Below are positions 1-64,000 of a stretch of 64,000 nucleotides of DNA, one piece after another (position 1 is the stretch's first letter; every line of letters begins with the position of its first letter). Under the pieces are notes generated by a model. It saw only the letters and a list, made by a program, of their open reading frames with translations, searched no databases and had not been told where the DNA came from. Position numbers and translations under genes: made by a program. This DNA comes from Paraburkholderia sp. FT54 (GTDB lineage Bacteria; Pseudomonadota; Gammaproteobacteria; Burkholderiales; Burkholderiaceae), in NCBI RefSeq assembly GCF_031585635.1, contig NZ_CP134198.1, forward strand, positions 124,001-188,000. The letters run 5' to 3'.

Positions 1-2
1 GC

Positions 3-620
3 CTCTCGCCGCAGGGCACACTCGTCCCAGACACGCTGGCGACGCTTTTCGAAACGCTGATGGGCCTCGTGGTCGGCAGCGGACTCGGTATCGGCCTCGG
101 GCTGCTGCTCTGGTTCGTGCCGAGGGTCTCAGGCGTGGCCGAAGGTCTGTCGGTCATTCTGAACAGCATTCCGAAGATTGCGCTCGGTCCGCTGATTGTC
201 ATCTGGTTCGGCTCGGACATGGCCTCGAAGATCTGGCTCGCCGGCATCTCCACCTTCGCTGTCGCGATGATTTCCGCGTGCGCCGCGGCGCGCGAGGTGG
301 ATCAGGACCTGCTGAATCTGTTCCGCTCGTTCAAGGCGAAGCCGGGCATGATCTTCAGCAAACTGATCGTACCTAGCGCACTGCCGTGGATCTTCTCGAC
401 ACTGCGCGTGAACATCGGCTTCGCGCTGATCGGCTCGGTGGTGGGCGAATACATCGCTTCGCAGGTGGGAGTGGGTCACGAAGTGTTCGTCGCTGGCTCT
501 TTGTTTGACCTCAATACTGTTTGGCTGGGCATTATCGTTCTCACATTGATGGCATCGATTCTGAGCTGGATTGTTCAATTTACGGAAGCAAAGGTGATTA
601 CATGGAAAAGAAAACGGTGA
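3..620 (+). CDS. ABC transporter permease, NitT/TauT type (5' partial)
   Basis: Membrane subunit of an ABC importer of the nitrate/taurine/sulfonate family. The reading frame is open to the left edge of the window, so the start lies upstream. The visible part has several hydrophobic segments and the cytoplasmic EAA-type loop that contacts the ATPase (ARE, then LLNLFRSFKAKPGMIF, then the LIVPSALPWIF segment), typical of BPD_transp_1 permeases. It overlaps the start of the binding-protein gene by 19 bases, so the two are translationally coupled. The partner ATPase is not in the window and probably lies just upstream. The transported compound cannot be read from the sequence; the amidase neighbours suggest an amide or other organic nitrogen compound. 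Confidence 0.9.
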   Translation, partial: LSPQGTLVPDTLATLFETLMGLVVGSGLGIGLGLLLWFVPRVSGVAEGLSVILNSIPKIALGPLIVIWFGSDMASKIWLAGISTFAVAMISACAAAREVDQDLLNLFRSFKAKPGMIFSKLIVPSALPWIFSTLRVNIGFALIGSVVGEYIASQVGVGHEVFVAGSLFDLNTVWLGIIVLTLMASILSWIVQFTEAKVITWKRKR

Positions 621-1579
621 AGTTTCTGGGCACTTGCCTTGTGGCGGCAGTCGCCGCTTCCGGGGCCCGCATGGCGGTTGCTGCCGAGCCGGTAGTCGTC
701 TATCAGGCCTTTCAGTCGATTCAGTATCTGCCGCTTTACGTGGCGCTCGACAAAGGTTTGTTTGCAAAGAACGGTCTCACGGTGCAGAAAGTGACGGCCG
801 GCGGCGGCGCAGCCGGAGTGGCTGCGGTGATCGGCGGTCACGCGGACTTTTCGCTGCAGGACCCGATGACGGCGATGCTTGCCAACCTCAAGGGCGCGTC
901 GCTCGTCAATGTGGCGAACGTGGTTGCAGGCGTGCCCGTCTGGATCATCGCGCCGCCGGCCTCGTCGGTTAAGGAGGTGTCCGATCTGGCCGGCAGGAGC
1001 GTGGCCACTGCGCTACCGCCGACGACGAGTACGTATCTGCTGCAGCGCCTCGTTAGCGAGCGAAAGCTCGCTAACGTGAAGCTCGATACCGTGCAGATCG
1101 GCACGGAGCTCGCACCGGTCAGCGCGGGGCGCGACGAAGCGGCGGCGCTTTACGAGCCACAGGTCGATACCGGGCTGTCACAGGGATACCGGATCGTCTA
1201 CGGGTTCCCCAGGGCCTATCCGGGCGGCTATGTATTCTCCAGCATGGACACGCTCGCTTCCACGATCAAAGCCAAGCCACAGATGGTCGCTGCGTTCGTG
1301 AAATCGATCGGCGAGGCCGAGGCGCTGATCCAGCATTCGCCCGATACGGCGAAGGCTGTTGCGCGGACCGAGTTTCCGACGCTTGACCCGAAGGTGGTCG
1401 ACAGCGCCGTACAGCGCATGATCGACCAGGAGATCTTCGCAGCGACACCCGAGATTTCCGAGCAGGCGTTCCGTAACGCGCTGGCCCTGCAGGAGTCCCT
1501 CGGCAACATCAAGCCGGGCAGCGTGACATATGCCGGCGCGGTGGACAATTCGTTTGCGGCGGCAGCAGCGCGCAAATAG
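602..1579 (+). CDS. ABC transporter periplasmic binding protein, NMT1/TauA-like
   Basis: Periplasmic solute-binding component (325 aa) of the preceding importer. The start is placed at the ATG giving a MEKKTVKF N-terminus, because a cleavable signal peptide follows (hydrophobic stretch ending in AVAAEP, about residues 8-29). The mature part begins with the PVVVYQAFQSIQYLPLYVA pattern typical of NMT1/THI5-like and SsuA/TauA proteins, followed by DKGLFAKNGL. A longer in-frame start at 521 would bury the signal peptide and is unlikely. The gene overlaps the permease and is followed about 100 bases on by an amidase, which suggests that imported substrate is hydrolysed by the downstream enzymes. 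The ligand is unknown. Confidence 0.9.
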   Translation: MEKKTVKFLGTCLVAAVAASGARMAVAAEPVVVYQAFQSIQYLPLYVALDKGLFAKNGLTVQKVTAGGGAAGVAAVIGGHADFSLQDPMTAMLANLKGASLVNVANVVAGVPVWIIAPPASSVKEVSDLAGRSVATALPPTTSTYLLQRLVSERKLANVKLDTVQIGTELAPVSAGRDEAAALYEPQVDTGLSQGYRIVYGFPRAYPGGYVFSSMDTLASTIKAKPQMVAAFVKSIGEAEALIQHSPDTAKAVARTEFPTLDPKVVDSAVQRMIDQEIFAATPEISEQAFRNALALQESLGNIKPGSVTYAGAVDNSFAAAAARK

Positions 1580-1681
1580 GCACGGGAACGTGAGACGGCG
1601 CTCGCGCAATGCCGACGCCCGCTCGAATCGATCCGGATTCCTCGCGCAAGTTGCGCGATCAACAGTAAAGCTATCACCAGA

Positions 1682-3010
1682 ATGCAAAAGCAATCGTTGC
1701 TGACTACTCTGCTTGCCAGCCGCGGCGACGCCCAGGCTGCCCGCGCACGGCTCTCAGCCGCAAAGGCGCGCGCTGACGAACTCGAGCCCTGGCTCCGCGC
1801 GTTCACATCGCGAGCCGACAACTATGACGTGGATGCCGCAGTCAATGGACCGCTCGCCGGCCTGCCGGTCGGTATCAAGGATCTGATCGATACACGCGAC
1901 ATGCCGACTGCCTACGGGTCGCCGGTCTATCGCGGACACCAGCCGTCGGCGGACGCGCGTATCGTCGAGTCCATCCGGCAGGCGGGCGGAGTGGTCTTCG
2001 GGAAGACGGTGACGACCGAGTTCGCCTGGCGTGAGCCTGGACCCACGGTCAATCCGTGGAACCGACTGCACACGCCGGGCGGGTCGTCGAGCGGCTCAGC
2101 GGCAGCCGTGGCCGCTGGCATAGTGCCACTTGCACTCGGTACGCAGACCGTCGGCTCGGTCATCCGGCCGGCCGCTTATTGCGGAGTCGTCGGCTACAAG
2201 CCCAGTTTCGGCAAGGTGTCCCGCGACGGTGTGCATCCGCTGTCCGGCTCGCTCGATCATGTCGGCTTTTTCGCGCAGACGGTAGAGGGTGTGGCGCTCG
2301 CGCATGCACTCTTCGTCGAGCACCGATCTGAGGTGTTGGCGAGCCTCGAAGCATGGACCGCATGGTTCCCGGCCAATGCTCCAGCCCGGCTGGGCGTGTT
2401 ACGCACGCCCTTCTGGGACCGGGTGCAGCCGGCACAGAAGGAGAACTTCGATGCCTCGCTCGAGCGTCTGCGCGCCGCCGGCGCCGTGCTCGTCGAGCTT
2501 GAATACGGCGCAGATATGCAGGCTATGGTCGACGCGGTGCAGGTCATTGCGTGCGTCGAGGCGCACCGCGCGATCGGCCCCATCGCCGCCGGGCATGGTG
2601 AGCTCGTCAGTGAGCACATGCATAGGCTGATCGCGGCGGGCGCGGCAACGCCTGCCGCTGAGTACGAGGCTGCCATTGCGCTGCAGGCGCGGTTGCGTCG
2701 CGAATCGAAGACGCTGCTCGCCGGATGCGAGGCGCTCGTAACCCTGTCGGCGCCTGGCGAGGCACCCGCAGGGCTCTCGGACACAGGCGACGGGATTTTC
2801 TGCGCACCATGGAGCCTTACAGGCAGCCCAGCCGTGACTGTGCCGTCGGGCCGCACCGCCAATGGCTTGCCGCTTGCGTTCCAGGTGGTCGGCGAGTTCG
2901 GCGCGGATCTGAGCACGCTGCAGATCGCGGCCTGGGTCGAAAGCCAGCTGCAGGCGCAATGGCCGGCCGCATCCGTATCGGCTGGGTATCCCGAAGTGGC
3001 GTCCGCCTGA
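1682..3010 (+). CDS. amidase (amidase-signature family)
   Basis: Cytoplasmic amidohydrolase of 442 aa that cleaves a C-N amide bond. The Ser-cisSer-Lys catalytic set is visible: Lys66 in GIKDLID, the serine/glycine loop PGGSSSGS near residues 132-139, and the probable nucleophile Ser159 in TQTVGSVIRP. The usual GTDTGGS signature is altered to TQTVGS, a variant seen in a subset of the family. Length is normal. It lies between a binding-protein gene and a GntR regulator on the same strand. The substrate cannot be deduced; it could equally be an allophanate-, biuret- or aryl-amide-type hydrolase. Confidence 0.88.
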   Translation: MQKQSLLTTLLASRGDAQAARARLSAAKARADELEPWLRAFTSRADNYDVDAAVNGPLAGLPVGIKDLIDTRDMPTAYGSPVYRGHQPSADARIVESIRQAGGVVFGKTVTTEFAWREPGPTVNPWNRLHTPGGSSSGSAAAVAAGIVPLALGTQTVGSVIRPAAYCGVVGYKPSFGKVSRDGVHPLSGSLDHVGFFAQTVEGVALAHALFVEHRSEVLASLEAWTAWFPANAPARLGVLRTPFWDRVQPAQKENFDASLERLRAAGAVLVELEYGADMQAMVDAVQVIACVEAHRAIGPIAAGHGELVSEHMHRLIAAGAATPAAEYEAAIALQARLRRESKTLLAGCEALVTLSAPGEAPAGLSDTGDGIFCAPWSLTGSPAVTVPSGRTANGLPLAFQVVGEFGADLSTLQIAAWVESQLQAQWPAASVSAGYPEVASA

Positions 3011-3086
3011 CGGTCTGCGAGCGCGCCAGTGTCGGTTATAGTGCGGGGCATGCTCTAACACGGCGAAGCGGCAAAAGGAGGATACG

Positions 3087-3755
3087 TTGAGCAGGCCCTA
3101 TCGAACCATCCAGGAATACGTCCTCGGAACATTGAGGGCCGAAATCCTGAAGGGAGTGTATCCGCCGAATACTCGTCTCAGACAGGAAGAGGTGGCCAAG
3201 CGCCTGGACGTCAGCACGACACCTGTGCGCGAGGCGTTTCGCGATCTGCGGGCGGAGGGGCTGGTGTCGATCGACCCGAACCGGGGCGTCGTAATACGCG
3301 GCCTCACTGCGGAAGACGTGAGCGAGATTTACGAACTGCGCATGCTGCTCGAGCCCATGCTCGCGGAGCGGGCCTGCCGGCAGCTCGCGCCCGCCGATCT
3401 CGCGGCGGCCACTGTATGTCACGCAACCATGAGCGCGACCCTGTCGTCCGAAAAATGGGCGTTGCTCAACGTGGAATTCCACCGGCACCTGATAGGGAGT
3501 CAGGAGAAGACCCGTCTGTTCGAGATCGTCGAAAGCCTCTCGGGTGTCGCGCGTCCCTATGTGTCGTTGGCGATGCACGTCAAGCAAGACCTCATGGAGA
3601 GTAACAACCGCGAGCACGCGCAGCTGTTGGACGCCTTCCGGGCGGGCGATGCGCTGTCCGTGCGCGAGCAGAGCCGGATACACCTCGAAAACACGCGCAA
3701 CGCGATCGTCGCCTGGGTTACCCAGTGGGCGCCGACGGAGGTCGCCCACGGCTAA
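3087..3755 (+). CDS. GntR-family transcriptional regulator (FCD subfamily)
   Basis: DNA-binding regulator of 222 aa. The N-terminal winged helix-turn-helix covers about residues 1-75 (YVLGTLRAEILKGVYPP, then EEVAKRLDVSTTPVREAFRDL), and the rest is a helical FCD ligand-binding domain (TAEDVSEIYELRMLLEP, then LNVEFHRHLI). The start codon is TTG, supported by a strong AAAGGAGG ribosome-binding site 8 bases upstream. FCD regulators usually repress catabolic operons until an organic-acid ligand binds. Its position between two amidase genes suggests that it controls this plus-strand amide cluster; the ligand is not known. Confidence 0.9.
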   Translation: MSRPYRTIQEYVLGTLRAEILKGVYPPNTRLRQEEVAKRLDVSTTPVREAFRDLRAEGLVSIDPNRGVVIRGLTAEDVSEIYELRMLLEPMLAERACRQLAPADLAAATVCHATMSATLSSEKWALLNVEFHRHLIGSQEKTRLFEIVESLSGVARPYVSLAMHVKQDLMESNNREHAQLLDAFRAGDALSVREQSRIHLENTRNAIVAWVTQWAPTEVAHG

Positions 3756-3898
3756 AGCGAGCCAGGCGGTGCGCTTGGCGTGTGCTCTCTTGGGGGCGCA
3801 GGTGGGGCCAACCGGTCGGCCGCAGCGCGTAGGGTGTTCCTTTCGCCGTGAACCGGACGCCCAGCTAAGCCAACGCTTATTCCAGGAACATACAAGAT

Positions 3899-5395
3899 AT
3901 GGACGATTCGCTGGTTTCCCTGTCGGCGGTGACAGCCCGTGAACTCATCGGGCGCCGCGACCTTTCCCCGGTCGAACTGCTCGAGGCCTGCATCGCTCAG
4001 ATCGAGGCGATCAACCCGGCCGTCAACGCCGTGGCGGCGACCTGCTTCGAGCGCGCGCGCGAGGAAGCGCGGCGCGCGGAATTGGCCGTTGCGCGTGGCG
4101 GGCCGCTCGGCCCTTTGCACGGGTTGCCGCTCGGGGTCAAGGATCTGGAGGAAACGGCAGGCCTTTTGACCACCTACGGTTCACCGCTTTTTCGCGCCAA
4201 CGTGCCGGTCCGCGATAACGCCTTCGTGGCTCGCCTGCGCGCCGCGGGCGCTATCCTAACCGCCAAGACCAACACACCCGAGATGGGCGCGGGGGCCAAC
4301 ACGCGCAATGTGGTCTGGGGCGCTACCGGCAATCCGTTCAATCCGTTGTTGAACGCTGGCGGCTCTTCGGGCGGCTCGGCCGTCGCGCTCGCCACCAGCA
4401 TGCTGCCGCTCTGCACGGGCACGGATACGGGCGGCTCGCTGCGGATTCCCGCGGCGCTGTGCGGCGTGGTCGGATTCCGGCCTTCGCCGGGCCTCGTGCC
4501 GATCGACCGCAAGGTGCTCGGCTGGACGCCCATCGACGTGAGTGGTCCAATGGGGCGCACCGTCGCGGACACCCGGCTGCAACTGGCCGCCCAGGCCGGC
4601 TTGCATCACAACGATCCGCTCGGGTATCGCATCGCCGGGTCAGCATTCGGGCATGGCGCGCCACTCGACGTCAGCGAGCTGCGTATCGGCTATACGGAAG
4701 ACTTCGGCGTGTGCGCTGTCGACAATGCGACGCGCGCGACCTTCCGCACGAAGATGGCGGCGATCGCAGGCTACGTCAAGCTGTGCGAGCCGGTGGATCT
4801 CGACATGGGCGAGGCCGACCGCGCTTTCGACGTGATCCGCGCGCAGAACTTCCTCGCCAGTTTCAGGGAGACCTACGAGCGCGACCCAGCTCTGCTCGGC
4901 CCGAACACGCGCGCCAACTACGAAATGGCGCAGGCGATGTCGCTTCGCGACGCAGTGTGGGCGCACGCGGAGCAGACGAAGATTTTCCGCCGCTTCCAGG
5001 CGAAATTCGACGACTACGACGTAATAGTCTCGCCTACCTCGTCGATCTCTCCGTTTCCCTGGTCCCGGTGGCATCTCGCCGAGGTCAATGGCCGCCCGCT
5101 CGACAACTATTACCGCTGGGTTGCGCTTACCTACGTCGTCACGCTGCTAACGAACCCGGCCCTGTCGCTACCTTGTGGTACCGATCACGCGGGCATGCCG
5201 TTCGGCCTGCAACTCGTCGGTCCGTTTCGCGGCGACGAGCGGCTGCTTGACATGGCCGAGTCGCTTGAAACCGCGCTGCGCAATGATGCGGTACTGAACC
5301 GTCCGCTCCCCGATCTTCGCGCGCTCTCGTCTACGGTAAGCGAACTCAAGTCGATCGTGACCGATCCGCCCGTGCTGACGGTGACGGGCGGCTAG
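3899..5395 (+). CDS. amidase (GatA-like, amidase-signature family)
   Basis: Amidohydrolase of 498 aa with a canonical signature: Lys81 in LGVKDLEET, the AGGSSGGSAVA loop (about 153-163) and nucleophile Ser180 in GTDTGGSLRIP. It belongs to the same superfamily as GatA, but no GatB or GatC partner is present, so a catabolic amide-hydrolysing role is more likely than tRNA amidation. It follows the GntR gene after 143 bases that contain no other gene, and an AGGA motif precedes the ATG. It is a clear paralogue, not a duplicate, of the upstream amidase. The IS-rich region begins just downstream. Confidence 0.88.
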   Translation: MDDSLVSLSAVTARELIGRRDLSPVELLEACIAQIEAINPAVNAVAATCFERAREEARRAELAVARGGPLGPLHGLPLGVKDLEETAGLLTTYGSPLFRANVPVRDNAFVARLRAAGAILTAKTNTPEMGAGANTRNVVWGATGNPFNPLLNAGGSSGGSAVALATSMLPLCTGTDTGGSLRIPAALCGVVGFRPSPGLVPIDRKVLGWTPIDVSGPMGRTVADTRLQLAAQAGLHHNDPLGYRIAGSAFGHGAPLDVSELRIGYTEDFGVCAVDNATRATFRTKMAAIAGYVKLCEPVDLDMGEADRAFDVIRAQNFLASFRETYERDPALLGPNTRANYEMAQAMSLRDAVWAHAEQTKIFRRFQAKFDDYDVIVSPTSSISPFPWSRWHLAEVNGRPLDNYYRWVALTYVVTLLTNPALSLPCGTDHAGMPFGLQLVGPFRGDERLLDMAESLETALRNDAVLNRPLPDLRALSSTVSELKSIVTDPPVLTVTGG

Positions 5396-5489
5396 GCATG
5401 CCGGGCTGGTGTGCACGGGCGTTTTTTCGCTCTGGTGCACATCGGAAGGGTCGGCTTACCCTGGGGCTTTTGAGGAGCACGAGCCCGCA

Positions 5490-5815
5490 ATGAGTACACT
5501 GAGAGACATCGACTGGTTGTTCCATGGCCGTCACTTCGACCGCGAAGTCATTGTCCTGTGTGTACGTTGGTACCTGCGTTACAAACTCAGCTCTCGAGAC
5601 CCGGCTGAAATGATGGGCACAGCGAGTCGCTGCCGAAGGAGACGACTTTGCGATCGTCGAAGTATTTGAACAACTTGATCGAGCAGGACCATCGCAACAT
5701 CAAGTCCAGGATCAATGCAATGCTCGGCTTCAAACGCTTCGGCAATGCAGCCACTACGATCGTCGGCACCGAACTGATGCATCGCATTCGTCAAAACCAG
5801 GGTTCACGCTGCACC
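5490..5815 (+). pseudogene. IS6-family transposase remnant with internal deletion
   Basis: The first 38 or so codons (LFHGRHFDREVIVLCVRWYL) match the N-terminus of IS6/IS26-type transposases. The frame then jumps to the C-terminal DDE region (RSSKYLNNLIEQDHRNIKSR, with the catalytic Glu in IEQDH, and GFKRFGNAATTIVGTELMHRI). About 390 bases of the middle, including both catalytic Asp residues, are missing and the two pieces are in different frames. A relative with full length lies 2 kb downstream at 7571-8290. No transposition activity is possible. Confidence 0.85.
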
Positions 5816-6155
5816 CTGGGAAGAACCAAGCGGAAGCCTGATGACTGGCTTGGTGGCGACCGGCATATAGACGGCGTGACGTTACTCCAGGCGATCGAAT
5901 GGAACATAGGAACCTGTCATCACGATGCGAAGGGAGAAGCTTGATTTGAAGGACTCGAAGAAAGCGAGAGTACCGATGCGGGGTACAGGGGTGGAGCATT
6001 TCGTAGTAGCGATGAAGCCTCGTAATGGGGGGGAGCGAAGGGAATGCGTCATCCGGCAAGACCTGTGGGCCAACCAGACAATGGGATGAGCCGATGAGTC
6101 GAGCCAGGCCGTTTGACGTTGCCCGCGAATTTCGGATCCCTTAACTGAGCGGAGA
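5816..6155 (+). other. gap; possible group II intron leader scrap
   Basis: No intact gene. A short plus-strand segment reads MKPRNGGERRECVIRQ from 6012 and ends in a stop after 25 codons; after the stop a second segment reads MSRARPFDVAREF. Both resemble, from memory, the N-terminal leader of group II intron reverse transcriptases of beta-proteobacteria, and the GTAATGGGG...GGAGCGAAGGG nucleotide string is also reminiscent of such introns. No reverse-transcriptase core motif (YADD) is present, so at best this is a 5' fragment. The identification is tentative. Confidence 0.3.
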
Positions 6156-6372
6156 TTATGCCACCCGTTTGTTCTGGGCGGCGTACCAGTCCTGCTCGAA
6201 TTGCATTGGGCTGAGGTAGCCCAACGTCGAGTGCAACCGCGAATGATTGTAGAAGCTCAACCAGTCGATTACCTCGTCCATCGCCTCCCGACGCGTTGCA
6301 AAGCGCTGGCCCAGGATGCGTGCTCGCTTAAGCGATCCCCACAAGCTCTCGGTCGGTGCGTTGACGCTCCTA
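6156..6372 (-). pseudogene. IS3-family transposase C-terminal fragment
   Basis: The last 70 or so residues of an IS3-family OrfB: NAPTESLWGSLKRARI followed by RREAMDEVIDWLSFYNHSRLH and STLGYLSPMQFEQ. The catalytic Glu sits in the ESLWGSLK motif, and the end is the typical LGYLSP-box. The 5' side is cut off abruptly next to the end of the IS110-type pseudogene, consistent with insertion or deletion at the junction. The upstream two thirds of the transposase and its OrfA are absent. Confidence 0.88.
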
Positions 6373-6374
6373 TG

Positions 6375-7432
6375 TCAAGGGACAGGCGTCGAATCGGCCA
6401 GATCGGCCAGGATGAGCGGGTATAGTTCCCGGACGATATAGCGTTTCAGGCAGCGATGGATTTCCTTGTTGGACATGCCTTCCTTTGTCCGACGATCCAC
6501 ATACGCGCGGGTACGCGGATCACTGCGCATCCGAACCATGGCAATGGTCCATAGGGCGTTATTTGCAGACCGATCACCGCCCCTGTTCAAACGATGCCGG
6601 ACCGTCTTGCCGGACGACGCCTGCAACGGACTTGTGCCGCAAAGTGCCGCCAGCGCAGCTTCGCTTTTTTCAGACGTTCGGGATTGTCACCCGCGACCGC
6701 AACCAGTACCGCAGCGGTCTGCGGGCGGACGCCGAATCGTTCGCGAACCCGCCTGGCATGCTGGCTGGTGAGGCTGTCAAGCATGGCGTCGAGTGCTTTG
6801 AGCTCCTCTGCCAGCGTCAGCCAACGCTTCGCCAGCAACCGCAGCGTAGTGGTCAGCGTTTGCAACATTGGCGTTTTACCCAACGAGCGAAGACGGACGC
6901 AACCCTCAACGCATGCTGCCGTCTTCGCTTTCAGAAGACGATCACGGATTTCCTGCGGCGCGCTGACGAGCAAAGCCCGTAACTGGTTGATAGCCTGCGT
7001 CTTGGCCGTGACCGCACTGCGCCTGGCAACAGAGACGGCGCGCATCGCTTCGGCGGCACCGGACTGTTCCTTTGGGATAGCCGTCGCCCTTCCGGAGAGT
7101 ACCGCACGCGCGGCGTTTTCGGCATCAGTAAGATCTGACTTCCCCCTGGATCGGCGCATCGCGCGATCGGGACGATTGACTTCAAGCACCTCGATCTCAT
7201 GATCGCGCAGCACGCGGGCCAATCCCGTTCCGTAGGTGCCGGTCCCTTCAACCCCGGCGCGGCGTAACTGGCCAAACGAGTTCGCCCATGTCAGCAGGTT
7301 GAGATATCCTGCCGTGTCGGTCGTTACCGACAGCGTTCCGAGAAGCTTGCCTGTGTCTGTGTCGCTAATCGCAGCCCCGACATGCGTATCCAGATGCGTG
7401 TCAACACCCAAAATCACTTCGTTTTGTTCCAT
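6375..7432 (-). pseudogene. IS110-family transposase, frameshifted
   Basis: A DEDD-type transposase of about 350 aa. The N-terminal part reads MEQNEVILGVDTHLDTHVG, with the first catalytic Asp in GVDTH and the paired NRPDRAMRR and KSDLTDAENAARAVL motifs. The C-terminal transposase_20 part continues in the -1 frame from a run of six A (plus-strand T run 6665-6670) and reads EAALAALCGTSPLQASSGKT and RLNRGGDRSANNALW. In the first frame translation runs into unrelated Arg-rich sequence, so the full protein needs a -1 shift. This is most simply a one-base indel in the homopolymer, although slippage on the A run cannot be excluded. Confidence 0.88.
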
Positions 7433-7504
7433 TCGTGTGTCCGTTGTAGTGGGCGCATCGCCAACCCCACTCGCAGGACAGGACACTCATGGTGCAGTAC
7501 AAAG

Positions 7505-8290
7505 GGTTCTGGTGCAAATAGATTCATTGGACCGGTTAAAGTAGCGATCCAATCAATCCGGTGGGCGGCGATGAGCAAGGGGAAGGGTCTGGAGGGGTTG
7601 TTCGACGGCCGGCATTTTGATCGGGAGATCATTGTTCTGTGTGTGCGCTGGTACCTTCGCTACAAGCTTAGTCTGCGCGATCTGGTCGAGATAATGGCCG
7701 AGCGGAGATTGTCGCTGGCACACACCACGATTATGCGTTGAGTAAAGCGCTTTACGCCGGAGTTCGTCAAGCGCTGGAACCGGTTTGGCATACCCACTGG
7801 CCGGTCATGGCGTGTTGACGAGACCTATCTGAAGATTCGTGGCAAGTGGGTCTATCTCTACCGGGCGGTAGATCGTGTCGGCCAGACAGTGGACTTCATG
7901 CTCAGGGCAAAGCGCGATGTGAGCGCGGCCAAAGCCTTTTTCAGCAAGGCCATCAAACATCAGCGCCAGCCACCGGAGACGATCACGCTCGATGGGTATG
8001 CCGCCTCGCACCGGGCCGTGCGCGAGATGATCACTGACGCTCTGCTGCCTGAGGGGACGCATGTGCGCTCCTCGAAGTATCTGAATAACGTGATCGAACA
8101 GGATCATCGAAACATCAAGTCCAGAACGAACGTGATGCTCGGATTCAAACGATTCAGGTGGGCGAAGACCACGATTTCAGGCATCGAGTTGATGCACCGC
8201 ATCCGCAAGGGTCAGTTCAATCTCCGCACTCTCGGACTCAAGGATACTACTACACCTGCCGTCTCGAATGCTGTCCTATTCAATAAATAA
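7505..8290 (+). mobile_element. IS6-family element, right end not found
   Basis: The left end carries GGTTCTGGTGCAAA (7505-7518), the type of 14-bp terminal repeat found in IS6/IS26-group elements, 66 bases before the transposase start. A matching TTTGCACCAGAACC right end is not present after the transposase; instead an IS481-type element begins 11 bases past the stop. The element is therefore probably truncated on its right side, and in addition its transposase has an internal stop. Confidence 0.7.
7571..8290 (+). pseudogene. IS6-family transposase with one in-frame stop
   Basis: Full-length IS6/IS26-type transposase frame of 239 codons broken by a single TGA at codon 57 (7739-7741), where the family has Trp (TIMR-W-VKRF), so a TGG to TGA change is the simplest explanation. 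Downstream of the stop the same frame stays open to the natural end and keeps all three catalytic residues: Asp in WRVDETYLK, Asp in ITLDGYAAS and Glu in NVIEQDHRNIKSR. It would be inactive unless the opal codon is read through. It resembles the deleted copy at 5490-5815 but is not identical. Confidence 0.88.
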
Positions 8291-8301
8291 GGTATCCTTA
8301 T

Positions 8302-8477
8302 GTGTGCGATTCACAGACATCGTTTCAACTAAAATGAGGCGATGGACCGTGAGATTGCGACTCGATTGCGATGGGTGCTGATGTATCACGTGTGTGATTC
8401 ACACACATCGTTTCAACTAAAATGGAGCGATGGACCGCGAGATTGCAACTCGATTACGTTGGGTGCTGATGTATCAC
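8302..8477 (+). repeat. 88-bp tandem duplication of the IS481 left end
   Basis: Bases 8302-8389 and 8390-8477 are direct repeats that each contain the terminal inverted repeat, the start codon and the first 16 or so codons of the transposase (MDREIATRLRWVLMYH). They differ at scattered positions, so the duplication is not brand new. The outer copy matches the right end of the element exactly; the inner copy does not. Confidence 0.9.
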
Positions 8478-9464
8478 GAGACCGGCAACGCCGGTCTCGT
8501 ATGCGCGCGGTGTGGCATCTCGCGACCGACACTTCGCAAATGGTTACGGCGCTACTGGGATGCTGGAGAAGAAGGTCTGCGCTCCCAAAGTCGCCGCCCT
8601 CTCAACAGTCCAAACCGAAAGGTTTCCGAAGCTGATCGGGCGACGATTCTCCAACTGCGTGCAGAGCGCAAGGGAGCACGCCGGATTCAGAACGAGTTAC
8701 GGCTACATGAACAAAGAGAACTGTCCCTCGCGACCATTCACAAGGTTCTGACCAAGGCGTCTGTAAAGCCATTGGTGCGTTCCAGGCGGCCGGCAAATCC
8801 CAAACGCTATAGCCGCCCGGTTCCCGGGGATCGAGTCCAGATGGACACGATGAAGATCGCGCGAGGCGTCTATCAATACACGGCCATCGACGACTGCTCG
8901 CGCTTCCGCGTACTGGCTGTCTACCCGCGCCGAAACGCCCGAAATACGCTGTTTTTTCTTGATCGTGTCATCGAAGAGATGCCATTTCCAATCCAGCGTA
9001 TCCAGACCGACAGGGGTGGCGAGTTCTTCGCCGAATCGGTGCAGCGGCGTCTGATGAACGAGTGCATCAAATTCCGGCCGATTCCGCCACGCTCCCCACA
9101 CCTCAATGGCAAGGTCGAGCGTTCACAGCTTACTGACCTCAACGAGTTCTGGTTCCACCATGCCACTACCGAGAACGAGATTGACCGGCGAATTGAGGAG
9201 TGGCAGTTCGACTACAACTGGCGCCGCCCGCACGGCTCACTCGGTGGCAAGACGCCCGTCGACCGCATCGCAGAAGTGGGCGAAATCACACCTCTCGCGG
9301 AGCAGGTGGAAAGCGCCTACGACGGGCTGAAAGAGAGAATCCGGCATCGCGAATGGCGAGTTGACAAGACCCTTGCCGAACATCATCGGCGTGCGCTTGA
9401 ACTCGCGTCTCCTACCGGAGCCACGAACTCAAGCGCACCAAGAAAACGGCATTCAGGAAAGTGA
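8430..9464 (+). CDS. IS481-family transposase
   Basis: Intact DDE transposase of 344 aa. It has an N-terminal helix-turn-helix (about residues 18-45, CARCGISRPTLRKWLRRY), a second HTH-like segment, and an rve core with Asp139 (DRVQMDTMK), Asp194 (IQTDRGGEF) and Glu230 (LNGKVERS). The family C-terminal RPHGSLGGKTPVDR motif follows. The stop codon overlaps the right terminal repeat. It is one of only two apparently functional transposase genes in the window. Confidence 0.92.
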   Translation: MDREIATRLRWVLMYHETGNAGLVCARCGISRPTLRKWLRRYWDAGEEGLRSQSRRPLNSPNRKVSEADRATILQLRAERKGARRIQNELRLHEQRELSLATIHKVLTKASVKPLVRSRRPANPKRYSRPVPGDRVQMDTMKIARGVYQYTAIDDCSRFRVLAVYPRRNARNTLFFLDRVIEEMPFPIQRIQTDRGGEFFAESVQRRLMNECIKFRPIPPRSPHLNGKVERSQLTDLNEFWFHHATTENEIDRRIEEWQFDYNWRRPHGSLGGKTPVDRIAEVGEITPLAEQVESAYDGLKERIRHREWRVDKTLAEHHRRALELASPTGATNSSAPRKRHSGK

Positions 9465-9665
9465 AACGATGTCTGTGAATCGCACACCTCAGACGGCTAG
9501 TCAGCAGGTACTTGATTGGAAGGACAATTTATACAGGGTCACAAGGCGGAGCCACGCCAGACTTAGGTGCCCCTGGCCGGAAAAATGCACGAAAATCAAA
9601 GGCACCCCATACCGTGGGTTGGACGCAAGCATCGTGTGTGATGCTTTGATGAAACGAAGGAAACG

Positions 9666-9689
9666 CTGGGCAGCATATTGCCTGCCCAG
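9666..9689 (-). terminator. stem-loop downstream of the formamidase/reductase operon
   Basis: A perfect 8-bp inverted repeat CTGGGCAG / CTGCCCAG with an 8-base loop lies about 30 bases after the last gene of the minus-strand operon. In the minus direction it is followed by a T-rich but interrupted stretch (CGTTTCCTTCGTTT), so it is a plausible but not ideal intrinsic terminator. Confidence 0.55.
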
Positions 9690-9717
9690 TCGGGTCCATT
9701 TACCACAATAGGTGGCG

Positions 9718-10605
9718 TTAGTTGCCGGCGATTTCGTAGCTGGACAGCAATTCGATTGCCCTGCACAGAGCCGAGTGGTCGAGCCTGCTCATGCCGTTCG
9801 CGGCGCAAGCGTTCATCAGTTCCTGCGCGGACGCAGTATGAGGCAAGGAAACGCCAAGCGCCCTGGCACCCTGCAAGGCGAGGTTGAGGTCCTTCTGGTG
9901 CAGTTCGATGCGGAAGCCCGGATCAAACGTCCGCTTAATCATCCGCTCGCCATGCACTTCGAGAATCCGCGACGCTGCGAAGCCGCCCATCAGTGCCTGG
10001 CGCACTTTCACCGGATCCGCGCCGGCCTTCGAGGCAAATAACAACGCTTCTGACACCGCCTGAATGTTCAGGGCGACGATGATCTGATTCGCCACCTTGG
10101 TGGTCTGGCCATCGCCGTTACCGCCGACGAGCGTGATGTTCTTGCCCATCAGTTCAAACAGAGGCTTGACCTTGTCGAACACCGCCTGCGGACCGCCGAC
10201 CATGATCGTCAGCGACGCGGCCTTTGCGCCCACTTCGCCACCCGATACCGGAGCATCGAGGTACTGGCATCCGAGTTCGTTGATCTTCCTTGCGAACTCC
10301 TTCGTCGCAATCGGCGAAATCGAACTCATGTCGACCACGATCTGATTCGCACGGAGTCCGCTTGCTACGCCGTTTTCCCCAAAGAGCACCGACTCCACGT
10401 GTGGAGTATCGGGCACCATCAAGATAACAATGTCGGCTTGCTGTGCCACCGCTTTGCCGGACTCGCAGAGCGTCGCACCATTCTCGATCAAGTTCGCCGG
10501 CGCAGGGTTCCGATCGTGCACAAATAGTTGATGGCCGCCTTGCTGCAGATTGGCGGCCATCGGCGCACCCATGACACCCAGACCGATAAATCCAACTTTT
10601 GCCAT
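9718..10605 (-). CDS. garR: 2-hydroxy-3-oxopropionate (tartronate semialdehyde) reductase family
   Basis: Beta-hydroxyacid dehydrogenase of 295 aa, probably reducing tartronate semialdehyde to D-glycerate with NAD(P)H. It shows the Rossmann motif GFIGLGVMG (5-13), the substrate-binding DAPVSGGEVGA block (118-128) and catalytic Lys170 in GDGQTTKVANQ. Related 3-hydroxyisobutyrate dehydrogenases share these motifs, so the substrate is a family-level inference. It is the last gene of the operon headed by the ABC binding protein and is 51 bases from the D-2-hydroxyacid dehydrogenase. The pair suggests that glyoxylate or hydroxypyruvate-type carbon is released from the operon's substrate. Confidence 0.85.
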   Translation of the reverse strand: MAKVGFIGLGVMGAPMAANLQQGGHQLFVHDRNPAPANLIENGATLCESGKAVAQQADIVILMVPDTPHVESVLFGENGVASGLRANQIVVDMSSISPIATKEFARKINELGCQYLDAPVSGGEVGAKAASLTIMVGGPQAVFDKVKPLFELMGKNITLVGGNGDGQTTKVANQIIVALNIQAVSEALLFASKAGADPVKVRQALMGGFAASRILEVHGERMIKRTFDPGFRIELHQKDLNLALQGARALGVSLPHTASAQELMNACAANGMSRLDHSALCRAIELLSSYEIAGN

Positions 10606-10656
10606 GACTTCCTCTTCAATGAGTTCTTCTTAAACCGTTGACAGCAGCGCCAAGCT

Positions 10657-11643
10657 TTACGCCGCGGAGCGCAATACTTCGGGGTTGATACAGGTCTGCG
10701 GCTTTTCGCCTTTCAGCACGCTGATGACGTTTTCCGTTGCGATCTTACCCATCGCAAGGCGCGTCTCGATCGTCGCGGAAGCGATGTGCGGTACGACAAG
10801 CACGTTATCGAGGCTGCTCAATCCTGGCTCGAGTTCGGGTTCGCGCTCGAACACGTCGAGCCCGGCCCCCCAAATTACCTTGTCGCGCAGCGCGGCGACG
10901 AGTGCCTTTTCATCGACCAGCGGACCGCGGGCTGCATTGATCAGGATGGCTGTCCGCTTCATCTTCGCAAGCTCAGCCGCGCCGATGTAATGCTGCGTTT
11001 CTGGCAGAAGCGGCAGGTGCAACGACAGATAATCCGACTCTCGCAGGAGCGTTTCCTTGTCGACAAATGTCGCGCCGACCTGACGTTCGATTTCGGGATT
11101 GCGATGTGCGTCGGTGTAGATCACCTTCATGTCGAAGGCGGCCGCCTTGCGCGCGAATTTCGATCCGATCCGACCCATGCCTGCGACACCCAGAGTCTTG
11201 TTGTCGACGTCCTGGCCGATAAATGCCATCGGCGCCCACCCCTGCCACTTATCCGCACGCACGAAGCGTTCGGACTCAGAGATGCGCCGTGCTGTCGCAA
11301 GCATTAGCGCCCATGCATATGTTGCCGTGGCGTCGTCAAGCACACCCGGCGTATTGGTCATGATCACGCCGCGTTGAGTCGCCGCCTGCAGGTCGAAGTT
11401 ATTGAAGCCAACAGCGTAATTCGCGAAGATCTTGCATTGCGGGCCGGCGGCATCGAGCACTTCGCCGTCAATTGTGTCGGTCAGCAGGGTGATTACGGCG
11501 TCCCGACCTTGCACTGCTTCCAGCAGTTCGTCGCGCGTGAGTGCCCGATCATGCGGATTGACCTCGACGTCGTGGAACTGCCGCAGTTCGTCAATCGTCT
11601 CTTGCGAGATCATTCGTGTCACATAAACGTTAAACCGTTTCAT
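10657..11643 (-). CDS. D-2-hydroxyacid dehydrogenase (glyoxylate/hydroxypyruvate reductase type)
   Basis: NAD(P)-dependent reductase of 328 aa. The start chosen gives MKRFNVYVTRMI; an upstream in-frame start would add 19 residues without homology character. Visible motifs are GVAGMGRIG (152-160) for the nucleotide, and the catalytic set Arg239 (INAARGPLVDE), Glu268 (DVFEREPEL) and His286 (VVPHIASAT). This subgroup includes glyoxylate and hydroxypyruvate reductases as well as 2-ketogluconate reductase. Together with the neighbouring tartronate semialdehyde reductase it points to handling of C2/C3 2-oxo acids. Confidence 0.88.
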   Translation of the reverse strand: MKRFNVYVTRMISQETIDELRQFHDVEVNPHDRALTRDELLEAVQGRDAVITLLTDTIDGEVLDAAGPQCKIFANYAVGFNNFDLQAATQRGVIMTNTPGVLDDATATYAWALMLATARRISESERFVRADKWQGWAPMAFIGQDVDNKTLGVAGMGRIGSKFARKAAAFDMKVIYTDAHRNPEIERQVGATFVDKETLLRESDYLSLHLPLLPETQHYIGAAELAKMKRTAILINAARGPLVDEKALVAALRDKVIWGAGLDVFEREPELEPGLSSLDNVLVVPHIASATIETRLAMGKIATENVISVLKGEKPQTCINPEVLRSAA

Positions 11644-11686
11644 TGATTGTTCTCTTGTTAAAGCACGATATAACACGGCAAAAAGA

Positions 11687-12142
11687 TTACCCGCGCACAC
11701 CTAATGGCGCGTCGTCCTGCAAGTGGCATGGGGTGCCGAAGCGGGCAAGCTCGTCGGCGACAGCCTGATCTTCGGCTGGCGTGAGGCCACTTATACCGAT
11801 CGCCCCGATCACGCCGCCTTGGGCGTCGCTTAGCACCGCACCGCCCGGCAGCGCAGTCAACAATGGATCGCAGAAATAGCTGATTGGAATTTCGTCGCGG
11901 CGCAGCCGCGCATGGAATGCCTCCGTTGTCACACCCATACGGGTACACGTGTAAGCCTTCTGGTGCGCTAACTGGATGCTGCGCACGGGAGCATCGTCCA
12001 TCCGGAAAAATGCAACGAGAAGGCCGTGGCTATCACACACGGAGATGCACACCGGCTTGCCAAACTGCTGGCGCACGTTATCGACCGCGCGTGCGAGCAG
12101 TGCCTGCGCCAATTGGAGGTTCAAATTGCTCAATGGGTTCAC
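11687..12142 (-). CDS. GlcG/HbpS-family protein (DUF336)
   Basis: Small protein of 151 aa matching the GlcG/HbpS fold: LAQALLARAVDNVRQQFGKP, then CISVCDSHGLLVAFFRMDDA and the glycine-rich end GGVIGAIGISGLTPAEDQAVA. Members accompany glycolate, propanediol and other catabolic operons; the biochemical role is generally unclear, and HbpS relatives bind heme. It lies 43 bases upstream of the D-2-hydroxyacid dehydrogenase in the same operon. No signal peptide is evident. Confidence 0.85.
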   Translation of the reverse strand: MNPLSNLNLQLAQALLARAVDNVRQQFGKPVCISVCDSHGLLVAFFRMDDAPVRSIQLAHQKAYTCTRMGVTTEAFHARLRRDEIPISYFCDPLLTALPGGAVLSDAQGGVIGAIGISGLTPAEDQAVADELARFGTPCHLQDDAPLGVRG

Positions 12143-12279
12143 CTATCCTTGTTGTATTGTTGACCTGGTCGAAGATGAATGGTTAAAGTCCATCGCGTCA
12201 CTCTGCTGCCCGCCGCTCCGGACGGTGGACGACGCCGTGGATTGGGCCGGGCGCTCGAAGGCGCCGGCGGCGAAACCAT

Positions 12280-12543
12280 TCAGCTCACCGGCGATTCGGC
12301 GCCTGACTGTACGCTCGACCCGCAGCCGCACCCCGCTCCATGCTGATGCGTGTAAACCGCACGTTCGTTGACTTGGCGTTCGGCACCCCCCGTCGACGAC
12401 ATAAAGGCCAGCGCAGGCATTGCCAGCATGCGCTGCGCTATGGCGCTACACGTGGGGCAAGTACAGGCTGCGTCGCGTTCAGCGACAGGACGCATGACGG
12501 AGAACGTGCCACAGGTTTCACAACGATAGGGATAAGTCGGCAT
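12280..12543 (-). CDS. fmdB: FmdB-type zinc-ribbon protein
   Basis: Short protein (87 aa) beginning MPTYPYRCETCGTFSVMRP, with the zinc ribbon CxxC...CxxC (CETCG near residues 8-12 and CPTCS near 28-32) that defines FmdB/CxxC_CXXC_SSSS regulators. The chosen start fits the conserved N-terminus; an earlier ATG would add 10 residues. The C-terminal tail is Cys/Gly-rich (GAGCGCGSS). FmdB was named for its link to formamidase operons and here it follows a formamidase gene, with a degenerate stretch in between. A regulatory role is assumed from family knowledge. Confidence 0.87.
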   Translation of the reverse strand: MPTYPYRCETCGTFSVMRPVAERDAACTCPTCSAIAQRMLAMPALAFMSSTGGAERQVNERAVYTHQHGAGCGCGSSVQSGAESPVS

Positions 12544-12589
12544 CGCCTTTCTTTCCTCTTTCTTCGAAATCAAAAGTTCTACAACAGAC

Positions 12590-13010
12590 TGGCGCTTGCC
12601 AGTTCCTCGGGCCCTAACCGCTCAGGAAATCGACGGTGCTCACAGCACAATCGCCCGTGCCGGGCCAGCCTTGCCCGAGCGCGACGACGCTGACGCAGCC
12701 GTGTTCGCAAGCGTCGCGGGCCGAGGGGCCCGGTACGCCGGACACAAAGACCGAGTCGAGATTGATCCATGGCACAGCGCAAGGACCATGAACGGCACGA
12801 TCAGCGGCGCGTGCTTGCTGAAGAATTCGCGCAGTACCGCGGCGACGTTGTTGAGCTTCGCTGGCGACGATTTGCGCGATGACCGACAGCATCGTCGGCC
12901 ACGGAATGTTCACAATGCCCGTGCCAACCAGCGCCAGCATCGTCACCAAGGAGTCCGGTCTCGATGCCTTGCGGTGGTGCTGGTCAGCCTCGGCACTGAA
13001 TCCGCGGCCG
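12590..13010 (-). pseudogene. remnant of a membrane-protein gene (unrecognised)
   Basis: Between formamidase and FmdB, two minus-strand frames carry protein-like hydrophobic text: SLVTMLALVGTGIVNIPWPT and then SVIAQIVAS in one frame, followed in another by LNNVAAVLREFFSKHAPLIV and then PFMVLAL. This looks like the C-terminal part of a polytopic transporter gene broken by a frameshift near 12865 and lacking its 5' half. I do not recognise the family. Its place in an amide operon would fit a lost short-chain amide permease, but that is a guess. Confidence 0.4.
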
Positions 13011-13021
13011 ATGCCGTTTCC

Positions 13022-13954
13022 TCAACGCTTGGGCAAGTATTTTTTGTCGACCTTGCAGATATAGGTGTATTTCGGATTCACCATCTGGGTACAGCGCGCT
13101 TCCGCGATCTGGCCGAGCAGCATGTAGGCTTCGGCACCAGGGATGCCGTAGCCCTCTTCCAGCCAATAGACCATTTCCTCGAACGCGATGCGCAGCGCGT
13201 CGTCGAGCGGCCGCGCGCAGCCGACGGTGCAGATGTGCGTCGGCGTCTCGATGCGCGGCCAGGTCATGCGGCTCGGCGCGCGGACGAGATCGACCTTGAG
13301 CTTCAGGTGGCCACGAATTTCGATCGCCCCCATGCCGTTACACTCGGCGTCGCCCTGCAACGCGTGCACGTCGCCGAAATACAGGTACGCGCCTTCATGG
13401 AACACCGGAAACATGATGCGATTGCCATTCGTGACTTCCTGGATGTCCAGGTTGCCACCGTGGGTACCGTTGTCGACGGTGAGCGTGCCGCCCGCCACCG
13501 GCGCCACGCCGATCACGCCGATCATCGGTTTGGCTTCCAGCTTGAGCGAGTCGCTCCAGTGAACAATGCCATTTTCGACGACGACGTTGCGATTCTGAAT
13601 GCCGAATTCCTTCTTACGGACCCAATCCGGAAAAATGCCGATGCCCGGCCACAGCGCGGTATAACCGAGGCCGTGCACGCCAACTTCGAGGACGTCGATC
13701 ACGACCATATCGCCAGGCTTCGCGCCGCGCAGACGCACAGGCCCGGTGGCCGGATTGACGAACGGGAGCTTCACTTTCGACTCGTCAAGCTTTTCGTCGA
13801 GTTGCGTGATCAGGTGGCCACCGATGTTCAATTCGGTCTCGACCTCGAAGGTTTCGCCAGGCGAGACTTCAGCGATGAAACCATCGGTAGCCGTCAGTGC
13901 GTACTTCAGGTCATCCTTGCGGATGATCTGGTGATGTGTGGATAGCGTGCTCAT
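13022..13954 (-). CDS. fmdA: acetamidase/formamidase family protein
   Basis: Enzyme of 310 aa from the FmdA_AmdA family, which hydrolyses short aliphatic amides such as formamide to the acid and ammonia. Recognisable blocks are NPATGPVRLRGAKPGDMVV, DNGTHGGNLDIQEVTNGNRI, YFGDVHALQGDAECNGMGAI and the C-terminal AYMLLGQIAEARCTQMVNP. It is shorter than the roughly 400-aa Methylophilus formamidase, but many family members are about this size. It follows the ABC permease after 70 bases and is in turn followed by fmdB, so the operon couples uptake with release of ammonia. The exact substrate is not proven. Confidence 0.88.
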   Translation of the reverse strand: MSTLSTHHQIIRKDDLKYALTATDGFIAEVSPGETFEVETELNIGGHLITQLDEKLDESKVKLPFVNPATGPVRLRGAKPGDMVVIDVLEVGVHGLGYTALWPGIGIFPDWVRKKEFGIQNRNVVVENGIVHWSDSLKLEAKPMIGVIGVAPVAGGTLTVDNGTHGGNLDIQEVTNGNRIMFPVFHEGAYLYFGDVHALQGDAECNGMGAIEIRGHLKLKVDLVRAPSRMTWPRIETPTHICTVGCARPLDDALRIAFEEMVYWLEEGYGIPGAEAYMLLGQIAEARCTQMVNPKYTYICKVDKKYLPKR

Positions 13955-14024
13955 AGGATGCTGCCTACTCCTTCAGGGGTTGCTAAATGCCGCCCGCCGG
14001 CAAAGTCGCGGCGGATGGCTTAAA

Positions 14025-14855
14025 TCAATCAAACTTGTGCCAGGGCATGAGGAAGCGCTCGAGCCGACCGACGAGGAACGACAGGAAGAGCGCGAGCCCG
14101 ATGGTCACCACCACGCCGGCGAATACTTTGGGGATGATGTAAAGGCTACCCGCCTTGAAGATCGCATGGCCGAGCCCGTCGTCCGACGACATGAATTCGC
14201 CCACAATGGCACCAATCAACGCAAAGCCGACCGTGAGCCTGAAGCCCGCGAAGATGTCGCGCAGTGAGGCGGGGATCACCAGCTTACGGAAAGTCTGCCG
14301 CTTGGTCGCGCCGAGCGTGCGCATCTGATTGATCTGATCGTCATCGACGCTGGTCGCCCCCTTGTACGCGGTGACCAGCGCCACCACCACGACGGACAGC
14401 GTCGACATCGCGAGTTTGGACGGGAGCCCGGTACCGAACCAGATGATGACGATAGGCGCGAGTGCGACGATCGGAATCGAGCCCAGCGCAACGATGAACG
14501 GCTGCATGACCTTCGAGACGAAGCGCGAATACCATAGTGACAAGCCGAGCACGGTGCCGATGACATTGCCGAACAGAAAGCCAAGCAGCGTTTCCATGCC
14601 AGTCACGCCGGCGTCGTGCACGAGACTGCCATCCTGCTGCATTTTTACGAGGTAACCCCAGATCTGACTGGGCGAACCGAACAGGAAGGCCAGCGCCTGA
14701 CTGGACGTCGCAACTTGCCACAGGGCGAGCAGTGCAGCGAGTAGCGCGAGTTGGCAGACGGCCACGACGAGCTTGTTGCGGGAGCGGCGCAGCAGCCTGC
14801 GCCATTTGAGGGCTGCCGGGGCATACGGGGGCGCCGGGGAGCGGGTTTCTTGCAC
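14025..14855 (-). CDS. ABC transporter permease, NitT/TauT type
   Basis: Polytopic membrane protein of 276 aa with about six hydrophobic segments starting at residue 32 (VAVCQLALLAALLALWQVAT). The permease loop is visible as the GATSVDDDQINQMRTLGATK segment, followed by LVIPASLRDIFAGFRLTVGF, and there is a GLGHAIFKAGSLY block near the C-terminus. It lies 12 bases downstream of the ATPase gene. It is a paralogue of the permease at the left edge of the window but clearly diverged. Confidence 0.92.
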   Translation of the reverse strand: MQETRSPAPPYAPAALKWRRLLRRSRNKLVVAVCQLALLAALLALWQVATSSQALAFLFGSPSQIWGYLVKMQQDGSLVHDAGVTGMETLLGFLFGNVIGTVLGLSLWYSRFVSKVMQPFIVALGSIPIVALAPIVIIWFGTGLPSKLAMSTLSVVVVALVTAYKGATSVDDDQINQMRTLGATKRQTFRKLVIPASLRDIFAGFRLTVGFALIGAIVGEFMSSDDGLGHAIFKAGSLYIIPKVFAGVVVTIGLALFLSFLVGRLERFLMPWHKFD

Positions 14856-14867
14856 GCGGGTTCCTTT

Positions 14868-15701
14868 TCAACGTTCACCCATGCGCACGTCGAGCTGAGA
14901 CCAGATCTCGCGTACGTGGGCGGTGAAGCCCGCAGCGTCGCGGGCGGCCATCATGTCGTTGCGGTCGCAATCCAGGTGGATCTCGTGGATTGCCTTGATG
15001 CTGGACGGACGGTGGGTGAGGACGATCACACGGTCTGACAACGAGACCGCCTCCTCGACGTCGTGTGTGATCAGCAGGACGGAGCGACCTTGGCCCCTGA
15101 CCAGCCGGGCCATGTCGCTTTCCAGCACCAGTTTCGTCTGGAAATCGAGCGCGGCGAACGGCTCGTCTAGCAGCATCACTTCGGGGTCGGTCACCAGCGT
15201 GCGTGCGAGCGCAACGCGCGCACGCATGCCGCCCGATAGAGCCGACGGGTAATAGTTGTAATACGGTGCGAGTCCGACCTTGCCGAGCATCGCATGCGCC
15301 TTTTTCTCGCGATGCGCGCGCGGCATTCCGGTCAGTTCGAGGCCAAGTGTGACGTTGGCCAGCACGGTGCGCCATGGCATCAGCATGTCCTTCTGCAACA
15401 TGTAGCCGATGCCCTTGGGGACGTCCTGAAGCGGCTGGCCGTGCCACAGCACCGAGCCACGTGTCGGCTGCGTAAGACCGCTCATCAGGTTCAGCAGTGT
15501 GGTCTTGCCGCAACCAGACGGGCCCACCAGGCTGACAATTTCCCCCGCGCGCAGGCTGAAGGAAATGTCACCGATGACTTGATTCAACTCCCCGTCATCT
15601 TCGCCATATGATTTGCCGACCCCGCACGCAACCAGTGGGGTCAGCGGGTGGACCGCCCCTCCCGCCTGCGCCGGAGGCGCTTCCGCGCCCGCCACCTTCA
15701 T
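14868..15701 (-). CDS. ABC transporter ATP-binding protein, NitT/TauT type
   Basis: Nucleotide-binding subunit of 277 aa. It has Walker A GPSGCGKTT (60-68), the signature LSGGMRARVALARTL, Walker B EVMLLDEPFAALD and the switch His in LLITHDVEEA. It resembles SsuB/TauB/NrtD-type ATPases. The start codon overlaps the stop of the binding-protein gene by 4 bases (ATGA arrangement) and the permease follows after 12 bases, so the three transporter genes form a tight unit. Confidence 0.94.
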   Translation of the reverse strand: MKVAGAEAPPAQAGGAVHPLTPLVACGVGKSYGEDDGELNQVIGDISFSLRAGEIVSLVGPSGCGKTTLLNLMSGLTQPTRGSVLWHGQPLQDVPKGIGYMLQKDMLMPWRTVLANVTLGLELTGMPRAHREKKAHAMLGKVGLAPYYNYYPSALSGGMRARVALARTLVTDPEVMLLDEPFAALDFQTKLVLESDMARLVRGQGRSVLLITHDVEEAVSLSDRVIVLTHRPSSIKAIHEIHLDCDRNDMMAARDAAGFTAHVREIWSQLDVRMGER

Positions 15702-16768
15702 TTGGACCCCGCCACCGTTACGCCTGCTCCTGCCACGGCGGTCTTGACTGCCTTGTTGGAAAAGGTGTTGTCGATCACGTCGTTATAGGACAGCGTCCCT
15801 TGTACGTTGCCCAGGTACTTCTGCATCGATATCAGCTTGTCCCACTGCTGCCGGTCGACCGGCAGCGTTTGCGCCGGGATCTTATACTGCAACTCCATGT
15901 CGATTGCCTTGTTCACAACGTCGGCGGGCAGGTCCGGGAACTCCGCACGGGCAACCTCCTTCGCGTAGTCTGGCTTGGCATACGTAAGACGTGCGGCTTC
16001 TTCCAATGCGTTCGTGAGCGACTGCACGATCTCGGGATGGGCCTTGGCATACTCGGGCAGTACCATGATCCCCGTATTGCAGAACGGACCCATATAGCTC
16101 GAGAAGTCGAATACCACTTTCGCCCCTTGCGCCATTGCGGCCGCGACCATCGGCTGCTGCGCGAACGCGATGTCGGCACGGCCCGCGAGCATTGCACCGA
16201 TTTCCGTGCCTGGGGTGACTTCGACGATCTTCGCGTCTGTGCCGACTTTCAGGCCATTGTCCTGCAGCAGTTTCTTCGTGACGCTGTATTCGGTATTCGG
16301 ATCGGGCGACGTGACCAGGGTCAGGCCTTTGAAAGCCTTGGGATCGGTGATACGCGCCACGGTCTTCGATACGCCAAAGTAATGAGCACGCTGCACCAGC
16401 GTCCCGACGACCATGCCCGGTCCGCCGCGTTCGCGAGACATCTCCACCATGGTGGGATCGCCGACGGCGAACTGCGCGGTCTTGCCGAGCACCGCGGCGA
16501 AAGCCTGCGTGTCTCCACCGGCCGCGGTCAGGTGCACGGTCAGCCCGTACTTCTCGAACAGCTTCGCGTGCTGTGCAACGTAAAGGTCGATGTAACCGAG
16601 GTTATGTACGGCCTCGGAAAATTCGATGGGTTGCAGCGGCGCCGCGGAAGCGGGGTGAGCGAACCCGAAAGCGCAGGCGCTGAGCGTAGCGAGCAGAACA
16701 CGCCCAAGCCGGGGCACGGCACCGGTAGCAGAGCCCGAACCTTCTGCTGAAAACGTACCTCTTTTCAT
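15698..16768 (-). CDS. ABC transporter periplasmic binding protein, NMT1-like
   Basis: Secreted binding protein (356 aa) and first gene of the minus-strand amide operon. The N-terminus is a long signal peptide ending in AHPASAAP (about residue 43), followed by EFSEAVHNLGYIDLYVAQHA and LFEKYGLTVHL, the NMT1/THI5-like start. A GGAG ribosome-binding site precedes the ATG. The 5' untranslated region contains a terminator and an antiterminator-like hairpin preceded by a sigma-54-type promoter (separate entries), so expression is probably controlled by readthrough. The ligand is unknown; formamidase downstream suggests an amide or a compound that releases formamide. Confidence 0.92.
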   Translation of the reverse strand: MKRGTFSAEGSGSATGAVPRLGRVLLATLSACAFGFAHPASAAPLQPIEFSEAVHNLGYIDLYVAQHAKLFEKYGLTVHLTAAGGDTQAFAAVLGKTAQFAVGDPTMVEMSRERGGPGMVVGTLVQRAHYFGVSKTVARITDPKAFKGLTLVTSPDPNTEYSVTKKLLQDNGLKVGTDAKIVEVTPGTEIGAMLAGRADIAFAQQPMVAAAMAQGAKVVFDFSSYMGPFCNTGIMVLPEYAKAHPEIVQSLTNALEEAARLTYAKPDYAKEVARAEFPDLPADVVNKAIDMELQYKIPAQTLPVDRQQWDKLISMQKYLGNVQGTLSYNDVIDNTFSNKAVKTAVAGAGVTVAGSK

Positions 16769-16803
16769 TGCTTCAACTCCGACAATAATGAGATCGCAAA
16801 ACG

Positions 16804-16844
16804 AAAAAGGTCCGGCATCAGACGCGCTGATGTCGGACCTTTTT
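16804..16844 (-). terminator. intrinsic terminator in the operon leader
   Basis: In the minus-strand RNA a GC-rich stem of 13 positions (GGUCCGACAUCAG / CUGAUGCCGGACC, one A-C mismatch) with a five-base loop is followed directly by UUUUU, and it lies 36 bases before the binding-protein start. A terminator placed between promoter and first gene implies conditional readthrough. Its 5' arm overlaps the 3' arm of the small hairpin just upstream. Confidence 0.85.
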
Positions 16845-16881
16845 GGCCGGTGTTATCCAAGACGCCTTTGTCTCGGACAAC
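16845..16881 (-). promoter_or_regulatory. ANTAR-type antiterminator leader hairpins (copy 1)
   Basis: In the minus RNA a 12-bp stem (GUUGUCCGAGAC / GUCUUGGAUAAC) closes the hexaloop AAAGGC, which has the A at position 1 and G at position 4 expected of ANTAR-protein targets. One base later a weak second hairpin, CGGCC-(AAAAAG)-GUCCG with one internal mismatch, has its 3' arm within the terminator stem, so the two structures exclude each other. The stem contains two G-U pairs that would be A-C mismatches on the other strand, which supports minus-strand transcription. The second loop lacks the G at position 4. The same layout recurs at 22081-22110. Confidence 0.65.
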
Positions 16882-16935
16882 GGGAGTGCTGTTTTGATGC
16901 TCGTCGCGTGCGGCGAACCCCAGCGTGGTTTATTA

Positions 16936-16951
16936 AGCAACGGCTATGCCA
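16936..16951 (-). promoter_or_regulatory. sigma-54-type promoter of the amide transporter/formamidase operon
   Basis: The minus strand reads TGGCATAGCCGTTGCT, which has GG-N10-GC spacing and matches the TGGCAC-N5-TTGCW consensus except at the sixth position. Transcription would start near 16925, about 44 bases before the first leader hairpin. A TGCACC half-site of NtrC type occurs about 140 bases upstream (17062-17067), but a full NtrC palindrome was not found. A similar element precedes the other operon at 22182-22197. Confidence 0.6.
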
Positions 16952-17138
16952 GTTTGCGCCACACGATACGTGCGGTTCTTCGATCCTTTGCGATCCCCAA
17001 AGGGAAGTGGGATCACTCACATTTCACACTGAGCAAAAGGGCTATGTGAATGATCTGCGCATGCACCAGCCGCGCACCATTTCGCGTCACAGCACGCCAT
17101 TGGTGCGACGTTGCACAGGCAACTAACATTCGATACCT

Positions 17139-17500
17139 TTAGGAAAGCTCATCCGGCGTGGGCGTCTTGCCGTAGCACCATCGACCCTGATGTTCGCGCT
17201 CGTTGTTGTGCTGGTCAAGCCATGCGTTACGATCGGTCTGCAGCGCGTCGACCGATGGGTCGAACTTCTTGCGAAGCGCAACCCGACGATAGAACTCGTT
17301 GAGCATGGTCTTGTGCAGGCGCTCAACGATGCCGATGGTTTGCGGAGAACGCGCTTTGGTGCGGGTGTGATCGATGTTCTCGACGGCCAGATACAGCTCG
17401 TATTCGTGGTATTCGGGGTTGCCGCTGTACTCGGTGCCCCGGTCGGTCAGCACGCGAGAGTGGAATACCATAGCTGTCGAAGAACGGGACGACGCGCTCG
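17139..17500 (-). pseudogene. IS481-family transposase C-terminal fragment, frameshifted
   Basis: Carries the second half of an IS481 transposase: VVPFFDSYGIPL in one frame, then after a shift near 17458 VLTDRGTEYSGNPEYHEYEL with the second catalytic Asp, SPQTIGIVERLHKTML with the catalytic Glu, and the end NNEREHQGRWCYGKTP. It belongs to a different IS481 subgroup from the intact element at 8302-9487. The 5' half is missing and an IS110 scrap abuts it. Confidence 0.82.
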
Positions 17501-17580
17501 AACTCAGTCGCGCTGCCTCCGACGGAGATGACGGCAGTTGCAATTATGGGGCCGACACCACGGATTTTTCTCAGCCGCTG
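17497..17580 (-). pseudogene. IS110-family transposase scrap
   Basis: About 28 codons reading QRLRKIRGVGPIIATAVISV followed by GGSATEFE, the helix-hairpin-helix region of the IS116/IS110/IS902 C-terminal domain. It is fused at its 3' side to the IS481 fragment and at its 5' side to unrelated coding remnants, so the junctions mark past recombination or insertion events. Confidence 0.7.
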
Positions 17581-17800
17581 GCTTGGAGCGGATGAGCGGC
17601 TGCATGATCGCTTCGCGAAACTCGGGCAATGGGCGTTCAAGTAGATGCAGCAGCGCGAGCGAGAACTGGTTGATGCGCACATCGTTGTATTCCCAGTACG
17701 TGCCCGGGGTCTGCAGCGGCCGCGGCTCCCTTCCGCCAAACAGCGCCTTCGTCCCCGCGCAGTCCTGGCTGACTGATCTGACTCTGGTCAATATGCAGTG
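17581..17800 (-). pseudogene. fragment of a serine hydrolase (beta-lactamase-like) gene
   Basis: The minus strand reads LQTPGTYWEYNDVRINQFSL and then ALLHLLERPLPEFREAIMQP, which resembles the YxN-motif region of class-C beta-lactamase-related serine hydrolases (PGT-W-YNDVR). Neither the catalytic SxxK N-terminal side nor the C-terminus is present. The identification is from pattern memory and rests on one block. Confidence 0.45.
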
Positions 17801-17961
17801 AGACCCGCCTGCAATGCGCGGTGATCAATGGTGATATGGCGACTAGGCTCACGGCCTATTGGGCGCGCGTTGATTGGATACCGGAGAACGTCGCCCGCTT
17901 TCCCGAACTCCTGCAGTGAGCGCCATAAGCGGAACCGCACCTTTTCAACAGTTCCTTCAGC

Positions 17962-17999
17962 GATCTGCGAGGAAGGGCGCTTGCCCTCCTTCGCAGATC
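17962..17999 (-). terminator. stem-loop after the permease operon
   Basis: An inverted repeat of 17 positions (GATCTGCGAGGAAGGGC and its near complement, about 15 of 17 paired) with a 4-base loop lies 34 bases beyond the NCS1 permease stop. There is no T run after it in the minus direction, so it may act as a processing or weak termination signal for the minus-strand operon. Confidence 0.5.
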
Positions 18000-18033
18000 A
18001 TCGCAAGCCCGCCGCATCGGCGACCGTGCACGC

Positions 18034-19350
18034 TCAGATCGATTGATTGAGCGCAGCGCGCTGAGTGCGACCGCGCCCGAGCACCGCGTATGTCACGCCG
18101 CTTATCACTATCCCGATCAGCGCTTCGCCGTATTCCGGTACCCACATGTGCACGATGACCGCCGCGATCGAACCCAGCGCCCATGCTGCGAATGCCTTGC
18201 CATGGAACGGTTCCGCGTCGTCGACCCGGCCCGCGTTGCCGAAGAACAACTGGTCCATGATCATCACGGCGCCAATCGGCGGCACGAACATGCCGAGCAT
18301 GCTGAGCCAGTACGGGAACAGACTCCAGACGCCCGCAACCGCGGCCAGGCCGCCGATCAGGCCCAGCACCAGCGTCATCACGCGCATGCGGCTGCCGAAC
18401 AGGTGGCTGTAGCCCACTGCGCCGTTATAGAGGCAGTGCGCGCAGACCGAACCCAGGTTGACAAACACGAATATCAGCGCCAATACCGACACCACCGGCC
18501 CGTGGCCGCTCAGGAGCGGCAGGAAGTCACCGCCGTTTTGCGTCGGGTTGACCGCGGCGCCAGCCGCCACGACGACTGCGCCGAACAGAAATGCAATGGA
18601 GTTGGCCACGGGGAAGGCAGAGAACGAAGCGATTACACCGTCCCGTCCATTTTTCGACCAACGCGTGAAGTCCGCCGTCATGGTGCCGGCGTCCGCGAAG
18701 GTTGCAATGACAAGCGTGACTGCGCTACCGAAGCTCATTGTCCTTGCGGTGCCGGTGTACGTCATGATGCTGGAAAGGCCATGCTCTCCCGCGGCGAATC
18801 CCACGGCCACCAGACCCATGATAATAAAGAAGGGCACCGCGATCAGGCCGACCACGGAGAGCGCTTTGATGCCAAGGAACGTGATGAAGGTATAGAGCAC
18901 CATCGCGAAAACGATGACGGCTGTCGCGTTCCAGCCGAACGCGGTATGCACGGTTGCACCGGTCAGCCCGGTCTGGAACGCGTACCATCCGACCACGACA
19001 GTTGAGAGAAAGCCGCTTGCGACGGCATAGCCTTTGGTGCCGAAGGTCGCCTTGGCCTGCATGCCGAAGTTGAGCCCGGTGGAACCCGCGATATGACTGA
19101 GGGCGCCCACGTAGAGAAACAGCACGAAGTTGCCAATCAGGATGGCGAGCACGGCATGGATGAAACCCAGGTTGAGCGTGATGATGCCGCCGAACACTGC
19201 CTGTGTCAGCACCATCGGGAATCCAAACCATACGGCTGCTACTGACCTCAACGATTGTCGTCTGGGGAGTGGAACCGGTTCGTGTTCGAACTCTTCGGCA
19301 AGGCTGTTGTGTTGGGCGGTTGCAGCGCCAGGCGTGACAGAGTGATTCAT
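18034..19350 (-). CDS. NCS1-family nucleobase/cytosine-type permease
   Basis: Inner-membrane symporter of 438 aa with about 12 hydrophobic segments. The start is set at MNHSVTPGA because TCAGGAGA precedes it; an earlier ATG has no ribosome-binding site. Typical CodB/PurP features are WFGFPMVLTQAVFGGIITLN near the N-terminus, the AFQTGLTGATVH segment, TADFTRWSKNGRDGV and the C-terminal PPIGAVMIMDQLFF. Family members import cytosine, purines, allantoin, hydantoins or thiamine. It is the third gene of an operon with an amidase and an alpha/beta hydrolase, so uptake of an amide-ring compound is likely; the substrate is not determined. Confidence 0.88.
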   Translation of the reverse strand: MNHSVTPGAATAQHNSLAEEFEHEPVPLPRRQSLRSVAAVWFGFPMVLTQAVFGGIITLNLGFIHAVLAILIGNFVLFLYVGALSHIAGSTGLNFGMQAKATFGTKGYAVASGFLSTVVVGWYAFQTGLTGATVHTAFGWNATAVIVFAMVLYTFITFLGIKALSVVGLIAVPFFIIMGLVAVGFAAGEHGLSSIMTYTGTARTMSFGSAVTLVIATFADAGTMTADFTRWSKNGRDGVIASFSAFPVANSIAFLFGAVVVAAGAAVNPTQNGGDFLPLLSGHGPVVSVLALIFVFVNLGSVCAHCLYNGAVGYSHLFGSRMRVMTLVLGLIGGLAAVAGVWSLFPYWLSMLGMFVPPIGAVMIMDQLFFGNAGRVDDAEPFHGKAFAAWALGSIAAVIVHMWVPEYGEALIGIVISGVTYAVLGRGRTQRAALNQSI

Positions 19351-19417
19351 GCAATTCTCCTGAAGGGGATGTGCGGGAAACATCAAGGATCAGACATAAA
19401 CGGCAGGACGACGAACA

Positions 19418-20887
19418 TCAGGTTCCTGCGGCCGGATGTGCAATCAGGTTGGCGACGACGGGAGGCTGGACATGGCGCCACGGCTGCGCGGCTTCGAATG
19501 CGGCGGCGGCACGCAGCACGGTGGCGTCGGCGAGATGGCGACCGATGATCTGCATGCCAACCGGCAAGCCGTCGCTCGTAAAACCGGCGGGTACGGATGC
19601 GGCTGGTTGACCGGTCATGTTTAGCGGGAACGTGAAGGCGAGCCACTGGGTCGTTGAGACCATCCGGCCTTCGATTTTTTCCGGACCTTGAATATGCACG
19701 GGGAAGGGCGGCACAGCGAGCGTCGGCGTCAGGATCAGGTCGTAGTCGCGCATAAAGCGCCACATCGTGTTGGTCACTTCCTTGCGCTTCAGGTTGGCGT
19801 TGGTGAAGTCCTCGGCGGTCCATGGATGCATGATCATTTCCACCAGATGCCGGGACATGCGGTCGCCGTGCTGCTCGACGATTTTGCGCATGCCGACGAG
19901 GTCGGTCTCCTGCGCGACCAGCGCCCAGAAAGCCGCGAAGGGATCGGTGAAACCCGGATGCGCTATCTCGACCGTGCAGCCCAGTTCCTGTTCGAAGACC
20001 TTGACAGCCCGGCCAACCACCTCGCGCACTTCCGGGTCGACTGGTGCATAGCCCCAATCCGGGCTGTAGGCCACGCGCAAACCCCGGATGCCGCCATGCG
20101 GCGCTTCTTTCCAGTCGAAGTCGGCGGCGGGAAGGGACAACCGGTCACGCTCGTCGGGGCCTGAGATGACGGACAGCATCAGCGCTGCGTCTGCGACGGT
20201 GCGCGTGAGCGGACCAATGTGTTCGAGCGATTCCCAGCCCGAGAATCCCGGATACAGTTCGTCGCGGCAGCCCGGATAGAGCGGCACGCGTCCCATTGAC
20301 GCCTTCATGCCGAAGATGCCGCTATGAGCGGCCGGAATGCGCACCGAACCGCCGCCGTCACTGCCGAGCGCGATCGGACACATGCCCGATACCACCGCCG
20401 CGGCCGAACCGGCGCTCGATCCTCCGGGGGTCATCGCCAGATTCCAGGGATTCCTGGTAGTTTCGAAAATCGGGTTATGGCCGACGCCGCTATAGCCGAA
20501 CTCGGGTACGTTGGTTTTGCCGATGACGATCGCGCCGGCCTGCTTCATGCGTTCGACGGCAACGTCGTCTTCGTCCGCGATAAAGTTCTCATAGGCGGGC
20601 GCGCCGCCTGTCATGCGAATGCCCGCGGCGGAGATGAGGTCCTTGATCCCGAACGGCACGCCGGCGAGCGGACCCGGATCGCCCCCAGCCATCACGATGC
20701 GCTCGACTGCCTTGGCCTGCTCGAGCGCCAGTTCTGGCGTTGCGGTACAAAATGCATGCACGGACGGTTCTAGCGCGTCCATACGCGCTAGAGCGGCCTT
20801 GACCACGTCAATCGCGGACAGCTCTCGGGTCCGGACCGCATGCGCGATCCGGACGGCATCCAGGTTCGACAGTTCGTCGTTTGTCAA
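19418..20887 (-). CDS. amidase (amidase-signature family)
   Basis: Amidohydrolase of 489 aa with Lys82 (VPFGIKDLI), the serine loop TPGGSSAGSAAAV around 154-166 and nucleophile Ser181 in GSDGGGSVRIPAA. The sequence suggests the hydantoinase-independent aliphatic/aryl amidase group rather than GatA. It is the second gene of the operon whose leader carries the second antiterminator-like element. It is the third amidase-signature enzyme within 20 kb; the three are too diverged to be recent duplicates. Confidence 0.88.
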   Translation of the reverse strand: MTNDELSNLDAVRIAHAVRTRELSAIDVVKAALARMDALEPSVHAFCTATPELALEQAKAVERIVMAGGDPGPLAGVPFGIKDLISAAGIRMTGGAPAYENFIADEDDVAVERMKQAGAIVIGKTNVPEFGYSGVGHNPIFETTRNPWNLAMTPGGSSAGSAAAVVSGMCPIALGSDGGGSVRIPAAHSGIFGMKASMGRVPLYPGCRDELYPGFSGWESLEHIGPLTRTVADAALMLSVISGPDERDRLSLPAADFDWKEAPHGGIRGLRVAYSPDWGYAPVDPEVREVVGRAVKVFEQELGCTVEIAHPGFTDPFAAFWALVAQETDLVGMRKIVEQHGDRMSRHLVEMIMHPWTAEDFTNANLKRKEVTNTMWRFMRDYDLILTPTLAVPPFPVHIQGPEKIEGRMVSTTQWLAFTFPLNMTGQPAASVPAGFTSDGLPVGMQIIGRHLADATVLRAAAAFEAAQPWRHVQPPVVANLIAHPAAGT

Positions 20888-20970
20888 AATGAAAGCTCCT
20901 TTTAATATTGCGTAGTAGAACTAATGTCTTAGTGACCCACTGACCGTGGGGCCATCGGGCGATCGTGAGC

Positions 20971-21999
20971 CTAACGTTCCAGCAGGTCGACCAGCGCCGC
21001 GTTGACGAATTTGGCGTCGACAGGATTGAGACCTGCGCCGCCTGCCTGATGGCCCCAGATCGACGGAATGGGTCGGTATTCGGCATTGGGCATCTTCGAT
21101 ACCTCGTACTGGCTATCTTCGGGCGGAAAGTACAAGTCGGTTTGTCCTGGCATGACGATGGTTTTTGCCGTGATGCTCGAAAGCGCGAGGTCGAAATCGC
21201 CGTTGTAAAGCGGGTTGGCGCTGATGTCGCCGTGTTGCCAGGTCCACAGCATGGCGAGCAGGTCGTTGGCATCGCTTTCCAGAAAGCCACCTTCCCAGAA
21301 CGTCACGAGGAAGTCCTCCAGCGACGCATATCCAAGCGCCGTGATCGCCAGCTTCTCGCGATAAAACGCCTGCGAAAAGCCCCAGCCCGCATAGACGCGG
21401 CCCATCGCGCGCAGGCCACGCGCAGGCGGCTTGTCGTAAAAGCCTTCTTTCCATTCTGCATCCGCGGTGAGCGCCGCCTTGACGCCCTCGAGGAAAACGA
21501 AGTTGTGCGGCGAACACCGCGCCGAGCCGCACGAGGGCAGCATGCGCTTCACCATGTCTGGATACATCGAGCCCCAGTGGTATGCCTGCAATGCACCCAT
21601 CGACCAGCCGGTGACGAGTTCAAGCGTCTCGATGCCGAAAGTTTCGGTGACGAGCCGGTGCTGCAGCTTGACGTTGTCATACGCTGTCACATGCGGAAAG
21701 CGGGCCTGGTTGTAGGGCGGCGGGGTATTGCTTGGGGAGCTGGACAAGCCGTTGCCGAGCATGTCCGGAACGATGATGAAGTAGCGTGCGGGGTCGAGCG
21801 CCAGGCCGGGGCCGATCAGCCATTCGTTGTCGGCATGCTGGCCGCCGTACCAGGTCGGATAGACGATCGCATTGTCGCGCGCGGCGTTCAGGGTGCCATG
21901 CGTCTTGTAGGCAAGCCTGGCGCCACGTAGTGTCGCGCCGGATTGCAGCACAACATTGCCCATTTCGGCAATTTCGAACGTATCTGGTTCTTTCGTCAT
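20971..21999 (-). CDS. alpha/beta hydrolase of the homoserine O-acetyltransferase (MetX)-like family
   Basis: Protein of 342 aa with the nucleophile elbow TGWSMGALQ (Ser133), Asp288 in GQTDLYF and His317 in IWGHQAGG, a complete catalytic triad. The N-terminal NAIVYPTWYGGQHADNEWLI block is typical of MetX-like hydrolases that accompany catabolic operons rather than of true homoserine acetyltransferase. It is the first gene after the second leader. No strong ribosome-binding site is visible before the ATG, so translation may be weak or RNA-structure dependent. The reaction is unknown. Confidence 0.82.
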   Translation of the reverse strand: MTKEPDTFEIAEMGNVVLQSGATLRGARLAYKTHGTLNAARDNAIVYPTWYGGQHADNEWLIGPGLALDPARYFIIVPDMLGNGLSSSPSNTPPPYNQARFPHVTAYDNVKLQHRLVTETFGIETLELVTGWSMGALQAYHWGSMYPDMVKRMLPSCGSARCSPHNFVFLEGVKAALTADAEWKEGFYDKPPARGLRAMGRVYAGWGFSQAFYREKLAITALGYASLEDFLVTFWEGGFLESDANDLLAMLWTWQHGDISANPLYNGDFDLALSSITAKTIVMPGQTDLYFPPEDSQYEVSKMPNAEYRPIPSIWGHQAGGAGLNPVDAKFVNAALVDLLER

Positions 22000-22027
22000 A
22001 GGTTAAACATTTGCGGAAACGGTAAAC

Positions 22028-22069
22028 AAAAAAAGCCCGTCAACCAGGATCGGCCTGGTTGGCGGGCTT
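22028..22069 (-). terminator. intrinsic terminator in the second operon leader
   Basis: The minus RNA forms a 16-position stem (AAGCCCGCCAACCAGG / CCUGGUUGACGGGCUU, one mismatch) followed by seven U, about 29 bases before the start codon at 21999. Like copy 1 it sits between promoter and first gene and has a single mismatch in the stem. Confidence 0.88.
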
Positions 22070-22110
22070 CATTGGCCGGGGCCTGCACGGACGCCTTTGT
22101 CCGCGCAGGC
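22070..22110 (-). promoter_or_regulatory. ANTAR-type antiterminator leader hairpins (copy 2)
   Basis: The minus RNA has a 12-bp stem (GCCUGCGCGGAC / GUCCGUGCAGGC) closing the same hexaloop AAAGGC as copy 1, although the stem sequence differs at most positions: pairing is kept while the bases change. One G-U pair again pairs only in the minus RNA. Next comes CGGCC-(AAUGAA)-GCCCG, a hexaloop with A1 and G4 on a stem with one mismatch, whose 3' arm GCCCG is also the base of the terminator stem. This matches the two-hairpin ANTAR target motif followed by an overlapping terminator. Confidence 0.7.
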
Positions 22111-22181
22111 AAGTGATCAAGGGATTGCTGCTGTGTTTCAGCGCTTGCTGGATGCATCCGGCAGGCAACGCGAGGCGATGT

Positions 22182-22197
22182 CGCAAATGTCGTGCCT
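22182..22197 (-). promoter_or_regulatory. sigma-54-type promoter of the hydrolase/amidase/permease operon
   Basis: The minus strand reads AGGCACGACATTTGCG, matching GGCACG-N4-TTGC with GG-N10-GC spacing. The start of transcription would be near 22171, some 60 bases before the leader hairpin. Half-sites resembling NtrC boxes (GGTGCA near 22260, TGCACC near 22297) lie at the usual distance of roughly 90-130 bases upstream, but no full palindrome is seen. The 22111-22472 stretch otherwise contains no gene. Confidence 0.65.
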
Positions 22198-22472
22198 GCT
22201 GCCGCGACACGCGGTTAATCACGCATCAAAGCAAGTGCCGGCTTGGGGCGCAGATGGCCGCGGTGCATCTGCTTCGTGACAACGAAGCCGTCGATGTCGT
22301 GCACCACATGCGGGCGAACGCGCACCACGCACTTGCACGCGATATGAAAATGCACTGTGAGCGCCGCTAACGCCTGATGGGCTCTGATGTGATGGACGAC
22401 TCCCGCTAGACGGCGAGAGATTCATGCCAAAGTGGACGGGTCATGATGTCCACGGCAAAAGGAGCGTTCATC

Positions 22473-22685
22473 ATGAAGATAGCAACTGTTGGACTGGATC
22501 TGGCCAAAAATGTGTTCCAGCTTCACGCAGTGGATCCGCAAGGCCACCTTGTTGCGCGCAAGCAGTTGAGACGCACGGAAGTACTCCGGTATTTCGCGAA
22601 GCTCGAACCGTGCGTAGTCGGCATGGAAGCGTGTGGGTCGTCGCACTACTGGGGCCGGGGGCTCGCAAAGCGAGGGCACACTGAA
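22473..22685 (+). pseudogene. IS110 (IS1111-type) transposase N-terminal fragment
   Basis: The first 70 codons of a DEDD transposase: MKIATVGLDLAKNVFQLHAV with the first catalytic Asp, and CVVGMEACGSSHYWGRGLAK with the Glu. After KRGHT the family sequence is lost and the frame soon stops. The rest of the transposase is absent. It is a different copy from the intact element at 47108-48178. Confidence 0.85.
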
Positions 22686-22944
22686 CCGCACCGGGTTCCC
22701 CGGAACGGTTCAGACAGGTGAAATGTTCGGGCAGAACTTCGCTGTCTGCCGCCCAGCAATTTTTACTTTCACGCTCGATCAAGATTGATCGACGATGGTT
22801 CAGCCTATGTCGACGGCAGTCGGCCAGTATGGAGTGGACGCTGCCACGCTCAGCGAGTGCCGAGGGACAGGTCGTCCGGGTGATAGCGGGAGAAGACAGC
22901 GATCGGCGCTTGAGTATGTCAGCCACCGAGTGCAGAGATCCCGG

Positions 22945-23412
22945 CTATGGCCGCGTCAAGAGCCGGAGAATGCGTGGATCCTGGCGCACTTCAATGGCCA
23001 TGCTGATTTCAATGCGCGCAGCGTCTTCATGGGCGGGATTCAGGATGTAGTTGAAGGCGAATGGCATCACCGCGCTTGGTACCCGCAGAAGTGCAGAGGT
23101 GGCCTGCGTGAGCCACTCGGTCCCGGCTGCCTGCGTCCAGGCCTGGTCGTCACGCCAATCGGGCGGATACGCATCCTCTCCAATTTCTGCGATCGTGACA
23201 CCATCGCTCACTTCGACCTTCAGCAGCTGATAGGTATCCGGCAGATCTGCGGTGCTGCTTATTTCCTGATGTACCAGCGTTTCAAGGAGGGCGCCCGCAG
23301 GATGCTCCGCGAGATAGACCACAGGTTGTCCCGCAAAATGCCACCGCCCGGGTGCACGAAGGCCGCCGACTCCTTTCAGATCGGCATAGTTACTGATTCT
23401 CCACAGGACCAT
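22945..23412 (-). CDS. RES-domain toxin of a toxin-antitoxin pair
   Basis: Protein of 155 aa with the RES domain start LWRISNYADLKGVGGLRAPG and RWHFAGQPVVYLAEHPAGAL, including the Arg, Tyr/Glu and Ser positions that define these NAD-consuming toxins (MbcT/ParT/Xre-RES group). The start codon shares one base with the stop of the preceding Xre-type gene (TGATG), the usual antitoxin-first arrangement. Length is typical. The frame is intact. Confidence 0.9.
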   Translation of the reverse strand: MVLWRISNYADLKGVGGLRAPGRWHFAGQPVVYLAEHPAGALLETLVHQEISSTADLPDTYQLLKVEVSDGVTIAEIGEDAYPPDWRDDQAWTQAAGTEWLTQATSALLRVPSAVMPFAFNYILNPAHEDAARIEISMAIEVRQDPRILRLLTRP

Positions 23413-23867
23413 CAGGCAAAGTATCCTTCGTCGATCTGGATCAGTGCGTCCTCCACCAGACGCGCCCCGTGTTCGGTGCTGGCCATCTCAAGTGCACTGC
23501 GGCCGGCGAACCGCTTTTGCGGGTTCCGTAACCAGTGCATCGCTTTCGCAGCATTTCCGAAGGTCGCTACAGTCCGCGACAGGATGCGTGCCAGCCGAAT
23601 CGCCCGATCGGATTCCTCAGTCGAAAGACGTTCATGCTGTTGACGCCGATGAGTGAGGGTCCGGCGCGGGATGATGAATGCGAGTTCGTCCGCCTTCAGT
23701 CCCTGCGCCGTCAGGCGATCGATCACCTCGACGGCCACGCGTTTGCTGGCCAGCTCGGCGAGATCGGTCTCGTTACGAATGCGTGCGTCAAGCAGTTGCT
23801 CAAGCATTGCCAGCTCCGCCCGACGGGGATTTTGGGCTCCTGTTGGCACAAAGGCGATGGTGGTCAT
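23412..23867 (-). CDS. Xre/MbcA/ParS-type antitoxin
   Basis: Protein of 151 aa. The start MTTIAFVPTGA is chosen because GGGAGCC precedes it; an earlier ATG would run through the operator. The C-terminal half carries the DUF2384 domain (RLARILSRTVATFGNAAKAM and then HWLRNPQKRFAGRSALEMAS), which binds and inhibits RES toxins; the N-terminal part (ELASKRVAVEVIDRL...AFIIPRRTLTHRR) resembles the Xre-like DNA-binding half. It probably represses its own promoter through the palindrome immediately upstream. Confidence 0.9.
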   Translation of the reverse strand: MTTIAFVPTGAQNPRRAELAMLEQLLDARIRNETDLAELASKRVAVEVIDRLTAQGLKADELAFIIPRRTLTHRRQQHERLSTEESDRAIRLARILSRTVATFGNAAKAMHWLRNPQKRFAGRSALEMASTEHGARLVEDALIQIDEGYFA

Positions 23868-23882
23868 CCAAGGCTCCCATTT

Positions 23883-23915
23883 GGCAAAATGCCCATCTAT
23901 TATAGGCATTTTGCC
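23883..23915 (-). promoter_or_regulatory. promoter/operator of the RES-Xre pair
   Basis: A perfect 11-bp inverted repeat GGCAAAATGCC / GGCATTTTGCC separated by 11 bases flanks a TATAAT -10 hexamer of the minus strand (23899-23904), 16 bases before the antitoxin start. An operator centred on the -10 box is what an autorepressing antitoxin would need. No good -35 box is visible. Confidence 0.75.
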
Positions 23916-24081
23916 GGATTTCGGGGCGGGGACCTAAGTTTCTTTGGTGTTGTGTCAATTCAATTTAACATAATTCTATTTATCAACAGAACTGATGGGG
24001 TACGATGCTATAATCTGAACCCGGAAACCAACGTGATCAGGGTTGCGGGCCGCGTGGCGCCAACCGGATAATCAAGCCTCA

Positions 24082-25172
24082 ATGGCACCGACAACGGCTG
24101 CGCAGCGCCTGCAACGCATGAGAGATGACCTGAAAAACCTCGCCACGAGTGAAGAATACCGTCGCTGGCTGTACGAGTTGAAACAGCGCGTCGAGCGTGC
24201 CCGTCAGCGTGCCGCTGCCAGCGTGAACCGTGAGCTGATCAAGCTGTACTGGCAGATCGGCAGCGAGATTCTTCAGCGGCAGCAGAACCAGGGTTGGGGC
24301 GCGGGCGTCGTCGACCAGCTTGCGCGTGACCTCAAGGCCGCGTTTCCGGACATGCGCGGGTTCTCGCCGCGCAACCTGAAGTACATGCGTGCGCTCGCAC
24401 AAGCGTTTCCGCAGCCGGAATTTGTGCAACAGCCCGTTGCACAATTACCGTGGTCGCACGTTGTGACACTGCTCGACAAGCTGGACGACGTACGGCAGCG
24501 GCTTTGGTATGCGGAAAAGTCCCTTGAGCATGGCTGGTCGCGCAGCGTGCTGACCATGCAGATCGAGACGGCCGCCCATGTGCGTGCCGGCAGCGCCGTC
24601 ACGAATTTCGCCGACCGGCTGCCACCTTCGCAGTCCGATCTCGCGCGCGACGCGCTGAAGGATCCGTATATCTTCGACTTCCTCGGCCTGGCCGAGAACG
24701 CCCAGGAGCGCGACATCGAGCGCGCGCTCACACAGCACATCACCCAGTTCCTGCTCGAGCTCGGCGCGGGGTTTGCGTTTGTCGGACGCCAGTACCGGCT
24801 GGAGGTCGGCGGCGACGAGTTTTTCATCGACCTGCTTTTCTACCACCTCAAGCTGCGCTGCTATGTCGTCGTCGAACTGAAAACGACACCGTTCAAGCCC
24901 GAATATGCGGGCCAGCTGAACTTCTACCTGTCCGCGATCGATGCGCAGGTCAAGGCGCCCGAGGACCAGCCGACCATCGGCCTGCTGCTGTGCAAGGAAA
25001 AGAACCGGCTCGTGGCGGAATATGCGCTGCGCTGCGCGGCGTGGCCAAGCCGATGGGCGTGGCCGAGTACCAACTCATGCGCGAGGTGCCCCCGTCGCTT
25101 AAGCCGGGCCTGCCGACCATCGATCAGATCGAGGCCGAACTGCGTCCCGACCTGCCAGACGGCAGTGCGTAA
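24082..25172 (+). pseudogene. DUF1016/YhcG-type PDDEXK nuclease, frameshifted near the 3' end
   Basis: The N-terminal DUF1016_N helical domain (SVNRELIKLYWQIGSEILQR, FSPRNLKYMRALAQAFP, LPWSHVVTLLDKL) is followed by the PDDEXK nuclease core (FAFVGRQYRLEVGGDEFFID, then LLFYHLKLRCYVVVELK with the E-x-K). A 5-base tandem duplication of TGCGC near 25030 (GCGCTGCGCTGCGC) shifts the frame; the natural end PKPMGVAEYQLMREVPPSLK lies in the other frame and stops at 25172. In the shifted frame the protein would run on to 25221 with an unrelated tail. The catalytic core is intact, so activity is not ruled out. Confidence 0.85.
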
Positions 25173-25217
25173 ACATCATCGGGCAACGCCCGCCCACGCC
25201 GGTTTGACCAGCAGATA

Positions 25218-26682
25218 TTAGCGCCGAAGACTGAAAAGCCGCAGCAGTTCGTTACGCAACCCGGAAATATCGAGGACATGCTGCGCGCGCGTGACCGCCA
25301 CGTAGAGCAGGCGCAGCTCATCGTCGTCCGGCATCGGGCTGCCGTCGGCACCGCGCAGGCGGAAATCGTTCGCCACCCTGACCCGCTTCCATTCGAGGCC
25401 CTTCGCGCGGTGGACAGTCGAGATCACATAGTCGGCGCCGCCATCCGCCACCGAGCGCTGCGCCAGGGCCCGCAGATAGCCAGTACCGAGTTCATCGACG
25501 ATCCGCACCACTGGGAGCAGGTCCTGGCCAAACGCACTGCGCGCAAACGCCTGTGCGTCGCTCCACGTCTCGAACAGCGAAAACGCCGCCGGGCGGAACG
25601 CGCGCTGGCCGGCCAGCAGCCGGTCCGCGCCATCGGCGTACGCGAGAATCTCGGCCGGACTCATCCGGATCGCCGGGCGATGTCCCGCCTCGAGTCCCGC
25701 GGCAAACTGCCAGATCGCCGTGACGTTCTTCCGGCACAGGATCGCGTCGACCGGCGGCGCTATCGCGGGATCGTCCACCAAGATCGAGCCGATGGTCGCC
25801 TGTCCCCGGATAGGCGTGCGCTCACCGAGCAGTGCGAGCAGTCGGCTGGCAAGCGCCGCAAACGTGGCGCCAAAGCGGAACGACTCCGTGAGCGCGCATT
25901 CGGGCGCGTCGATCTGCGCCATCGCATTGACCGCGCCCCGCCACTCATAGATCTGCTGGTACGGGTCGCCCACGTAGATGATCTGCGCGTGGCGCTGCCG
26001 GCCGACGACCGACAGCATGACACCGTCGCTGTCCTGCGCCTCGTCGAACAGGAGGTAGTCGGCTTCAATGCGTGGCTCTGAGAGCGCCCAGAGCTTCAGG
26101 AGCACGTCAGGCGAAACGGCACTCACCGCGCGCGGACCCGCCCTCTTCCCACAGGCGCCTGACGTAAGGCAGCAGGTAGAGGCGCAGTTGCGCGGCCACC
26201 GCATCGTCGATCTTTTCGTCGACGACGATATGCTGGACTGCCGGCTCGATGTCAGCGGACCGGCAGTACCGGTCCCGCCCATCGGCGATCATCCGCCCGA
26301 TCTCGAACGGGGTGACCTCGACGGCCTTGCCCGTCACCGTTCGCACTTCCAGCGCGCCAAGCCCGTAACGTGCAGCCAGTTCATGCGGTGGCTCGCCATG
26401 AAGACTCATCCTGTTTCGCAGCGATGGGCTGACGGATGCCCACGCCAGCGAATGCATCGTCCTGGAGTCGACGTGAGGCGGGAATCGCCGGGCGGCGCTT
26501 GCTGCGATTTCACGGTTGAACGCGAGATACATGCCGCGCCGCTGGTCGAACTGTTGGGCCACGAGTTGCAGCGTGGAGGTCTTGCCCGCGCCAGCAAATG
26601 CCTTGATCTTCAGGTCCCCGGCGCCACCCGCCGCCGCGATCACGGCCTCCTGCTCCGCCGTTGGAGTAAAGGTCCTCTTCAC
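25218..26682 (-). pseudogene. UvrD/PcrA-like superfamily 1 helicase, frameshifted
   Basis: Begins at a GTG (VKRTFTPTAEQEAVIAAA) with Walker A KAFAGAGKTSTLQ, then continues to LRLYLLPYVRRLWEEG. A frameshift near 26120-26135 separates this from the rest: DYLLFDEAQDSDGVMLSV (motif II), IIYVGDPYQQIYEWRGAVNA (motif III region) and the C-terminal ISTVHRAKGLEWKRVRVAND and LLYVAVTRAQHVLDISG (motifs V-VI). Total length of about 488 codons is right for small UvrD-like helicases. It is convergent with the DUF1016 nuclease gene, which ends 45 bases away. Confidence 0.85.
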
Positions 26683-26839
26683 GCGGTACCAGACCTCATG
26701 CGCGCTTGCTCCTGGCGATGTCAAATTGCTGATTCTCGCACGGCCCGCCGTCGATCGGGCGCCCGATCGACGGCAGAACACTTCCGCGTTTGACCACAGC
26801 AGACGTCCCATCTGGCGTTCCAAAAACTGACAGCGCCTG

Positions 26840-27268
26840 TCACGTCTCAACAAGCTCGAGCCCGTTCTCCGCACACCATTGCCTCAGCGCGCTTTCGACA
26901 GCATCGGCTTCAAACGCATACCAGCGCTCGAGAACGCCTTTACGCTCCAGCAAATCCTTGAATCGCGCATAAGCCCCCTGCCGCCGGAAAAATCCTTCGA
27001 CCTGGTCGTAACACGCAGGCAATTCCTGCCCGACAAAGCGCAACGCGAGACGTCCTCCCAGATCGAGCTCGTTCTTATGCGGTATCTCAAGGTAGCGGTC
27101 GGACGTTTCAATGTCGTCAGGAAGCTCCTCGTCGAACGCGTCGCTGGAATCGGAAATCCAATAGATTTTGCCCGTATCGAGCGAGACATACGCGTTATGC
27201 TCCGTTGGTGCCCCGTAGCTGACGAAGTCGAAAGCCATAGAAAGATCGTCGTGCCTGACTGCGACCAT
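26840..27268 (-). CDS. hypothetical protein, UPF0158-like
   Basis: Intact frame of 142 aa starting at an ATG with GGGAGG upstream. Sequence blocks VSLDTGKIYWISDSSDAFDE and DRYLEIPHKNELDLGGRLAL, plus a C-terminal ALRQWCAENGLEL, are typical of the UPF0158 family, which has no established function. Acidic, soluble, no membrane segment. It precedes the helicase pseudogene on the same strand. Confidence 0.75.
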   Translation of the reverse strand: MVAVRHDDLSMAFDFVSYGAPTEHNAYVSLDTGKIYWISDSSDAFDEELPDDIETSDRYLEIPHKNELDLGGRLALRFVGQELPACYDQVEGFFRRQGAYARFKDLLERKGVLERWYAFEADAVESALRQWCAENGLELVET

Positions 27269-27365
27269 GGCTGTCCTCCCACAGGTTGTAAGGTTCGGGC
27301 AGCCGCGTTGGCAACCGGCTCAAGGACAGGGTTGGCCCCGCGTCTTGCCGCATCGGCTACGCGAC

Positions 27366-27941
27366 TCAAAGCTCTTCGCCCGGGTCAGCGAGATCGAGCC
27401 GGAACTGCCATCCTTCCATGCTCATCAGCATTCGCCCAAGATCGTTCCACGAGACCTGCCTGCCGTCGACCACCACAAGTGGCAAATGCCCTGCCTGCGA
27501 CTCGTCCCATTCGATACGCCCGCGCACCGTGCTGTCGATGATCTGGTACTCATGAAAATCGATGTGCCTGACCGACAGTGCGCGACGAATCTTTTCGACG
27601 AGTCGCCCGAGCAGCACGAACACATCATCGTCGGCTTCGCCGATCAGCTGGAACCGGTAGCCAGCTGGAATTTCTCCGCGAAGCTCAAAGCCATCCAGAG
27701 CAATCCGGTCGCCCAGGAGGCGGAGCTGGAAATGGAACTGGTGGGACTCCCCCTGGCAGTCGATCATCCGGATGGGGTCAAGTCGCACGTTCTCGAAATC
27801 GGTGAGTCCGGTGGACTCGGCAATCCTGGCATTGAAGCACGAAGTGCAGAGCAACTCATAGCTGCCATCGCCGGAGCCGCAGTGGATGGTGTCCCAGGGC
27901 GGCGTCTGGTTGCCACATTGTTCGCATCGCTCGTGTGCCAT
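27366..27941 (-). CDS. hypothetical protein with N-terminal zinc-finger-like cysteines
   Basis: Frame of 191 aa; the start MAHERCEQCGNQTPPWDTIH is chosen because the cysteine motif begins there. CxxC near residues 6-9 and a second CTSC near 32-35 suggest a small zinc ribbon. The remainder (ENVRLDPIRMIDCQGESHQF, HFQLRLLGDRIALDGFELRG) resembles a conserved domain of unknown function (possibly DUF7713). It probably belongs with the preceding genes to an accessory cargo block. No function can be given. Confidence 0.65.
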   Translation of the reverse strand: MAHERCEQCGNQTPPWDTIHCGSGDGSYELLCTSCFNARIAESTGLTDFENVRLDPIRMIDCQGESHQFHFQLRLLGDRIALDGFELRGEIPAGYRFQLIGEADDDVFVLLGRLVEKIRRALSVRHIDFHEYQIIDSTVRGRIEWDESQAGHLPLVVVDGRQVSWNDLGRMLMSMEGWQFRLDLADPGEEL

Positions 27942-28981
27942 GTCGTGCCTGCTGTAACGGTTCTTCCTGCGATTGCTGCGAGGTTGGATTCCGGTTGCCG
28001 TCTGTGCCGGCACTATTCGTCGCACGGTGCGGCAACATGCAGCCCGACGAAGCTGCGATGATGTGCGCAGGAACTGGCGAACGGATGCCGCCATTTTGAC
28101 AGAGACCGCGAGCAGCGCCTAACTGGCGCCGAGCGCCTTGCGCCGCCTGACCGGTAAGGCGACACGCCATCCAGGATCGACGCGTTCGATGAGGTCATTC
28201 CCAAACGGTGGCTTCCATGAGGACGCGCTACAGGCCTGATATGCCCGGATCTCGGTAGCCGGCATCACTTCGCCCTAAAACATGGTAGACATCCGAACTA
28301 AAATTCCATCATTTCTTTTATGTCAAATTAAATAGGATTCCTAAGTACATTACTCCGATGTCGTTGGTTTGCATAAAACTGTCCCCGCTTTCTGCATAAT
28401 TTTGTTCCCAGCCCTACTTCGTCGCGTGCAAATGCGGTGTCTGCATGGTCGATGTTCGCCAGCCCGTGATCAATGCGTCGAACGCCACGTTGAGCTCCCA
28501 CTTCATCGCCATAACGTGCATGTGGTGAGCGGTGCGTCCCGGACCCACTCGCGGCAAACGACCGTTGGAGAAGACACAAAATGACTTCGGGCGTCTGGCT
28601 GAGGAACAAGATGCTGCAGAATTTCTTGAAGTAAATTTGTTCCCGCTGACCCGCGCTGCGGTTGTTTCACCGCAGTCTCACGGGAACAAAATTGTGCAAT
28701 CCAGCGACCGATGAATTCCTTAATATTGCTCATGCCATCCCGGGCACGGCAACGTGTCGATACTAACGAAAGAACAGGTCCCGCTCCACGTGTTGCGCCC
28801 AAAACTCTTCCGCCAATACGCAACGCACACGATTTCGTAACCCGATCGGCAGTTGCTCCGCACACTGAGTGACCATGGAGCGTGGCTGAACAGACTTCCG
28901 CTGTGAATGAGGCCAGTTTTTTGCGAACGGACGAATCCTTCGCGAGGCCGCGTCGGCGACCGGTCTTCTGGCATGGGCAAG
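27942..28981. other. 1-kb region without a recognisable gene
   Basis: No convincing coding sequence on either strand. It contains a short palindromic element, TTTGTTCCCG (about 28636) and CGGGAACAAA (about 28680), and a related GGGACAG/TTTTGTTCCC motif near 28380-28410, which look like decayed insertion-sequence ends. A 28720-28865 minus-strand stretch (SGYEIVCVAYWRKSFGRNTW) has protein-like wording but no start, and I could not assign it. Confidence 0.5.
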
Positions 28982-30130
28982 CTAGATTGCCTCGCGTACC
29001 CTGTCGCGCAGTCTGGAAAGCTGGATGTGCCGGCCGGCACGGGCCTTTTCCAGCGCCTCCGGACTGATGTCGGTGCCGAAAATCTGAAGGGTCGTGGCCT
29101 TCGCGCGGTGACCCAGGTATTCAAGCAGACAGATGGCAATCGAATACACCTCTTCCCCGGTCGCGCACCCCGGTACCCAGATCCGGAGGGTGGAACTCGT
29201 GTCACCCTCGCCCATGAAACGCGGGAAAACACTCTGGGTCAGCGCTTCGAAGGTTTCCGGGTCACGAAAGAATTCGGTGACGTGGATGAGCAGGTCCCGG
29301 CCCAACGCCAGCGTTTCCGCAGGCTCTGATTCGAGCACCGAAATATAATCGGGCAATGAAACAAGCTGGCGCAACGCCATCCGCCGGGACAATCGGCGTT
29401 GGATGGTGTCGTGCTTGTAACGGGTGAAGTCAATGTTGCATGCGCTCTGGAGCAGGCGAAAGATCGGACGCAGACTCGCTTCTGACGCATGGGCCGGCTC
29501 TTCCTTCAGACCCGGCGCCGTCGTCAACCGAGGGTTTTGCCTGATTCGCGTCATTTCTCTTGCGATTTCACGGGGCGCCAGTACTCGGTCGACGCGGCCC
29601 AGGCCAATCGCGGCGCGTGGCATGCCGTTAAAGATCGCCGATGCGTCCTGAGCGAACGTGATTCCTCCTTCAGCCTGCACCGCCTTAAGACCGAGCGCGC
29701 CGTCCGATCCGCTGCCGGAGAGAATGATGCCTATGGCGTCGGAGCCTTGGTCTCTGGCCAACGAGTCCAACAGATCATCAATTGGCATCGGCGGTCCAAG
29801 CGTTTCGTCGCGCGGTCGCAACCGGATCTGACGGTCGACCACGAACATGCGCTTATTCGCAGGAATCGTATAGAGGTGGTCCACCTGGATCGCCATGCCC
29901 TCGACGGCTTCCTGTACCGGCATGGCCACGCGTTAAGCCAGGATTTCAGGGAGTAGGCTGCGTCGGGATGGGTCGAGGTGCTGCACGATGAGAAACGCCA
30001 TGCCGCTCACGGCCGGCACTTCGGACATCAGTTCGGAAACTGCTTCAAGTCCACGCGCAGACGCGCCGATGCCGACGACGGGAAACGCCGGCGGCGCTGC
30101 TTCATTTTCCGGCGTGGCAAAATTATTCAT
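28982..30130 (-). pseudogene. CheB-CheR fusion protein, interrupted and C-terminally truncated
   Basis: The N-terminal CheB methylesterase domain has FPVVGIGASARGLEAVSELM, where the active-site serine of GIGAS is kept, and the HLDPSRRSLLPEIL block; an in-frame TAA at codon 66 (29933-29935) then interrupts it. The same frame continues with AMPVQEAVEGM, GIILSGSGSDGALGLKAVQA and the CheR methyltransferase part (RDLLIHVTEFFRDPETFEAL, LRIWVPGCATGEEVYSIA). It ends abruptly after TDISPEALEKAR, so most of CheR and any PAS or kinase modules are lost. Such hybrids normally act with a sensor kinase; this one looks dead. Confidence 0.85.
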
Positions 30131-30276
30131 CGTGTCTCCGTTCCAGGAAAGCGTCACCATTTGCGCAACTTCGTCGCGACCTGGGCAGCCGCTACCGGCC
30201 TCCCCCGTTTGCACTGCCACTGTCGCTGTGAAGGTCTGAGTGCGTCGCCTTTCAACGAGCAAGTCCAGTGCCACTC

Positions 30277-30495
30277 TTAAATGCTCTGGGGATCGGCCGA
30301 GGTAGGGGCAGCAGATTCGGCAGGAGATTCCGGAAGCAGCCCGTCAAGCCGTTCCTGCCCGTCAGCCCAGGCGGCCATTGCCTGCTTGAGGATCCACCCG
30401 CGGGAGCGATCAAGGCGGGCCGCAAGCTGATGCACTTTTTCAGCCAGACATACAGGAACGTGTGCGGTGAGCACCCTCGCGGTTGCGCTGGGCAC
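30277..30495 (-). CDS. CopG-type ribbon-helix-helix protein
   Basis: Small protein of 72 aa read from a GTG with AAAGG at the right distance (PSATARVLTAHVPVCLAEKV and QLAARLDRSRGWILKQAMAA). The pattern of a short beta strand, two helices and SRGWILKQA is that of plasmid-type RHH antitoxins. No ParE-like toxin gene follows immediately; the downstream gene is the broken CheB-CheR, so the partner is lost or the protein acts alone. An upstream ATG (30582) lacks a ribosome-binding site. Confidence 0.75.
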   Translation of the reverse strand: MPSATARVLTAHVPVCLAEKVHQLAARLDRSRGWILKQAMAAWADGQERLDGLLPESPAESAAPTSADPQSI

Positions 30496-30871
30496 GGCGT
30501 TGCCTTTCGTTGCCTGATGAGGCAGGGCATTGGGAGAGCGAACCCGACTCGCTGCCGGATGCCCCGACACGGATAGGATCATTCTAATCGAAACGATCTG
30601 AATCGATTAACCCGGCGGCCGGCAAGGAGCCGTAAAGGCTCATTGCCCGCGACGATCGATGTACAGATTAATGTTGTGCCTTACAAAATTCAAGTTGAGG
30701 CGATTAGCCTCTGGCGCGATCGCACGGGTCGGCATGCGGTGGAGCGGCTCTAGCCTGACACGTTTTGCGCAAGCGGCCGAGGCCAGGCTCCTTATTACCG
30801 ACTCGCACGTCGTCGCGCGCTGGACCATTTTTTAAATGTGATATGCCTACGCCTGGCCTCGATTCGGAACG
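30496..30871. other. region without a recognisable gene
   Basis: Holds the upstream region of the RHH gene and the downstream flank of the catalase gene. No coding signal stands out on either strand. Confidence 0.5.
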
Positions 30872-30901
30872 GGCCGCCACGCGTGTCACCGCGTGGCGGC
30901 C
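30872..30901 (-). terminator. 12-bp perfect stem-loop after the catalase gene
   Basis: GGCCGCCACGCG and its exact complement CGCGTGGCGGCC enclose a 6-base loop 54 bases past the catalase stop. No T run follows, so it is a strong hairpin of terminator or mRNA-stabilising type. Confidence 0.55.
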
Positions 30902-30954
30902 GGCACCCGGGGGAAGCGGCAGCGACAGAATTGCCGCCTCTCAGACGGGAATCC

Positions 30955-31827
30955 CTAGCTCGCCTGTCCCACACCGAGGTCGGCACCCGTGGTCGGATCG
31001 GATGATGCGTCGGAAGCCGTGCGTGACGCCATTGCCTGAAGCACCCTCACATCCTTCTGGGATACGTTGACCGTGGCCATGCCGTCGCCGCCATCAACCG
31101 CGGGCTCGGGCGAGTCGACAAATTCCCACTCCGGTCCTTCGTTCCAGGGCCCGCGCGGCGCGTCGTCGCCTTTCGACATGTTGTAATACACGCTCGTGAA
31201 TTCGGGCACGCCCGGCAGTTTGCCCTGCGGAAAGTTCGGCTGGATAGAATGCAACGCTTTCTCGAACGATTTCTGATGGGCAATCTCCCGCGTCATGAGA
31301 AACCCAAGCGTTTCCTTGATGCCTGGATCATCGGTGACGTTGATCAGTCGTTCGTAAACGATCTTGGCGCGCGCCTCTGCCGCTATGTTCGACCGGAGAT
31401 CGGCGGTTGGATCGCCGATCGTGTCCACGTACGAGGCACACCACGGCACTCCGGCCGAATTCGTCAATGCCGGTCCGCCGCCATAGAGCAGCGCGGTCGT
31501 GTGGGAGTCGTTTCCACCGCCAGTCATTGAACGGTACAGTTCGGCCTCCGCTTCGACCGCTTCGGCAAGTTGACCTTTTGCGCTCTTGTTGAGCATCGCA
31601 ACGATCGATCCGACAATTTCCAGGTGACTCATTTCCTCTGTCGCAATGTCGAAAAGCAGATCCTTGCGACCCGGATCGTCTTCGCCAATCGCCTGCGTGA
31701 AGTAGCGACACGCTGCGCCGAGTTCGCCCTGAGGCCCGCCGAACTGTTCGAGAAGAAGGTTGGCAAGACCAGGGTTGGGCGCCGCGACGCGAACCGTGTA
31801 TTGCAGACGTTTGTTATGGATAAACAT
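30955..31827 (-). CDS. manganese (non-heme) catalase
   Basis: Dimanganese catalase of 290 aa that disproportionates hydrogen peroxide. The start MFIHNKRLQYTVRV follows a GGAG motif; an upstream ATG would add 21 residues not found in the family. Metal-ligand motifs are visible: EQFGGPQGELGAACRY, IATEEMSHLEIVGS (Glu and His), EARAKIVYERL and MTREIAHQKSFEKAL (His). Length and the C-terminal extension rich in acidic and Gly residues are normal. It sits beside a run of stress-associated genes, which suggests a role in oxidative or desiccation stress survival. Confidence 0.95.
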   Translation of the reverse strand: MFIHNKRLQYTVRVAAPNPGLANLLLEQFGGPQGELGAACRYFTQAIGEDDPGRKDLLFDIATEEMSHLEIVGSIVAMLNKSAKGQLAEAVEAEAELYRSMTGGGNDSHTTALLYGGGPALTNSAGVPWCASYVDTIGDPTADLRSNIAAEARAKIVYERLINVTDDPGIKETLGFLMTREIAHQKSFEKALHSIQPNFPQGKLPGVPEFTSVYYNMSKGDDAPRGPWNEGPEWEFVDSPEPAVDGGDGMATVNVSQKDVRVLQAMASRTASDASSDPTTGADLGVGQAS

Positions 31828-32317
31828 GGTGCTTCTCCGGTGACCGGCACGATTGAATCCTCCATCACCGTCGTTGCGCTTCATGCGCAACCATCACCCG
31901 GCATGAGTGGAGGCTTTCGCAGCCGTAGGTTAGGCCGGACAGCGGCGCGGACCTGAAGCGTCGCACCACACCCAGAGATGGGCGCCCGGTTCTCAGAGCA
32001 GAATCGCTCTGGCAAGATCGACGGCGGTATTGCCGTGCACGGCATTCGCTGCCTGGAGAGAGATTGAGCACGCGCTGTGCCTGTCTGTATTGATCGCGTT
32101 GCGCAGTCGCGCGCTCGGCGCATCTGGCGGACGTGTCGTAACTATCGACACCTGGACATCCCACGAATGACAAAGCGCAAAGCAGATTCCGCTTCGCTGG
32201 GGGACGCTCGCGGCGAAATCGTCTGCAAAGCTCAATTCGACATGAGCGTTGCCACGCAATTGGTTGCCAGCCCAACTTAGGGCGCGTCGGGAACAGCCGT
32301 TGCGCGGATCAGATGTC
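31828..32317. other. intergenic region between divergent genes
   Basis: Lies between the minus-strand catalase and the plus-strand membrane-protein gene and should contain both promoters. A short minus-strand stretch ending GNTAVDLARAILL (stop near 31997) has protein-like wording, but no complete gene can be supported. Confidence 0.45.
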
Positions 32318-33091
32318 ATGGGCACAAGCAAACCCGTGTTCAATCCCACCGATCGTCAACGTTACGGGCCAACCATGAAAGTCCTTACCACGCAGAGCGG
32401 ATTACCCCGTCTTTCCTGGGGCTCCGTGATCGCGGGTGTCATCCTCTCGCTGATTGTCTATCTGATGCTCAGCGTGCTTGGCGCAGCAATCGGCACGTCG
32501 GCTCTCTCCCCTATTTCACGACCCAATCCTTTGCAAGGGTTTGGCTTCGGCTCTGGCGCTTATCTGATCGTGATGACCGTTATCGCCGTCTTCATTGGTT
32601 CTTATTTTGCGGGACGCTGCGCGCCTGTGCTCGGGTGGCTCCACGGACTGCTCGCGTGGGCGGTCATGATTCTGATGGTTATCTACGGAGCGACGTCTCT
32701 GGTCGGAAGCGCGGTGAGCGCGGCCGGAAGTGTTGCATCGAGCAGCGCGACGGTCGGCGCAGCGGCCAACCCATCCAATCCTGCCGGCGCCATGGCGGGA
32801 TCGTTGACGCAGCGCGTTCAAGGCGCAATCGCCTCCGCGACGGCCGAGGCGCCAAGTCCGCAAGCTGACGCTGACGCAAGGCAGGCGGCGGACACTGCCG
32901 CGCGGAACGTGGCGCGCGCCTCGTGGTTTTCGTTTGCAGCGCTCGTTGTGGGCGCAATTATCTCGATCGTGTCGGGTCATGCCGGGTTTCGCCACCAGCC
33001 GCCCTTCGAGGAAGCGGGCGGCGCATCGACAGACGATCCTCTCGTGCGCCGCAACGCCACACGCGTTGTGCCCGGCCGGCCGGTTGCCTGA
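32318..33091 (+). CDS. hypothetical membrane protein
   Basis: Protein of 257 aa with four predicted membrane segments: SVIAGVILSLIVYLMLSVLG, GAYLIVMTVIAVFIGSYFAG, LLAWAVMILMVIYGATSLVG and SFAALVVGAIISIVSGHAGF. The LPRLSWGSVIAGVILSLIVY opening is conserved in a family of proteobacterial proteins of unknown function often found near stress and plasmid genes. The start is uncertain: 32318 or 32375 are both possible and neither has a good ribosome-binding site. It heads the plus-strand stress gene run. Confidence 0.75.
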   Translation: MGTSKPVFNPTDRQRYGPTMKVLTTQSGLPRLSWGSVIAGVILSLIVYLMLSVLGAAIGTSALSPISRPNPLQGFGFGSGAYLIVMTVIAVFIGSYFAGRCAPVLGWLHGLLAWAVMILMVIYGATSLVGSAVSAAGSVASSSATVGAAANPSNPAGAMAGSLTQRVQGAIASATAEAPSPQADADARQAADTAARNVARASWFSFAALVVGAIISIVSGHAGFRHQPPFEEAGGASTDDPLVRRNATRVVPGRPVA

Positions 33092-33122
33092 TCGGTCGAA
33101 TTGACCATTTGCAGGAGTCGCC

Positions 33123-33596
33123 ATGACCGACAGCAACGAAACTCCCGACGCGTGCGCCTTAACCGCCGGAACTCAAAGCGTGACCGCGACTGAGCAGCGA
33201 CTGCATGTTGGCGTGTCGGAGCATGAAACTGCGAGCGTGCGCGTTCACACGATCGTTCATAAGGATCTGCAGGACATTCCCGTCGTACTGAAACGTCGTC
33301 TCGTCTCAATACATCGCGTTCCGGTCAACCGGTGGGTAGATACCGAGTTCGAGCCGGTTCGGAACGGCAATCAATTGATTGTGCCCGTCTTCGAATATGT
33401 GCCGGTGACCGAATTGAAGCTGATGCTGAAAGAAGAGATTCATATCGTTGTTGAAGAAACAGAAGAAACGAGCGTGCATCAGGCCGAGGTGCAGCGGCAG
33501 GAAGTTGTGGTGGAACGGCGAACCGGAACAGAAGGAGACTGGATCGCGCAACCCGCGGCGCCGTCCTCCCAAGATGGTGAGCAGTCGACGTTTTGA
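33123..33596 (+). CDS. YsnF/AvaK-type protein (DUF2382)
   Basis: Protein of 157 aa containing one DUF2382 unit (LHVGVSEHETASVRVHTIVH, then VVLKRRLVSIHRVPVNRWV and EEIHIVVEETEETSVHQAEV). GGAGTC precedes the ATG. The family is widespread in stress-related clusters (YsnF of Bacillus); its molecular function is unknown. It is followed by a second DUF2382 protein, and the pair presumably acts together. Confidence 0.82.
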   Translation: MTDSNETPDACALTAGTQSVTATEQRLHVGVSEHETASVRVHTIVHKDLQDIPVVLKRRLVSIHRVPVNRWVDTEFEPVRNGNQLIVPVFEYVPVTELKLMLKEEIHIVVEETEETSVHQAEVQRQEVVVERRTGTEGDWIAQPAAPSSQDGEQSTF

Positions 33597-33651
33597 GAGC
33601 AGGCATACATCCTGGCTGAAGTTTGGCCACTCACCATCTTGGAGTATCACA

Positions 33652-34509
33652 ATGTCACAAGTTCTTGTAGGTGTATTCGACTCGTTCGAGCAGGCTGAAC
33701 ATGCCATCGTGCGGCTCACGCAGGCGGGGATCCCGAGAAGCGACATGGAAATTCATGCCAACGGCCAGACGGAGGATGCGCTAGCGGTCGATAGCCCTGT
33801 CGAGCAACAGCCCGCGGTTACAACCGACGAATCTTCCAGCAAAATCGGCCGCTTTTTCAGCAACCTGTTTGGCCACGACGAACCGCCGGCGGAAGTCGGT
33901 CATTACCAGGAAGCGGTGCGCCGCGGCGGCGCTGTGCTGACCGTCACGGTACTCGACGAAACGCAAGTATCGACAGTCCGGTCTGCCCTGCATGAAGCGG
34001 GAGCGGTTGATATCGACGAACGCGTGACCCAGTGGCAAAACGCCGGTTATCAAGGCTACGATCCGAGCGCCGCGCGGTACTCGGCTGACGAGACTGCGGC
34101 CGAGCGGCAGTCGTTTGCGGTCGTGCGCGAGTCGCTTGATGTCGGCAAGCGCGAAGTGCAGACCGGTGGCGTGCGCGTCTATTCCCACGCGACCGAAACG
34201 CCCGTGAGCGAAGCCGTCAGCTTGCGTGAGGAACATGCCACGGTTGACAGGCATCCCGTGGACCGCATCGCGACAGCGGAAGACCTCAAGGCCCGCTCGG
34301 TTGAAGTGCTGGAAACGGCCGAGCACGCCGTCGTGGCGAAGACTGCTCATGTGGTGGAAGAAGTCACAGTGGGCAAGAAGGCTTCGGAGCGTACAGAGAC
34401 CATCCATGAGACGCTTAAAGGCACGGAGGTGGAGGTGGAACGCCTGGATGGCGAGGCGACTGGCGCACCTGCCATTCCGGCAAACGTCCCGCCGGCCACG
34501 CGTGCGTAA
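33652..34509 (+). CDS. stress protein with N-terminal general-stress domain and DUF2382
   Basis: Protein of 285 aa. The N-terminal part (VLVGVFDSFEQAEHAIVRLT, then VLTVTVLDETQVSTVRSALH) resembles the YflT/GSP17M-like ferredoxin-fold domain, and the C-terminal part carries a DUF2382 unit (VVRESLDVGKREVQTGGVRV and VSLREEHATVDRHPVDRI). The start is set by GGAG nine bases upstream of MSQVLVG. The central section is rich in Ala, Glu and Gln. Known relatives are induced by general stress. No enzymatic residues are apparent. Confidence 0.8.
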   Translation: MSQVLVGVFDSFEQAEHAIVRLTQAGIPRSDMEIHANGQTEDALAVDSPVEQQPAVTTDESSSKIGRFFSNLFGHDEPPAEVGHYQEAVRRGGAVLTVTVLDETQVSTVRSALHEAGAVDIDERVTQWQNAGYQGYDPSAARYSADETAAERQSFAVVRESLDVGKREVQTGGVRVYSHATETPVSEAVSLREEHATVDRHPVDRIATAEDLKARSVEVLETAEHAVVAKTAHVVEEVTVGKKASERTETIHETLKGTEVEVERLDGEATGAPAIPANVPPATRA

Positions 34510-34582
34510 AGAAAAACTCCTGTCCCGCCGGCAAGTCGCCGCCGGCGGGACCACACGCCAATTTCCCCTGAATGAGTCCACC

Positions 34583-34759
34583 ATGAAAAATCCATGGGTT
34601 AAAAAGAATCCTTTCCTCAGCATGTGGCTGAGTGGCGCAAACAGCGTGGCGGGAGCCGCGCGAGGCCACGCAGCGGCAGCGGCGAAACGCGGAGCCACTG
34701 CATTCTGGTCAGCCGCTTTGACGCCACCAAAGCCGAAGAAGAAAAAGCCACGGCGTTGA
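34583..34759 (+). CDS. small basic conserved protein
   Basis: 58-aa protein MKNPWVKKNPFLSMWLSGAN followed by an Ala-rich helix (ARGHAAAAAKRGATAFWSAA) and a Lys/Arg tail (PKPKKKKPRR). The N-terminal wording is shared with phasin-adjacent small proteins that I recall from Burkholderia and Cupriavidus. The basic Ala/Lys tail suggests binding to nucleic acid or to acidic granule surfaces, which is an inference. It lies 73 bases after the DUF2382 gene. Confidence 0.65.
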   Translation: MKNPWVKKNPFLSMWLSGANSVAGAARGHAAAAAKRGATAFWSAALTPPKPKKKKPRR

Positions 34760-34822
34760 GCGGACACCAGTGACACCGGCGGTATTTCTGCGCCCGCCGG
34801 GCGCAGAACTGTGGAGAGCATC

Positions 34823-35080
34823 ATGGCCTTACGTACCTTTACTCGCGTCACCTGCCCATGCGGGCATCACGGCTCGATCGTCGAGAGCAGATATGACGAG
34901 GGTGAAACGCATTGGTATCTCGCGACGCTACGCGAACTGTCTCACAACGGCAGTTACGACGGCCTCGATCCTCTTTTCTCGGAGACGACTCCATCGTGCC
35001 CAGCTTGCGGGCGATCGCTAGGACCGGAACACGCAACGGACAAAGAGAGCATTGCCGCGAGCGCCGTCGTCTCCCCCTGA
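34823..35080 (+). CDS. small protein with two CxxC-type motifs (hypothetical)
   Basis: 85-aa protein. TFTRVTCPCGHHGSIVESRY gives a first Cys pair and TPSCPACGRSLGPEH a second CxxC, so a zinc ribbon is likely. An earlier in-frame ATG (34811) is possible, and AGAGCATC precedes the chosen one. No function known; it belongs to the same plus-strand run of small stress-linked genes. Confidence 0.6.
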   Translation: MALRTFTRVTCPCGHHGSIVESRYDEGETHWYLATLRELSHNGSYDGLDPLFSETTPSCPACGRSLGPEHATDKESIAASAVVSP

Positions 35081-35706
35081 GATGAAGAGCCGCGCATGGA
35101 CCCCGTTGAATGTTGCGGCGGCGACCTTGTTTCCATGATGCAGCGGGATGCGCAGCGTTGCCGACAACGGCCGGCGCGCGACCGGGACGACGAACAACTT
35201 CGAACGCTACGAACGAGCGTTTCCGAAGAGTCAGATTTCGAGCGCCTCGAGGCGCCTGGCTTTTGCCGTCACGCGACCATGAATTGGAGTCAGCCCACCC
35301 CGCATTACTTGGGCCGCCGCCCCGACAAACTGGACCGGGTCGATCGCTGATGCGGCCGCTATTTTAACGGCGGAGTGGTTTTCTTCCCGATCACGGCGCT
35401 CATGATACTTATGGCGATGAAAGCGGAAAAATCATGGGCAGCTTTCTCATGCCGGTGCACCTACGTATCATCGGCCGAATGGCAACCGTCGCAATGGGCG
35501 CTGCTACGCCCGCGATGTTCTGCTTCATGCCTCGTCCCATGAGTCCGTCGCCATGAAATCGCTATTTTTCAAACTGGGTCCAACTATTGCGCAGCTTCTG
35601 GAACGGTGTCGCGCCTGTCGAGTCCACGCTTGCCGACGCCGGTATCTGACTTCGCGCGTGGGCATTTTTCCCGTGACCGGGACGGTCTCACTTGGAGGAA
35701 TAGACA
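35081..35706. other. 625 bases without a supported gene
   Basis: Several short open frames occur on both strands, but none has a ribosome-binding site, recognisable motifs or convincing codon use. The segment ends with the ribosome-binding site CTTGGAGGAATAG of the YqjD-like gene. It probably contains that operon's promoter. Confidence 0.5.
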
Positions 35707-36000
35707 ATGGAAACGACGAATATCGATGGAATGCGGGAGGCTGCCGGCGATGTACAGCGGGCTGCCGCAAATCTACTGAACGACGGCGGTGCGCAGATCG
35801 GTGCCGCGGCGAGTGAACTAGGCGGCAAAGCGCGGCAACTCTACGCCGATTTTGCGGAGGTAGTACGCGAGTCCACCGTCGAAAAGCCTGTTGCGGCGCT
35901 GGCGATTGCGGCGGGCGTGGGCTTCATTCTCGGCGCGCTGCACGCGGCGAATCGCTCGAGGTCGAATCAGGTGCGCGGCGACTGGAGAGACCGGGAATAA
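35707..36000 (+). CDS. ElaB/YqjD-family (DUF883) membrane-anchored protein
   Basis: 97-aa protein with a long amphipathic helical region (DGMREAAGDVQRAAANLLND, GAAASELGGKARQLYADFAE) followed by one C-terminal membrane anchor (PVAALAIAAGVGFILGALHA). YqjD of E. coli has the same plan and tethers ribosomes to the inner membrane in stationary phase. Gene order with YqjE- and YqjK-like genes downstream repeats the E. coli yqjDEK arrangement. GGAGG precedes the ATG. Confidence 0.88.
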   Translation: METTNIDGMREAAGDVQRAAANLLNDGGAQIGAAASELGGKARQLYADFAEVVRESTVEKPVAALAIAAGVGFILGALHAANRSRSNQVRGDWRDRE

Positions 36001-36106
36001 CGCAATACCGCAGTGACTTCGACGCGACCGGAGTCGTCCAGGCGACAAGGGGTCGCGCCGATCGTCACGATGCTTCAATAACAAGCCAGCTCCGAGGAGT
36101 CCCGCG

Positions 36107-36481
36107 ATGTCCGTACATTCGAAAGTAGCGCAATGGCAAAATGCCGGCAGATTCTGTGTTGAACGAGCCACTGACTATAGCGATCTCCTCGGCATCGGAA
36201 TTGAACAGACCAGAAAATCTGTCGTGCGCGAGTTGAGCGCACTGGTTGCCTTGACCGTCGCCGGCCTTTTTTCTCTTTCGTTTGCGTGCCTGGCGATCAT
36301 CGCGACGGCGTGGGGAACGCCTTATTTTCTTCAGGTCGTATGGGGTGTTGCCGCGTCGTGGCTGCTGGTCTCGTTTGTTTCCATGTTCATCGTTCGTTCC
36401 CAGAAACCCGCCCGGTCGCTCCGTGTCCTTCAGACGGAGATCCGCAGCGACCTCGACACCTTGAAAGAGGCGCTCAAATGA
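36107..36481 (+). CDS. YqjE-like / phage-holin-superfamily membrane protein
   Basis: 124-aa protein with two adjoining hydrophobic hairpin segments (LSALVALTVAGLFSLSFACL and VVWGVAASWLLVSFVSMFIV) and a C-terminal helical tail ending LQTEIRSDLDTLKEALK. This matches the YqjE/holin-X type family that accompanies YqjD. The stop overlaps the next start by 4 bases (ATGA). Confidence 0.82.
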   Translation: MSVHSKVAQWQNAGRFCVERATDYSDLLGIGIEQTRKSVVRELSALVALTVAGLFSLSFACLAIIATAWGTPYFLQVVWGVAASWLLVSFVSMFIVRSQKPARSLRVLQTEIRSDLDTLKEALK

Positions 36482-36786
36482 CCCGCACACCTGGTGATAG
36501 AGAGATTGAAACCGCAATTCTGACGCGCATGGCAGACTCACGCGCGACGCTGCTTGCAGCGAACAGAACCTCATCCGCAGTCCCGGCCATCAGAAAACAA
36601 TGGAGATTGCCCGCGAACAGCCTGATCGATGCGCTGGCCGACGCGCCGCACGTCGCACTACTGCTGGCATTATGTGTGGGTGCAATCGTTATCGGGCCTC
36701 GCCGGACGATTGGCATTGTGGGGCGCTCGGGCGTGACGGCCTTGCTAAAAAGCGCTCCCCGGAAGGTGCTGCTCGACGCGAAATGA
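36478..36786 (+). CDS. YqjK-like protein
   Basis: 102-aa protein with an N-terminal polar helix (DREIETAILTRMADSRATLL) and one central hydrophobic segment (APHVALLLALCVGAIVIGPR), ending in a basic tail. Position immediately after a YqjE-type gene with overlapping codons and the DALADAPHVALLLALCVGA segment fit the third member of yqjDEK-type operons. Function unknown. Confidence 0.7.
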   Translation: MTRTPGDREIETAILTRMADSRATLLAANRTSSAVPAIRKQWRLPANSLIDALADAPHVALLLALCVGAIVIGPRRTIGIVGRSGVTALLKSAPRKVLLDAK

Positions 36787-36975
36787 ATAATGGCTGTACT
36801 CCTTGACTGGGCGCGACCGAAATGTGGTCAGCCGGGTTAAGCAGACGAACGCTTTCTGAAACTTTGCCTCCCCGGCCAAAGTATCAAGCAGCTATCAAGC
36901 CGCGCACCAGTTTCAACCCACCGAACGCGACTCTCGCGGAGAAACTGCGTCCACACGCCCAATTCGCCTCAGCGA

Positions 36976-38103
36976 TTATTCAAACACTACGACCTGTCGA
37001 ATCGCCTTTCCTTCGTGGAGCAGATCGAAGCCATGATTGATTTCATCTAGCGTCAGACGGCCGGTGAGTAGTTTGTTGACCGGCAACCTGCCCTGCATGT
37101 AAAGATCGATGTAATGGGGAATGTCGCGCGCCGGCACGCACGTGCCGATATAGCTGCCTTTCAGTGTGCGCTCTTCAGCGACCAGGCTCACTGCCGGCAG
37201 CGGCCATAGCGCGGTAGACGGCGGCAGGCCCGCGGTGACGGTCGACCCACCGCGACGGGTAATGCGATAAGCGAGATCCAGAGCGCGAATGGCGCCGGCG
37301 AATTCGAAGGCAAACTCAACCCCACCTGAGCTCAACGCCCGAATCTGCTCGACGGCGTCATCGTGGCCCGCGTTCACCGTGTGCGTAGCGCCGAGGGCGC
37401 GCGCCTGCTCCAGTTTCGCATCGGACAGGTCGACCGCGATGATCTGGCGAGCGCCGGCCGCCTGCGCACCGATCAGAGCCGCCAGGCCCACACCTCCCAG
37501 ACCGACCACGGCAACAGAAGCGCCTACACGGACTTGCGCCGTATTCACCACCGCGCCGACGCCCGTGAGCACGGCGCATCCGAATAGCGCGGCTTCGTCG
37601 AGCGGCACACTGGCATCGATCCTGACAACCGAGCGCCGCGATACGGTCGCATATTCCGCAAACACCGAACATCCCAGGTGGTGGTTCAATGTCTCGCCAT
37701 CACGCGTAAGGCGACGCCCACCAGAGAGCAGCGTGCCCGCGCCGTTCGCCGCGGCGCCCGGCTCGCACAAGGCGGGGCGCCCCTCGGCGCAAGGTGCGCA
37801 GTGACCACAACTCGGCACAAAGACCACCACGACATGATCGCCAATCTGAAGATCGGTCACGCCGGCCCCCAGTTCGGTGACGACGCCGGCAGCCTCATGT
37901 CCGAGTGCCATCGGCATGGGGCGTGGCCGATCGCCATTAATGACGGACAGATCAGAGTGACACAGCCCCGCAGCGGCGATCCTGATAAGCACTTCATCAG
38001 GCCCCGGCGGCGCAAGCTCAACCTCGTCGATACGCAATGGACGGGAAACGGCATACGGATACGCTGCGCCCATTGTTTCCAGCACTGCTGCCTTGATCTT
38101 CAT
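36976..38103 (-). CDS. zinc-dependent alcohol dehydrogenase (class III-like MDR)
   Basis: 375-aa medium-chain dehydrogenase. Catalytic zinc ligands Cys48 (AGLCHSDLS) and His69-Glu70 (LGHEAAGVV), the four-cysteine structural zinc site Cys99/102/105/113 and the Rossmann motif VVGLGGVGLAA are all present. It oxidises alcohols or reduces aldehydes with NAD. Its start shares a base with the stop of the downstream-coordinate TPP enzyme gene, so the two are co-translated. A role in fermentative or reserve-carbon metabolism is plausible from the neighbours. Confidence 0.92.
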   Translation of the reverse strand: MKIKAAVLETMGAAYPYAVSRPLRIDEVELAPPGPDEVLIRIAAAGLCHSDLSVINGDRPRPMPMALGHEAAGVVTELGAGVTDLQIGDHVVVVFVPSCGHCAPCAEGRPALCEPGAAANGAGTLLSGGRRLTRDGETLNHHLGCSVFAEYATVSRRSVVRIDASVPLDEAALFGCAVLTGVGAVVNTAQVRVGASVAVVGLGGVGLAALIGAQAAGARQIIAVDLSDAKLEQARALGATHTVNAGHDDAVEQIRALSSGGVEFAFEFAGAIRALDLAYRITRRGGSTVTAGLPPSTALWPLPAVSLVAEERTLKGSYIGTCVPARDIPHYIDLYMQGRLPVNKLLTGRLTLDEINHGFDLLHEGKAIRQVVVFE

Positions 38104-39764
38104 TACGCGACCTCCATGACCCGATTGCCCAGTTCCTCGACAAAAACGCGGACGTTTTCCGAGTAATCCACCGGGACGATAACCAGTTGTACCCCGCCTT
38201 CGCTGAAGGCGCTCTCCAACGCCGGAGCCAGCGCCTCCGCCGTTTCGATGCGCCTGCCTTTTGCGCCGTACGCATCCGCATATTTGACGAAATCGGGGTT
38301 GCCGAACGTCAGCCCCCAGTCCGCGAACTTGTCGACGGCCTGCTTCCAGCGAATCATCCCGTAGGCATCGTCCTGAATGATCAGCACGACGAGATTGAGC
38401 TTCAATCTCACCGCCGTCTCGAGTTCCTGCGAGTTCATCATGAAGCCGCCGTCACCGCAAACAGCCATGACACGACGATCCGGATAAAGAATCGCGGCCA
38501 TCATCGCCGATGGCAAACCCGCCCCCATGGTTGCCAGCGCATTGTCGAGCAATAGCGTATTCGCGCTACGGGTTCTGTAACACCGCGCGAACCAGAGTTT
38601 GTACATGCCATTGTCGAGCGCAACGATGCCGTCGGCCGGCATGATCTTCCTCACGTCGTGAACGATGCGTTGCGGAGTCAACGGAAAGCGCGACTCTTCC
38701 GCCCGTCCCAGCGTGCGTCTCAGGATATCTTCGCGCAGCGGCGCCAACGCCGCCGCGTGCGGCAGGTTTCCCTCCAGCAGATCGGCCAGGCGCGCAAGGC
38801 TCAAACCGAGATCTCCGACCACTTCCGCGTGCGGGAAGAACACCTGCTCGACATTGGCCGGCGTATATCCGACGTGAATCACCATGGGCCCGCCGGGCCC
38901 CATGATGAAAGGCGGCTTCTCGACCGTGTCGTGGCCGATGGCGAGGATCAGGTCGGCGCGGTCGATCGCCTCGTGCAGGTAGTCGCGTTCGCTCAACGCC
39001 GCCGTGCCCATCCAGAGTTCGGACGCCTCTTCGCGACCGATCGCGGACACGGTTCCCTTGCCCATTTGCGTGTTGAAGTACGGCATGCCCGTGCGCCGGA
39101 TGAAGTCGGTCAACTGCCCGGCAAGACGGGGGCGGTTGCTGGCCGCGCCGAACATGACCAATGGACGCCTCGCGCCCTGCAGCAAGGCAGCAGCCTGCTC
39201 GATTGCTGCCTGCCCGGCGACCGGCAGGTCGACCGCATGCAATGGAATCAACGGGACGTCGCCGCCTACCTCCGAGCCGGCCACGTCTTCCGGCAACTCG
39301 AGATGCACCGGCCCCGGCCGCTCTTGCGCAGCCAGCCGGAATGCCTCGCGCACCACGGTCGGAATGCTGGCGCCGTTGACAATCTGCCGGGACGCCTTGG
39401 TGAGGGGTTTCATCGTCGCGACTATATCGACAATCTGAAAGCGGGCCTGGCGCGCTGTCATGATGGCTTTCTGTCCGGTGATCAGTACCATCGGCATCGC
39501 ACCCAGATGAGCGTAAGCCGCGCCTGTCACGAGATTCAGCGCGCCAGGGCCGAGCGTGGCCATACAAACACCGGGCTTTCCGGTCAGGCGGCCATGAGTA
39601 GCCGCCATGAAGGCCGCTGACTGTTCATGGCGAGTCACGACGAGCTCGATGCCCGAGTGCCGCAACGAATCCAGGACGTCGAGATTTTCCTCGCCGGGCA
39701 CGGCAAAGATGCGTTCGACACCTTCATTCTCCAGGGCCTTGACGAACAGGTCTGATGCTTTCAC
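38103..39764 (-). CDS. acetolactate synthase-like thiamine-diphosphate enzyme
   Basis: 553-aa enzyme of the AHAS/IlvB family without a regulatory subunit nearby. The catalytic Glu47 lies in VVTRHEQSAAFMA, and the ThDP motif GDGGFMMNSQE starts at about residue 437. The motif's usual closing Asn-Asn is Asp-Asp here (LIIQDDAYGM), a variant of this subfamily as far as I recall. It could form acetolactate, act on sulfopyruvate/phosphonopyruvate-like acids or decarboxylate a 2-oxo acid; the operon with alcohol dehydrogenase and CoA-transferase favours pyruvate-type chemistry. Confidence 0.87.
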   Translation of the reverse strand: MKASDLFVKALENEGVERIFAVPGEENLDVLDSLRHSGIELVVTRHEQSAAFMAATHGRLTGKPGVCMATLGPGALNLVTGAAYAHLGAMPMVLITGQKAIMTARQARFQIVDIVATMKPLTKASRQIVNGASIPTVVREAFRLAAQERPGPVHLELPEDVAGSEVGGDVPLIPLHAVDLPVAGQAAIEQAAALLQGARRPLVMFGAASNRPRLAGQLTDFIRRTGMPYFNTQMGKGTVSAIGREEASELWMGTAALSERDYLHEAIDRADLILAIGHDTVEKPPFIMGPGGPMVIHVGYTPANVEQVFFPHAEVVGDLGLSLARLADLLEGNLPHAAALAPLREDILRRTLGRAEESRFPLTPQRIVHDVRKIMPADGIVALDNGMYKLWFARCYRTRSANTLLLDNALATMGAGLPSAMMAAILYPDRRVMAVCGDGGFMMNSQELETAVRLKLNLVVLIIQDDAYGMIRWKQAVDKFADWGLTFGNPDFVKYADAYGAKGRRIETAEALAPALESAFSEGGVQLVIVPVDYSENVRVFVEELGNRVMEVA

Positions 39765-39803
39765 AAATGGACTCCTTGTTTCTTCAATACGCGACCAGAC
39801 ATT

Positions 39804-41789
39804 TCAGAACGGCTGGTGGCGTCGGCGTGGGAACTGGAGCACGCCGTCGCCGACAGCTTCGTTATGCTCCGTCGCGAACGCCATGGCGTCGGCATGCGTT
39901 TCACAGACATGGGATGCACAAGTCGCGTCGCGGAAAGCCGCGCGCAGCTTTGCTCGCATGAACGCGCAGCTGGTAAAGCGGCTCACCGACTTGTAGTACC
40001 GCGATTGCAGCCGTGCGGCCATTTCAAAGTACTGATCGGCGACTACGTGGTCCAGTCTGAATCCGTCATAGTTGACGATTAGCGAGACTTTCCGGCCGAT
40101 GGGTTGGCAGAATGCCTCTAACACGCGGCGCACACTTTCAATGTCGCTATGGGAGCGAACCGCCATCCCTTCGAAATTTGCAAACAGGGTGTTTTGCTCT
40201 CCTTTGTAGCTGAGCCTGCGAGCGAATTGCGAATCAAGCAACACGGTTGCCAGATTCATCAGTTGCGGCAGGAAGATCCGTGAATTCATGGGTCGTGGAC
40301 TCGACACGATCGGGGCAAAGTCCATGTGCGGAAGAATGTCCCGATCGACGTCAATGCCCGGCGCGACTTCCGTCAACTCGAGCCCTTCTGACGTTAGCCG
40401 GAACACACAACGTTCCGTCACATAGAGCACGGGCTGGCCGCGTTCAGCAGCCAGTCGTCCGTTGAAGGTGATCTGCTCGACCGACTCGACCAGTTTCTTT
40501 TGTGAGCCTTCCGTGACGATCCGAAGACGCCCCGCATCCACCGCAACTTCAAGGCCTCCCGCCGTGAACGCTCCGGCAAATACCACTCGCGAAGCGTTCT
40601 GACTGATATTAATGAAGCCGCCGGCACCAGCCAGGCGTGGACCAAAACGGCTGACGTTGACGTTTCCGCTTCGGTCGATTTGTGCCATACCGAGGCACGC
40701 GAGATCCAGGCCGCCGCCATCGTAGAAATCGAACTGCTGGTTCTGGTGAAGCAGCGCATCCATGTTGACGGCTGCGCCGAAGTCGAGGCCGCCCTGCGGC
40801 ACGCCGCCGATGATCCCAGGTTCGGCGGTCAAGGTCAGATGGTTCAGCAGACGCTCCTCCGCGGCGACTGCGCCAACGACCTCCGGAACGCCGATACCCA
40901 GGTTGATCACGCCCTCAAGCGGAAGTTCGAACGCGCAGCGACGCGCCATCACCTTCCGCTCGTCGAGCAGCGGACATGCGTTCGCGCCGGCTGACATCCT
41001 GATCTCGCTGGAAAATGCCGGGTTATAGGCCGTCCCGTAAGTCTGCGGCTGCGCGTCGGGCGACGCGACTACAACCCGGTCGACGAAAATGCCCGGAACC
41101 ACGACGGCGCGCGGGTCGAGTGTTCCGCTCGCCGCGATCCTCTCCACCTGCGCGATGACGAGGCCATTTGAATTGTGAACGGCCATCGCGATTGCCTGCG
41201 CATCGAGCACCAGCGCTTCGCGTTCCATCGTGATATTGCCTTGTGGATCGGCCGTTGTGCCGCGAATCAGCGCGACGTTCAGCGGAAAGACCTTGTATAA
41301 AAGCCAGGTTTTGCCATCGAGATCGATCGTGCTGACCAGATCCTCGGTTGTCCTCGCATTGATCTTCCCGCCCGCCTGACGCGGATCGACGAAGGTGCCC
41401 AATCCAACTTGAGTGAGCGTGCCTGCCCTGTGGGCCGCGATGTCACGGTACAGATGCGACATCGTTCCAAGCGGCAGGTTGTAGGCCTCGATCAGATTCT
41501 CGGTCGCCATTCGGGCAAGCTTTGGCACTAACGACCAATGGCCGCCAATGGCGCGTTTGACCAATCCCTCCAGAGCGACCCGGTTGAGCCCGCGGTCTTT
41601 GCCGTCGCCCGGCGCCGCCGCGAACACCAGCGTCAGATCGCGTGGGAAACCGGATTCAGTGAAACGCCGGGCCAACGCTGTGATCAATTCGTCCGGCGTA
41701 CCGATGCCGACAAAGCCAGAACAGCAGACAGCGTCGCCGTCGCGGATCAATCCGATGGCGTCGTCAGCGGTGACAATCTTGTCTTGCAT
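39804..41789 (-). CDS. acyl-CoA:acetate/3-ketoacid CoA-transferase (large fused form)
   Basis: 661-aa protein carrying both CoA-transferase halves in one chain: an N-terminal GFVGIGTPDELITALARRF block and a C-terminal half with the active-site Glu in TLTAEPGIIGGVPQGG and the GGFINISQNASRVVFAG segment, as in propionate/acetate CoA-transferases. About 130 extra C-terminal residues (FANFEGMAVRSHSDIESVRR, VNYDGFRLDHVVADQYFEMA) form an additional domain known in some proteobacterial members. It transfers CoA between short acyl groups. It precedes the TPP enzyme gene by 39 bases. Confidence 0.9.
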   Translation of the reverse strand: MQDKIVTADDAIGLIRDGDAVCCSGFVGIGTPDELITALARRFTESGFPRDLTLVFAAAPGDGKDRGLNRVALEGLVKRAIGGHWSLVPKLARMATENLIEAYNLPLGTMSHLYRDIAAHRAGTLTQVGLGTFVDPRQAGGKINARTTEDLVSTIDLDGKTWLLYKVFPLNVALIRGTTADPQGNITMEREALVLDAQAIAMAVHNSNGLVIAQVERIAASGTLDPRAVVVPGIFVDRVVVASPDAQPQTYGTAYNPAFSSEIRMSAGANACPLLDERKVMARRCAFELPLEGVINLGIGVPEVVGAVAAEERLLNHLTLTAEPGIIGGVPQGGLDFGAAVNMDALLHQNQQFDFYDGGGLDLACLGMAQIDRSGNVNVSRFGPRLAGAGGFINISQNASRVVFAGAFTAGGLEVAVDAGRLRIVTEGSQKKLVESVEQITFNGRLAAERGQPVLYVTERCVFRLTSEGLELTEVAPGIDVDRDILPHMDFAPIVSSPRPMNSRIFLPQLMNLATVLLDSQFARRLSYKGEQNTLFANFEGMAVRSHSDIESVRRVLEAFCQPIGRKVSLIVNYDGFRLDHVVADQYFEMAARLQSRYYKSVSRFTSCAFMRAKLRAAFRDATCASHVCETHADAMAFATEHNEAVGDGVLQFPRRRHQPF

Positions 41790-41891
41790 AGTGCTCGCCT
41801 AAGAGGTGAGTTCGCGGCGCGCGCCGCCCCGGCATCACCGATGAAACGGACGCGCGATCGGCGCGGGCGACGCTTGCGACTTCGATGCCCG

Positions 41892-42797
41892 TCATCCTGC
41901 GCGTCCGGCTGGTCGACAGTCTTTCAACGTCACATGCACCAGGAACGGCAAATGGCTCTTCGCGAGCGGATGAAGGCGGCAAAGGTCTGCCGCCAGCCTG
42001 GGCCACCCACGTGGCGCGCAATACCCGAACGTGCGCAACGCTGCTATCTCCGACGACCAGCCGTGCAGACGCGTCTCCACCTCGTCGCCGTTGATGCCCC
42101 ATGGCATCGGCGGCAAACGGTAACGCGGCGTTGTCATGACACCCCATTGGGTGAGCCCGGAAAACCAGCGCGGGATCGCGTCGAATGCAATCTCGGCGCC
42201 CGGAAAGCGCTCGGCGATCCGGACAAAAAGACGTCTTACCGCATCTGGCTGGAGATACATGAACAGCCCTTGCGCAACGACAAAAACATCGGCGCCGGCT
42301 TTGATCCCGTTCGCCCAGTCCGGCTCGAAAACACTTGCAGCGATACAGCGAAAGCGCCGCGACGAAGGTAAGAATCGCTCACGTAATTCAATCGCCGGTG
42401 GCAAGTCGACCGTGAGCCAGGTCATGTGGCCGTTATCTACACGATGAGCCTGTGTTTCAAGCCCTTCCCCCAGCGATATGACCATGCCTTTCGGATGCCG
42501 GTCGAGCCAGTCTTTCAGAAGACGATCGATTTCCGCCGCTCGCGCAGAGAAGGAGCCGACGGGCTGGCCGAAGTGACCCGCGAAATCATAGTCAATGGCG
42601 TCGCAGATGCGCACGCTATGCGGATCGACGAGAATGGCGTCGGCGCGGCGCGATTCGCAGGCCCGGTCGTAGAGCGTCCACAGCATCGTTTCCGATACAC
42701 CCTCCAGTCGCGAAGGGATCCGGGCTATTTCCTGATCACGCCGCTTACGTGACGCAGGAGGCGCTTTCGCACGCTGCCGCCCTATGGCGGCGGTCAT
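41892..42797 (-). CDS. SAM-dependent methyltransferase, LCMT/Ppm1 type
   Basis: 301-aa protein with VISLGEGLETQAHRVDNGHM (glycine loop) and WLTVDLPPAIELRERFLP, the start of the leucine carboxyl methyltransferase-like fold, plus DVFVVAQGLFMYLQPDAVRR. The true start may be downstream (for example at MLWTLYDRACE), because the first 37 residues are basic and atypical. The substrate is unknown; homologues are often in polyketide or plant-associated clusters. It overlaps the phasin-like gene by 4 bases. Confidence 0.8.
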   Translation of the reverse strand: MTAAIGRQRAKAPPASRKRRDQEIARIPSRLEGVSETMLWTLYDRACESRRADAILVDPHSVRICDAIDYDFAGHFGQPVGSFSARAAEIDRLLKDWLDRHPKGMVISLGEGLETQAHRVDNGHMTWLTVDLPPAIELRERFLPSSRRFRCIAASVFEPDWANGIKAGADVFVVAQGLFMYLQPDAVRRLFVRIAERFPGAEIAFDAIPRWFSGLTQWGVMTTPRYRLPPMPWGINGDEVETRLHGWSSEIAALRTFGYCAPRGWPRLAADLCRLHPLAKSHLPFLVHVTLKDCRPAGRAG

Positions 42798-43309
42798 CCC
42801 GCGCCCAGGCGTCTTGCATTCGCGGTGGCACGGCCATGAATCGGTGCGAGCATTTCCCGGACCAGAGAGGTCATTGAACTTGCCAGATACAAAGGGTTCG
42901 ACGGAGACTGAACGACGGTCGTCAAGAGGCTCGGCTGATGTTCAGACCCTGGCGTGGCCGGACCCCTCGAGGCAAATCCGGTCGGTGCCGCTGACATCGC
43001 GCCGATGAGATTGCAGGTATCGCGAGTGAACTCGACGGCCAGTTTGATAAGCCCCGAGTTCATCGCCCCTATCGATTCGGTTGTGGCCTCGCATTTTTCA
43101 ATGCCCATGATGCTGAACTCAGCCCGGTCACGCGGACTGGGCACCGGACCCGCCAATGCCATCCGCACAGTGCGCAGGCGCACCACTTGCGCCGTTGCAT
43201 TGAGCAGTTCACAAACCTCGGCAAAGAGACACAACCAGTTGCAGGAGACGTCGAGAGCGGGTCTATGGCGTGACGAAACAGGTGTCATGCTGTCCATATA
43301 AAGATCCAT
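42794..43309 (-). CDS. phasin-like polyhydroxyalkanoate granule-associated protein
   Basis: 171-aa protein with the amphipathic helical pattern LFAEVCELLNATAQVVRLRT and RAEFSIMGIEKCEATTESIG of short Burkholderiales phasins, which coat PHB granules. No signal peptide or membrane segment. The start is the ATG of MDLYMDSM; a second Met four residues later is possible. Co-location with CoA-transferase and dehydrogenase genes supports a link to storage-polymer or acyl-CoA metabolism. Confidence 0.72.
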   Translation of the reverse strand: MDLYMDSMTPVSSRHRPALDVSCNWLCLFAEVCELLNATAQVVRLRTVRMALAGPVPSPRDRAEFSIMGIEKCEATTESIGAMNSGLIKLAVEFTRDTCNLIGAMSAAPTGFASRGPATPGSEHQPSLLTTVVQSPSNPLYLASSMTSLVREMLAPIHGRATANARRLGAG

Positions 43310-43819
43310 TTGGTATGGATGCCTAAAAATGTTGAATTTTGCGTGGGCGCGAAATATGCCAACACGGCCTTCAAGGTTTATTTAGAGGGGCAAATACGTT
43401 CACGACCCTCCGGCGCTCAGCCGCACGGTTCCAGCAAGACAATGTCGAAAATGCGAAGGGGCGCAACGGTAAAGCGAGTGACATAACCAGAAGCATACTG
43501 ACGAGGGTCTCGCGTTGCTCCGCGACATCCAATGAGCCCAGCATAAGCGGATAAATGCTGCACCGCAACACTTCATTTAAAGCCGGCCACCGAGCGATTT
43601 TTGTTCGACAAATCAGGCATGCGTGTTGCGCACGCCGCATGCTCAATACCCACGGGTGATTACACGCCGCGAGTTATCGACTTACTTCCCGTCTGCCGAG
43701 GAAATCCAATAATTAAAAGCGAATTTTTCGGACTCTTTATGAGCGGGTACGTCACCAGGCACAGCGCATGAACGGAATTTTCGTGTCCTCGTCAGCCTTG
43801 TCGGCAGCATGGTCGCTAT

Positions 43820-43865
43820 CAGACAGGCTCGATTCAATCGGTCAGACAGGCTCGATTCAATCGGT
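43820..43865 (+). repeat. perfect 23-bp tandem duplication
   Basis: The unit CAGACAGGCTCGATTCAATC plus GGT occurs twice back to back without any difference. It lies in non-coding or decayed DNA. A 23-base unit is not a multiple of three, so it would disrupt any frame through it. Confidence 0.95.
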
Positions 43866-43970
43866 CGCGTTGGCAAGGCCCGCTCCTTGCGAAGATGATT
43901 CGTACGCTACCGCCGACCGACGTGCCGAGTCTGTGTCACGCCTCGTCAGTCAGGCCCGTACACACCGGAT

Positions 43971-44242
43971 AGCAACACGCAATTCGAAGATTTCGAGACC
44001 CAATTGGCAGTGCTGGTTCAGAGTGCTGGACCCGCGACGGTGGCGGAACTGACTGCACGATCATCGCGTACTGGAACGGGGAACGCGTGATCTACGCTAA
44101 CGTTGATACGGAGGGAACCGGCAGGCCGATTGGCCCGTGCGCGCCGGACGCGCGCTGGTGGCAGGAGTGGAAGGACTGGCTCGCAGACTGGCTGACCGAT
44201 CCTGTTCTAGGCGTACGCCACGACCTGCCCGACGAATCGTGA
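43971..44242 (+). pseudogene. unrecognised coding remnant without start codon
   Basis: A frame open for about 90 codons ends at a TGA and reads, in part, DGGGTDCTIIAYWNGERVIY and DARWWQEWKDWLADWLTDPV. The Trp-rich, non-repetitive composition looks like genuine protein, but there is no in-frame ATG with a ribosome-binding site and the beginning is missing. I do not recognise the family. Confidence 0.35.
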
Positions 44243-44506
44243 GTTTTCGCGGGAGTGGGGTTGCTATGAAGCTTAGCGCGATCGACCCTTCACGATGTGA
44301 GTCCGTCGACCGTCGACGATGCCGGCCCGCTGCATTCGGGGACTCGGTTCCGCCCCGCTCCGCAAATGGTTCTTCATTTCGCGAAGCAGGCTGATGTCAA
44401 TACACTGGCTGAAATTGTCGTTCTGGGGATCAGCGGCTGATTCCCCGACATATTGATGACAGGCCTCAACCGCTTCGTTACTTCGGACGCTGGTCGGCGA
44501 CGGTCT

Positions 44507-44839
44507 TTACTGACGGCCATTTTGCCTTGAACGGCTGAGTCCGCTGTTGACGTCGCTGTTCGCGCCGCTATTTGTGCCCATATTTAACCCGTTGGTCTTC
44601 CCGCTACTGGAACGGGTGGCCGCAGAACTGTTCGAGCCGGAACCAGCAGCAGGCCCCGCCTCCGCTTCGGTACGCGCCTCCCCCGGCGAACCGTAGTCCT
44701 CCTGATCCAGGGCCTGCACGGAGCCCCCGCCGGGTGTTGGACTCCGCGACGCGTCATTGCCCGCACGCGCGCTTGCTGCGCACGACAATACGATGACGAG
44801 AGCTAACGCAACGAACGACTGAGTCCCATGTTTCATCAC
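44507..44839 (-). CDS. small secreted protein, Ser/Gly/Asn-rich
   Basis: 110-aa protein with a clear signal peptide (FVALALVIVLSCAASARAGN) followed by low-complexity sequence rich in Ser, Gly, Ala and Asn (SGSNSSAATRSSSGKTNGLN, NSGANSDVNSGLSRS). No cysteine after processing, so it is not a lipoprotein. It could be an exported structural or stress peptide; similar short secreted proteins of unknown role are frequent in Burkholderia. Confidence 0.6.
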   Translation of the reverse strand: MMKHGTQSFVALALVIVLSCAASARAGNDASRSPTPGGGSVQALDQEDYGSPGEARTEAEAGPAAGSGSNSSAATRSSSGKTNGLNMGTNSGANSDVNSGLSRSRQNGRQ

Positions 44840-45310
44840 TTACCCCAAGAGACTGCACTTCCAGGCAGGCGGCTGCCTTCCCATGAATGAGGCGACGCAA
44901 ACTCCGTGCCGCCCGCCGGTGATTCGTCACCATCGCAGGGCATCCGAACACGGCTTTTGCATGGATACCGTCATCGATACCTTGTAGTTTTTTGGACTCG
45001 TCACTGTGGTCGGACGCACGGTGAACGCCGACTAAGCATCTGACTGCTTGCGCTGCCGCAACGCATGCTATGGAGCCCATACGAGAGACTGCCGACACGA
45101 GCCTGTTAAGCACGGAGACATTTAGCGGCTGAGCCCATCGCGCAACGAGATGGCTTGAGAAGCCCATCGGACCTAAAAGACCGGGCGGCAGCCGTTAACA
45201 AGTAAGGGATTTAACTAGCGGGTTTGCAGAAAGAAGCGAGCCCGGGAGTGGTGCCAGTCATAGCCCCGCCGGGACGCACAACTATCGAATCGACTTCGAG
45301 CCGGCCTCGC
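44840..45310. other. 470 bases without a supported gene
   Basis: No coding signal was found. It separates the small secreted protein from the LysR remnant and probably contains the promoter of the former. Confidence 0.45.
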
Positions 45311-45586
45311 CTATGACGCGGCGCGGTTCACCAGATGCTCGACCATACGTTGGGCTGCCGGCTGAAGTGCATCGAAATCCCGGAAGCACACCACGAATCT
45401 GCGTTGCGCCCATGGGTCCGTGAGTGGGATCGTCTCCACGTCGAGGATTCGCGCATACGCTTCGCCTACCTCCGTACTCAATGCCCGTACTGCTCGAGCT
45501 GACGCCTCGAAAACCGCGCTTACGGCCATAGCGAATGATCCACTAGAGGGATTTACCCGCTCAAAATGCTGTGTCCCATCGAGCAA
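45311..45586 (-). pseudogene. LysR-family regulator, C-terminal fragment
   Basis: The last 75 or so residues of the LysR effector domain: VGEAYARILDVETIPLTDPW, AQRRFVVCFRDFDALQPAAQ and the end RMVEHLVNRAAS. The helix-turn-helix half and most of the effector domain are missing; the frame begins in unrelated sequence. A remnant of a transcription-factor gene. Confidence 0.75.
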
Positions 45587-45659
45587 CGATGACGAAGCTA
45601 GTCTGTGCCGCTTGTCCTCAAGGTCGTTCGAATTCAGTTTGGCCAGAGCACTCTCTCTG

Positions 45660-46466
45660 TATTTCAGCAGATACAGTCTAATCGAAGAAAACTCTCCAGC
45701 CTTGGGTTGCTACCTTGGTAATGACAGTCAAATTTTGATCCAAGGTGTTGCAGATAAAACATTTAAATACTTCAGTGGCATGGATTTTCTTGCTAAGAAC
45801 GTGATCATTGCATATTCGAACAAAGTAGGAAATCCACGCTCATTATGCGAGGTCGAGCGGCGCAAAACGTCACCGACAACGGGGTTTTGAATTACATTGC
45901 CCAAGACCGGCAGAATTTATTTGATGAACATTCGCCCAAGTATGCATTTAGCCGGATGCACATGGTAGTAACTCCATGTGCGTCACTAGCAGGAGGAAGA
46001 AGGAAGCCAGATAATCAACTGTTATTGGCGGCAGTTAATGGGGATTTGACCGAAGCTAAATACTTGCTGTAAAGGGGCCGATCCCAATGTAACTGGCTTC
46101 CCTTGGACAGAAAGTTCCGTTCTATCATTCAGCATACGGGAGCGACATGAACCCGTCGCACGGTTGCTAATAGACCGCGGAGCAGACATCACCCGTCGGG
46201 ATTCGAGCGGAAAGACGATTTTGTTCGATGCTGCAAAGTATTCAAGTTCTGCCTTCGTTCGATATTTGGTTAAGCGCCGCGTCGACGTGAATGCGAAAAG
46301 TGCGACCGGCGATACGCCTCTCATGACCGCTGCAGAGGCCTGCAAGCCCCAAATAGTTAAACTGCTGTTGTATAGTGGTGCAGATCACACGACTAGGAAT
46401 CAGTTTGGCTTGAGCGCGGCATATATGGGCGGCGGTTGCAAGGAAGTGGCTGCTTTACTTCGCTAA
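45660..46466 (+). pseudogene. ankyrin-repeat protein gene with two frameshifts
   Basis: Three frames join into one protein-like text: YSLIEENSPALGCYLGNDSQ and FKYFSGMDFLAKNVIIAYSN, then NGVLNYIAQDRQNLFDEHSP and DNQLLLAAVNGDLTEAKYLL, then KGADPNVTGFPWTESSVLSF and the ankyrin units RLLIDRGADITRRDSSGKTI and NAKSATGDTPLMTAAEA. Shifts are needed near 45865 and near 46068. The stretch is visibly richer in A+T than its surroundings, which suggests acquisition from a lower-GC donor. At least three ankyrin repeats are present. Confidence 0.75.
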
Positions 46467-47107
46467 CCAAGCGTCGGCGGCGCTTATATACGTAGTTTCG
46501 GTGCAGCCTCAATTACGAGGCTTCAATCGCCGATATCGTTGAGGCGATTGGTTTTGTTCGGAGACTCGCGTCGCCGCTGGTTCAACGGCCGCTTGATGCG
46601 CGCGAAGCGGTCGCGCGAATGTCCAGACGGTGGCGTAGGCGAATCTCGCTTGTTGGCCGAACCCTGCCCGATGTCCCGCACACGTGAACTCGTAGGCCGT
46701 GCATCGCGTGTCAGACCGCAGTCGACGGATGTTGTTTGCAAGGACTTCGCCCGAGAGTCAAGATCGGGGTTCGATTTTTTTGACGCTTGCAGACACTTGA
46801 CGCGCACATGCAGGTGGGCCGGTTGGCGTAGTCATTTCATTTTCCTCAAATCGGCTGCTGCTGTCGCGTCGAAGCAATACCAGGAACAGACTGCGTCTTT
46901 GCAAACGGCCTTGTTGCCCGAAACGTATCGGGCGGCCATGATATGAGCCGCCCAGGAGAACCCCATTTGAAAACCGGCGAACAGGCATGAGGCAGTAAGC
47001 CTCATGCGGTAGCGACTCGCCAACAGCATCCTCGGGTTCTTCTCCTGTTCGGTCCGACCTCGTCTTGCTATCGCGTCGAGCAGTAGTTGAGTTATGCTGA
47101 AATCAGG
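46467..47107. other. 640 bases without a supported gene
   Basis: Only short open frames without recognisable motifs. A minus-strand frame (46832-47029, hydrophobic FAGFQMGFSWAAHIMAARYV, Cys-containing end) could encode a small membrane peptide, but there is no supporting ribosome-binding site. Confidence 0.4.
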
Positions 47108-48178
47108 TCAGGTGGTAGCGGGCGGTAACGGCGGATGCATCGGGTGGCGTTGCCAGGCATCGGCATCGTAGCGTTCGTCCCTGGCGAGCATCGCCCATAG
47201 CATTCGGGCATGCTTGTTTGCAATCGCAATCAGCGTTTTGTGATAGCCCTTGCGTTCATGGAGTTGCCTGATCCATCGTTGCAGGCGGCTTGCGTGCGTG
47301 GGATCGGCACGCAGCGCCGACTGCAACGTACTTCGGGCACCCTGAACGAGCAGAGTGCGCAGATAGACATTGCCGCGCAGGCTGATATGTCCGAGCCGTG
47401 TCCTGCCGCCCGAGCTGTGCTGGCGAGGCGTCAGGCCAAGCCAGGCACCGAACTGTCTGCCATTTCTGAAGACCTTCGCGTCGGGCACCGTGGCGGCCAG
47501 CGCGCTTGAGGTCACCGGACCGACGCCGAGCAGTTCGCTGGCGCGTCTTGCAACGTCACTGCTTCTGGCGTGAGCGGCGATCTGCTGGTCGCAGCGGGCG
47601 AGCCGCAGGTTTAGCGCGGCCAGCTGTTCGCGCACCTCCAGCAGCATCGCACGCACCGGGTCAGGCAGCCTGGTGTCTTCGATCAGGATCGGCAACGCGC
47701 TGAAAAAACGGTCCGCAGAACGAGCAATTACCACACCGAATTCTGCCAGCAGCCCGCGCGTGCGGTTCAGCAATGCTGTCCGTTCCTCCTGCCAGCCATT
47801 ACGCACGCTATGCCAGGCCAGGATCGCCTGCTGCTCGACGGATTTGATCGCTACAAAACGCATCGTCGGCTGCCGCGCCGCAACGGCGATGGCCTCAGCA
47901 TCGGCCGCATCATTCTTGCCACCGGGCCTGAACGGCTTGACGAACTCGGCTGGAATAAGCCGGGCCGTGTGACCACGCGCGGCGAACCAGCGCCCCCAGT
48001 GATGGGATGAACCACAGGCCTCCATCGCGACGCGGCACGGGGATAGCTGTTCAGCCCATCGGATGAACGCCTCGCGTCGCAGCACGCGTCGCTGCAGCAC
48101 CGCGCCCGTGACGTCGAGCACGCAGATCGCGAACACATCCTTTGCCAGGTCGATTCCGACGGTAGTAAGCTGGTCCAT
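47108..48178 (-). CDS. IS110-family (IS1111 group) transposase, intact
   Basis: 356-aa DEDD transposase. The N-terminal RuvC-like part shows LTTVGIDLAKDVFAICVLDV (Asp), RVAMEACGSSHHWGRWFA (Glu) and GGKNDAADAEAIAVAARQP (two Asp); the C-terminal transposase_20 domain contains ELLGVGPVTSSALAATVPDA and RQFGAWLGLTPRQHSSGG with the conserved serine. No stop or shift interrupts it. The element's ends were not delimited, because this group uses subterminal inverted repeats. Confidence 0.93.
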   Translation of the reverse strand: MDQLTTVGIDLAKDVFAICVLDVTGAVLQRRVLRREAFIRWAEQLSPCRVAMEACGSSHHWGRWFAARGHTARLIPAEFVKPFRPGGKNDAADAEAIAVAARQPTMRFVAIKSVEQQAILAWHSVRNGWQEERTALLNRTRGLLAEFGVVIARSADRFFSALPILIEDTRLPDPVRAMLLEVREQLAALNLRLARCDQQIAAHARSSDVARRASELLGVGPVTSSALAATVPDAKVFRNGRQFGAWLGLTPRQHSSGGRTRLGHISLRGNVYLRTLLVQGARSTLQSALRADPTHASRLQRWIRQLHERKGYHKTLIAIANKHARMLWAMLARDERYDADAWQRHPMHPPLPPATT

Positions 48179-48514
48179 GACTTCCCCTCCTGTTCAGATT
48201 GATGGCTGACACCTCAATCCTGGCACTCGATGCCGTGCGACTTCAACGTCGCCTCAGGTTGGGGAAGTCCCTCACATTTGAAAAAGTCGCTTCGTGATTT
48301 TTTCCGTTCGCTCGCGCAAAAATCGACCTCTCAGATCGACCTACAAGCCGCGCGCGACCATCGGTCAAGGGTACGAAGACCCCCGAAACCTGCACACGAG
48401 AGACCGACTGCGACTTTTTCAACAACATCGACCCGGAGCAGTCAATGGTGTTCACCGACTGCGCCCATCCGGCATCCGCGCTGGAATTGATCTGCGCGTA
48501 CGGCATCACAAGTG
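48179..48514. other. intergenic region right of the IS110-type element
   Basis: Contains the upstream flank of the transposase gene and the downstream flank of the histidine kinase gene. No gene was recognised. Confidence 0.5.
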
Positions 48515-49633
48515 CTATTTGTGACGGGGCAGGCGCACAGAGAACACTGTTTCTGTCTCGTCCGACCGCACGTTAACCTCGCCCCCGTGGGCCTTGGCAA
48601 TCTCGCGGGCGATATACAGCCCGAGCCCCAGACTGCCGTCGGCATTGCCGCCTTTATTTTGCGGGCCACGCTGGAGCGGATCAAAGATGCGCTCAAGGGC
48701 CGAGCACTCAATGGCAGCTCCATTGTTTTTCACCTCCAGCCGGATATCCGAACCCTCGTCGGTTACCGTTACAGCCACCGGCCGGTCATCCGCTCCGTAC
48801 TTAATCGCATTCAGAACCAGATTGCCAAGCAACTGCTGCAAACGCCGGCCGTCCCAAACACCCGTGCACTCATCTGCCACGTCCAGATCAACCTGACGGT
48901 CCGGATACGCTGCCCGCAACTGGTCAATCTCGTCGGCAAAAATCTAAGCCAGGTCAATATCGGTCGGCGCGATATTGATGCTCAAGCCTAGCTTGGTTCG
49001 ATTGAAATCCGCCATATCGTCAAGCAGCGCCTGCATGCGAGCGCCGCTTCTGATCAATCGAGACGCTGCGACCGATACTTTTTCACCGGCATTCAACGCC
49101 GCCAGATAAGTCGCTGTTATCCGGACCGTCTGGAGGGGACTGCGCATGTCGTGCCCCAGCATCCCAAGGAACAAATTGCGAGCCAGATCCGTCTGCGCAC
49201 TAAAAAAGCCTACCGACTCAGCGATGGCCTGGTCGATGCCCTCATTGAAACGGACGATGTCCTCGACTTGATGCTCGTCGGGCCCACCTTCCTCGATCCA
49301 CAGTCGAAGTACGCTGGAGCGCAGCGCGCGGTATTCGGCCGTCAGTTGATTGATGTCAAAACCACTTCGCGCACGCAGAAGGGCGTGCGTTTGTGCGGCT
49401 GTCTCTGGAGCCCCAGGAGGCGCAGGCATGTGCCCCTCGGATCTTTCAATCTGGTCCGTCCTGGTTTGGGGCGTGGAAATATCCTTTGCCACGGCCTCCA
49501 GAATTTGTTGGGCGTGGTCCCGCAAGGCTAGCGGCCTCATGTCTGTCGCTGCCGGTGAGAGTGTGCTGGCAAACGCCTCCCATCGAGCCACAATGGCTTC
49601 CATGTGTTCGAGGATAAAGTTTGCTAATCGCAT
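48515..49633 (-). pseudogene. sensor histidine kinase interrupted by an amber codon
   Basis: The start MRLANFILEHMEAIVARWEA (AAGGGG upstream) leads an N-terminal helical sensor region, then the phospho-acceptor His161 in LGMLGHDMRSPLQ and the dimerisation helices. A TAG replaces a sense codon at position 230 (48944-48946, context DIDLA-stop-IFADEID; CAG to TAG would explain it). The same frame then continues with the complete ATPase domain: LLGNLVLNAIKYGADD (N box) and DGSLGLGLYIAREIAKAHGG (G box). Without suppression it yields a kinase lacking its ATPase. It is divergent from the response regulator gene. Confidence 0.88.
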
Positions 49634-49764
49634 GTGTACCCCTTGTGGGACGGGAAAGATCCCGTACGAGTTATTTTTGCGGAATGTCTTGCTAAATAAA
49701 AGCAAACTCTGCGCCATTTGCTCGGGCTCATGAATTGCGACTCACATAGCAATCGGAGAAGTCA

Positions 49765-50163
49765 ATGGCCAACCCAAACGCCGCGCGCCTGCTCATAGCC
49801 GACGATGACCCGAACATATTGGCCGCCTACGTGTTGTTTTTCGCCGATCGCGGTTACGACATCCGGACCGCGAGAGACGGAGCGGGTGCGCTTGCGGAAT
49901 ACCATGCATGGCGCCCAGCCGTTGTGGTTCTCGATATTCAGATGCCCGCTATGGATGGGCGGACGGTGGCAAGGGAGATTCGACGCCAACAATCCAAACC
50001 GTTTCCCTTGCTGGTCGCGATTACCGCACTGTCATCGCCCTCTGAGCAGGCCGAGTCAATCAAGTCCGGCTTTGACCACCATTTTGTAAAGCCTGCTGAC
50101 CTGCTTGTAGTTCTGGCGGCGATTGCCGCCCCCCGCACAGGCCCCAGCGGCACGGACGCATGA
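49765..50163 (+). CDS. single-domain response regulator
   Basis: 132-aa receiver-only protein: acidic pair in LLIADDDPNI (residues 13-14), phospho-acceptor Asp57 in VVVLDIQMPAMDG, Thr87 (VAITALS) and Lys109 (FVKPAD). There is no output domain, so it acts as a CheY-like phosphorelay partner. It is transcribed away from the broken kinase gene 130 bases distant, which was presumably its cognate sensor. A possible hairpin (GTCCTGAC / GTCAGGATC, 50427-50462) lies well downstream. Confidence 0.9.
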   Translation: MANPNAARLLIADDDPNILAAYVLFFADRGYDIRTARDGAGALAEYHAWRPAVVVLDIQMPAMDGRTVAREIRRQQSKPFPLLVAITALSSPSEQAESIKSGFDHHFVKPADLLVVLAAIAAPRTGPSGTDA

Positions 50164-50479
50164 TGGTCCACTCTGCATTGAGCGGCCGATTTTCCGCGTT
50201 TCCATTGGATTCACTGAAATGGCGGGGAAGCACCAGCCCCATTTCTTCCGGAATCCACTCTGAGCGATGCCAGTCTAACCTTCAGTGATAGCGGCTGGGC
50301 GTCGGCAATCATGCGCGGCGGTTGGCAACGATCTGCACGACTACGCCGACCGGCCGGTCATGGCCGAACCCGGAAGCCTGCTATCGCGTGCTGTCGACTG
50401 CGGGACGTAGCCCGCACCGTAAAAAAGTCCTGACTTCCGAGGGCAAGATATTGTCAGGATCTGAGAGAGCGGCTACGCG
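50164..50479. other. 316-base region between convergent genes
   Basis: Contains a GTCCTGAC / GTCAGGATC inverted repeat near 50427-50462 that might end transcription of one of the flanking convergent genes. No coding signal. Confidence 0.45.
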
Positions 50480-50794
50480 TCACGGACCAGATTGAACGTT
50501 TCCGTACCGGTCGTTCACACCTTTCTTCGTATCCGGTCCAGCGCTCTGGCACTGGTTCGTGAAATCGCTACGGGCATTCGACGTGCCTGTCTCATCGAAG
50601 TGACCGTGGCGAAATTTCACGATGGAAAAGTAACCCGTCATATAATTATTGCAGTCCCCGCCGGCACTTCCATCGGCGATCAAGCCGGCGAGACACAGGA
50701 CGGCACCGCAGGCGGACGGGTTGTCGTCGTCGGCCAGCGCCACCGTCTGGGTGGCGACCGCGCTGCAGATCAATATTGCGATCATTCGTTTCAT
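50480..50794 (-). CDS. TrbM-like conjugal transfer protein
   Basis: 104-aa exported protein. The start MKRMIAILICSAVATQTVAL gives a signal peptide, followed by CGAVLCLAGLIADGSAGGDC and NNYMTGYFSIVKF, the Cys-rich TrbM/KikA/MpfK domain seen in IncP- and IncN-like transfer regions. It is the last gene of the minus-strand transfer block, 12 bases after the StbC-like gene. Members are needed for full transfer efficiency in some plasmids; the molecular role is unknown. Confidence 0.78.
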   Translation of the reverse strand: MKRMIAILICSAVATQTVALADDDNPSACGAVLCLAGLIADGSAGGDCNNYMTGYFSIVKFRHGHFDETGTSNARSDFTNQCQSAGPDTKKGVNDRYGNVQSGP

Positions 50795-50805
50795 GAGTTC
50801 CCCTG

Positions 50806-51258
50806 TCAGGTGGTCAGAAGGCGCAGCACCGCGAGGGCTCCTACCGTGAGCGCCGCCGAGCCAAGCATGGCGATCACGGTCCATGCGGCCAGTTCGATTC
50901 TGCCGATGCCACGGCCGCGGCCGCGCTCTTCGCGCAAGATATCTCGCAGCAGATCGCGGCTTCGTCCGTTGGCTTCGTCGTATTGCCTGAGCGAGATCTC
51001 GCCTAGCAGTTGATCGCGGGCCTCCGAAAACCGCCCCGCTTCGGCCAGCACATCGGTGCTCGATGCTGCGAACTGGTTGAGGAACTGCTCGTAGCGGGAC
51101 GTGAAGCGCAGCAGCGTAAGTTCACCGTCGTCCTTGAACTGCTTGCCCGTGGTATCGAGCAGCTGGGACAGACCCTTCACGTCCCGTCGCAGCATCGATA
51201 GCTCACCCAGTACTGCGCCGATCAGTTCCTCGCGGATCGAATCGTCCGAAGCGCCCAT
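50806..51258 (-). CDS. stbC: StbC-like plasmid stability protein
   Basis: 150-aa protein, mostly helical and charged, with a single C-terminal membrane segment (LAAWTVIAMLGSAALTVGAL, about residues 123-142). It starts at the last base of the StbB gene's stop. Paired StbB-StbC genes occur in the stability operons of broad-host-range plasmids, and a membrane-anchored partner for the ATPase fits StbC; the assignment rests mainly on context. Confidence 0.6.
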   Translation of the reverse strand: MGASDDSIREELIGAVLGELSMLRRDVKGLSQLLDTTGKQFKDDGELTLLRFTSRYEQFLNQFAASSTDVLAEAGRFSEARDQLLGEISLRQYDEANGRSRDLLRDILREERGRGRGIGRIELAAWTVIAMLGSAALTVGALAVLRLLTT

Positions 51259-51971
51259 CAGTGCACCACGAGTTTGAAGACTGCGTCCAGTTCGGTGGTG
51301 ACCCGCGTGGCCAGACGTTTGATTGCAACCAGTTGGCGAATCTGTGCAAGATGTTCCTCGGGCTCCCCGCTCTCCATTGCTTCGGCGTTCATCGCGACAT
51401 AGTCGGTCGGATCGTTGCGAATATCGATGATGGAGCGATCGAAAGCCTTGATCTTTTCGTAGATAGGGTTCTCATACATCACTGCATCGCGATTCAAGAC
51501 AAAATTGCGGTTTCCCGCGTAGTAGTCAAAAATTTTTGAGAAAGTCTTTGACACGTCGTCTTTCGGGTTGACCGTGTTAAACACGATGCGAATGCGGTTT
51601 GCCGGCACACCGATTTCTCCGGTGAGTGCGCGCAATGTCGAAATTGTGTCGACCTGTTGTTTAAGCGCAGGAACGGTCGGTACCACGAAGGCATCGAAGT
51701 CTTCATGAGAACCGTGATAGTCACGCATCAGCGAGACAAAGTCTTCGACGTTCGATGCCCCGATATCGACCACGGCATGCCGCAAGGTCATGAGTTTGTC
51801 CTGCAGTTCTCCAAACTCCTTCCCACGCATCGCCGATCCTTTTTCGCTGTCGTCTGAGTTGATCGACTCGACCGGAATCACCTGAGCATCTTCCAGCCGT
51901 GGCGCGAGAAGGTGATGTGCAATGGTGCTCTTGCCAACGTTGCCGGAGAAATTGATTACGGCGATCTTCAT
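51258..51971 (-). CDS. stbB: StbB-like ParA-family plasmid partition/stability ATPase
   Basis: 237-aa protein with a deviant Walker A box NFSGNVGKSTIAHHLL (residues 7-22) and Walker B-like VVDIGAS. It lacks the helix-turn-helix of large ParA proteins, as in StbB of R388-like plasmids. It acts with StbC, and in R388 the stb operon links plasmid stability with conjugation. Here it is encoded directly downstream of the coupling-protein/LPD7 genes, consistent with a conjugative plasmid. Confidence 0.8.
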   Translation of the reverse strand: MKIAVINFSGNVGKSTIAHHLLAPRLEDAQVIPVESINSDDSEKGSAMRGKEFGELQDKLMTLRHAVVDIGASNVEDFVSLMRDYHGSHEDFDAFVVPTVPALKQQVDTISTLRALTGEIGVPANRIRIVFNTVNPKDDVSKTFSKIFDYYAGNRNFVLNRDAVMYENPIYEKIKAFDRSIIDIRNDPTDYVAMNAEAMESGEPEEHLAQIRQLVAIKRLATRVTTELDAVFKLVVH

Positions 51972-52047
51972 GATGGTTTGCTCCTGTTGTTCGATTCGAC
52001 GATCACGGTCGCGAGGCGATCGCGGCCGCCCGTTGTTCTGCGCCGCT

Positions 52048-53724
52048 TTATGGTTCCATTTCGAGCGTCGGCCCGTCGTGTTCGGCGGTCTGCGACTGCG
52101 GGTCCTGTCCGCGCTCCGGCGTCGCCGGTTGGGTGCCCTGCTGTGCTGCGTGAGCCTGGCCTCGCTGCTCCCGCTCGATCTGCTCGCGCACGGCCGCGAT
52201 CGTTGCTTCGCTTACCTGAGGCATGGGCACGTCCAGTGGCCGGTTAGTTGCGCGCGCCTCAGCCACGGCGCTTTCGAACTCCCCCATCAGCTTCTCCTGC
52301 TGCTGCTCCGGCAGACCCTTGATCTCGTCACGCAGCACCTCGCGCGCGGCCTGCGCCTTGATGCGCTCGCGTGCTTCATCGAGTGTCTTCTGCTGTTCCT
52401 TTGAGTATTTCCAGTCTCCGCTCAGGAACCGCTCACGCGCCTCATTGATCTGTCGGCGCTCATCAGCTTCGCGCCGCGCGCTGGCCAACGCTTCTCGCTG
52501 CTCGCGCGTGGCCAGACCCGGCACATCGGGAGAGAACACCAGCCACTCGTTGCGCCGGCTCTCGACTGACTTTGGAGCGAGCTCGGTACCCTTCTCGTCG
52601 AACTGGCGCTGCTGCGCCGTTACCGTCTTGCTGCCGCCCTTTTCCAGCTCGATCCGCTGACCGGGCTGCACACCGCTCTCGCCGATCGCGCGCTCGAGGT
52701 CCAGCCCCCAGACGGTGCGCTCGCCGTCCTCTGTCCGCACGGTCGCGTAGTAGCTGTCGTTCTGCTTTTCATCGTGGTTGAACGGGGCGGGACCGTGCGC
52801 CACCAGCACCCCCGCCGTGACACCGGCCGGCGTTGGCGTGCCCTGAACGGGAGTCGCCGGCGCAGCTGCAGACTGTTGCGTGGCGGTCGTCGGGTTGCCT
52901 CCGGGCGCGGCGTTTTCACGCCCTGTTGTGGCCGTTTTCGCCGACCCCGGCGCTGCGGGTTGCTTTTGCCCCGCTGCATCTGTTGCCTCCATTTCATTCG
53001 TGCGCGCCTTGTCCGTGTCATTGGATTTGTCACCGGCCCCGATGCGCATCGCCTCGCGCGCAGCGGTCAGTGCCGCCCGATCCTGCGCACCAGGCTTGAA
53101 GCCACGCGTCGGTACACCGGCGAGTTCGGTCGCGATCCAAGCCTGCCGACGGAACTCTTCGCTGCCCTTAAGCTGCAGCTCACCCCAGTTCTTTGCCTTC
53201 GCGACTTCGACCATGTGCGCGATCACGTCGCGGTCCTCGCTGGCCGTCGACAGCGAGCGGCCCTTGTCCTCGAAGTGCACCGTCTCGCTTTTGCGATCGA
53301 GAAACTTGCCCTCATGCGCCACGTACCGGTTAGTGACCGACTTCGGCACGTCATAGCCGGTCTTCTCGAAAACCGGCTTCGGGCGGATGGTGTTCTCCGG
53401 CTGCTCGCCCTTCTTCCCGAGCGGTTTGCCGGTGCCGGCGGCCGGCTTCACCGCCTCGTCGGTCGCTGTGCTGGACGCTGTGTTCGTCGACGGGTCGCGC
53501 TTGAGCAGTTTCTCGACCTTCTCCCGATCGGCCGCGCGGATCTTCTTCAGGCGCTCTCCGGTTGCGTCATCGACCGGCGTTTCCGGGGTGCCGGGCACGG
53601 CGCCCGCGTCCGGCTCGTTCGCCGGCGGCGTGACGCGCGCGCGGATGGTCGACGCATCGTCGGCATTGGCCGCGTCGCGTTCGCGGTAGTCGATCCGGTC
53701 GGCGGGAAATTCGATCTCGTTCAT
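52048..53724 (-). CDS. LPD7-domain protein of the transfer region
   Basis: 558-aa protein with an N-terminal disordered, acidic stretch, a central LPD7 domain (VTNRYVAHEGKFLDRKSETV, DVIAHMVEVAKAKNWGELQL, FRRQAWIATELAGVPTRGFK) and a long Glu/Arg/Gln-rich coiled-coil tail (REQREALASARREADERRQI). LPD7 is usually found at the C-terminus of TraI-type relaxases or plasmid primases; here it is a separate protein with no relaxase domain attached. Its start overlaps the coupling-protein stop by 4 bases. It may assist DNA processing or be delivered with DNA. Confidence 0.8.
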   Translation of the reverse strand: MNEIEFPADRIDYRERDAANADDASTIRARVTPPANEPDAGAVPGTPETPVDDATGERLKKIRAADREKVEKLLKRDPSTNTASSTATDEAVKPAAGTGKPLGKKGEQPENTIRPKPVFEKTGYDVPKSVTNRYVAHEGKFLDRKSETVHFEDKGRSLSTASEDRDVIAHMVEVAKAKNWGELQLKGSEEFRRQAWIATELAGVPTRGFKPGAQDRAALTAAREAMRIGAGDKSNDTDKARTNEMEATDAAGQKQPAAPGSAKTATTGRENAAPGGNPTTATQQSAAAPATPVQGTPTPAGVTAGVLVAHGPAPFNHDEKQNDSYYATVRTEDGERTVWGLDLERAIGESGVQPGQRIELEKGGSKTVTAQQRQFDEKGTELAPKSVESRRNEWLVFSPDVPGLATREQREALASARREADERRQINEARERFLSGDWKYSKEQQKTLDEARERIKAQAAREVLRDEIKGLPEQQQEKLMGEFESAVAEARATNRPLDVPMPQVSEATIAAVREQIEREQRGQAHAAQQGTQPATPERGQDPQSQTAEHDGPTLEMEP

Positions 53725-55502
53725 ACGGTCACTCCTTGCGGTTGAGGCTGTGATTGAGGTACTGCGTTTTGCGCCGACACGGCGGCCGCCGCGTCCGGCA
53801 GGACTTCTTGCAGATAAGGCATCAACTGGAACAGCGATGCGCGGATGCTGTTACGGTTGGCCAGGTGGACAGGCGCGAGCACTCCGATTTCGTGCTCCCG
53901 GACGTCACGCACGTGACCGGCCGACTGTCTGGCGGCGTCTGCGACCGCCGCTGCCTGCTGCGCACGTCGGGCCGCGTTCTGTGCCTGCCACCACTGCTCG
54001 ACGTCGATCTTTGGCACGGGTGCGCACAGCTCGCGCGCGACGAACGCGGCGTGTTTCATCTGTACTTCATTGGGAAACTTCGGACCGAAACCGAACCAGG
54101 CGCGACGGCGGTTGGTCTTCTCCAGCTTCGCCATCACCCCCTGCAGGTAGGGGCTTTGCCTCACGAGCCGGTCGACGAGTTCGGCGTCTTCATAGAAAAA
54201 CGCCTTCTCGCACAGGATCGGCTCGCACCCCTCCATCGTGATGATCTGTTTGTTGTGCTTTAGCGCCCGCAGCTCCTGCGGCATCATCAGTGCCCTGCCG
54301 TGCTCCGACTCATTGGTGCTCGTCGACGAACTCCGCCCGCGACTGCGGTTGCGCGAGCGAGCCATGTACGTGAAGGTCCCCAGCATCTTCGAGTACTCTT
54401 CCGATTCCTTGACCGTACGCGGCGCATACAGGCTGCGCATCTTGCAGTTGATGGCGAGCGTTTCGGCGCCGTGCTTGCCGTACAGCTTCGGATCCTCGAT
54501 CTGGGACATGCCCTGAAAGATCAGCATCAGCCGGAGGTTGTAGCCAGCAATGAACGGGTTGGCCGTATCGATGATGTCAATCTTGCCGGGCGCTGCAAAC
54601 TCGTCCAGCACGAGCGCACACTGGTATTTAAGTGCAGGATTCTCGGCAGGGAGCTCGCGCGTGTTCAGGTCGATCAGCTGCGAGAAAAAAAGATTGACCA
54701 GCAGCGCGCCGGCCTTCAGGTCGCCCGGCTTGATGCCCACGTAGATCGACATGCGCTTTTTGCGCACATCCGCCAGATCGAAGTCCGAGCGGCTGGTTGC
54801 CGCGTCGACAACCGGATTGCTGAAGACGTTCAGCGGCGCGGTCATCGTCGATACGATGTTCGCGAAGGCTTCCTTCGACTGCGACAGAAAGCGGTTCAGC
54901 GCGTCGAGACATTCGAACGTGAGCGCCGGCAGCCCGTCAGTCGCGTGAGCTGCATCGGCGCGCGTGCTGACGATCGACGAGATGTGTTCACGGATCGCCC
55001 TGCCCTTGCCGGAGGCCTGTCGCAGCACCTCGCCGAACGTGCACGGCAGCGAGGGCGTTTCCAGCAGATACAGCACGATACCGATGAACAGGTTGCGGGC
55101 ATTGTCGTTCCAGTACTTCAGACGTGCGTCGACGTTGGACGGATACAGGTGTTCGCCGATCGTCATCACGTCGCCCACGCGCGTGTATGGCGCACGGCGC
55201 TGGATGTATTCGAGCGGGTTGTACGCGTGCGAGCGGCCTTCTTCCGAGAACGGCGCCCACAGATAGGTTTCGTGACCGCATGCCCGCCGATAGCCGGACG
55301 TATAGTGGTAGTTCTCTTCCTTGATGTCCTCGACCACGACGGAATCGGGATAGGTGAGAAGATTCGGGATTACGAGCGATGTGCCCTTGCCGGAGCGGGT
55401 GCCGGCAGCTGTCATCAGGAAGTCCTGGCCGTAATACTTCAGGTATTCGCCCTTGTACTTGCCGACAATGAACGGCGGATACAGATGTTGTGAGGTCGTC
55501 AT
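53721..55502 (-). CDS. virD4: VirD4/TraG-type coupling protein, soluble ATPase part
   Basis: 593-aa protein that begins at the post-membrane segment and carries the complete cytoplasmic ATPase: Walker A AAGTRSGKGTSLVIPNLL (32-49), Walker B QCALVLDEFAAPGK and the hexameric AAA-like TrwB fold. It couples relaxase-DNA to the secretion channel. It lacks the transmembrane N-terminus, which is encoded by the immediately preceding cistron; the stop of that cistron and this ATG are two bases apart (TAACCATG). The C-terminal tail is Gln/Ala-rich. Confidence 0.92.
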   Translation of the reverse strand: MTTSQHLYPPFIVGKYKGEYLKYYGQDFLMTAAGTRSGKGTSLVIPNLLTYPDSVVVEDIKEENYHYTSGYRRACGHETYLWAPFSEEGRSHAYNPLEYIQRRAPYTRVGDVMTIGEHLYPSNVDARLKYWNDNARNLFIGIVLYLLETPSLPCTFGEVLRQASGKGRAIREHISSIVSTRADAAHATDGLPALTFECLDALNRFLSQSKEAFANIVSTMTAPLNVFSNPVVDAATSRSDFDLADVRKKRMSIYVGIKPGDLKAGALLVNLFFSQLIDLNTRELPAENPALKYQCALVLDEFAAPGKIDIIDTANPFIAGYNLRLMLIFQGMSQIEDPKLYGKHGAETLAINCKMRSLYAPRTVKESEEYSKMLGTFTYMARSRNRSRGRSSSTSTNESEHGRALMMPQELRALKHNKQIITMEGCEPILCEKAFFYEDAELVDRLVRQSPYLQGVMAKLEKTNRRRAWFGFGPKFPNEVQMKHAAFVARELCAPVPKIDVEQWWQAQNAARRAQQAAAVADAARQSAGHVRDVREHEIGVLAPVHLANRNSIRASLFQLMPYLQEVLPDAAAAVSAQNAVPQSQPQPQGVTV

Positions 55503-55504
55503 GG

Positions 55505-55861
55505 TTATTTCTTCTCCAGCAGGCCCGCTTTCACAATGTCGTTACGGGTTGCGAACCGGGCCTCGCCAAACTGCGCGAGGCGCTTTCGGCCCGACACGAG
55601 CGCCATCGTGATCACGACCACTGGCAGGCCGGTGACGACCACCGACAGCAGCGTGCACACCTTGAGCGCGCGCACCACCGCAGGCACGTCGCCGTAGGCA
55701 TGCCAGTAGTCGTACAGCGTGAAAACGCCCGCGCTGCCCTCCGGCAGCTTCTGCATCTTCGCCAAAAGCTGGCCGCCGGCGAACTGGCCGAGGAACGCGA
55801 AGCCGCACAGGATCAGCAGGAAGACCACGACGGGGATCAAAATTCGAAGCGGCTTTGGCAT
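55505..55861 (-). CDS. VirD4/TraG-type coupling protein, membrane-anchor part
   Basis: 118-aa protein with two membrane segments (LRILIPVVVFLLILCGFAFL and TLLSVVVTGLPVVVITMALV) enclosing the periplasmic loop AKMQKLPEGSAGVFTLYDYW, and ending ARFATRNDIVKAGLLEKK. In relatives this is the N-terminus of a single coupling protein, followed directly by the GKYKG segment that opens the next cistron. The two parts are in different frames. A frameshift or a genuine split protein are both possible. Confidence 0.85.
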   Translation of the reverse strand: MPKPLRILIPVVVFLLILCGFAFLGQFAGGQLLAKMQKLPEGSAGVFTLYDYWHAYGDVPAVVRALKVCTLLSVVVTGLPVVVITMALVSGRKRLAQFGEARFATRNDIVKAGLLEKK

Positions 55862-55870
55862 GGTCGGTCC

Positions 55871-55921
55871 TCAGTGCGCGGCCGCGTCGATAGCGGCCTG
55901 GAATTTCAGATGCGTTGTCAT
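55871..55921 (-). CDS. 16-codon open frame between transfer genes
   Basis: MTTHLKFQAAIDAAAH starts at an ATG that overlaps the stop of the 96-aa gene (ATGA arrangement) and ends 9 bases before the coupling-protein anchor gene, with GAGGACC serving the latter as a ribosome-binding site. It would keep ribosomes coupled through the gap. Whether the peptide itself matters is unknown. Confidence 0.35.
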   Translation of the reverse strand: MTTHLKFQAAIDAAAH

Positions 55922-56208
55922 GCGGCCATCTCATGTTGTTGCAGATGCGCGCTCAGGTCGCGATGCAGGCGCATCGCGTCGCGCACGTTACCGAAGGGTC
56001 CGTGGAACTGGTTGCTGTTGTCCGCCGTACAGCGATTGATCGGCTCCCACAACAGGTAGTGCCACTCGCCATAGACTGAGTACCGCGCGATCGTCCAGCC
56101 CGACGGGTGGACCAGCGCAAAGTCGCCGGACGGTCGCCATTTACACTGGCTGTCAGCGTGCGAGTCCGCGGCATCGGCAATCGCGGGAACCGGAAGATCT
56201 GCCTTCAT
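55918..56208 (-). CDS. hypothetical protein of the transfer operon
   Basis: 96-aa protein (FALVHPSGWTIARYSVYGEW, then NQFHGPFGNVRDAMRLHRDL). No membrane segment or signal. The start overlaps the stop of the DUF3717-type gene by 4 bases. Not recognised; it belongs to the accessory genes located between virB11 and virD4. Confidence 0.7.
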   Translation of the reverse strand: MKADLPVPAIADAADSHADSQCKWRPSGDFALVHPSGWTIARYSVYGEWHYLLWEPINRCTADNSNQFHGPFGNVRDAMRLHRDLSAHLQQHEMAA

Positions 56209-56432
56209 TGCGGGAACTCTCTGAGTGGATCGGCGGACAGGATCCGCAAGGCGTCGCGCTGCGCGTCGTCCAGCCCCGCGTCGGTGATACCCTTACAGCC
56301 GTGCACGATCACGGCGCCGTAGAGCCGCGCCAGCGCGCGGACCTCTGTGCTGGCAGCAAATGCTTCGTCCGACGGCGAACGCATGCGCCATCCCTCGATC
56401 GCCGCCTCGATATCGCTGATCGCGAAGTTCAT
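56205..56432 (-). CDS. DUF3717-like small protein
   Basis: 75-aa protein, ISDIEAAIEGWRMRSPSDEA then LARLYGAVIVHGCKGITDAG; the pattern I-DIE-AI--WR matches DUF3717 proteins, which are common in Burkholderia plasmids and without known function. Overlaps both neighbours by four bases (ATGA), so it is part of the co-translated transfer unit. Confidence 0.68.
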   Translation of the reverse strand: MNFAISDIEAAIEGWRMRSPSDEAFAASTEVRALARLYGAVIVHGCKGITDAGLDDAQRDALRILSADPLREFPQ

Positions 56433-56692
56433 ACACGGTCCTCCCTGGGGACGAGCCAGTGCGCCGTGAAACCGCGCGCCCACGACGCCGCATAGACAAA
56501 GCACACCGCGAGCACGCCGTACTGATGCGCTCGCCACGCCATGTCGAACCAGAACGGCTGTGCGGCCAGCCCGAAGATGCAGGCCCAGCGCCGCCAGTGC
56601 GGACGCCGGTCCTGCGACAGAAACACGGCGAGCGCACCGCACAGGCTGATCGCGATCTGTTCGATCATCTGCGCCGCGGCATCGGCGCTCAT
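56429..56692 (-). CDS. small membrane protein of the transfer operon
   Basis: 87-aa protein with about two to three hydrophobic segments (IAISLCGALAVFLSQDRRPH, WACIFGLAAQPFWFDMAWRA, GVLAVCFVYAASWARGF). Its start overlaps the stop of virB11 by four bases. Not recognised as a known Vir component. Confidence 0.65.
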   Translation of the reverse strand: MSADAAAQMIEQIAISLCGALAVFLSQDRRPHWRRWACIFGLAAQPFWFDMAWRAHQYGVLAVCFVYAASWARGFTAHWLVPREDRV

Positions 56693-57726
56693 GAGACACA
56701 ACCCAGCAGCTGCGCCTTGCCGATCGGGTCGTACCAGATCTCGGCCAGTCGCCTGTTGCGCATGAACAGGACGAAATCCACCGTGACCCGCACCTGATCC
56801 ATAATGAATTGCCAGTCGAGCGTCTGGCCGACCGCGCTCTGCTTGACTAGCGTCGCGATGCGCGAATGGGCCGAACGTGCATCGTTGCAATGCACCGTCG
56901 TGATGCCGCCGGGTTTGCCCGTGTTCAGCAGCGTCAGGTAGTCCCATGTTTCGTCACCTCGCAGTTCGGCGAGAAAAACACGATCGAACGTCATGCGCAG
57001 GGTGGAGCGCACCAGTTCCTTCGCCGGCAGCGTGTCGCTGAAGAACATATGCACGCGGTTCGGGTGATTCGGCAGCGATAGCTCCGGCGTGTCCTCGATC
57101 GTGCCAATCCGCTCATCGGACGGCACGATGTCGGAGAGCGCCTTGTTCAGTGTCGTCTTGCCTGAGTCAGTGCCGCCGGCGAGCGCAATGTTCAACCGGT
57201 TGGTCACCGCCAGATCGAGCATGCGCCTGACGTTGCGCTGACCCTGCGCCTCAAGCATCCCGAGCTCGAACGGCTGCAGGTCGAGCCCCGGTGGCATGTC
57301 GCGGCGCGGCGAGACGTCGCGATATCCCTCAAACCATCCGTTGGTCTCATACTCATCAGCTGTAAAGCGCACATTCGACGGGATACGGATGGTGATCGAG
57401 ATAGTGTCCTGCTCGCAGGCCGGCTGCATCAGAACGTGCCCGCGTTGCCCATCGGGCAGCACCACCGGGTGAATGGGCTCCTTCGTCGAGAACTTGCCGC
57501 CCTTCATCACCGTCAGGGCGTTCGCGAGCTTGAAGCACGCGTCGAGCGAGCAGGCAGGCGCGTCGTGTCGTCGCCATCCGGCACCGCCCTTTGTCCAGAT
57601 CTCACCGGGACGGTTGATCGCGACCTCGGTGAGGCTACCGTCGAAGAAGTTCGAGATGCCCATCTGCTTGAGGAAGCTGCGGGCGATCGTGCCCTTCTCG
57701 ATCACATCGATTACGACTGCACTCAT
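56689..57726 (-). CDS. virB11: VirB11-type secretion ATPase
   Basis: 345-aa hexameric ATPase that powers pilus assembly and DNA transfer. Walker A ALAGGTDSGKTTLNKAL, Asp box IGTIEDTPELSLP, the FDRVFLAELRGDETWDYL segment and the His box GGITTVHCNDARSA are present. The Walker A box has Thr-Asp in GGTDSGKTT where GGTGSGKTT is usual. The start gives MSAVVIDVIEKG; an earlier frame start adds nine residues. Confidence 0.93.
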   Translation of the reverse strand: MSAVVIDVIEKGTIARSFLKQMGISNFFDGSLTEVAINRPGEIWTKGGAGWRRHDAPACSLDACFKLANALTVMKGGKFSTKEPIHPVVLPDGQRGHVLMQPACEQDTISITIRIPSNVRFTADEYETNGWFEGYRDVSPRRDMPPGLDLQPFELGMLEAQGQRNVRRMLDLAVTNRLNIALAGGTDSGKTTLNKALSDIVPSDERIGTIEDTPELSLPNHPNRVHMFFSDTLPAKELVRSTLRMTFDRVFLAELRGDETWDYLTLLNTGKPGGITTVHCNDARSAHSRIATLVKQSAVGQTLDWQFIMDQVRVTVDFVLFMRNRRLAEIWYDPIGKAQLLGCVS

Positions 57727-57780
57727 TCGTAGTCCTTTCTGGATTAGGGTCACATCCGTTCATCAAAGTGCCGCGTAGGT

Positions 57781-58440
57781 TCAGCGAGGCGTGGTGCCCG
57801 AATCCTGCGGCTCGATCTGCACTGACACGCGATACGCGCGTCGATCGTCCGGCACGCTGCTGGCAAGCTCGCGGAGCGTTTGCGCCGGCGACGTGGAAAC
57901 CACGGTTGCGCTCAGAGGCGCGGCAGGCCGGGTCAATTTCCAGGCCGCACCGCCGATCGCCACTGCGCAGAACCCCGCTGCAAGCAGGACGCGCGATGTG
58001 CGTGGCGCCTGGCGATCGTAAATTGCCGGGATCTCGACGGGTTGACGGTTAGTTGCGCGCGTTTCCATTGCGTGATCGACCGCGTGATTGACTAGCTCAT
58101 CGAGCGACGGCAATGCGCTGTCGCCCCATTCCGAAATCGTCAGCCCGATACGGGCCCCGACGTTACGCAGCAGGGTGCGCCGCAACGGCGCTGACATGTC
58201 GTCGATCCGGCACCCGTCGAGGGTCATGCAATCCTCAAACGCGTGCTCGTCGGCGATCTGCCGAAGTGGCAAGGCATCAGGAACCACACGCGCACGCCGT
58301 GCATCGATCCGCTCGGCCAGCTGTCGGATCGTGTTGCCGTAGAAACAGAAACGCAGGGCGTCGCGCAGCTTCGTCTCGAACATGTCGCGATCGAGACCAT
58401 GCAACGGGAAGTCGTTCGGGTAGGTGATCTTCAGGTTCAT
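57781..58440 (-). CDS. hypothetical membrane protein between virB10 and virB11
   Basis: 219-aa protein with one membrane segment (SRVLLAAGFCAVAIGGAAWK, about residues 149-168) separating an N-terminal cytoplasmic part (LHGLDRDMFETKLRDALRFC, DALPLRQIADEHAF) from a short periplasmic tail. It lies 11 bases after virB10 and 54 before virB11. I know no named Vir homologue in this position, so it is a candidate accessory component of this secretion subgroup. Confidence 0.7.
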   Translation of the reverse strand: MNLKITYPNDFPLHGLDRDMFETKLRDALRFCFYGNTIRQLAERIDARRARVVPDALPLRQIADEHAFEDCMTLDGCRIDDMSAPLRRTLLRNVGARIGLTISEWGDSALPSLDELVNHAVDHAMETRATNRQPVEIPAIYDRQAPRTSRVLLAAGFCAVAIGGAAWKLTRPAAPLSATVVSTSPAQTLRELASSVPDDRRAYRVSVQIEPQDSGTTPR

Positions 58441-58451
58441 GGGTCCGCTCC

Positions 58452-59792
58452 TCATTGCTGCCCGTTCTGGCCAACAGGGTTGCCCTGCGAGTCGACGTTC
58501 TCGTACACGCCGGTCAGGTCAATGTCGCGCGCCACAAAGATATTGATTACCGAGCCCTGGTTCGAATAAGCTGTCGGCGGGATGTTGATGGTGTTACGCA
58601 GCGTCTCCGCAGCCACATCCTGCGTGGCGTTCGAACTGTTGGAGAACGTGATTTGCTGGCCAGACCCGGTTGCCTTGTTCGCCAGCGCCTGGCCGAAATC
58701 GCCGATCAGGCTCACCATCAGTGCGCCCTTGAACCGCAGCCAGAAGTGCTCGTCAACGTAGGCCGGAATGCCGGCGGCACCCAACGGATCGGCAGCTGGC
58801 GAGTTCAGTGGAATGTGTACGTCGCCGTCGTCGATCTCGTCCCAGATCGCGCCGATCACGCCCTGCCCCTGGATCACCGCATCGCGCTGCTCGCCCTTCG
58901 CCATTGCACCCTTCCGAACGAGCAGCGTCGTGCCATCGTCGGACCACACGTCCTGCGCGATCGGGCACCCGATCAGGCCCGGCCGATCGGTACGGATCGC
59001 CGTCGACTGGCCACAGCGGATCATCGTGTTGCGACTGAGCAGGTAGTGTCGGTTCGGCCGGAACGATGCCTGCATCGGCTGCAGCTTTGACGGTTGCAAG
59101 GACTGGTCGATCGCGGAGCCCTTGCCGTCGCCCGCGTCCGCCTTGCTGGTTGAGCTGGGCGCACCGCCTGCACTGCCGCCGCGCAGCGCTGACATGCCCA
59201 TCGACTTCGCCAGACCTGCCAGACCACTGGCATCGTGGCCGACGGCTCCAGTGCTACCACTGTCGCTGTCGCCAGTGGCTTCATTTGATGCCACGGAACC
59301 ATCTTTGCTCTGGCCGGAATCGTTGTTGCCGCTCGCGACGAGCACGCTGCCCTGCAGGCGGCGCTCGGCCGGCGTGAGCGGCCGCGGCTGGTTGCTCACG
59401 GCCACCGCCTGTCCGTTCGTCTGCGATGCCGCGCCGGCCGGCGTCGCGAGGTGGGAATTCCCGGCAGCGGCGGTCGCGGCCTCCGACGCTGCACGGGCCT
59501 GATCTTCCGCGCGTTTGATACGTTCCTTCTGCGTCTCCAGATCCGCACCGGCGTCACTCGCGCTGCTGTCTTTCGGTTTTGTCAGCGCCGCCTGTTTCGC
59601 GTCCTGATGCTGCTGGAACAGGCGCTGCAGATAGATCGTGACGCCCGATGCACCCAGCGCAATAACGGCGAGCGCGACCAGCACCAGACGCAGCTTGCCC
59701 ACGCGCGTTTTCCGACGGCCCGGCAGGTCGAGCGAAGGCTGCGGGCCGACGTCGGTCGACGCCGCATGTTCCATTTCGTTTCGTTCAGTCAT
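58452..59792 (-). CDS. virB10: VirB10-type secretion channel protein
   Basis: 446-aa protein with an N-terminal cytoplasmic tail, a single membrane helix (LRLVLVALAVIALGASGVTI, residues about 34-53), a Pro/Gln/Ala/Ser-rich periplasmic linker with LTPAERRLQGSVLVASG, and the C-terminal TrbI/VirB10 barrel domain (NTMIRCGQSTAIRTDRPGLI, AKGEQRDAVIQGQGVIGAIW, DEHFWLRFKGALMVSLIGDF). It spans both membranes with VirB7 and VirB9. Confidence 0.93.
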   Translation of the reverse strand: MTERNEMEHAASTDVGPQPSLDLPGRRKTRVGKLRLVLVALAVIALGASGVTIYLQRLFQQHQDAKQAALTKPKDSSASDAGADLETQKERIKRAEDQARAASEAATAAAGNSHLATPAGAASQTNGQAVAVSNQPRPLTPAERRLQGSVLVASGNNDSGQSKDGSVASNEATGDSDSGSTGAVGHDASGLAGLAKSMGMSALRGGSAGGAPSSTSKADAGDGKGSAIDQSLQPSKLQPMQASFRPNRHYLLSRNTMIRCGQSTAIRTDRPGLIGCPIAQDVWSDDGTTLLVRKGAMAKGEQRDAVIQGQGVIGAIWDEIDDGDVHIPLNSPAADPLGAAGIPAYVDEHFWLRFKGALMVSLIGDFGQALANKATGSGQQITFSNSSNATQDVAAETLRNTINIPPTAYSNQGSVINIFVARDIDLTGVYENVDSQGNPVGQNGQQ

Positions 59793-59810
59793 ACCCTGTT
59801 CGCTCCCTGA

Positions 59811-60722
59811 TCAGTTCGTCGATGCATCGGTATGGTCACGCGCGATGCGCGCGCTGCCCGGTACTGACGAGCCCGCACGGTTGTATTGACCATCAGGCGA
59901 ATAGCCGTCGTTGCGGATACCCAGCACTGACTGACCGTAGCGGATGACAAACGACTTCGACACTTCGTGCACGACGACCGTATCGCCCTCCATATGGAAG
60001 TTCGCCGTCGCCTCGCCGCCGTCGGGAAGCTTCGTGAAGATCGTCGGCAGATCACGCGCGGTTGAGTACTTGAAGTACGTGAATCGGCCGTCGTCCCACA
60101 ACGCGGTCGGCGCGAGTGCACGATCGCCGCGCATCATGTACTGGATATTGGCCGCAGAAACCAACGCCACAGGAGCGAATTTCGGAGCGCCCACGCTGCT
60201 CACGATCGATGCGGGAATGGCCGGCCCATTGCCCTGTTGACTGCCCAGCGCAGCGCTTACCGCCTGCTCACGGCGCAGCTGCGCGCTCGCCGCTTTGGCA
60301 CGCGTGTCCGGATAGTCGAAACGCAGTATCCATGTCGCGGGCTGTGCGGCGGACACGTCGACAAGCGAGAGCGGATAGGTGCGCCGGTTGGTGACCAGCA
60401 GAAGATTGGTTTCCGGCTGCGGCGCACCCGGTTTAAGCATCGCGCCACTGTCGTTGATGGCCACGTGCCAGGCCTTGCCGTCTCCAATGCCCTCGCCGCT
60501 GTTGATGATGTGTTCGCCTGGCTCAAACTGGATCATCACCGCACGCCCCGGCATGGTCGCCACACGATAGGCCTGGTCCGGATCGTAGGTCGCGCACTGG
60601 ATGTGCGGGTCTGAACCGCAGCTGCGCGGCGTTTCGAGCGCTCGCACGTGGATCGGTACCAACGCGAAGCTTAGTGCGACGGCCGCTGCGCCTGCTGACA
60701 TCCGGATCGTTCGTCCTTTCAT
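59811..60722 (-). CDS. virB9: VirB9-type outer-membrane-complex protein
   Basis: 303-aa exported protein: signal peptide (MSAGAAAVALSFALVPIHVR, about residues 8-27), the CagX/VirB9 domain with QAYRVATMPGRAVMIQFEPG, GDGKAWHVAINDSGAMLKPG and LLLVTNRRTYPLSLVD, and the C-terminal VirB7-binding part (ALWDDGRFTYFKYSTARDLP, VVVHEVSKSFVIRYGQSVLG). Its start overlaps the stop of virB8 by 4 bases. Confidence 0.94.
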   Translation of the reverse strand: MKGRTIRMSAGAAAVALSFALVPIHVRALETPRSCGSDPHIQCATYDPDQAYRVATMPGRAVMIQFEPGEHIINSGEGIGDGKAWHVAINDSGAMLKPGAPQPETNLLLVTNRRTYPLSLVDVSAAQPATWILRFDYPDTRAKAASAQLRREQAVSAALGSQQGNGPAIPASIVSSVGAPKFAPVALVSAANIQYMMRGDRALAPTALWDDGRFTYFKYSTARDLPTIFTKLPDGGEATANFHMEGDTVVVHEVSKSFVIRYGQSVLGIRNDGYSPDGQYNRAGSSVPGSARIARDHTDASTN

Positions 60723-61576
60723 GCTCCACCTCCGGCCGCCGCAGAGCCCGACGCCGACCCCGACCCCGACGTAGCCCCGGCATCGGCGGGCGCCCGGGTC
60801 CAGTCTCGCGTGACCTCGTAGCTCGTGCAGCGAAAACCGTCCGCGTTGAGATCCTGCTGATCCTGCTTTTCCGGTACGTTCACACGCTCGAATGCGACCG
60901 TCGCAATCCAGTACGTCGGATCCGGCCGTTTCGCTGCCGGATTCAGCGGGACCAGCTGACGCGAGAAGAACACCTGCGCGGCGGGTGCGAACGTGATCGA
61001 GCCGACGTGTGCGATGACCCGCGCCTGATCCTTCAGAAGCTTGAGCGGGCCCACCGGGCCGCGCACCAGCCCGTCATAGGCTTCCTTCTCGTGATCGTCG
61101 CTCATGAACATCACCGCGGCGTGCGTGTCCGAAATCGTCTCCCAGTCGTAGCTCTCGCGCAGTTCGACGTAACGGTGCAGATCCGCGCGATTGGTCTTTT
61201 CCGAAAACGTAACGTGTCCGTTAGCTGTTGTCGGCAGCACGTCGACCTTACCGGTCGACGAGTCCACTCGCAGCACGGCGGGTGGGTTCGGCCGCTTTAG
61301 GAGTCCTAAAGCTCCCATGCCAAAAACAGCGGCGAGAGCGACAACTCCCGAGAGCACCGAGCGCCGGTCCGCGATACGGGCCTTTTCTTCGGCTGCTTCG
61401 ACCTTCGACTTCTCGAACGCCTGTGCCTGTTTCAGGTACCAGCTGACCGCATCGCGCTCACCCGACTCAACATCGCTCACCGGCGCGTCTGCTCCCGCGA
61501 TCGACTCTGCCGGGCGTCCCTTACGTTTGCGCGCGGGCGTTGCCGACGCAAACCATTGCCTGATAGTCGATGTCAT
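60719..61576 (-). CDS. virB8: VirB8-type inner-membrane assembly protein
   Basis: 285-aa protein: cytoplasmic N-terminus, one membrane helix (SVLSGVVALAAVFGMGALGL, residues 73-92), and a periplasmic NTF2-like domain with DLHRYVELRESYDWETISDT and WIATVAFERVNVP. It ends in a Gly/Ser-rich tail (SGSGSASGSAAAGGGA). An earlier in-frame start would add 35 residues that are unlike the family. Confidence 0.92.
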   Translation of the reverse strand: MTSTIRQWFASATPARKRKGRPAESIAGADAPVSDVESGERDAVSWYLKQAQAFEKSKVEAAEEKARIADRRSVLSGVVALAAVFGMGALGLLKRPNPPAVLRVDSSTGKVDVLPTTANGHVTFSEKTNRADLHRYVELRESYDWETISDTHAAVMFMSDDHEKEAYDGLVRGPVGPLKLLKDQARVIAHVGSITFAPAAQVFFSRQLVPLNPAAKRPDPTYWIATVAFERVNVPEKQDQQDLNADGFRCTSYEVTRDWTRAPADAGATSGSGSASGSAAAGGGA

Positions 61577-61584
61577 CCTGTTCC

Positions 61585-61728
61585 TCACTTCGGTTCCGTA
61601 GGAGCCGACTGCTGCGCCAACGGTTGATTGACGGGTACCCACTGACCAGTCGGCTCGGGTGGCTTCGGCGCCGAGCTGCACGCCTGCAGTGCGAAGGCCA
61701 TCAGCAAAATTGCGACGGGAGATTTCAT
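61585..61728 (-). CDS. virB7: VirB7-like lipoprotein
   Basis: 47-aa precursor with lipobox: MKSPVAILLMAFALQACSSA, cleavage before Cys17, then the short Pro-rich part PKPPEPTGQWVPVNQPLAQQ. Size, lipobox and position between VirB6 and VirB8 identify the small outer-membrane lipoprotein that pairs with VirB9. An upstream ATG-type start would place the lipobox inside the protein. Confidence 0.88.
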   Translation of the reverse strand: MKSPVAILLMAFALQACSSAPKPPEPTGQWVPVNQPLAQQSAPTEPK

Positions 61729-61778
61729 GGTCTCCGATTCTCCTTTAGGTTGAGCGAATAGCACGTACTCTGTGGTAT

Positions 61779-61874
61779 CTAGTAAAACAGCTTGATCGAT
61801 ACCATCGCACCGATCGTTGCCACCACCGCCGCGATAAGCCACCAACGTGCGATCGTCCTGAATAACCTGACCAT
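61779..61874 (-). CDS. 31-aa single-span membrane peptide between virB6 and virB7
   Basis: MVRLFRTIARWWLIAAVVAT followed by IGAMVSIKLFY, a single hydrophobic helix with positive N-terminus. The start lies 3 bases after the virB6 stop and 50 bases before virB7, in the same operon. No homologue is known to me, but the coding potential (all-hydrophobic frame, tight spacing) argues for translation. Similar tiny ORFs are easily missed in type IV secretion operons. Confidence 0.55.
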   Translation of the reverse strand: MVRLFRTIARWWLIAAVVATIGAMVSIKLFY

Positions 61875-61877
61875 CTT

Positions 61878-62777
61878 TTACGCCTCACTCAAGCTACCGC
61901 CGGTCTTCGGCGATCCGCCGCCGCCCATTTTTCCAAGCGAACCGGCAAATCTCGCGACGCTACCCAGCTTGCCCACCATCGTCGAGATACCGACACCGCC
62001 CGCGAGAGACGAAGCCAAACCCGGCAGGTTAAGCGAGATAACCCAGAAGGCCAGCCCCATGATGTCCAGGTCGATGACCTGCGCAATAGAGGGGGATCCG
62101 TTCAGCGGTACCACGCCCATCGCGAAATTGACTTCGAGTGCACATGCAGCCGCGAAGAGCGCGACCAGCAGGGTGTAGTTCATGCATTGACCGACCCAGT
62201 TCCAGAAGAACTGTCGCGATGGCGGGAAGAGCGCCGCTGAGATGAACAACGGACCGAGTGCGAGCAGAAGCCCAAGCGCAAACTTCGCCAGAATGATGTA
62301 CGCAATGGCTATCGCCATGAACGGGCCACCGAAAATGATCATCAGGGCGATCGTCCAGATGGCCGCAATAACCTTCAGGCCGGACGCCTGCGCATAGATC
62401 TCCTGGGCTGCATGGATGTATGCATTGAGCAGGTTGTCGAGACCGGACACCGGGTTGCTACCATTGGTCAGCGCGCCGGCCAGCTGCTCGCCAAGACCAT
62501 TAAAGAACGGAACGACGTACTCGCTGTAGAACTGGATGTTCATCCCGCAGGTCAGGATGACCGCCCAAGTCGCCATGCGCATCAGGAAATCGTTGATCGG
62601 CTCGTCGTTGCGCCCTTGCCAGTACGTCCAGAGAATCAACAGGACATAGATGCTGAAGCAGGTGGCCATCAATGGCGAGATCAGCGCAATGATGTTGCTC
62701 GAACCGGTCGAGACCGTGTTCAAAACGTTCTTGTCGAACGAATTGGTCATTGAGGTGAAAAGCTGGACGTCTGCCAC
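61878..62777 (-). CDS. virB6: VirB6/TrbL-type polytopic membrane protein
   Basis: 299-aa protein with five or six membrane segments, including LMATCFSIYVLLILWTYWQG, KVIAAIWTIALMIIFGGPFM and FALGLLLALGPLFISAALFP, and the conserved FFWNWVGQCMNYTLLVALFA near the C-terminus that carries the TrbL/VirB6 signature. It forms part of the inner-membrane channel. Preceded by the 81-aa gene and followed by the tiny ORF. Confidence 0.92.
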   Translation of the reverse strand: MADVQLFTSMTNSFDKNVLNTVSTGSSNIIALISPLMATCFSIYVLLILWTYWQGRNDEPINDFLMRMATWAVILTCGMNIQFYSEYVVPFFNGLGEQLAGALTNGSNPVSGLDNLLNAYIHAAQEIYAQASGLKVIAAIWTIALMIIFGGPFMAIAIAYIILAKFALGLLLALGPLFISAALFPPSRQFFWNWVGQCMNYTLLVALFAAACALEVNFAMGVVPLNGSPSIAQVIDLDIMGLAFWVISLNLPGLASSLAGGVGISTMVGKLGSVARFAGSLGKMGGGGSPKTGGSLSEA

Positions 62778-62819
62778 GGATAACTCCTGCTTCGGTCAGT
62801 GATTGATGGACGCGCCGGA

Positions 62820-63065
62820 TTACTTGAGCCCGGCCGCGCGGGCTTTGGCATCGTCGCTTGCAGCGTTGATACCCTTCGCCTTACGCTCAGCGGCAAGCTT
62901 CTCGGGCGTCGTGCCGAGAAACGCCGCATCGAACTTCAGATCCTGCTGCTGCTGTTGCTCTTCCTGCAGGTTGTGCTGGTGACGATCCCACGCGAGGTAT
63001 CCGAGGTAGCCGGCGATCGCGACCAGCAAAGCGATGATTGAACCAAGAAGTGTCTTATTGACCAT
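62820..63065 (-). CDS. small membrane-anchored protein between virB5 and virB6
   Basis: 81-aa protein with an N-terminal membrane anchor (LLGSIIALLVAIAGYLGYLA), a Gln-rich linker (LQEEQQQQQDL) and a conserved-looking FDAAFLGTTPEKLAAERKAK segment. The position equals that of EexN/TrbJ-K-type entry-exclusion or lipoprotein genes, but there is no Cys lipobox. Its start overlaps the end of the VirB5 gene by 11 bases. The FD-AFLG-T motif also occurs at the VirB5 C-terminus. Confidence 0.65.
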   Translation of the reverse strand: MVNKTLLGSIIALLVAIAGYLGYLAWDRHQHNLQEEQQQQQDLKFDAAFLGTTPEKLAAERKAKGINAASDDAKARAAGLK

Positions 63066-63828
63066 TGGTTTTCCCCAGGAATGCGTTGTCGAATTCACGG
63101 TCGCGCTGCTGTTCGGCAAGCTGCAGCTCTGTTTTCTGCAACTGCGCGGTGAGCTGCAGGCGCGTCTGGTCATTTGTCACCATCGCCTCTTCCGCGGCCA
63201 TTCGGTTTTGCAGATCAGCCTTTTGCGCCGGATCCTGCGTCATGTTGGACTGCTGCATTAGCGCCTGGATGTTGTTCAGGCGCGCCATCGTCGCGCTGTA
63301 CGCCTGCTCGTTCATCGCCTTGTTGGCCGCGAGCGTGTCGTAATAGCGCTGTTGCCCAGTCGTGCTGGCGCCGGTCATGCTTTCCTGCTGCTCGATCGAC
63401 CGCATCGACGAACTGACGCCCGAGAGACCGCCGTTCTTCGCCTGGTCGTAAATGTTTTGCCACTGTTCCGGAAGGTAGTTACGCAGCGACGCAGCGTTCA
63501 TAATGTTGCCGAAACTGCTGTTGCCAGTCAGCGCACGGTACTGGTCTTCCTGATTCTGGATCTGCTGCCCCAACTGCTCAACCTGCATCATCTGTTGCGC
63601 GAGCTCCGCCGGCGAGATGGTCGGCACACCCTGCGCGTGAGCCTGCGAAAACGCACACGCGCACACCAACGCGGCCAGACTGCGGCGCGGCCAAAGCGTA
63701 GAACTCGGCATATAGGCAAAGATGCCCATGCCAGCGCGCATTGATCGAGCCCGCAGCGCCTCGCGAAGGTTCCGGATCGCTCGGTCAACCGGCCGGCGTA
63801 CGGCCGGATAGAGATCGGTGCTGTTCAT
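63055..63828 (-). CDS. virB5: VirB5-type minor pilus protein
   Basis: 257 aa from the ATG with CTGAGGGAGGG upstream, ending FDNAFLGKTNGQ. The VirB5/TrbJ-like helical region (AELAQQMMQVEQLGQQIQNQ, FGNIMNAASLRNYLPEQWQN, LAANKAMNEQAYSATMARLN) is clear. A signal peptide is visible only from an internal Met (PRRSLAALVCACAFSQAHAQ), so either translation starts there (63711, no ribosome-binding site) or the protein has an unusual 39-residue basic extension before the signal. VirB5 is exported and sits at the pilus tip. Confidence 0.85.
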   Translation of the reverse strand: MNSTDLYPAVRRPVDRAIRNLREALRARSMRAGMGIFAYMPSSTLWPRRSLAALVCACAFSQAHAQGVPTISPAELAQQMMQVEQLGQQIQNQEDQYRALTGNSSFGNIMNAASLRNYLPEQWQNIYDQAKNGGLSGVSSSMRSIEQQESMTGASTTGQQRYYDTLAANKAMNEQAYSATMARLNNIQALMQQSNMTQDPAQKADLQNRMAAEEAMVTNDQTRLQLTAQLQKTELQLAEQQRDREFDNAFLGKTNGQ

Positions 63829-63853
63829 CGTTCCCTCCCTGAGTTGCAGCACA

Positions 63854-64000
63854 TCAGGCAAAAACTTCGTCGTCAACCGGCTGGTCAGCCGGTGGATAAA
63901 TCTGCGCAAGCTCGGCACGTTTGCGCTCGAGGCCGTGCTGCAGCTCGGCGGACCACAAACGCTCATCGGCGCCGTGCTTCGCCGCGAGCCGCGTGCGCAG
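63854..64000 (-). CDS. C-terminal end of a transfer gene (3' partial view)
   Basis: The minus strand reads ALRT-like sequence LAAKHGADERLWSAELQHGL and then QIYPPADQPVDDEVFA before a TGA 25 bases from the virB5 start; the gene continues beyond the right edge. In the usual order virB4 would precede virB5, but the visible tail lacks enough signature to confirm this. Confidence 0.5.
   Translation of the reverse strand: MRTRLAAKHGADERLWSAELQHGLERKRAELAQIYPPADQPVDDEVFA

Follow-up and report, generated by a model that had tools for sequence, protein, structure and literature searches.

A probable AmiR-type antitermination leader behind a sigma-54-type element before a hydrolase/amidase/permease operon of Paraburkholderia sp. 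FT54

Our analysis indicates that the segment preceding a hydrolase/amidase/permease operon of Paraburkholderia sp. FT54 is very probably an AmiC/AmiR (ANTAR) antitermination leader that acts in trans behind a sigma-54 promoter. This leader, here called the 22k leader, occupies positions 22197-22028 on the minus strand of the window, by which we mean the whole stretch of 64,000 nucleotides analysed. An earlier sequence-only reading had described a sigma-54-type element, a P1 hairpin with the hexaloop AAAGGC and an overlapping terminator with U7 before the operon; all of these were confirmed by reading the sequence, in which every element is present. The parts of the leader, its operon and a second, similar unit nearby (copy 1) are the following:

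22182..22197, minus strand: sigma-54-type -24/-12 element AGGCACGACATTTGCG, scoring 9/11 against TGGCAC-N5-TTGCW with GG and GC fixed
22081..22110, minus strand: P1, a 12-bp stem with hexaloop AAAGGC (A1, G4), based on sequence, folding and covariation over 34 leaders
22063..22078, minus strand: P2, putative antiterminator hairpin, CGGCC-[AATGAA]-GCCCG with a C.C mismatch, or GGC-[CAATGAA]-GCC
22028..22069, minus strand: intrinsic terminator with T7, its 5' arm sharing bases with the 3' arm of P2
20971..21999, minus strand: first gene, an alpha/beta hydrolase of the MetX-like NCBIfam subfamily PRK07581
19418..20887, minus strand: amidase (PF01425)
18034..19386, minus strand: NCS1/cytosine-type permease (PF02133)
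16936..16951, minus strand: copy 1 sigma-54-type element TGGCATAGCCGTTGCT
16802..16881, minus strand: copy 1 leader with P1 loop AAAGGC, P2 loop AAAAAG and terminator
13022..16768, minus strand: copy 1 operon, encoding an NMT1-type binding protein, an ABC ATPase, an ABC permease and an FmdA/AmdA-family protein

The P1 arms of the 22k leader, GCCTGCGCGGAC (22110-22099) and GTCCGTGCAGGC (22092-22081), form 12 pairs, one of them G-U, around the AAAGGC loop at 22098-22093. The P2 loop AATGAA (22073-22068) is of the A1/G4 form; the hexaloop version of P2 is interrupted by a C.C mismatch under the pair that closes the loop; the alternative is a plain 3-bp stem with a 7-nt loop. P1 and P2 are separated by a linker of 2 nt, or 3 nt if the inner GGC/GCC stem is counted. 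Because the 3' arm of P2 (22067-22063) lies inside the 5' arm (22069-22054) of the terminator stem (22069-22033; T7 at 22034-22028), the two pairings are mutually exclusive. The leader ends 28 nt upstream of the operon, whose hydrolase ATG is at 21999. The local folding energy of P1 (without its outermost pair) is -21.4 kcal/mol and that of the terminator -26.7 kcal/mol, compared with -2.8 kcal/mol for P2. P2 is thus weak, and the terminator should outcompete it unless P2 is stabilised by some other factor. The folding of 22020-22180 beats all 200 shuffles (z -5.26).

One may ask whether this is simply an ordinary terminator beside a hexaloop hairpin that arose by chance. AAAGGC by itself is indeed not enriched in the window (34 occurrences versus 27.6 expected); it is the combination of elements that is unusual, and three lines of evidence make a chance origin extremely improbable. 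The first is a covariance model (R3) trained on 31 leaders that included neither of the window leaders nor the copy-1 ortholog: in the window it matched the 22k leader at E 2.9e-18 and copy 1 at E 1.8e-16, then these two leaders read on their opposite strands (1.7e-4 and 0.034), with the next match at E 1. The second is the scarcity of such sites, as R3 gave only three strong matches in the whole genome of 8.65 Mb (E 1.1e-17, 3.8e-16 and 2.4e-14; next 4e-4); the best of these, beside amiCR, was in the training set, whereas the window leaders were not. The two next R3 matches in the genome, like the next match of R1, a model built from the genome's own three leaders, were plain terminators on inspection. 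Rfam at gathering thresholds gave no match in the window, and hence no curated family reports the 22k leader at that level.

The third line is covariation in an alignment of 34 leaders (A6). P1 is paired in 90.2% of cells, compared to 26-48% for slid controls; 10 of its 12 pairs are doubly changed, while the two loop-closing pairs are invariant in 34/34. The P1 loop keeps A1/G4 in all 34 and reads AAAGGC in 22. The terminator stem is paired in 94.1% of cells, with 7/11 pairs doubly changed. Compensatory changes in homologues, which the sequence-only reading had proposed to look for, are thus found in P1 and the terminator but not in P2: P2 is paired in 84-85% of cells, covariation sought in two registers across the 34 leaders is absent, and P2 consequently rests on conservation and the known mechanism. 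Its loop retains A1/G4 in only 8/34 leaders, the 22k leader among them. A script requiring A1-type P2 hexaloops missed many true leaders because P2 varies, and covariance models were used instead.

The two window leaders share loop and architecture, as had been claimed, and the covariation between them is real: each P1 arm of the 22k leader differs from that of copy 1 at 7/12 positions with pairing kept. An A1/G4 second loop is present in the 22k leader (AAUGAA) but not in copy 1 (AAAAAG). The copy 1 fold is matched or beaten by 1/200 shuffles (z -3.49), and this leader probably belongs to the same regulon. At the start of the window (positions 3-5275, plus strand) lies another group of genes for an ABC permease, an NMT1-like binding protein and two amidases, whose products share 29-39% identity with the proteins analysed here. 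Contig C3 of the same genome carries four more MetX-like hydrolase paralogs, 53-55% identical.

It was correctly noted that no ANTAR gene lies in the window: a PF03861 search of the genome returned three matches, all on contig C2, the window's contig being C4. The expectation of a single ANTAR protein consequently failed. One gene encodes a receiver domain followed by ANTAR, with the best ANTAR-domain score of the three, and adjoins an NMT1-like protein; by eye the pair is NasT/NasS-like. The second encodes a 200-aa AmiR (AmiR_N and ANTAR domains) directly behind AmiC. The third (L005:11343-11942) is an orphan AmiR with the same two domains, 80% identical to the AmiR beside AmiC, about 10 kb away behind urt-like/FmdA genes; we found no AmiC beside it. 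Orphan-type paralogs, 79-81% identical to AmiR1, also occur in G030, G063, G074 and C. udeis. The closest PDB sequences are Pseudomonas AmiR 1qo0 (E 2.3e-17) for AmiR and Pseudomonas AmiC 1pea (E 9.7e-99) for AmiC. A genome-wide check for further AAAGGC leaders added one to the two in the window, giving three strong leaders in total, and this one adjoins amiCR, between amiC-amiR and the divergent urtA-like gene of a urt-like/formamidase (FmdA) operon:

L006:4999-4918 (contig C2), minus strand: third leader, P1 loop AAAGGC, sigma-54-type element TGGCATGACCGTTGCT

These data support the view of the 22k segment as an ANTAR-type two-hairpin antitermination leader. Transcription would start at the sigma-54 promoter, with NtrC as the probable activator when nitrogen is limiting. 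Without inducer the transcript would fold P1 and the terminator, and RNA polymerase would stop before the operon. AmiC, the amide-binding sensor, would release AmiR upon induction, and an AmiR dimer encoded on C2 would grip the AAAGGC loop of P1 together with the weak P2 hairpin of the C4 leader. Following the model of the eut, nas and ami systems, AmiR would hold P2 against the terminator by binding both loops; the held P2 would use up the 5' arm of the terminator, and the operon would be read. The acting protein is presumably one of the two AmiR proteins, and the two window operons together with the urt-like/formamidase operon beside amiCR would form one amide/urea nitrogen-scavenging regulon. 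Directly observed are the anatomy, the covariation of P1 and the terminator, the mutually exclusive pairing, the regulator genes and the matching leader beside amiCR. The lack of covariation in P2, the A1/G4 form of its loop in only 8/34 leaders, the linker of 2-3 nt and the absence of this leader from the operon's relatives in the loci examined speak against this reading.

Alternatively, the same leader could be read by the NasT-like protein, which would make it responsive to nitrate and not to amides. This protein has the partner and the ANTAR-domain score to qualify. Nevertheless, the 18 kb around its gene (L004) contain no A1/G4 hexaloop hairpin with at least 8 pairs, while one adjoins amiCR; the leaders track AmiR orthologs between genomes; and the genes served are of amide/urea type. 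We therefore consider a NasT reading highly improbable.

The 22k sigma-54-type element is a predicted promoter of the sigma-54 kind, scored, like the NtrC sites, against consensus sequences. Across leaders, 36/41 have such an element scoring at least 9/11 (GG and GC fixed) within 150 nt upstream, versus 1.9% of random 150-nt control stretches, and 31/41 upstream regions contain an NtrC-like dyad of at least 9/12, versus 11% of controls; the leader rows are related and the controls come from whole loci including coding sequence, so that these counts are neither independent nor perfectly matched. The dyad of the 22k leader itself (9/12) is only suggestive.

Among 144 genomes of the genus, R1 (E up to 1e-3, strict filters) matched 31, of which 23 were kept and 8 dropped after inspection of the sequences; the inspected matches were the 40 best, i.e. 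all full-length ones above 35 bits. The dropped loci (L037, L038, L039, L040, L041, L042, L044 and L051; 35.7 to 44.8 bits) were plain terminators or atypical, although one of them, L039 (G062), was later recognised as a leader of another loop class. An AmiR search at 1e-20 was positive in 62/144 genomes, 21 of which encode a full-length AmiR that is at least 49% identical. With this cut-off, which was chosen after seeing the data, R1 finds a leader of the 22k class, verified by inspection, in 20/21 such genomes versus 3/123 others. The exception among the 21 is G062, with leader-like sites of the other loop class. The three others are G029, where the leader lies beside an AmiR fragment (70% over 71 residues), G068, where it lies beside a 41% AmiR, and G086, in which the same AmiR search found none. 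A further model, R2, adds to the others at least G089 (loop AAAGAU, sequence inspected) and G054 (model match alone), in each of which the contig with the match also encodes a 41-42% AmiR; among 349 genomes of the family it matched 58 at 1e-4, including uncurated matches below about 40 bits.

Most leaders with mapped surroundings sit in an amiC-amiR-urt island. The co-occurrence of leader and AmiR is therefore largely physical linkage within one island and weak evidence for action in trans. In G074 (L045) the copy-1 operon with its own leader lies inside the amiCR cluster, the two leaders being 12.5 kb apart: this arrangement ties copy 1 to AmiR and, through the identical loop, the 22k leader as well. 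In G438 the copy-1 operon is on another contig, and its leader (L234:5007-5087, plus strand), with loop CAAGGT, a -12 element reading TTTC and a broken terminator, looks decayed. Beyond the family, Pseudomonas AmiR loci (L130, L133, L145 and others; AmiR about 52%) also carry leaders of sigma-54 type; their P1 loops include ACAGUU, ACAGCU and GCAGUU, their P2 loops ACAAAA and ACAGAA.

Relatives of the 22k hydrolase (E up to 1e-60, identity at least 44%) occur in 30/144 genomes; one locus per genome was taken for these 30, with nine further places known, one of which was later included in L105. When the 30 loci and larger stretches (L072-L109) were scanned with a hairpin-and-terminator script, only FT54 showed a hydrolase preceded by an A1/G4 leader. 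In six loci (L102-L107) a 66-69% hydrolase follows a 44-45% NCS1 permease, with an AmiC and an AmiR of 44-46% identity nearby; one of them (G007) additionally has a 68% amidase. In L102 the gene order is amiE (aliphatic amidase, an NCBIfam equivalog over cut-off), two more genes, amiC and amiR. In all six, the permease and amiE units both stand behind leaders of another look:

L102:11956-12039, plus strand: other-class leader, with the same in L103-L107
L102:11715-11795, minus strand: other-class leader, with the same in L103-L107

Their P1 loop is AACAGC before the permease in 6/6 and AACATC or AACATT before amiE in the 5 inspected of 6, the P2 loop is AACAGA or AATAGA in 9/11 inspected leaders, and by eye TTGACA-like sequences lie upstream. 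R3 recovers all 12 of these leaders (E 5.8e-7 to 2.9e-4, 25-36 bits), a score that would not prove them on its own because plain terminators of FT54 reach 31 bits. Five genomes hold relatives of the amidase and permease as a pair (70%/58-60%); no leader was found for them in the stretches searched, of which L242 ends about 90 nt upstream of the amidase; three of the five (G014, G030 and G063) have AmiR-type leaders elsewhere. Plasmid relatives in Cupriavidus and Pantoea (L235, L236) likewise showed none in the stretches searched.

Among the loci examined, the AAAGGC leader thus precedes this operon only in FT54. The sequence-only reading would have been undermined by stems that fail to co-vary or by related operons standing without the leader; the stems do co-vary, but relatives of the operon stand without this leader in the loci examined. 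Conservation of leader and operon together accordingly did not hold up: related operons have either no leader in the stretches searched or one of the AACAGC class with a TTGACA-like promoter and another AmiR clade. The 22k leader therefore looks newly gained and not ancestral, most likely together with the assembly of the operon next to copy 1, and the operon has apparently joined the AmiR regulon recently. It is also conceivable that the leader is a relic, carried along as the operon came together beside copy 1 and now a constitutive terminator only, or decaying. The related operons without a leader, the decayed appearance of the copy-1 relative in G438 and an IS481-like transposase remnant at 17139-17543, flanked by the two leader-bearing operons (87.9 bits, where the NCBIfam cut-off is 224), would be in line with such an origin. 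However, every element of the 22k copy is intact, its P1 pairs fully despite the differences from copy 1 in each arm, and its P2 loop has the canonical A1/G4 form; a relic is improbable.

The two leader classes tend to differ at position 4 of the P1 loop. In AmiR trees of 33 and 28 rows, L102-L107 form one clade (support 100/99 and 99/98), which joins G005 and G062 (99/98) and then L071 and L231 (96/94). Leaders and leader-like sites in this wider clade include:

L061:5573-5652, plus strand: leader-like site
L061:8074-8159, plus strand: leader-like site
L061:8181-8262, plus strand: leader-like site
L071:12724-12801, minus strand: leader

A4 is found in 14/16 inspected P1 loops of the wider clade (11/11 in the six loci, 2/3 in G062 and one in L071), the exceptions being AACGUU (G062) and AAUGAC (L231); no leader was found for its member G005. 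Outside it, G4 occurs in all 34 leaders of A6 and in further ones read by eye, including those of Pseudomonas, some of which start the loop with G instead of A (GCAGUU in L130, for example). An out-of-sample test on G062, whose AmiR proteins branch next to the A4 clade, had a mixed outcome (A4 in AACAGA and AACACU, G4 in AACGUU), and the sister pair L071 (AAUAUC) and L231 (AAUGAC) is split; the position-4 pattern is therefore only a tendency along one part of the AmiR tree, as read from sequence, and no proven code. Two of the leader-like sites of G062 stand in tandem, 107 nt apart. A stricter rule equating hexaloop with AmiR clade was rejected, as loops vary within one locus (AAAGAC, AACGUC).

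The same kinds of genes (MetX-like hydrolase, NCS1 permease, once amidase) are found with A4 leaders where an A4-clade AmiR is present, and in FT54, which has AmiR of the G4 clade only, behind a G4 leader and a sigma-54 element. That loop position 4 contributes to an exchangeable specificity code within the AmiR family is a tentative idea that we regard as doubtful; if true, an operon would have been rewired in nature from one RNA-antitermination regulon to another via exchange of a promoter-leader cassette.

The proposed mechanism is ordinary and well supported, and the novelty lies in the operon's place in the regulon; surprises could come from the apparent switch between two AmiR leader classes and from the tendency at loop position 4. 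Our literature search, which covered its sources in part, found no description of this regulon. AmiR, known mainly for one local operon, gains a likely multi-operon regulon in Burkholderia-group bacteria, and our data suggest that operons join it by acquiring a compact module of sigma-54 element and leader. With many co-varying P1 leaders and two loop classes occurring in nature, recognition of RNA by ANTAR proteins becomes directly testable, including what loop position 4 and the weak second hairpin contribute.

Among known systems, the NasR-controlled nasF operon of Klebsiella oxytoca has a sigma-54/Ntr promoter followed by an ANTAR antitermination leader and serves nitrogen assimilation; NasR is a nitrate sensor fused to ANTAR. 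Promoter type, ANTAR leader and nitrogen assimilation are thus common to both systems, but nasF is a single local target with the sensor fused to ANTAR. AmiC/AmiR control operates by ligand release, instead of by phosphorylation as in EutV.

In the portions of Ramesh et al. 2012 (PMC3369931) available to us, the P1 stem matters for its structure, and sequence matters at loop positions 1 and 4 and in the pairs that close the loop; nitrogen genes dominate the targets of ANTAR dual-hairpin leaders, the search motif allowed a variable linker, and Burkholderia is named among the matches, so that some of the present leaders may already be listed in its supplementary tables. In that class P2 would be expected to carry an A1/G4 hexaloop on at least 3 pairs. 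The EutV regulon of E. faecalis, as described there, shares with ours a pair of small hairpins, of which our P1 has the A1/G4 hexaloop and our P2 may have one, a terminator overlapping P2, conserved closing pairs, targets outside the regulator locus and nitrogen genes. It differs in that our P2 loop is relaxed (A1/G4 in 8/34), P1 is long and the linker is short; linkers of the eut leaders measure 5-12 nt according to the same source, and 3 nt impaired induction. The amiE leader of Pseudomonas aeruginosa, by its features in that paper, resembles the present one in a regulator pair of the same families, amide-type genes and a hexaloop hairpin before an overlapping terminator. In contrast to amiE, P1 here has 12 bp and the linker 2-3 nt, and operons on two contigs are apparently served, each behind a sigma-54-type element.
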